Translations under genes and position numbers: made by a program | Assembly (NCBI GenBank): GCA_021107335.1 | Contig: JAIOSZ010000305.1 | Location: 1 to 10,024 of the forward strand | Reading direction: 5' to 3' | Source of the DNA: Desulfuromonadaceae bacterium | Lineage (GTDB): Bacteria > Desulfobacterota > Desulfuromonadia > Desulfuromonadales > Syntrophotaleaceae | DNA length: 10,024 nucleotides | Notes under the pieces: generated by a model | The model's database searches: none | Seen by the model: the letters and a program-made list of their open reading frames with translations, nothing else | What the model was told of the DNA's origin: nothing | Shown: positions 1 through 10,024 of the stretch, piece by piece | How positions within the stretch are numbered: the first letter of the stretch is position 1 | How the letters are laid out: every line of letters begins with the position of its first letter

Positions 1-259
1 TGGCGGTGCCGGTCACCGCCAAGCGAGCTTGTTCCACGGTGCGTAGAATCTGGCGGGCATAGCCCAGCAGGTTTTGGCCGGCACTGGTTAGTACCATGCC
101 TCGCCCGGTGCGGATAAATAGGCTGGTGCCGAGATTCTCCTCCAAGCGGCGAATGCGGGTGGTGACGTTGGATTGCACATAGTGCAGGCGTTCGGCGGCA
201 CGGGAGATGCTGCCCTCTTCGGCGACAGCGAGAAATATGCGCAGGGCTCCGAGATCCAT
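1..259 (-). CDS. LysR-family transcriptional regulator, N-terminal part (cut by window edge)
   Basis: The reverse strand from ATG at 259 reads MDLGALRIFLAVAEEGSISR, then AAERLHYVQSNVTTRIRRLE, then ENLGTSLFIRTGRGMVLTSA. This is the classic LysR winged helix-turn-helix: residues 1-60 are the DNA-binding domain with the recognition helix around QSNVTTRIRRLE, followed by the start of the linker helix (LLGYARQILRTVEQAR). About 86 residues are visible; a full LysR protein is near 300, so the effector-binding domain lies outside the window. An AGGAG Shine-Dalgarno sits about 6 nt before the ATG, supporting this start. The gene is divergent from the MoaD/ThiS-like gene at 421, the usual layout for a LysR regulator and its target. 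Target and effector are unknown. Confidence 0.93.
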   Translation of the reverse strand, partial: MDLGALRIFLAVAEEGSISRAAERLHYVQSNVTTRIRRLEENLGTSLFIRTGRGMVLTSAGQNLLGYARQILRTVEQARLAVTGTA

Positions 260-279
260 GGTCTCTCCTGATCAACATG

Positions 280-296
280 TATCGTTAATAGTGATA
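280..296. promoter_or_regulatory. Candidate LysR-type box (TATC-N9-GATA)
   Basis: The intergenic region contains TATCGTTAATAGTGATA, an interrupted palindrome that includes the T-N11-A core typical of LysR binding sites (TC-N9-GA). A second dyad, TGAT-N8-ATCA, follows at 301-316 and ends just before the -35 hexamer of the divergent promoter. A distal recognition dyad plus a proximal activation dyad near -35 is the standard LysR arrangement. Binding by the adjacent regulator is inferred from position only. Confidence 0.5.
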
Positions 297-317
297 GCTG
301 TGATCAATTTAAATCAT

Positions 318-346
318 TTGACATGAACCAACCATCTTTTTATTGT
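318..346 (+). promoter_or_regulatory. Sigma-70-like promoter for the MoaD/ThiS-like gene
   Basis: A perfect -35 hexamer TTGACA (318-323) is followed after exactly 17 bp by TATTGT (341-346; 4 of 6 matches to TATAAT). This predicts a start near 353 and a leader of about 68 nt before the ATG at 421. The weak -10 together with the upstream LysR-type dyads fits an activator-dependent promoter. Transcription itself is not shown by sequence. Confidence 0.55.
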
Positions 347-420
347 AGTGGAACGCACCGTGTTTCGTATCAGGCCAAAGGGTTTGCGACTGGCCGCAAT
401 TGTAAGGGAGAATACAGCCC

Positions 421-726
421 ATGAGTAAGGCACCCAATACCCATGTTCGCATGTTTGGTTCGCTACATACCATTCGCCGCAATCGAGGGCTGCCCTCCTA
501 TGAAGACATGTACATTCCCCCCGAGGGTATCTCCGGATTCGATCTTGCCGAGAAGCTGGATCTACCTTTAGAAAAGATCGAGGGGGTGTTCATCAATCAC
601 AAAGCCACGTCTCTGGATGCCATCATTCGGCCGGGGGACACGACCGCCATTATCTCCTCCGGCGTGCCGGGTCCCCACCGCTATTCCCTCGGTATCCATT
701 CCGCCGGAAAGCATTTGCGTAAGTAG
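421..726 (+). CDS. MoaD/ThiS-like ubiquitin-fold small protein lacking a C-terminal GG
   Basis: A 101-residue protein with the beta-grasp pattern of sulfur carriers: an opening beta strand (HVRMFGSLHTIRR), a middle helix (GFDLAEKLDLPLEKIEG), then VFINHKATSLDAIIRPGDTTAIIS, which matches the strand and 'GD+V' turn near the end of MoaD/ThiS proteins. Canonical carriers end in a Gly-Gly tail that is adenylated and thiocarboxylated. Here the chain continues past GVPGPHR to a basic end (SAGKHLRK) with no terminal GG. The start is supported by AGGGAG about 10 nt upstream. It appears to be a single-gene transcript between its own promoter and a terminator at 761-793, divergent from a LysR gene. The fold assignment is fairly secure. 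A role as a sulfur carrier is doubtful without the GG; a binding or partner-regulating role is possible. Confidence 0.78.
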   Translation: MSKAPNTHVRMFGSLHTIRRNRGLPSYEDMYIPPEGISGFDLAEKLDLPLEKIEGVFINHKATSLDAIIRPGDTTAIISSGVPGPHRYSLGIHSAGKHLRK

Positions 727-760
727 CAGCGTGATTGGATAACTTAGTTCCGAAAAAAGT

Positions 761-793
761 AACGGGCCTGCAGCAATGCAGACCCGTTTTTTT
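761..793 (+). terminator. Rho-independent terminator, probably bidirectional
   Basis: The hairpin is AACGGG-C-CTGCA, loop GCAA, TGCAG-A-CCCGTT: an 11-bp stem with one C/A mismatch, followed directly by a seven-T run on the plus strand, 34 nt after the stop of the MoaD/ThiS-like gene. On the other strand the same stem is followed by ACTTTTTT, so it could also end transcripts of the convergent DUF2293 gene, whose stop is at 846. Confidence 0.88.
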
Positions 794-845
794 ATTGGCT
801 ATTGATAATCGGAAAGTGCCATCCGACTCAACGGATGCTCCCGGG

Positions 846-1526
846 CTAGGGTTCCTTACTCAAGGCCCTTTGCAGGGGACAGTTTTCGGTAATATCCCGC
901 CCCTGACGATAGGCTTGTAATAGCTCCACGGATTTGGCGGCGAGTTGCCTGCGGACCTCTCTTCTTTGGCCCTTGATCCGTGCGATGCTCATGGAATCGT
1001 AGGCCGTGGTCTGGTGGCGCATCCAGGCGATCACCGCGGCCTCGGCCCGTTTGGCCAAGGGGATGCGTTCGGTCCGTGCCACCGTGCCGCTACCGACCGG
1101 GGTTGCGTGAGCGGTAATTTTTTCACTCAACCGCTGCGCTTCGGCCTCATATCTTGAATGAAAATCGAGAAACCAGACAACTTCCGTAAAAAAATCCCCC
1201 ACATAGGCCTGTTGTTTAGCCTCCCGTCGGGCCAGGTCCCGTTGCCGAGTTCTGGCGTATTCGGGAGTGGATCGCTTGGCCTCAACCTCCAACCGTGAAG
1301 CCAGGATATGGGTCGCTTCGGCCCAGATCCCCAGGGAGATCTCCCGTTTTCCTTTGCGTACCTTCACCACCCAAGTCGTTCCCTTGGCTTTTACACTGCG
1401 GGTGATTGCTGCGTCGCCGGCTGGAAGAAAAACCCAATCGGCAGGAACTGTGAGCTGTTCGCCCGATTCGCCTAGAACTGTTCCCTTGGTTCGGCCGGGC
1501 TGAACCAGTCGATGTAGATGTGCCAT
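846..1526 (-). CDS. DUF2293 domain-containing protein
   Basis: The product has 226 residues. The C-terminal part, about residues 148-205 (TVARTERIPLAKRAEAAVIAWMR onward, rich in Arg/Lys with a YDSM... segment), matches the DUF2293 family as I know it; the function of that domain is not established. The N-terminal ~75 residues (VPADWVFLPAGDAAITRSVK, then WVVKVRKGKREISLGIWA) look beta-rich and recur in family members; residues 80-140 are charged and probably helical. There is no signal peptide or membrane segment, so it is likely cytosolic; the basic content would allow nucleic-acid binding, which is a guess. The ATG at 1526 is the only usable start in the open frame, yet no Shine-Dalgarno precedes it and a terminator hairpin ends only 9 nt upstream. 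It follows yciH on the same strand. Confidence 0.85.
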   Translation of the reverse strand: MAHLHRLVQPGRTKGTVLGESGEQLTVPADWVFLPAGDAAITRSVKAKGTTWVVKVRKGKREISLGIWAEATHILASRLEVEAKRSTPEYARTRQRDLARREAKQQAYVGDFFTEVVWFLDFHSRYEAEAQRLSEKITAHATPVGSGTVARTERIPLAKRAEAAVIAWMRHQTTAYDSMSIARIKGQRREVRRQLAAKSVELLQAYRQGRDITENCPLQRALSKEP

Positions 1527-1534
1527 GATGGTGT

Positions 1535-1555
1535 TAAAAAAGGGGCGGAGCCCCT
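1535..1555 (-). terminator. Rho-independent terminator after yciH, abutting the DUF2293 start
   Basis: On the minus strand the stem AGGGGC, loop TCC, GCCCCT is a perfect 6-bp GC-rich hairpin followed by a T run. It lies about 50 nt past the yciH stop codon (1603). The T run finishes 9 nt before the DUF2293 start codon, so it may also sit in that gene's leader. Confidence 0.7.
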
Positions 1556-1602
1556 GATCCCTTCGTTGGAGTTATCTGGAGTTGTGCTTTTGCCTAAATC
1601 GA

Positions 1603-1971
1603 TCAGCCCCCGGCCTGTTTAACTTTGTAGCCAAGCCCGGTCAATTCTTTTTCCAGCATATCCCGGTGGTCCCCCTGAATTTCAATGAGGCCATTCTTTA
1701 CGCTGCCGCCGCTGCCACATTTTTGTTTCAGGGCCTTGGCCAGCTTTTTCAATCCCTCTTCCTTCAGCGGTAGGCCGCCGATTAAGGTGACGCCTTTTCC
1801 CTTACGGCCCTTGGTTTCCCGCATCAGCCGGACGATGCCATCGCTTTTAGGCAGCGATGATTTTTGCTGGCAAATGCATTTTCCGACAGGGTGGTTACAT
1901 CCAGGACACATTTGGCCAAACTCGGACGAGTAAACCAGACCTGTACCTTTATGCTGAGACTTTTTTGCCAT
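1603..1971 (-). CDS. yciH: YciH/SUI1 (eIF1-like) translation factor with Cys motif
   Basis: The product has 122 residues. Residues ~45-122 form the SUI1/eIF1-like domain: DGIVRLMRETKGRKGKGVTL, KKLAKALKQKCGSGGSVKNG, then IEIQGDHRDMLEKELTGLGY and the KVKQAGG end, very close to E. coli YciH. YciH binds the 30S subunit and affects initiation fidelity; in E. coli it is described as a stress-related initiation inhibitor. The N-terminal extension holds Cys22, Cys25, Cys32 and Cys34 (CPGCNHPVGKCIC), a likely zinc-binding knuckle that E. coli YciH lacks as I recall it. AAGGAG lies about 12 nt before the ATG, slightly far but clear. It has a candidate promoter at 2020-2049 and a terminator at 1535-1555, so it may be monocistronic. 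Confidence 0.93.
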   Translation of the reverse strand: MAKKSQHKGTGLVYSSEFGQMCPGCNHPVGKCICQQKSSLPKSDGIVRLMRETKGRKGKGVTLIGGLPLKEEGLKKLAKALKQKCGSGGSVKNGLIEIQGDHRDMLEKELTGLGYKVKQAGG

Positions 1972-2019
1972 AGTATTTACCAGCTCCTTCGCTTAACTCG
2001 TTTCTGGATAAAGCGGATT

Positions 2020-2049
2020 ATCATAACCTGCAGAGAGGGAGTTCTACAA
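2020..2049 (-). promoter_or_regulatory. Candidate sigma-70 promoter for yciH
   Basis: On the minus strand TTGTAG (2049-2044) is separated by 18 bp from TATGAT (2025-2020; 5 of 6 matches to TATAAT). This would give a leader of about 40 nt before the yciH ATG at 1971. The -35 match is poor (3 of 6), so this rests mainly on the -10 and position in the only gap between the two genes. Confidence 0.4.
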
Positions 2050-2065
2050 ATCCATAGAGAAAGAT

Positions 2066-3436
2066 TTATGCTTCTTTCCTGCGCCCGATTTTGCGCAGTC
2101 GAATGCCGAGCAGTACCGCAGCAATGCTGAGGCCGACGGTCAGACTGAGCCAGAAACCTTTAGCCCCCATTGGGGGGCCCCAAAGATCGGTAAGGGCCAG
2201 ACTGTAGCCCAGGGGCAGACTGATCACCCAGTAGGAGATGATGATCAGTAGCAACGGCACACGGGTGTCTTTGTAACCGCGCAGCGCCGCGCTGGCACCT
2301 ACCTGAAAGGCGTCGGAAACCTGGTAGAGAGCGTTGAGGTAAAGGAGACCGACCGCAATGGCTATAACCTGAGGATCGCAGGTGTAGATCGCGGCAATAT
2401 TTTCAGCAAAGATCAGGGTTAGCGTTGCCGTCACTAAGGCTAGGGAAGAATTAAGCATCAGCCCGGTCTTGCTAACCAAGCGAGCCTGGTCCAAGCGCTG
2501 TTGGCCGATGGCGTGACCCACCCGGATCGTAATGGCACTGGAGATACTTAGAGGGATCATGAAAATCATAGCGGAATAGTTCAGGGTGATCTGGTGCGAG
2601 GCCACGGTTAACGCCCCCAGGGGCGACAGAAACAGGGCAATCAAGGCAAAAATGCTCGCTTCAACCAACAGTGAAAGGCCGATCGGCAGCCCCAGGCGAA
2701 GAAGCTGTGTGGCCCCTTCGGTTCCTTGCCCTTTGGCAAGATCGAAGAAGTGGGTAGTTTTGTACGACTTGATGCGCCATATGGTCAGCAGCATGCAGCC
2801 GCACATGAACCAGAGGCTCAGCGCCGAAGCCCAACCACAGCCGACCCCACCCATGGCCGGAAAACCAAGTTTGCCATAAATAAAAACATAGTTGGCGGCC
2901 ACATTGACCGGAATACTGGCCAGGCCGATGAGCATACTCGGCCGCACCAGGCCGAGCCCTTCGCTTAAGTTGCGCAACACAAAGAACACGGCCACCGCTG
3001 GCAGTCCCCAGGAAATGGCTTTAAGGTAGTCAATGGAGATGGCAGCCACCTGAGGGTCGACCGCCATCCGGGTAAAGACGAATCCTGCGTTACGCAGTAG
3101 CAGGATGGCAATCAACATGAGAGGCAAGGCCACAACCATCCCTCGGCGGGCCAGTGGGCCGGTCTCCGCGGTCTTGCCCGCCCCATGCAGGTGGGCTACC
3201 AGCGGCGTGATGGCCAACAGCACGCCGTAAAGAAACAGAAAGATCGGCCACCAGAGGCTACCGCCGACCGCTACCCCGGCCAAATCGGTGGCGCTGACCC
3301 GGCCGGCCATGACGGTGTCGGCAAAAGCGAGGGCTTGTTGCGACAGATGTGCCGTCAGAATCGGCGCAGCCAGGGTGATCAGGTGGCGCGCTTCGGTTGA
3401 CAGTAACTTAAAATGCATGTGTTTGGGGTGGAGCAT
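2066..3436 (-). CDS. norM: MATE-family multidrug efflux pump, NorM/MdtK type
   Basis: The product has 456 residues, with about twelve hydrophobic segments arranged as two six-helix halves, the normal MATE size and topology; an inner-membrane Na+ or H+ antiporter exporting cationic drugs is expected. It aligns along its length with NorM/MdtK: ALAFADTVMAGRVSATDLAG in TM1, YVFIYGKLGFPAMGGVGCG between TM5 and TM6, GLPIGLSLLVEASIFALIAL in TM7, and QVSDAFQVGASAALRGYKDT in TM10. Asp40, Glu259 and Asp375 fall where Vibrio NorM has its cation-linked acidic residues (Asp36, Glu255, Asp371). The start at 3436 is favoured by a GAGG a few bases upstream; a second ATG six codons in (3418) has no Shine-Dalgarno. 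A terminator-like hairpin lies just before the start, so expression may depend on read-through or a promoter overlapping it. Confidence 0.94.
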   Translation of the reverse strand: MLHPKHMHFKLLSTEARHLITLAAPILTAHLSQQALAFADTVMAGRVSATDLAGVAVGGSLWWPIFLFLYGVLLAITPLVAHLHGAGKTAETGPLARRGMVVALPLMLIAILLLRNAGFVFTRMAVDPQVAAISIDYLKAISWGLPAVAVFFVLRNLSEGLGLVRPSMLIGLASIPVNVAANYVFIYGKLGFPAMGGVGCGWASALSLWFMCGCMLLTIWRIKSYKTTHFFDLAKGQGTEGATQLLRLGLPIGLSLLVEASIFALIALFLSPLGALTVASHQITLNYSAMIFMIPLSISSAITIRVGHAIGQQRLDQARLVSKTGLMLNSSLALVTATLTLIFAENIAAIYTCDPQVIAIAVGLLYLNALYQVSDAFQVGASAALRGYKDTRVPLLLIIISYWVISLPLGYSLALTDLWGPPMGAKGFWLSLTVGLSIAAVLLGIRLRKIGRRKEA

Positions 3437-3446
3437 GGGGCCTCAA

Positions 3447-3468
3447 TAAAAAACAGCCCCGGAGAGCT
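3447..3468 (-). terminator. Terminator-like hairpin in front of the MATE gene
   Basis: The minus strand reads AGCTC, loop TCCG, GGGCT (5 bp, one G-T pair), then G and six Ts. It lies about 75 nt past the stop of the 77-residue gene and would end its transcript. The stem is short, so efficiency is uncertain. Part of it (GGGGC, 3460-3456) can instead pair with GCCCC (3441-3437) directly before the MATE start codon, giving a competing hairpin that contains the GAGG ribosome site in its loop. Confidence 0.45.
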
Positions 3469-3542
3469 GCTTGGTTGCCAAAATATTCCCTGTCCGCTGG
3501 ATTACAGCCCTCGGCCCCCTCTTACCAAAAGCACTTTCAGCG

Positions 3543-3776
3543 TCAGTCGTCCGCAGTTATTTTGCCGGAGGAGGACTCCAACAGCGGCTTGAGAAATTTC
3601 TCAAAGGTGACCTGCTGTTTGGCGGTGAGCAGGTCCAGATTGCCATCGTGATCGAGCAAAAAGGTGCCGAGACCGAGCACTGTTCTGGGCAGGTAGCCGG
3701 TTCCGTCCACGATCTGTTCAATGTCCGCGATGCGGTTGTTTATCAGGTCTTTCAGCAAGTCCAAGTCAATTTCCAT
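3543..3776 (-). CDS. Uncharacterised 77-residue protein
   Basis: I do not recognise this protein. It is small and acidic at the N terminus (MEIDLDLLKDLINNRIADIE), with two probable helices around a loop GTGYLPRTVLGLGTFLLDHD; the second half (LTAKQQVTFEKFLKPLLESS) is again helical. There are no Cys residues, no signal peptide and no membrane segment, so it is probably cytosolic. It is likely a real gene: GGGAG sits 7 nt before the ATG at 3776, codon use resembles its neighbours, and it fills the gap between the repeat element at 3809 and the MATE gene. No function can be assigned. It could be a partner of a neighbour, but the terminator-like hairpin after it argues for separate expression. Confidence 0.72.
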   Translation of the reverse strand: MEIDLDLLKDLINNRIADIEQIVDGTGYLPRTVLGLGTFLLDHDGNLDLLTAKQQVTFEKFLKPLLESSSGKITADD

Positions 3777-3808
3777 ATTCTGTCTCCCGTAGCGCTAATC
3801 GCTACTCT

Positions 3809-3977
3809 CTAGCGGCCTGTCGGCCTATACGGGCCGAAGTGAAAGTTTGGATGTTTGAGAACAGATTTTAGCTCGTTTGAAGGTTCATAGCTGTAGCTAT
3901 GGGCCAAAAAGGAGCTGAAATATGGGCCAAACAGTCGAATTTGCAGCCGGCTCATGGATAGTCCGACAGTCTCTTGG
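3809..3977. repeat. Palindromic interspersed element, copy 1
   Basis: This ~169-bp intergenic element is homologous, in inverted orientation, to 7133-7300. Shared blocks in order are CTGTCGG, GGGCCGAA, CAGATTTT, TTTGA, ATAGC/GCTAT, ATATGGGCC, then TTTGCAG-x-CGGCTCATGG and CCGACAG. Its ends are inverted repeats (CTGTCGG 3817-3823; CCGACAG 3963-3969). Nested inside are TTTTAGCTC (3866-3874) with GAGCTGAAA (3912-3920; one G-T pair) and a central hairpin CATAGCT-GT-AGCTATG (3886-3901). It has no coding capacity that I trust. It lies 35 bp beyond the rhlE stop and 32 bp before the start of the 77-residue gene, so it may work as a 3'-UTR structure or terminator of rhlE. A MITE-like origin is inferred from the terminal repeats. 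Confidence 0.8.
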
Positions 3978-4012
3978 TGTGTTTTCAAAGATAATATATT
4001 TTTCTGTGTCGT

Positions 4013-5431
4013 TTAGCGTGGTTTACGCGGACTGTTTTTCGGCGGAGCGCCCCTCTTTGGTTTGGAGGACAAGCGTTTTTTCGCAGCTCCCGCGCCGGCT
4101 TCCGGTCGTGGCTTGTTCCTGCCGTCGGCCGTCTTTTGTCGTCTGTTCCCGATTGCCGGTTTTCCACCACGGCGTGGCTTAGTGTTGTTGTCCTGCTCTT
4201 CCTGCTCCATTTTTGGACCGGCCCCCCGATCCAGCTTTTGCTTGGGTTTTTTCGGTTTCTTCGGCCGTACCCGCACATCGCGAGTCAACGGTACCTTATG
4301 GGTTGGAATAAAGCCGTTTTCCACCTCCCGCACCAGAGTCAGGCGAATCAGGGTCTCTATGGCGGCTAACAGCTTGACCTCATCGGCACTGACCAGCGAG
4401 ATGCCCTCTCCCGTAGATCCGGCACGACCGGTACGGCCGATGCGGTGGATGTAATCTTCAGGGACTTTGGGCAGCTCATAGTTGATCACCAGCGGCAGTT
4501 CGCTGATGTCGATACCCCGCGCGGCGATATCGGTGGCCACCAGAACCCGGATCCGGTTCGCCTTGAATTCGGCCAGGACCCGGCTGCGCACCCCCTGGCT
4601 CTTGCTGCCGTGGATCGCCGCTGCGGCAATGCCGTCGCGAATCAGGTTCGCCACCAGACTGTCGGCGCCATGCTTGGTGCGGATGAAGACCAGCACCTGG
4701 GTCCAGCCCTGGTTGCGCACCAGATGACTGAGCAGGGCCGCTTTTTTGCTTTTGTCGACTTCATAAACCCATTGCTTGACGCTCTGGGCGGTGGAGTTTC
4801 TTGGGCTGACCTCGACCTGCAAGGGCTGGTTAAGCAAACCGTCGCTGAGTTTGCGGATATCCTCGCCAAAAGTGGCCGAAAAGAGCAGATTCTGACGTCT
4901 TTTCGGCAGCAAGGCCAGGACCTTGCGAATCTCGTCGCTGAAACCTAGGTCGAGCATACGGTCAGCCTCATCGAGCACTAGGGTTTCCAGCTGGGAAAAT
5001 TTCACCGCGTTCTGGCTGAACAGATCCAGTAAGCGGCCCGGTGTCGCCACCAGCACATCGACTCCGCCGCGCAGTTTCATCATCTGCGGATTGATCTTCA
5101 CCCCACCGTAGACCACGGCCGATTTAAGGGAAAGGTGTTTGCCATAGTTGGCCACGTTCTGCCCAACCTGCACCGCCAGCTCGCGAGTCGGCGTCAGCAC
5201 CAAGGCGCGAATGTGGTTCGATTTGACTTGGGGGCCGCTGGTCAGACGCTGCAGCAGGGGCAGGGCGAAACTGGCGGTTTTGCCGGTACCGGTTTGCGCC
5301 GCGGCCATGATATCCCGACCGGCAAGCACTGCGGGAATCGCCTTAATCTGAATCGGCGTGGGCGTGGCATAGCCGCTTTCGTCGATAGCCCGCAGCAGGG
5401 GAGCGGAGAGTCCAAGAGAGGCAAATGACAT
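4013..5431 (-). CDS. rhlE: ATP-dependent RNA helicase RhlE (DEAD-box)
   Basis: The product has 472 residues from ATG at 5431. All helicase motifs are present in order: Q motif ([10 protein letters not shown], ~24-33), Walker [10 protein letters not shown] (44-52), PTRELA (81-86), GG (109-110), TPGR (130-133), DEAD (154-157), SAT (185-187), then in RecA2 [17 protein letters not shown] (274-290), [10 protein letters not shown] (299-308) and [10 protein letters not shown] (329-338). The HGxKSQ and ARGID forms and the MSFASLGL opening are RhlE-like. It unwinds RNA duplexes in ribosome assembly and RNA turnover. A Lys/Arg/Pro-rich tail (~388-472) is a disordered RNA-binding extension typical of the family. 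A TTG five codons upstream is possible, but the ATG fits RhlE proteins better; the Shine-Dalgarno is weak (GAGA). It starts 44 bp after the RNase H stop, so it is probably the last gene of that unit. Confidence 0.95.
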
Positions 5432-5475
5432 AGGCTGGTTTCTCAAAAAGCAGTTGATGGTCGGGGCGCGGTGAA

Positions 5476-5967
5476 TTACAAGGCTGATCGGCGAGCGTCT
5501 TCTCTTAGTGCATTCCTCGAAGCTCTATCCACCAGGGTAAACAGTCGATCGATAGTATTTTTGTGCTTTGATGCCTGATGACCTTTCACCTTGAGCAGTT
5601 CGCAATCCAGTTGATCCATCCGGCGATAAAAGTCCTGATACAGCTCGTAATTGTTGAGGCGTGTTTTCTTCTTAGAGCAATAATCGTTTCGCTCCAGTCG
5701 ATCCCTTCTTGCCGGTAAGCCGATGATGTTTTGCGAATCGGTAACCACGATCAAGGGACGGCCTAACAGCTGAAGATCGCCAAGCGCCCATAACAAGGTC
5801 TGCAATTCCAGTTTTGTTGAAGAGGTGGTCGCAAAGCGCTTCACTTTCACTTGCTTGCTCAACTCCTCCAGCGAAAGTCCAGGGTAAGACACCGCCAGGT
5901 AGGCGCCATAGCCAATCTTCGTCTGAGTATTTACGCTGCCATCGGTAAAGAGCGTTACGGCATCCAT
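5476..5967 (-). CDS. RNase H family protein (stand-alone)
   Basis: The product has 163 residues. It has the RNase H fold with acidic active-site residues in order: Asp9 in LFTDGSV, Glu54 in [14 protein letters not shown], Asp77 in VVTDSQN, His130 in KVKGHQAS, and Asp147 in [12 protein letters not shown] (Asp140 is an alternative partner). It should cut the RNA strand of RNA:DNA hybrids. The sequence differs from classical RnhA: there is an insertion [20 protein letters not shown] (85-104) and a different C-terminal helix, as in a recognisable side branch of RNase H proteins. The ATG at 5967 overlaps the stop of the VF530 gene (TGATG); the nearest AGAGGA is 15 nt upstream, so translation is probably coupled. 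A TTG one codon earlier is less likely. Confidence 0.88.
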
Positions 5968-6224
5968 CAAGGTTGCGAATTGTCCTCTGTGCCCTCATCC
6001 CGTGCAATGATAATGGTCGATAGGTATAGATTCTCGACTTTCTTCCTAGCCCAAGGCGTCCTGCGCAGAAATTTGAGACTGGAACTGACCGATGGGTCTT
6101 TTTTAAAGCATCGAATATCGATGCAGTTCCCCAATTCATCCCAGCCGTAATATTCTACCAGGCTGATGACGATCTGTTCCAGGGTTACGCCGTGCAGTGG
6201 GTCATTGACTCGTTGGTCACTCAT
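5967..6224 (-). CDS. VF530 family (DUF2132) DNA-binding protein
   Basis: The product has 85 residues. Residues 7-68 carry the diagnostic VF530 sequence: [40 protein letters not shown], then [22 protein letters not shown]530 is a small all-helical protein, named from a Vibrio fischeri structure and annotated as DNA-binding; its cell role is unclear. A poorly conserved tail ([18 protein letters not shown]) follows. The start ATG overlaps the stop of the upstream membrane-protein gene (ATGA, 4 bp), with GAAGG 8 nt before it, and its own stop overlaps the RNase H start. This gives strong layout evidence for co-translation of three genes and suggests a link between VF530 and RNA:DNA hybrid processing. 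Confidence 0.9.
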
Positions 6225-7081
6225 GGGTTGGACCTTCTTTGTAGCAGCAGGTAGCGGATAGCGTACCAGAGGAAAATGACCAGGGCCATCAGCGGCAAAA
6301 CCGGGATAAACAGACCGGTGGCGTGGGCCAGCAGGATGGCGATGAATAACGCGACCACCGAGACTGGCAGGTAGCGACCGATCCGTCCCTGCCGCGCCAG
6401 GGTTTCGCCGGGCGTCCCCAGCAGGTTGTCGTTGATGGCGTAGCGCCGGGCGACGATAGCAAAGAAGACCACCATAATCCAGTCCGAGATGCCGAAAACC
6501 GGCGCCAATACGGTAGATCCAGGAAAAGCCAGCTTAATCAGAAACATATCGATGAGGGGCGGCGGGCCTTCGGGGGCCAGATAATATTGTTGAATATCTC
6601 GACTGAAGCTGGCAGTCGGGCCTCCGAGCCAGCTGGCCACATCGGCCAGGCCCATCACAATGCAGATCGGGACAATCTCCCACAGTCGCTGAACATAACG
6701 GGCTAGCGCAGCGCCGGTGAGCGTTGCCACCAACAGCAGCAGGCTCGATCTGATCAAAGTCAGCAGCGGCAGCCAACTAGTGGCCAACGTTAGTTGATTG
6801 ATCAGCCAGATACTCAGCAGCAGGGTGACGCCCCAGAAAAGATAAAAGAAGCGATTACGCTCTTCCGGTTGTAGCAACAGGGCAGGCAAAAGCAGTTGAG
6901 CAGCGGCAAAAAGTTGCAGGGCGATAAAGCTCCCGGACCACCAGGGATTATTCCCACCGATCAGCTGTCCGCCCCACCAAAGCCCCAAGGTCGCGCAGCT
7001 CCATAGCAGGTGGCTGGCACCCAGCCACAGGATCAGACGACGATTCGATGTGCTGAAGGTGGTAAAGGATTGGTGCGACAT
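6221..7081 (-). CDS. Polytopic membrane protein with two intramembrane Asp motifs (GLAD, GISD)
   Basis: The product has 286 residues and about eight or nine hydrophobic segments: ~15-40, 52-70, 78-97, 101-128, 135-152, 188-213, 238-257 and 259-282. I do not recognise a named family. Two Asp residues sit inside predicted membrane helices: Asp147 in [15 protein letters not shown] and Asp200 in [22 protein letters not shown]. The second resembles the GxGD helix of presenilin/signal-peptide-peptidase-like aspartyl proteases, but the strict GxGD and the YD partner motif are absent, so protease activity is speculation. A polar loop (~158-183, [20 protein letters not shown]) separates them. AGGA lies unusually close (2 nt) to the ATG at 7081. 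It is the first gene of the unit continuing into VF530 (4-bp overlap), RNase H and RhlE. The repeat element ends about 50 bp upstream of its start. Confidence 0.85.
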
Positions 7082-7132
7082 GGTCCTGTTATGCCTTGCT
7101 TTATGGGGGCGGGTACCTCTGCCGACGCTACT

Positions 7133-7300
7133 CTAGGAGGCTGTCGGGTTTACCATGAGCCGCCTGCAAAATCGGCTGATCGGCCCATATCCTCGACAAT
7201 TTTCGCCAAATAGCCCTGCTATTCGCTCTCAAATTCTCGAAAATCTGGACTCTAACAACCGATTTTTCGTTTCGGCCCGGCAAGCCCGACAGACTCCTCG
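7133..7300. repeat. Palindromic interspersed element, copy 2, with 14-bp terminal inverted repeats
   Basis: This 168-bp element is an imperfect palindrome about position 7216. Four nested arm pairs are visible: AGGAGGCTGTCGGG (7135-7148) with its near-perfect inverse (7285-7298, 13 of 14); AAAATCGG (7168-7175) with CCGATTTT (7259-7266); TCGACAATTT (7193-7202) with AAATTCTCGA (7231-7240, 9 of 10); and AATAGC (7209-7214) with GCTATT (7218-7223) around a 3-nt loop. Gaps between arms are nearly equal on both sides. It is homologous to copy 1 in the opposite orientation. It ends exactly one base before the yajD stop codon, so transcripts of yajD would end in this structure. There is no transposase, and no clear target-site duplication. 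Confidence 0.85.
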
Positions 7301-7675
7301 TTATTTGAATTTATCTGCCAGTGCCGCAAAGGGAGAGTGTCCCAGAGTGGGGCGCTCAACTTTAGCCGTTGGACCATCCGTGCCGCGGTCCTCTTGCACA
7401 CCGCGGGTGTGCTCGTGATCGTGGCAATAGATGCAGAGCAGTTCCCAGTTGCTGCCGTCGGGGGGATTGTTATCGTGGTTGTGGTCGATATGGTGCACGG
7501 TGAGTTCACGGAGTTTTTTCCCCTCGAACTCACGGGTGCAGCGACCGCACACCAATGGGAATAGCTTTAGCGCTTGTTCCCGATATCCTGCCTGACGCGT
7601 CTGCTGTTCCTGGCGCATTTCGGCGACCAGGCGGTCTCGATTTTTGGCATCCTGGTTGTTCTTTGAATCAGTCAT
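7301..7675 (-). CDS. yajD: YajD-type HNH nuclease
   Basis: The product has 124 residues. It matches E. coli YajD over residues ~30-95: GYREQALKLFPLVCGRCTRE, LRELTVHHIDHNHDNNPPDG, SNWELLCIYCHDHEHTRG. The HNH beta-beta-alpha-metal site is complete: zinc Cys43/Cys46 and Cys81/Cys84, catalytic HHID (61-64), the Asn of SNWELL (76) and His85/His87. The true DNA substrate of YajD proteins is not known to me. The frame is open further upstream to 7753, but ATG 7675 has AGAGG 5 nt before it and gives the family length; the upstream part is not conserved. The N-terminal 30 residues are charged and helical. It lies 81 bp after yehS on the same strand. Its stop codon touches the end of the palindromic repeat. 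Confidence 0.93.
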   Translation of the reverse strand: MTDSKNNQDAKNRDRLVAEMRQEQQTRQAGYREQALKLFPLVCGRCTREFEGKKLRELTVHHIDHNHDNNPPDGSNWELLCIYCHDHEHTRGVQEDRGTDGPTAKVERPTLGHSPFAALADKFK

Positions 7676-7756
7676 GGGGTCCTCTTGAAACGGGTGCTTT
7701 TCTTGTGATGGTCGAAAAATGGTCTGCATTGTTGTGGGGCTTCGGCCCATCAACCA

Positions 7757-8248
7757 CTAATCTTCTTTGGGCCCGGGTTTTACTTCAATATTATCGCGGT
7801 ATTTAAGCTGCATACCTTTAAGAAAATTACGTAAAACCTGATCCTGACACTCACGATATTGTTTATGCCCTGCTTTACGAAAAAAGGCGCTCAATTCGTG
7901 TTTGCTCAGACAGAACTCAGCCAATCCGAGAATGGCCAACACATCTTCAGCTTTTAAATTTAAGGCAATTTTTAACTTCATGAAGATAATGTTGTTGTTT
8001 AAACGGCTCTCTGGTTTGGGTTGTGGGCCATCTCTTTTGCCTCGCTTATCGATAATCAAACCGTTGAGAAAAATCGCCAGCAACCGGTCGCCACACTTCT
8101 CATACCCTGGATCGTCCTCCTTCTTTAACCAGGCGCTGACCTGCTCCCGGGTTACCTGCTGGTCTGCCAGGCCAAATAGAGCGATCATTGTCGAATCGTT
8201 AAAGTCGAAGATATAGCGAACTCGGCGCATGATATCGTTATTTGTCAT
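7757..8248 (-). CDS. yehS: YehS family protein (DUF1456, two repeats)
   Basis: The product has 163 residues. It consists of two tandem DUF1456 units: residues ~6-65 (RRVRYIFDFNDSTMIALFGL ... RLLAIFLNGLI) and ~90-147 (MKLKIALNLKAEDVLAILGL ... QVLRNFLKGMQ). They share an aligned pattern of a helix, a 'V/LS-x-E-L/V-x-A' helix, a KxxDxxxYxxC-like stretch and a closing FLxGh helix. E. coli YehS has the same order, including the joining stretch before RLNNNIIFMKLKIA. The function of the family is not established; it is soluble and all-helical. AGGAA lies 6 nt before the ATG at 8248. By eye the gene is more AT-rich than its neighbours. It could share a transcript with yajD. Confidence 0.93.
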   Translation of the reverse strand: MTNNDIMRRVRYIFDFNDSTMIALFGLADQQVTREQVSAWLKKEDDPGYEKCGDRLLAIFLNGLIIDKRGKRDGPQPKPESRLNNNIIFMKLKIALNLKAEDVLAILGLAEFCLSKHELSAFFRKAGHKQYRECQDQVLRNFLKGMQLKYRDNIEVKPGPKED

Positions 8249-8541
8249 AGGTAGTTCCTGTGGTAATTAGATCGTTAAGTGCACCGGCTGAAAGTGAGCT
8301 CAGCAAGTCTGGCCGCCAGGGTACACATCTCAGCGGGGAGGCTTACCGAAGCTGATAGTGCCTCAATTTCGTCTTTGGAGCAATGGCAGACTGCATCAAG
8401 TATACGCCTTTCACAAGCGTCGCTCCAGTTTCTCTCTCAATGGCTGGGAAAAAGATTTTGCGCAACGTGCAGGATGTGCGATGCTAGCTCCGATCTGCAA
8501 ACTGTAAAATCCCCAGAAAATGGGCCACCACGGGAGAAAAT
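8249..8541. other. Intergenic region between divergent yehS and the FEN-RNase HI gene
   Basis: This 293-bp gap should hold both divergent promoters, but I see only weak candidates. For the plus-strand gene, TAAAAT (8505-8510) is a fair -10 without a good -35. On the minus strand a frame is open from 8436 down to the TAA at 8275 (53 codons, ending in AARLAELTFSRCT), but it has no ATG, GTG or TTG near its beginning; upstream a single TGA at 8439-8437 interrupts a longer open stretch. It could be a gene relic or chance. No repeat copy, RNA gene or terminator is seen. Confidence 0.4.
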
Positions 8542-9993
8542 GTGAACAAATCGCCACAACTCTATTTACTGGATGGCTCCAGTTACATCTATCGCGCTTA
8601 CTATGGCATTCGTGATGTTGCCACCGCCGATGGTATGCCGACTAATGCCGTTTTCGGTTTTACGCGCATGCTGCTGGGCCTTTTGCAGGAGCACCAACCC
8701 GATTATCTGGCAGTGGTATTCGACCGGCCCCGGGAAGAGACCTTTCGTCGGGAACTCTATCCTGAATACAAGGCTCACCGAGACGCGATGCCCGAAGACC
8801 TGCCGCCGCAGATTGGATACATCCGGCAGGTTTTGCAGGCCTTGCAGATTCCAGCCTTGGAAGCACCCAGGTTTGAGGCTGATGATGTCATTGCCACTCT
8901 GGCCCGCCGCTATGCCGCCGAAGGTATCGAGGTCACGGTGGTCACCGGCGATAAGGACTTGATGCAGATTGTCGACGAGCGAATCTCCCTGCTCGATACC
9001 ATGAAGGATACGCGCTCGGGGCCGCAAGAGGTTATGAAACGTTTCGGGGTTCCGCCTGAACTGGTCGCCGATGTTCTAGGCCTGGCCGGTGACACCTCGG
9101 ACAATATCCCTGGCGTTCCCGGCATCGGCGAGAAAACCGCTTCTGAGCTGGTGCAACGCTTCGGCAGCCTGGAAGATGTCCTTAAGTGGTCCAGTCTGGT
9201 GAATGGCAAGAAACGCCGGGAGAATTTACTGGCCCATGCCGATCAAGCTCGGCTGTCGAAAACCCTGGCGACACTCCGAGAGGATGTGACCCTGGAGGTT
9301 GCCCTGGCTGATCTGCAGCGACAGCCGCCAAATCTGCTGACCTTGATTCCTCTGCTAAAGGAGCTAGAATTCGAGGCCCTTGAGATCGCCTTCACCCCGC
9401 CGCCGGCGGGAGTGGTGGAGATTTACAGCGACGGCTCGGGCCGGGACTCGGGACCGGGGGGCTACGGCGTGGTCTTACGCTATGGCGAGCATGAAAAGGA
9501 ACTCAGCGGATTTGAGCCCACGGCCACCTCCCAGCGCATGGAATTGATCGCCGCAATTCGAGGTCTGGAAGCCCTGCATAAACCACAGACGGTTCGTCTG
9601 TTCAGCGACTCCCAGTATCTGGTTCGGGGCATGAGCAACTGGATCCACGGCTGGGTTCGCGATGGTCGCCTTGAGACGCCGGGCGCCTTGGCCAATCAGG
9701 ACCTCTGGCTGCAGCTGCTGGCCCTTTCTCGCGAACATGAGATTCAATGGGAGTGGGTGAAGGGACATGCCGGACATCCCTTCAATGAGCGCTGCGACAA
9801 GATGGCCAAGCGGGCCGCCGATGAGGGTATGCAGACAGCGGCCGCCGATCGGGGCACAGAAACGGCAGCGGAAGAGGCAGTGGCGGAGCCGGTCCGTCCA
9901 GTGTCGGTGGCAGCGCTCTGTTTAGAGCCGATCCCGGCCGGGGAAGATATTGATTTTGAGGCTGAGGATGATGGCCAGTTGAAGTTGTGCTAG
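8542..9993 (+). CDS. Fusion protein: PolA-type 5'-3' exonuclease (FEN) domain plus RNase HI domain
   Basis: The product has 483 residues with a GTG start (GGGAG 5 nt upstream). Residues 1-~285 are the 5' nuclease domain of DNA polymerase I: LLDGSSYIYRAYYG (Asp11), VVFDRPREETFRRELYPEYK (Asp61), FEADD (Asp114, Asp115), VVTGDKDLMQ (Asp137, Asp139) and the helix-3-turn-helix LAGDTSDNIPGVPGIGEKTA (Asp184, Asp187). Instead of the PolA proofreading and polymerase domains, a short TPPPAG linker leads to a full RNase HI (~291-427): EIYSDGS (Asp297), SQRMELIAAI (Glu334), LFSDSQYLV (Asp356), WEWVKGHAGHP (His409) and NERCDKMAK (Asp419), all active-site residues kept. An acidic Ala-rich tail ends at Cys483. 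The two activities degrade RNA:DNA hybrids and 5' flaps, so Okazaki primer removal or R-loop repair is a reasonable inference. It is transcribed away from yehS. Confidence 0.93.
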   Translation: MNKSPQLYLLDGSSYIYRAYYGIRDVATADGMPTNAVFGFTRMLLGLLQEHQPDYLAVVFDRPREETFRRELYPEYKAHRDAMPEDLPPQIGYIRQVLQALQIPALEAPRFEADDVIATLARRYAAEGIEVTVVTGDKDLMQIVDERISLLDTMKDTRSGPQEVMKRFGVPPELVADVLGLAGDTSDNIPGVPGIGEKTASELVQRFGSLEDVLKWSSLVNGKKRRENLLAHADQARLSKTLATLREDVTLEVALADLQRQPPNLLTLIPLLKELEFEALEIAFTPPPAGVVEIYSDGSGRDSGPGGYGVVLRYGEHEKELSGFEPTATSQRMELIAAIRGLEALHKPQTVRLFSDSQYLVRGMSNWIHGWVRDGRLETPGALANQDLWLQLLALSREHEIQWEWVKGHAGHPFNERCDKMAKRAADEGMQTAAADRGTETAAEEAVAEPVRPVSVAALCLEPIPAGEDIDFEAEDDGQLKLC

Positions 9994-10024
9994 GTCTTTG
10001 CTGAAACCTTTAACTTCGCCGGTC

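What the first reader, a model, noticed from the sequence alone, without database searches (positions are those of the whole stretch)
8542..9993. PolA-like 5' nuclease fused to a complete RNase HI
Seen: one uninterrupted frame carries all FEN/PolA 5'-nuclease acidic residues and then all RNase HI catalytic residues, joined by a short TPPPAG linker exactly where PolA would pass into its 3'-5' exonuclease domain. Known: RNase HI nicks RNA in RNA:DNA hybrids, and the PolA 5' nuclease removes the remaining RNA and 5' flaps; together they remove Okazaki primers. Inference: this is a single-chain primer- or R-loop-removal enzyme, made by replacing the Klenow part of a polA-like gene with rnhA. I do not recall this architecture as a described enzyme, though related proteins may be annotated simply as RNase HI or as 5'-3' exonuclease.
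Basis: partly seen in the sequence, partly recalled or inferred. Interest (0 to 1): 0.75.

Follow-up and report, generated by a model that had tools for sequence, protein, structure and literature searches.

The report
Flap nuclease fused to RNase HI
One group of bacteria (relatives of Geobacter and Syntrophotalea) carries a conserved two-in-one enzyme that joins the primer-removing front part of DNA polymerase I to an RNA-cutting RNase HI, with a tail end that looks like a tether to the replication clamp; no description of it was found, and its activity is untested.

Summary
Window 8542-9993 (+) is one 483-aa frame: PolA-type 5' nuclease (aa 7-264), short linker (285-290), RNase HI (292-426). 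It is no assembly join: the same architecture is in 120 of 120 listed homologs and 33 of 146 genomes of its class, closed ones included. Both active sites are intact and both halves are under purifying selection. Each half forms one clade near its Desulfuromonadia counterpart: probably one old fusion with many losses.

It adds to the usual genes: PolA in 16 of 16 other fused relatives; a separate rnhA in 32 of 33 class bearers, though in two pieces in two of them.

Best reading: an accessory, clamp-tethered remover of RNA primers or RNA-DNA hybrids. Architecture is shown; activity, clamp binding and pathway are inferred.

The parts
8532..8537 (+). Shine-Dalgarno-like GGGAGA
   Evidence: read; an SD-like string lies near the start in 21 of 30 homologous genes examined (4 of 34 were dropped for lack of a start anchor)
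8542..9993 (+). fused 5' nuclease-RNase HI gene, 483 aa
   Evidence: dN/dS about 0.11 against three same-genus relatives and one same-family relative
8560..9048 (+). 5_3_exonuc_N domain (aa 7-169)
   Evidence: Pfam PF02739, E 2e-60
9049..9333 (+). 5_3_exonuc (C-terminal SAM fold) domain (aa 170-264)
   Evidence: Pfam PF01367, E 1e-31
9394..9411 (+). linker TPPPAG (aa 285-290)
   Evidence: lies between the predicted helix 278-284 and strand 291-299
9415..9819 (+). RNase HI domain (aa 292-426)
   Evidence: Pfam PF00075, E 1e-36; closest solved structures by sequence are RNases H/HI
9628..9696 (+). handle region (aa 363-385) that has lost its basic charge
   Evidence: net charge -2 to +1 in 37 of 37 fused rows, +2 to +4 in 21 of 21 class rnhA, +2 to +7 in 78 of 78 other rnhA
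9856..9969 (+). variable tail before the motif, predicted disordered (aa 439-476; the low-confidence stretch runs on to 483)
   Evidence: pLDDT below 50 for aa 439-483; mean majority fraction 0.53 for aa 427-465 and 0.61 for 466-476
9973..9990 (+). C-terminal motif GQLKLC (aa 478-483), clamp-motif-like
   Evidence: Q479 in 121 of 121, L480 in 116, L482 in 117, last residue C 110 / Y 10 / F 1

Best explanation
A dedicated, accessory RNA-primer and RNA-DNA hybrid processing enzyme of the Desulfuromonadia. The RNase HI half cuts the RNA strand of a hybrid; the PolA-type 5' nuclease half, on the same chain, removes the remaining 5' RNA or flap; and the flexible tail brings the protein to the beta sliding clamp through its C-terminal GQLxL[C/Y]. 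It would work beside, not instead of, Pol I, RNase HI and RNase HII. SHOWN: one chain, both active sites intact, purifying selection, single clade for each half, conserved tail motif, changed RNase HI handle. INFERRED: both activities, their order, clamp binding, and the role in Okazaki fragment maturation or hybrid removal. The loss of the basic handle suggests that the 5' nuclease half takes over part of the substrate binding, as was proposed for the hybrid-binding domain of Bacillus halodurans RNase HI.
For: Architecture and intact catalytic residues. 120 of 120 listed homologs with the same three domains. One clade for each half, support 100/100. dN/dS 0.06-0.12 in the nuclease half and 0.03-0.07 in the RNase HI half, against four relatives. 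C-terminal motif as conserved as the enzyme domains (0.92 against 0.87) after a variable tail (0.53). All 11 DnaE- and DinB-like frames that the script recognised in six fused-bearing genomes carry Q-x-x-L-F (6 of 12 DnaE-family loci scanned and 5 of 11 DinB-family loci were recognised), and in 5 of the 6 DnaE it is preceded by G as in the fused tail. Review passages define the clamp motif as Q-phi-x-[L/M]-[F/L] (or with one more residue), in some partners at the C-terminus and mostly with acidic flanks (PMC11139829, passages). B. subtilis FenA with RNase HIII gives precedent for a discrete FEN and an RNase H acting on primers (PMC10191290, abstract and passages). Handle loss made up by another domain was proposed for B. 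halodurans RNase HI (PMC1950709, passages).
Against: No activity, binding or expression data exist here. The motif's last residue is Cys in 110 of 121, while the canonical motif wants Phe or Leu there and that position is described as demanding. The gene is patchy (33 of 146 class genomes) and its bearers keep polA and rnhB and nearly always an rnhA, so it is dispensable over evolution. The RNase HI half changed residues that are fixed or nearly fixed in other rnhA (N->S330, N->Q331, C->G300, E->F414 against class rnhA) and may be weak or altered. No replication operon: neighbours vary.
Confidence: 0.58

Rival explanations
1. R-loop or transcription-replication conflict resolver rather than primer remover: RNase HI cuts the R-loop RNA and the 5' nuclease trims the displaced or flapped end.
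For: Same two activities; a passage of PMC10191290 says that RNase HI and HIII resolve R-loops.
Against: The clamp-like tail and the PolA-type nuclease point to lagging-strand or repair sites; nothing seen points to transcription. The lost basic handle argues against a generic long-hybrid RNase.
Confidence: 0.2
2. DNA-repair enzyme (ribonucleotide- or damage-linked excision) that uses mainly the flap nuclease, with the RNase HI half acting on embedded RNA or mainly as a binding module.
For: Accessory, patchy distribution; at one and the same threshold the RNase HI half has more fixed differences per residue from its class relatives than the nuclease half (8 of 154 against 5 of 284).
Against: The RNase HI catalytic residues are kept in nearly all copies and that half has the lower dN/dS in all four comparisons. 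No LexA-type operator was common upstream (1 of 30 each for two patterns, 0 of 30 for a third).
Confidence: 0.17
3. The C-terminal motif is not a clamp motif but binds another partner (for example an SSB-tail-like acidic-plus-hydrophobic tip, recalled, or a Cys-dependent contact).
For: Cys is last in 110 of 121; the preceding stretch is acidic.
Against: Q-L-x-L is the core of the clamp motif and Q is invariant (121 of 121); Y and F occur at the last position in 11 of 121.
Confidence: 0.35
4. Ordinary redundant paralog or decaying fusion without a specific role.
For: Patchy; coexists with PolA, RNase HII and nearly always RNase HI.
Against: dN/dS about 0.11 over the whole gene, active sites and tail Q conserved, intact in distant families of the class.
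Confidence: 0.05
5. Assembly artefact joining polA and rnhA.
For: The window genome is a 351-contig draft, 67% complete.
Against: Same gene in single-contig genomes and in 33 of 146 class genomes.
Confidence: 0.01

Closest known systems
5' nuclease (FEN) domain of bacterial DNA polymerase I
   Same: Whole FEN domain, all nine acidic residues; 52-63% identical to the PolA matches in the 40 relatives (draft pieces aside); groups with Desulfuromonadia PolA.
   Different: No 3'-5' exonuclease or polymerase domain follows; RNase HI follows instead.
Discrete bacterial FENs: B. subtilis FenA (YpcP), E. coli Xni
   Same: FEN without polymerase; FenA shows a phenotype together with an RNase HIII defect (PMC10191290).
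   Different: Those are stand-alone proteins; here an RNase HI and a conserved tail are attached, and the PolA model scores higher than the Xni model (343.8 against 177.8 bits).
Bacterial RNase HI (RnhA)
   Same: RNase_H domain, five catalytic residues, W367 and W371 of the handle; 164 bits to NCBIfam RNase HI, cut-off 160.
   Different: Basic handle lost; E->F414, N->S330, N->Q331, C->G300 against class rnhA; fused; own conserved tail.
RNase HI with an added domain: B. halodurans dsRHbd type; Streptomyces SCO2299 RNase H-phosphatase
   Same: RNase HI as part of a two-domain enzyme; in B. halodurans the extra domain is proposed to make up for the missing basic handle (PMC1950709, passages).
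   Different: The partner here is a nuclease that by common knowledge serves the same pathway, and it is N-terminal.
Beta-clamp clients with C-terminal motif (Pol II, Pol IV, transposases)
   Same: Short linear motif at the end of the chain (PMC11139829, PMC4549789; passages); here on a predicted-disordered acidic tail.
   Different: Cys (or Tyr) at position 5 in nearly all; binding untested.

Membership tests
PolA-type 5' nuclease (FEN) | 5_3_exonuc_N + 5_3_exonuc over curated cut-offs | tested here: met
   203.6 and 109.7 bits against cut-offs 34.3 and 40
PolA-type 5' nuclease (FEN) | nine acidic metal-binding positions (list recalled) | tested here: met
   all nine in the window; 36 of 37 tree rows complete, one with one change
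PolA-type 5' nuclease (FEN) | 5' flap/exonuclease activity | not testable with these tools
   needs assay
DNA polymerase I | 3'-5' exonuclease and polymerase domains | tested here: not met
   no such Pfam match in the 483 aa; 343.8 bits against NCBIfam PolA cut-off 720
RNase HI | RNase_H domain and NCBIfam RNase HI score | tested here: met
   126.7 bits, cut-off 25.8; 164.1 bits, cut-off 160
RNase HI | catalytic D-E-D-H-D (list recalled) | tested here: met
   D297 E334 D356 H409 D419, invariant but for one D297T in 121
RNase HI | basic protrusion (handle) of E. coli type | tested here: not met
   net charge -2 to +1 in 37 of 37. Also absent from some active RNases HI (PMC1950709 passages), so not decisive for the family
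RNase HI | cuts RNA of RNA-DNA hybrids | not testable with these tools
   needs assay
Beta-clamp client | motif Q-phi-x-[L/M]-[F/L] | tested here: inconclusive
   Q 121/121, L at position 2 116/121, L at position 4 117/121, position 5 C 110, Y 10, F 1
Beta-clamp client | binds the clamp | not testable with these tools
   needs complex prediction or binding assay
Stand-alone FEN (Xni/FenA) | FEN domain alone | tested here: not met
   RNase HI fused

The most novel reading that the evidence does not exclude
A single-chain, sliding-clamp-tethered Okazaki-primer removal enzyme in bacteria: RNase H and flap endonuclease fused, with the RNase H surface remodelled so that substrate is handed between the two active sites. 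Functionally it would be a bacterial counterpart of the separate clamp-bound FEN1 and RNase H2 of eukaryotes (recalled), evolved once in Desulfuromonadia beside the normal Pol I pathway.
Probability: 0.4. Interest if true: 0.75.

Novelty: new variant of a known kind. Interest (0 to 1): 0.6.

Why it matters
How bacteria divide primer removal between Pol I, discrete FENs and RNases H is under revision (PMC10191290, abstract and passages). A natural fusion suggests from genome structure alone that the two activities act on the same substrate. It gives a ready protein for asking whether RNase H and FEN hand over the substrate and whether the clamp brings them in. Bearers and non-bearers within one class allow comparative tests; in one bearer no separate RNase HI was found (G029) and in two the separate rnhA reads in two pieces (G022, G152). 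It also corrects annotation: those of these proteins that carry a name are mostly filed as plain 'ribonuclease HI'.

Tried and rejected
Assembly artefact: rejected by closed genomes. Replacement of a missing polA, rnhA or rnhB: not supported; PolA is in 16 of 16 other fused relatives, a second RNase HI match in 32 of 33 class bearers (27 seen in its list, G022 and the four not listed checked; in G022 and G152 it reads in two pieces), RNase HII in 33 of 33 (read off the table). The window genome's own polA could not be shown: no polymerase domain was found in its 67%-complete draft, only a short 5' piece on C341. Decay of the PolA 5' nuclease in bearers: not seen; 15 of 16 keep all nine residues and one has two unreadable letters. 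Mobile-element carriage: no record with 80% coverage in phages (0 of 796 matching records) or plasmids (0 of 1137); the viral-contig scan gave 7 loci, in which only the RNase HI part of the query matches (36-41% identity). Conserved operon: none; only a GNAT acetyltransferase recurs within two genes in 12 of 34 loci (two of the 34, L035 and L124, lie on contigs of one and the same length and give the same tail, so probably one genome). SOS control: not supported. Phylum search: 3 of 395 genomes, all three in this class; at most 7 candidates a genome were scored there. AlphaFold gave two folded parts and a low-confidence tail (mean pLDDT 76.9, pTM 0.70); a complex with the clamp could not be run.

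Corrected on recount: my first count of fixed differences used a looser threshold for the RNase HI half (13) than for the nuclease half (5). At equal thresholds it is 8 of 154 against 5 of 284, or 13 of 154 against 10 of 284: still more per residue in the RNase HI half, but the contrast is milder.

Rows left out: in the RNase HI tree 44 of 78 outside rnhA rows were left out by a random draw and one short or duplicate row was dropped; the handle count used all 136 rows. Neighbourhood: 1 of 35 loci (L143) gave no fused gene call, probably because an antisense frame is open there (the one at L013 of the same genome is). Upstream scan: 4 of 34 dropped. A first look at DinB/DnaE tails picked wrong frames and is superseded, which recognised 6 of the 12 DnaE-family loci scanned (a 13th, L252, was not scanned) and 5 of 11 DinB-family loci.

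Full report
WHAT IS THERE. Window 8542-9993 (+) is one uninterrupted 483-aa frame with a GTG start and GGGAGA upstream. Pfam finds 5_3_exonuc_N (aa 7-169), 5_3_exonuc (170-264) and RNase_H (292-426), all far over their cut-offs. Two NCBIfam PolA models match aa 6-282 and stop at about position 280 of 890, where PolA would continue into its 3'-5' exonuclease (general knowledge). The linker TPPPAG is aa 285-290. The nearest solved structures by sequence are PolA/Taq for the first half and RNase H/HI for the second. The AlphaFold model (20-sequence alignment) shows two folded parts and a low-confidence, presumably disordered tail from aa 439 (mean pLDDT 76.9, pTM 0.70).

IT IS REAL AND CONSERVED. 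Of the 120 listed homologs (7800 passed the E-value; only 120 are shown), 120 carry all three domains; sources that name them mostly write 'ribonuclease HI' (Syntrophotalea, Desulfuromonas, Trichloromonas, Geobacteraceae). Syntrophotalea belongs to the class Desulfuromonadia in NCBI taxonomy; I use that name for the window's class, whose genomes bear only codes in the searches. Among 40 genomes (the window's and its relatives) 17 have the gene, one of them split over two contigs. Across the class, 33 of 146 genomes have it: 32 match over the whole junction query, and G086 matches in part but its frame was then read as fused. In a phylum sample, 3 of 395, all three of this class. Outside the class the only case met was a genome named 'Nitrospirae bacterium GWC2_56_14' (L034), whose copy falls inside the class copies in the tree; transfer or a misplaced contig is open. 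Ten copies lie in single-contig genomes, which excludes an assembly join.

ORIGIN. In a 95-row tree of 5' nuclease domains, 37 fused rows form one clade (100/100). It joins the PolA of the class and five other PolA rows in one supported group of 71 rows (99/97), within which the order is unresolved. In a 92-row tree of RNase HI domains the 37 fused rows are again one clade (100/100), on a long stem (1.12 changes per column, against 0.55 for the nuclease half), inside a group with 21 class rnhA and 5 others (94/88, not starred). The plain reading is one fusion of home-grown polA and rnhA pieces near the base of the class, then mostly vertical descent with many losses. Losses were not counted on a species tree.

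IT IS AN EXTRA, NOT A SUBSTITUTE. PolA of about 900 aa is present in 16 of 16 fused relatives other than the window genome; 15 of these 16 keep all nine nuclease residues and one has two unreadable letters. A second RNase HI match is present in 32 of 33 class bearers. The exception is G029, rated 100% complete but in 420 contigs; and in G022 and G152 the separate rnhA reads in two pieces, by decay or by draft error. RNase HII is present in 33 of 33 bearers and 143 of 146 genomes. The window genome itself shows rnhA on C334, rnhB, and of polA only a short 5' piece; it is 67% complete.

THE TWO HALVES EVOLVED DIFFERENTLY. At one and the same threshold the nuclease half has 5 fixed differences from class PolA in 284 residues, none at the nine acidic sites, and the RNase HI half 8 from class rnhA in 154; at a looser threshold 10 and 13. 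Among those of the RNase HI half are N->S330, N->Q331 and E->F414 (F in 121 of 121) and, at the looser threshold, C->G300. By the alignment to E. coli-type RNase HI these are N44, N45, E129 and C13; that N44, N45 and C13 lie near the substrate is recalled. The handle has net charge -2 to +1 in 37 of 37 fused rows, +2 to +4 in 21 of 21 class rnhA and +2 to +7 in 78 of 78 other rnhA. Passages of PMC1950709 say the handle takes part in substrate binding in E. coli RNase HI and that an added domain may replace it in B. halodurans. I infer that the 5' nuclease half plays that part here. Both halves are under purifying selection (dN/dS 0.06-0.12 and 0.03-0.07 against four relatives; tail 0.36-0.42 in three, saturated in the fourth).

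THE TAIL. After RNase HI comes a variable tail, acidic in most (mean majority fraction 0.53 for aa 427-465), then seven residues as conserved as the enzyme domains (0.92 against 0.87): D-G-Q-L-[RK]-L-[C/Y] at the very C-terminus. Over 121 sequences: Q 121, L 116, L 117, last residue C 110, Y 10, F 1 (endings also). The 34 fused genes read from fetched loci all end G-Q-x-x-[L/F]-[C/Y]. The beta-clamp motif is given as Q-phi-x-[L/M]-[F/L], in some partners C-terminal, flanks mostly acidic (PMC11139829, passages; C-terminal QLxLF also PMC4549789, passages). In six fused-bearing genomes the 6 recognised DnaE frames and the 5 recognised DinB-like frames all carry Q-x-x-L-F, 5 of the 6 DnaE with the same preceding G (12 other loci scanned were not recognised). 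So four of five positions fit and the fifth, Cys, does not. I rate clamp binding at about even odds or slightly better.

MECHANISM. Most likely: clamp-tethered cutting of primer RNA by the RNase HI half, then removal of the rest by the flap nuclease half, in support of Pol I. Precedent: in B. subtilis a discrete FEN is proposed as the main primer nuclease and shows a phenotype together with loss of RNase HIII (PMC10191290, abstract and passages). R-loop and repair roles remain open rivals.

KNOWN OR NOT. Parts known, combination apparently undescribed. Searches: plus passages of three surveys that could have listed it: PMC12926913 on bacterial polymerases and solo FENs, PMC3985635 on the RNase H-like superfamily, PMC1950709 on prokaryotic RNase H genes. 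None of the passages seen mentions a FEN-RNase HI fusion; the whole texts and the subscription literature were not read.

VERDICT. Observation confirmed; interpretation partly supported; new variant of a known kind.

Noticed in passing
window 5476-5970 (-): A second, distant RNase H-like protein (164 aa, 52.5 bits to RNase_H, 43.5 bits against the NCBIfam RNase HI cut-off of 160) lies on the same contig, next to an RhlE-like DEAD-box helicase gene.
   Followed up: no
window 7757-8248 (-), 7301-7753 (-): DUF1456 protein and YajD-type HNH nuclease genes upstream of the fused gene; both also lie upstream of it in the two same-genus loci examined (L149, L138), and not within four genes in the other loci.
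   Followed up: partly
L218 (G000:C341), about 1483-1635: Short 5' piece of a polA-like frame that then runs into unlike sequence and a stop; the only trace of polA found in the window's incomplete genome.
   Followed up: partly
L034 4200-5636: Fused gene in a genome named Nitrospirae bacterium GWC2_56_14, nested among class copies: transfer, or a misplaced contig or name.
   Followed up: partly
loci: A GNAT acetyltransferase gene lies within two genes of the fused gene in 12 of 34 loci.
   Followed up: no
G029; also G022:C15 and G152:C4: G029: bearer rated 100% complete with no separate RNase HI found. G022 and G152: the separate rnhA reads in two pieces. Possible natural cases where the fusion is the only whole RNase HI.
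   Followed up: partly
G167:C16:317-1081: In a Lentzea genome a 561-aa open frame carries a PolA-type 5' nuclease match apart from polA.
   Followed up: no
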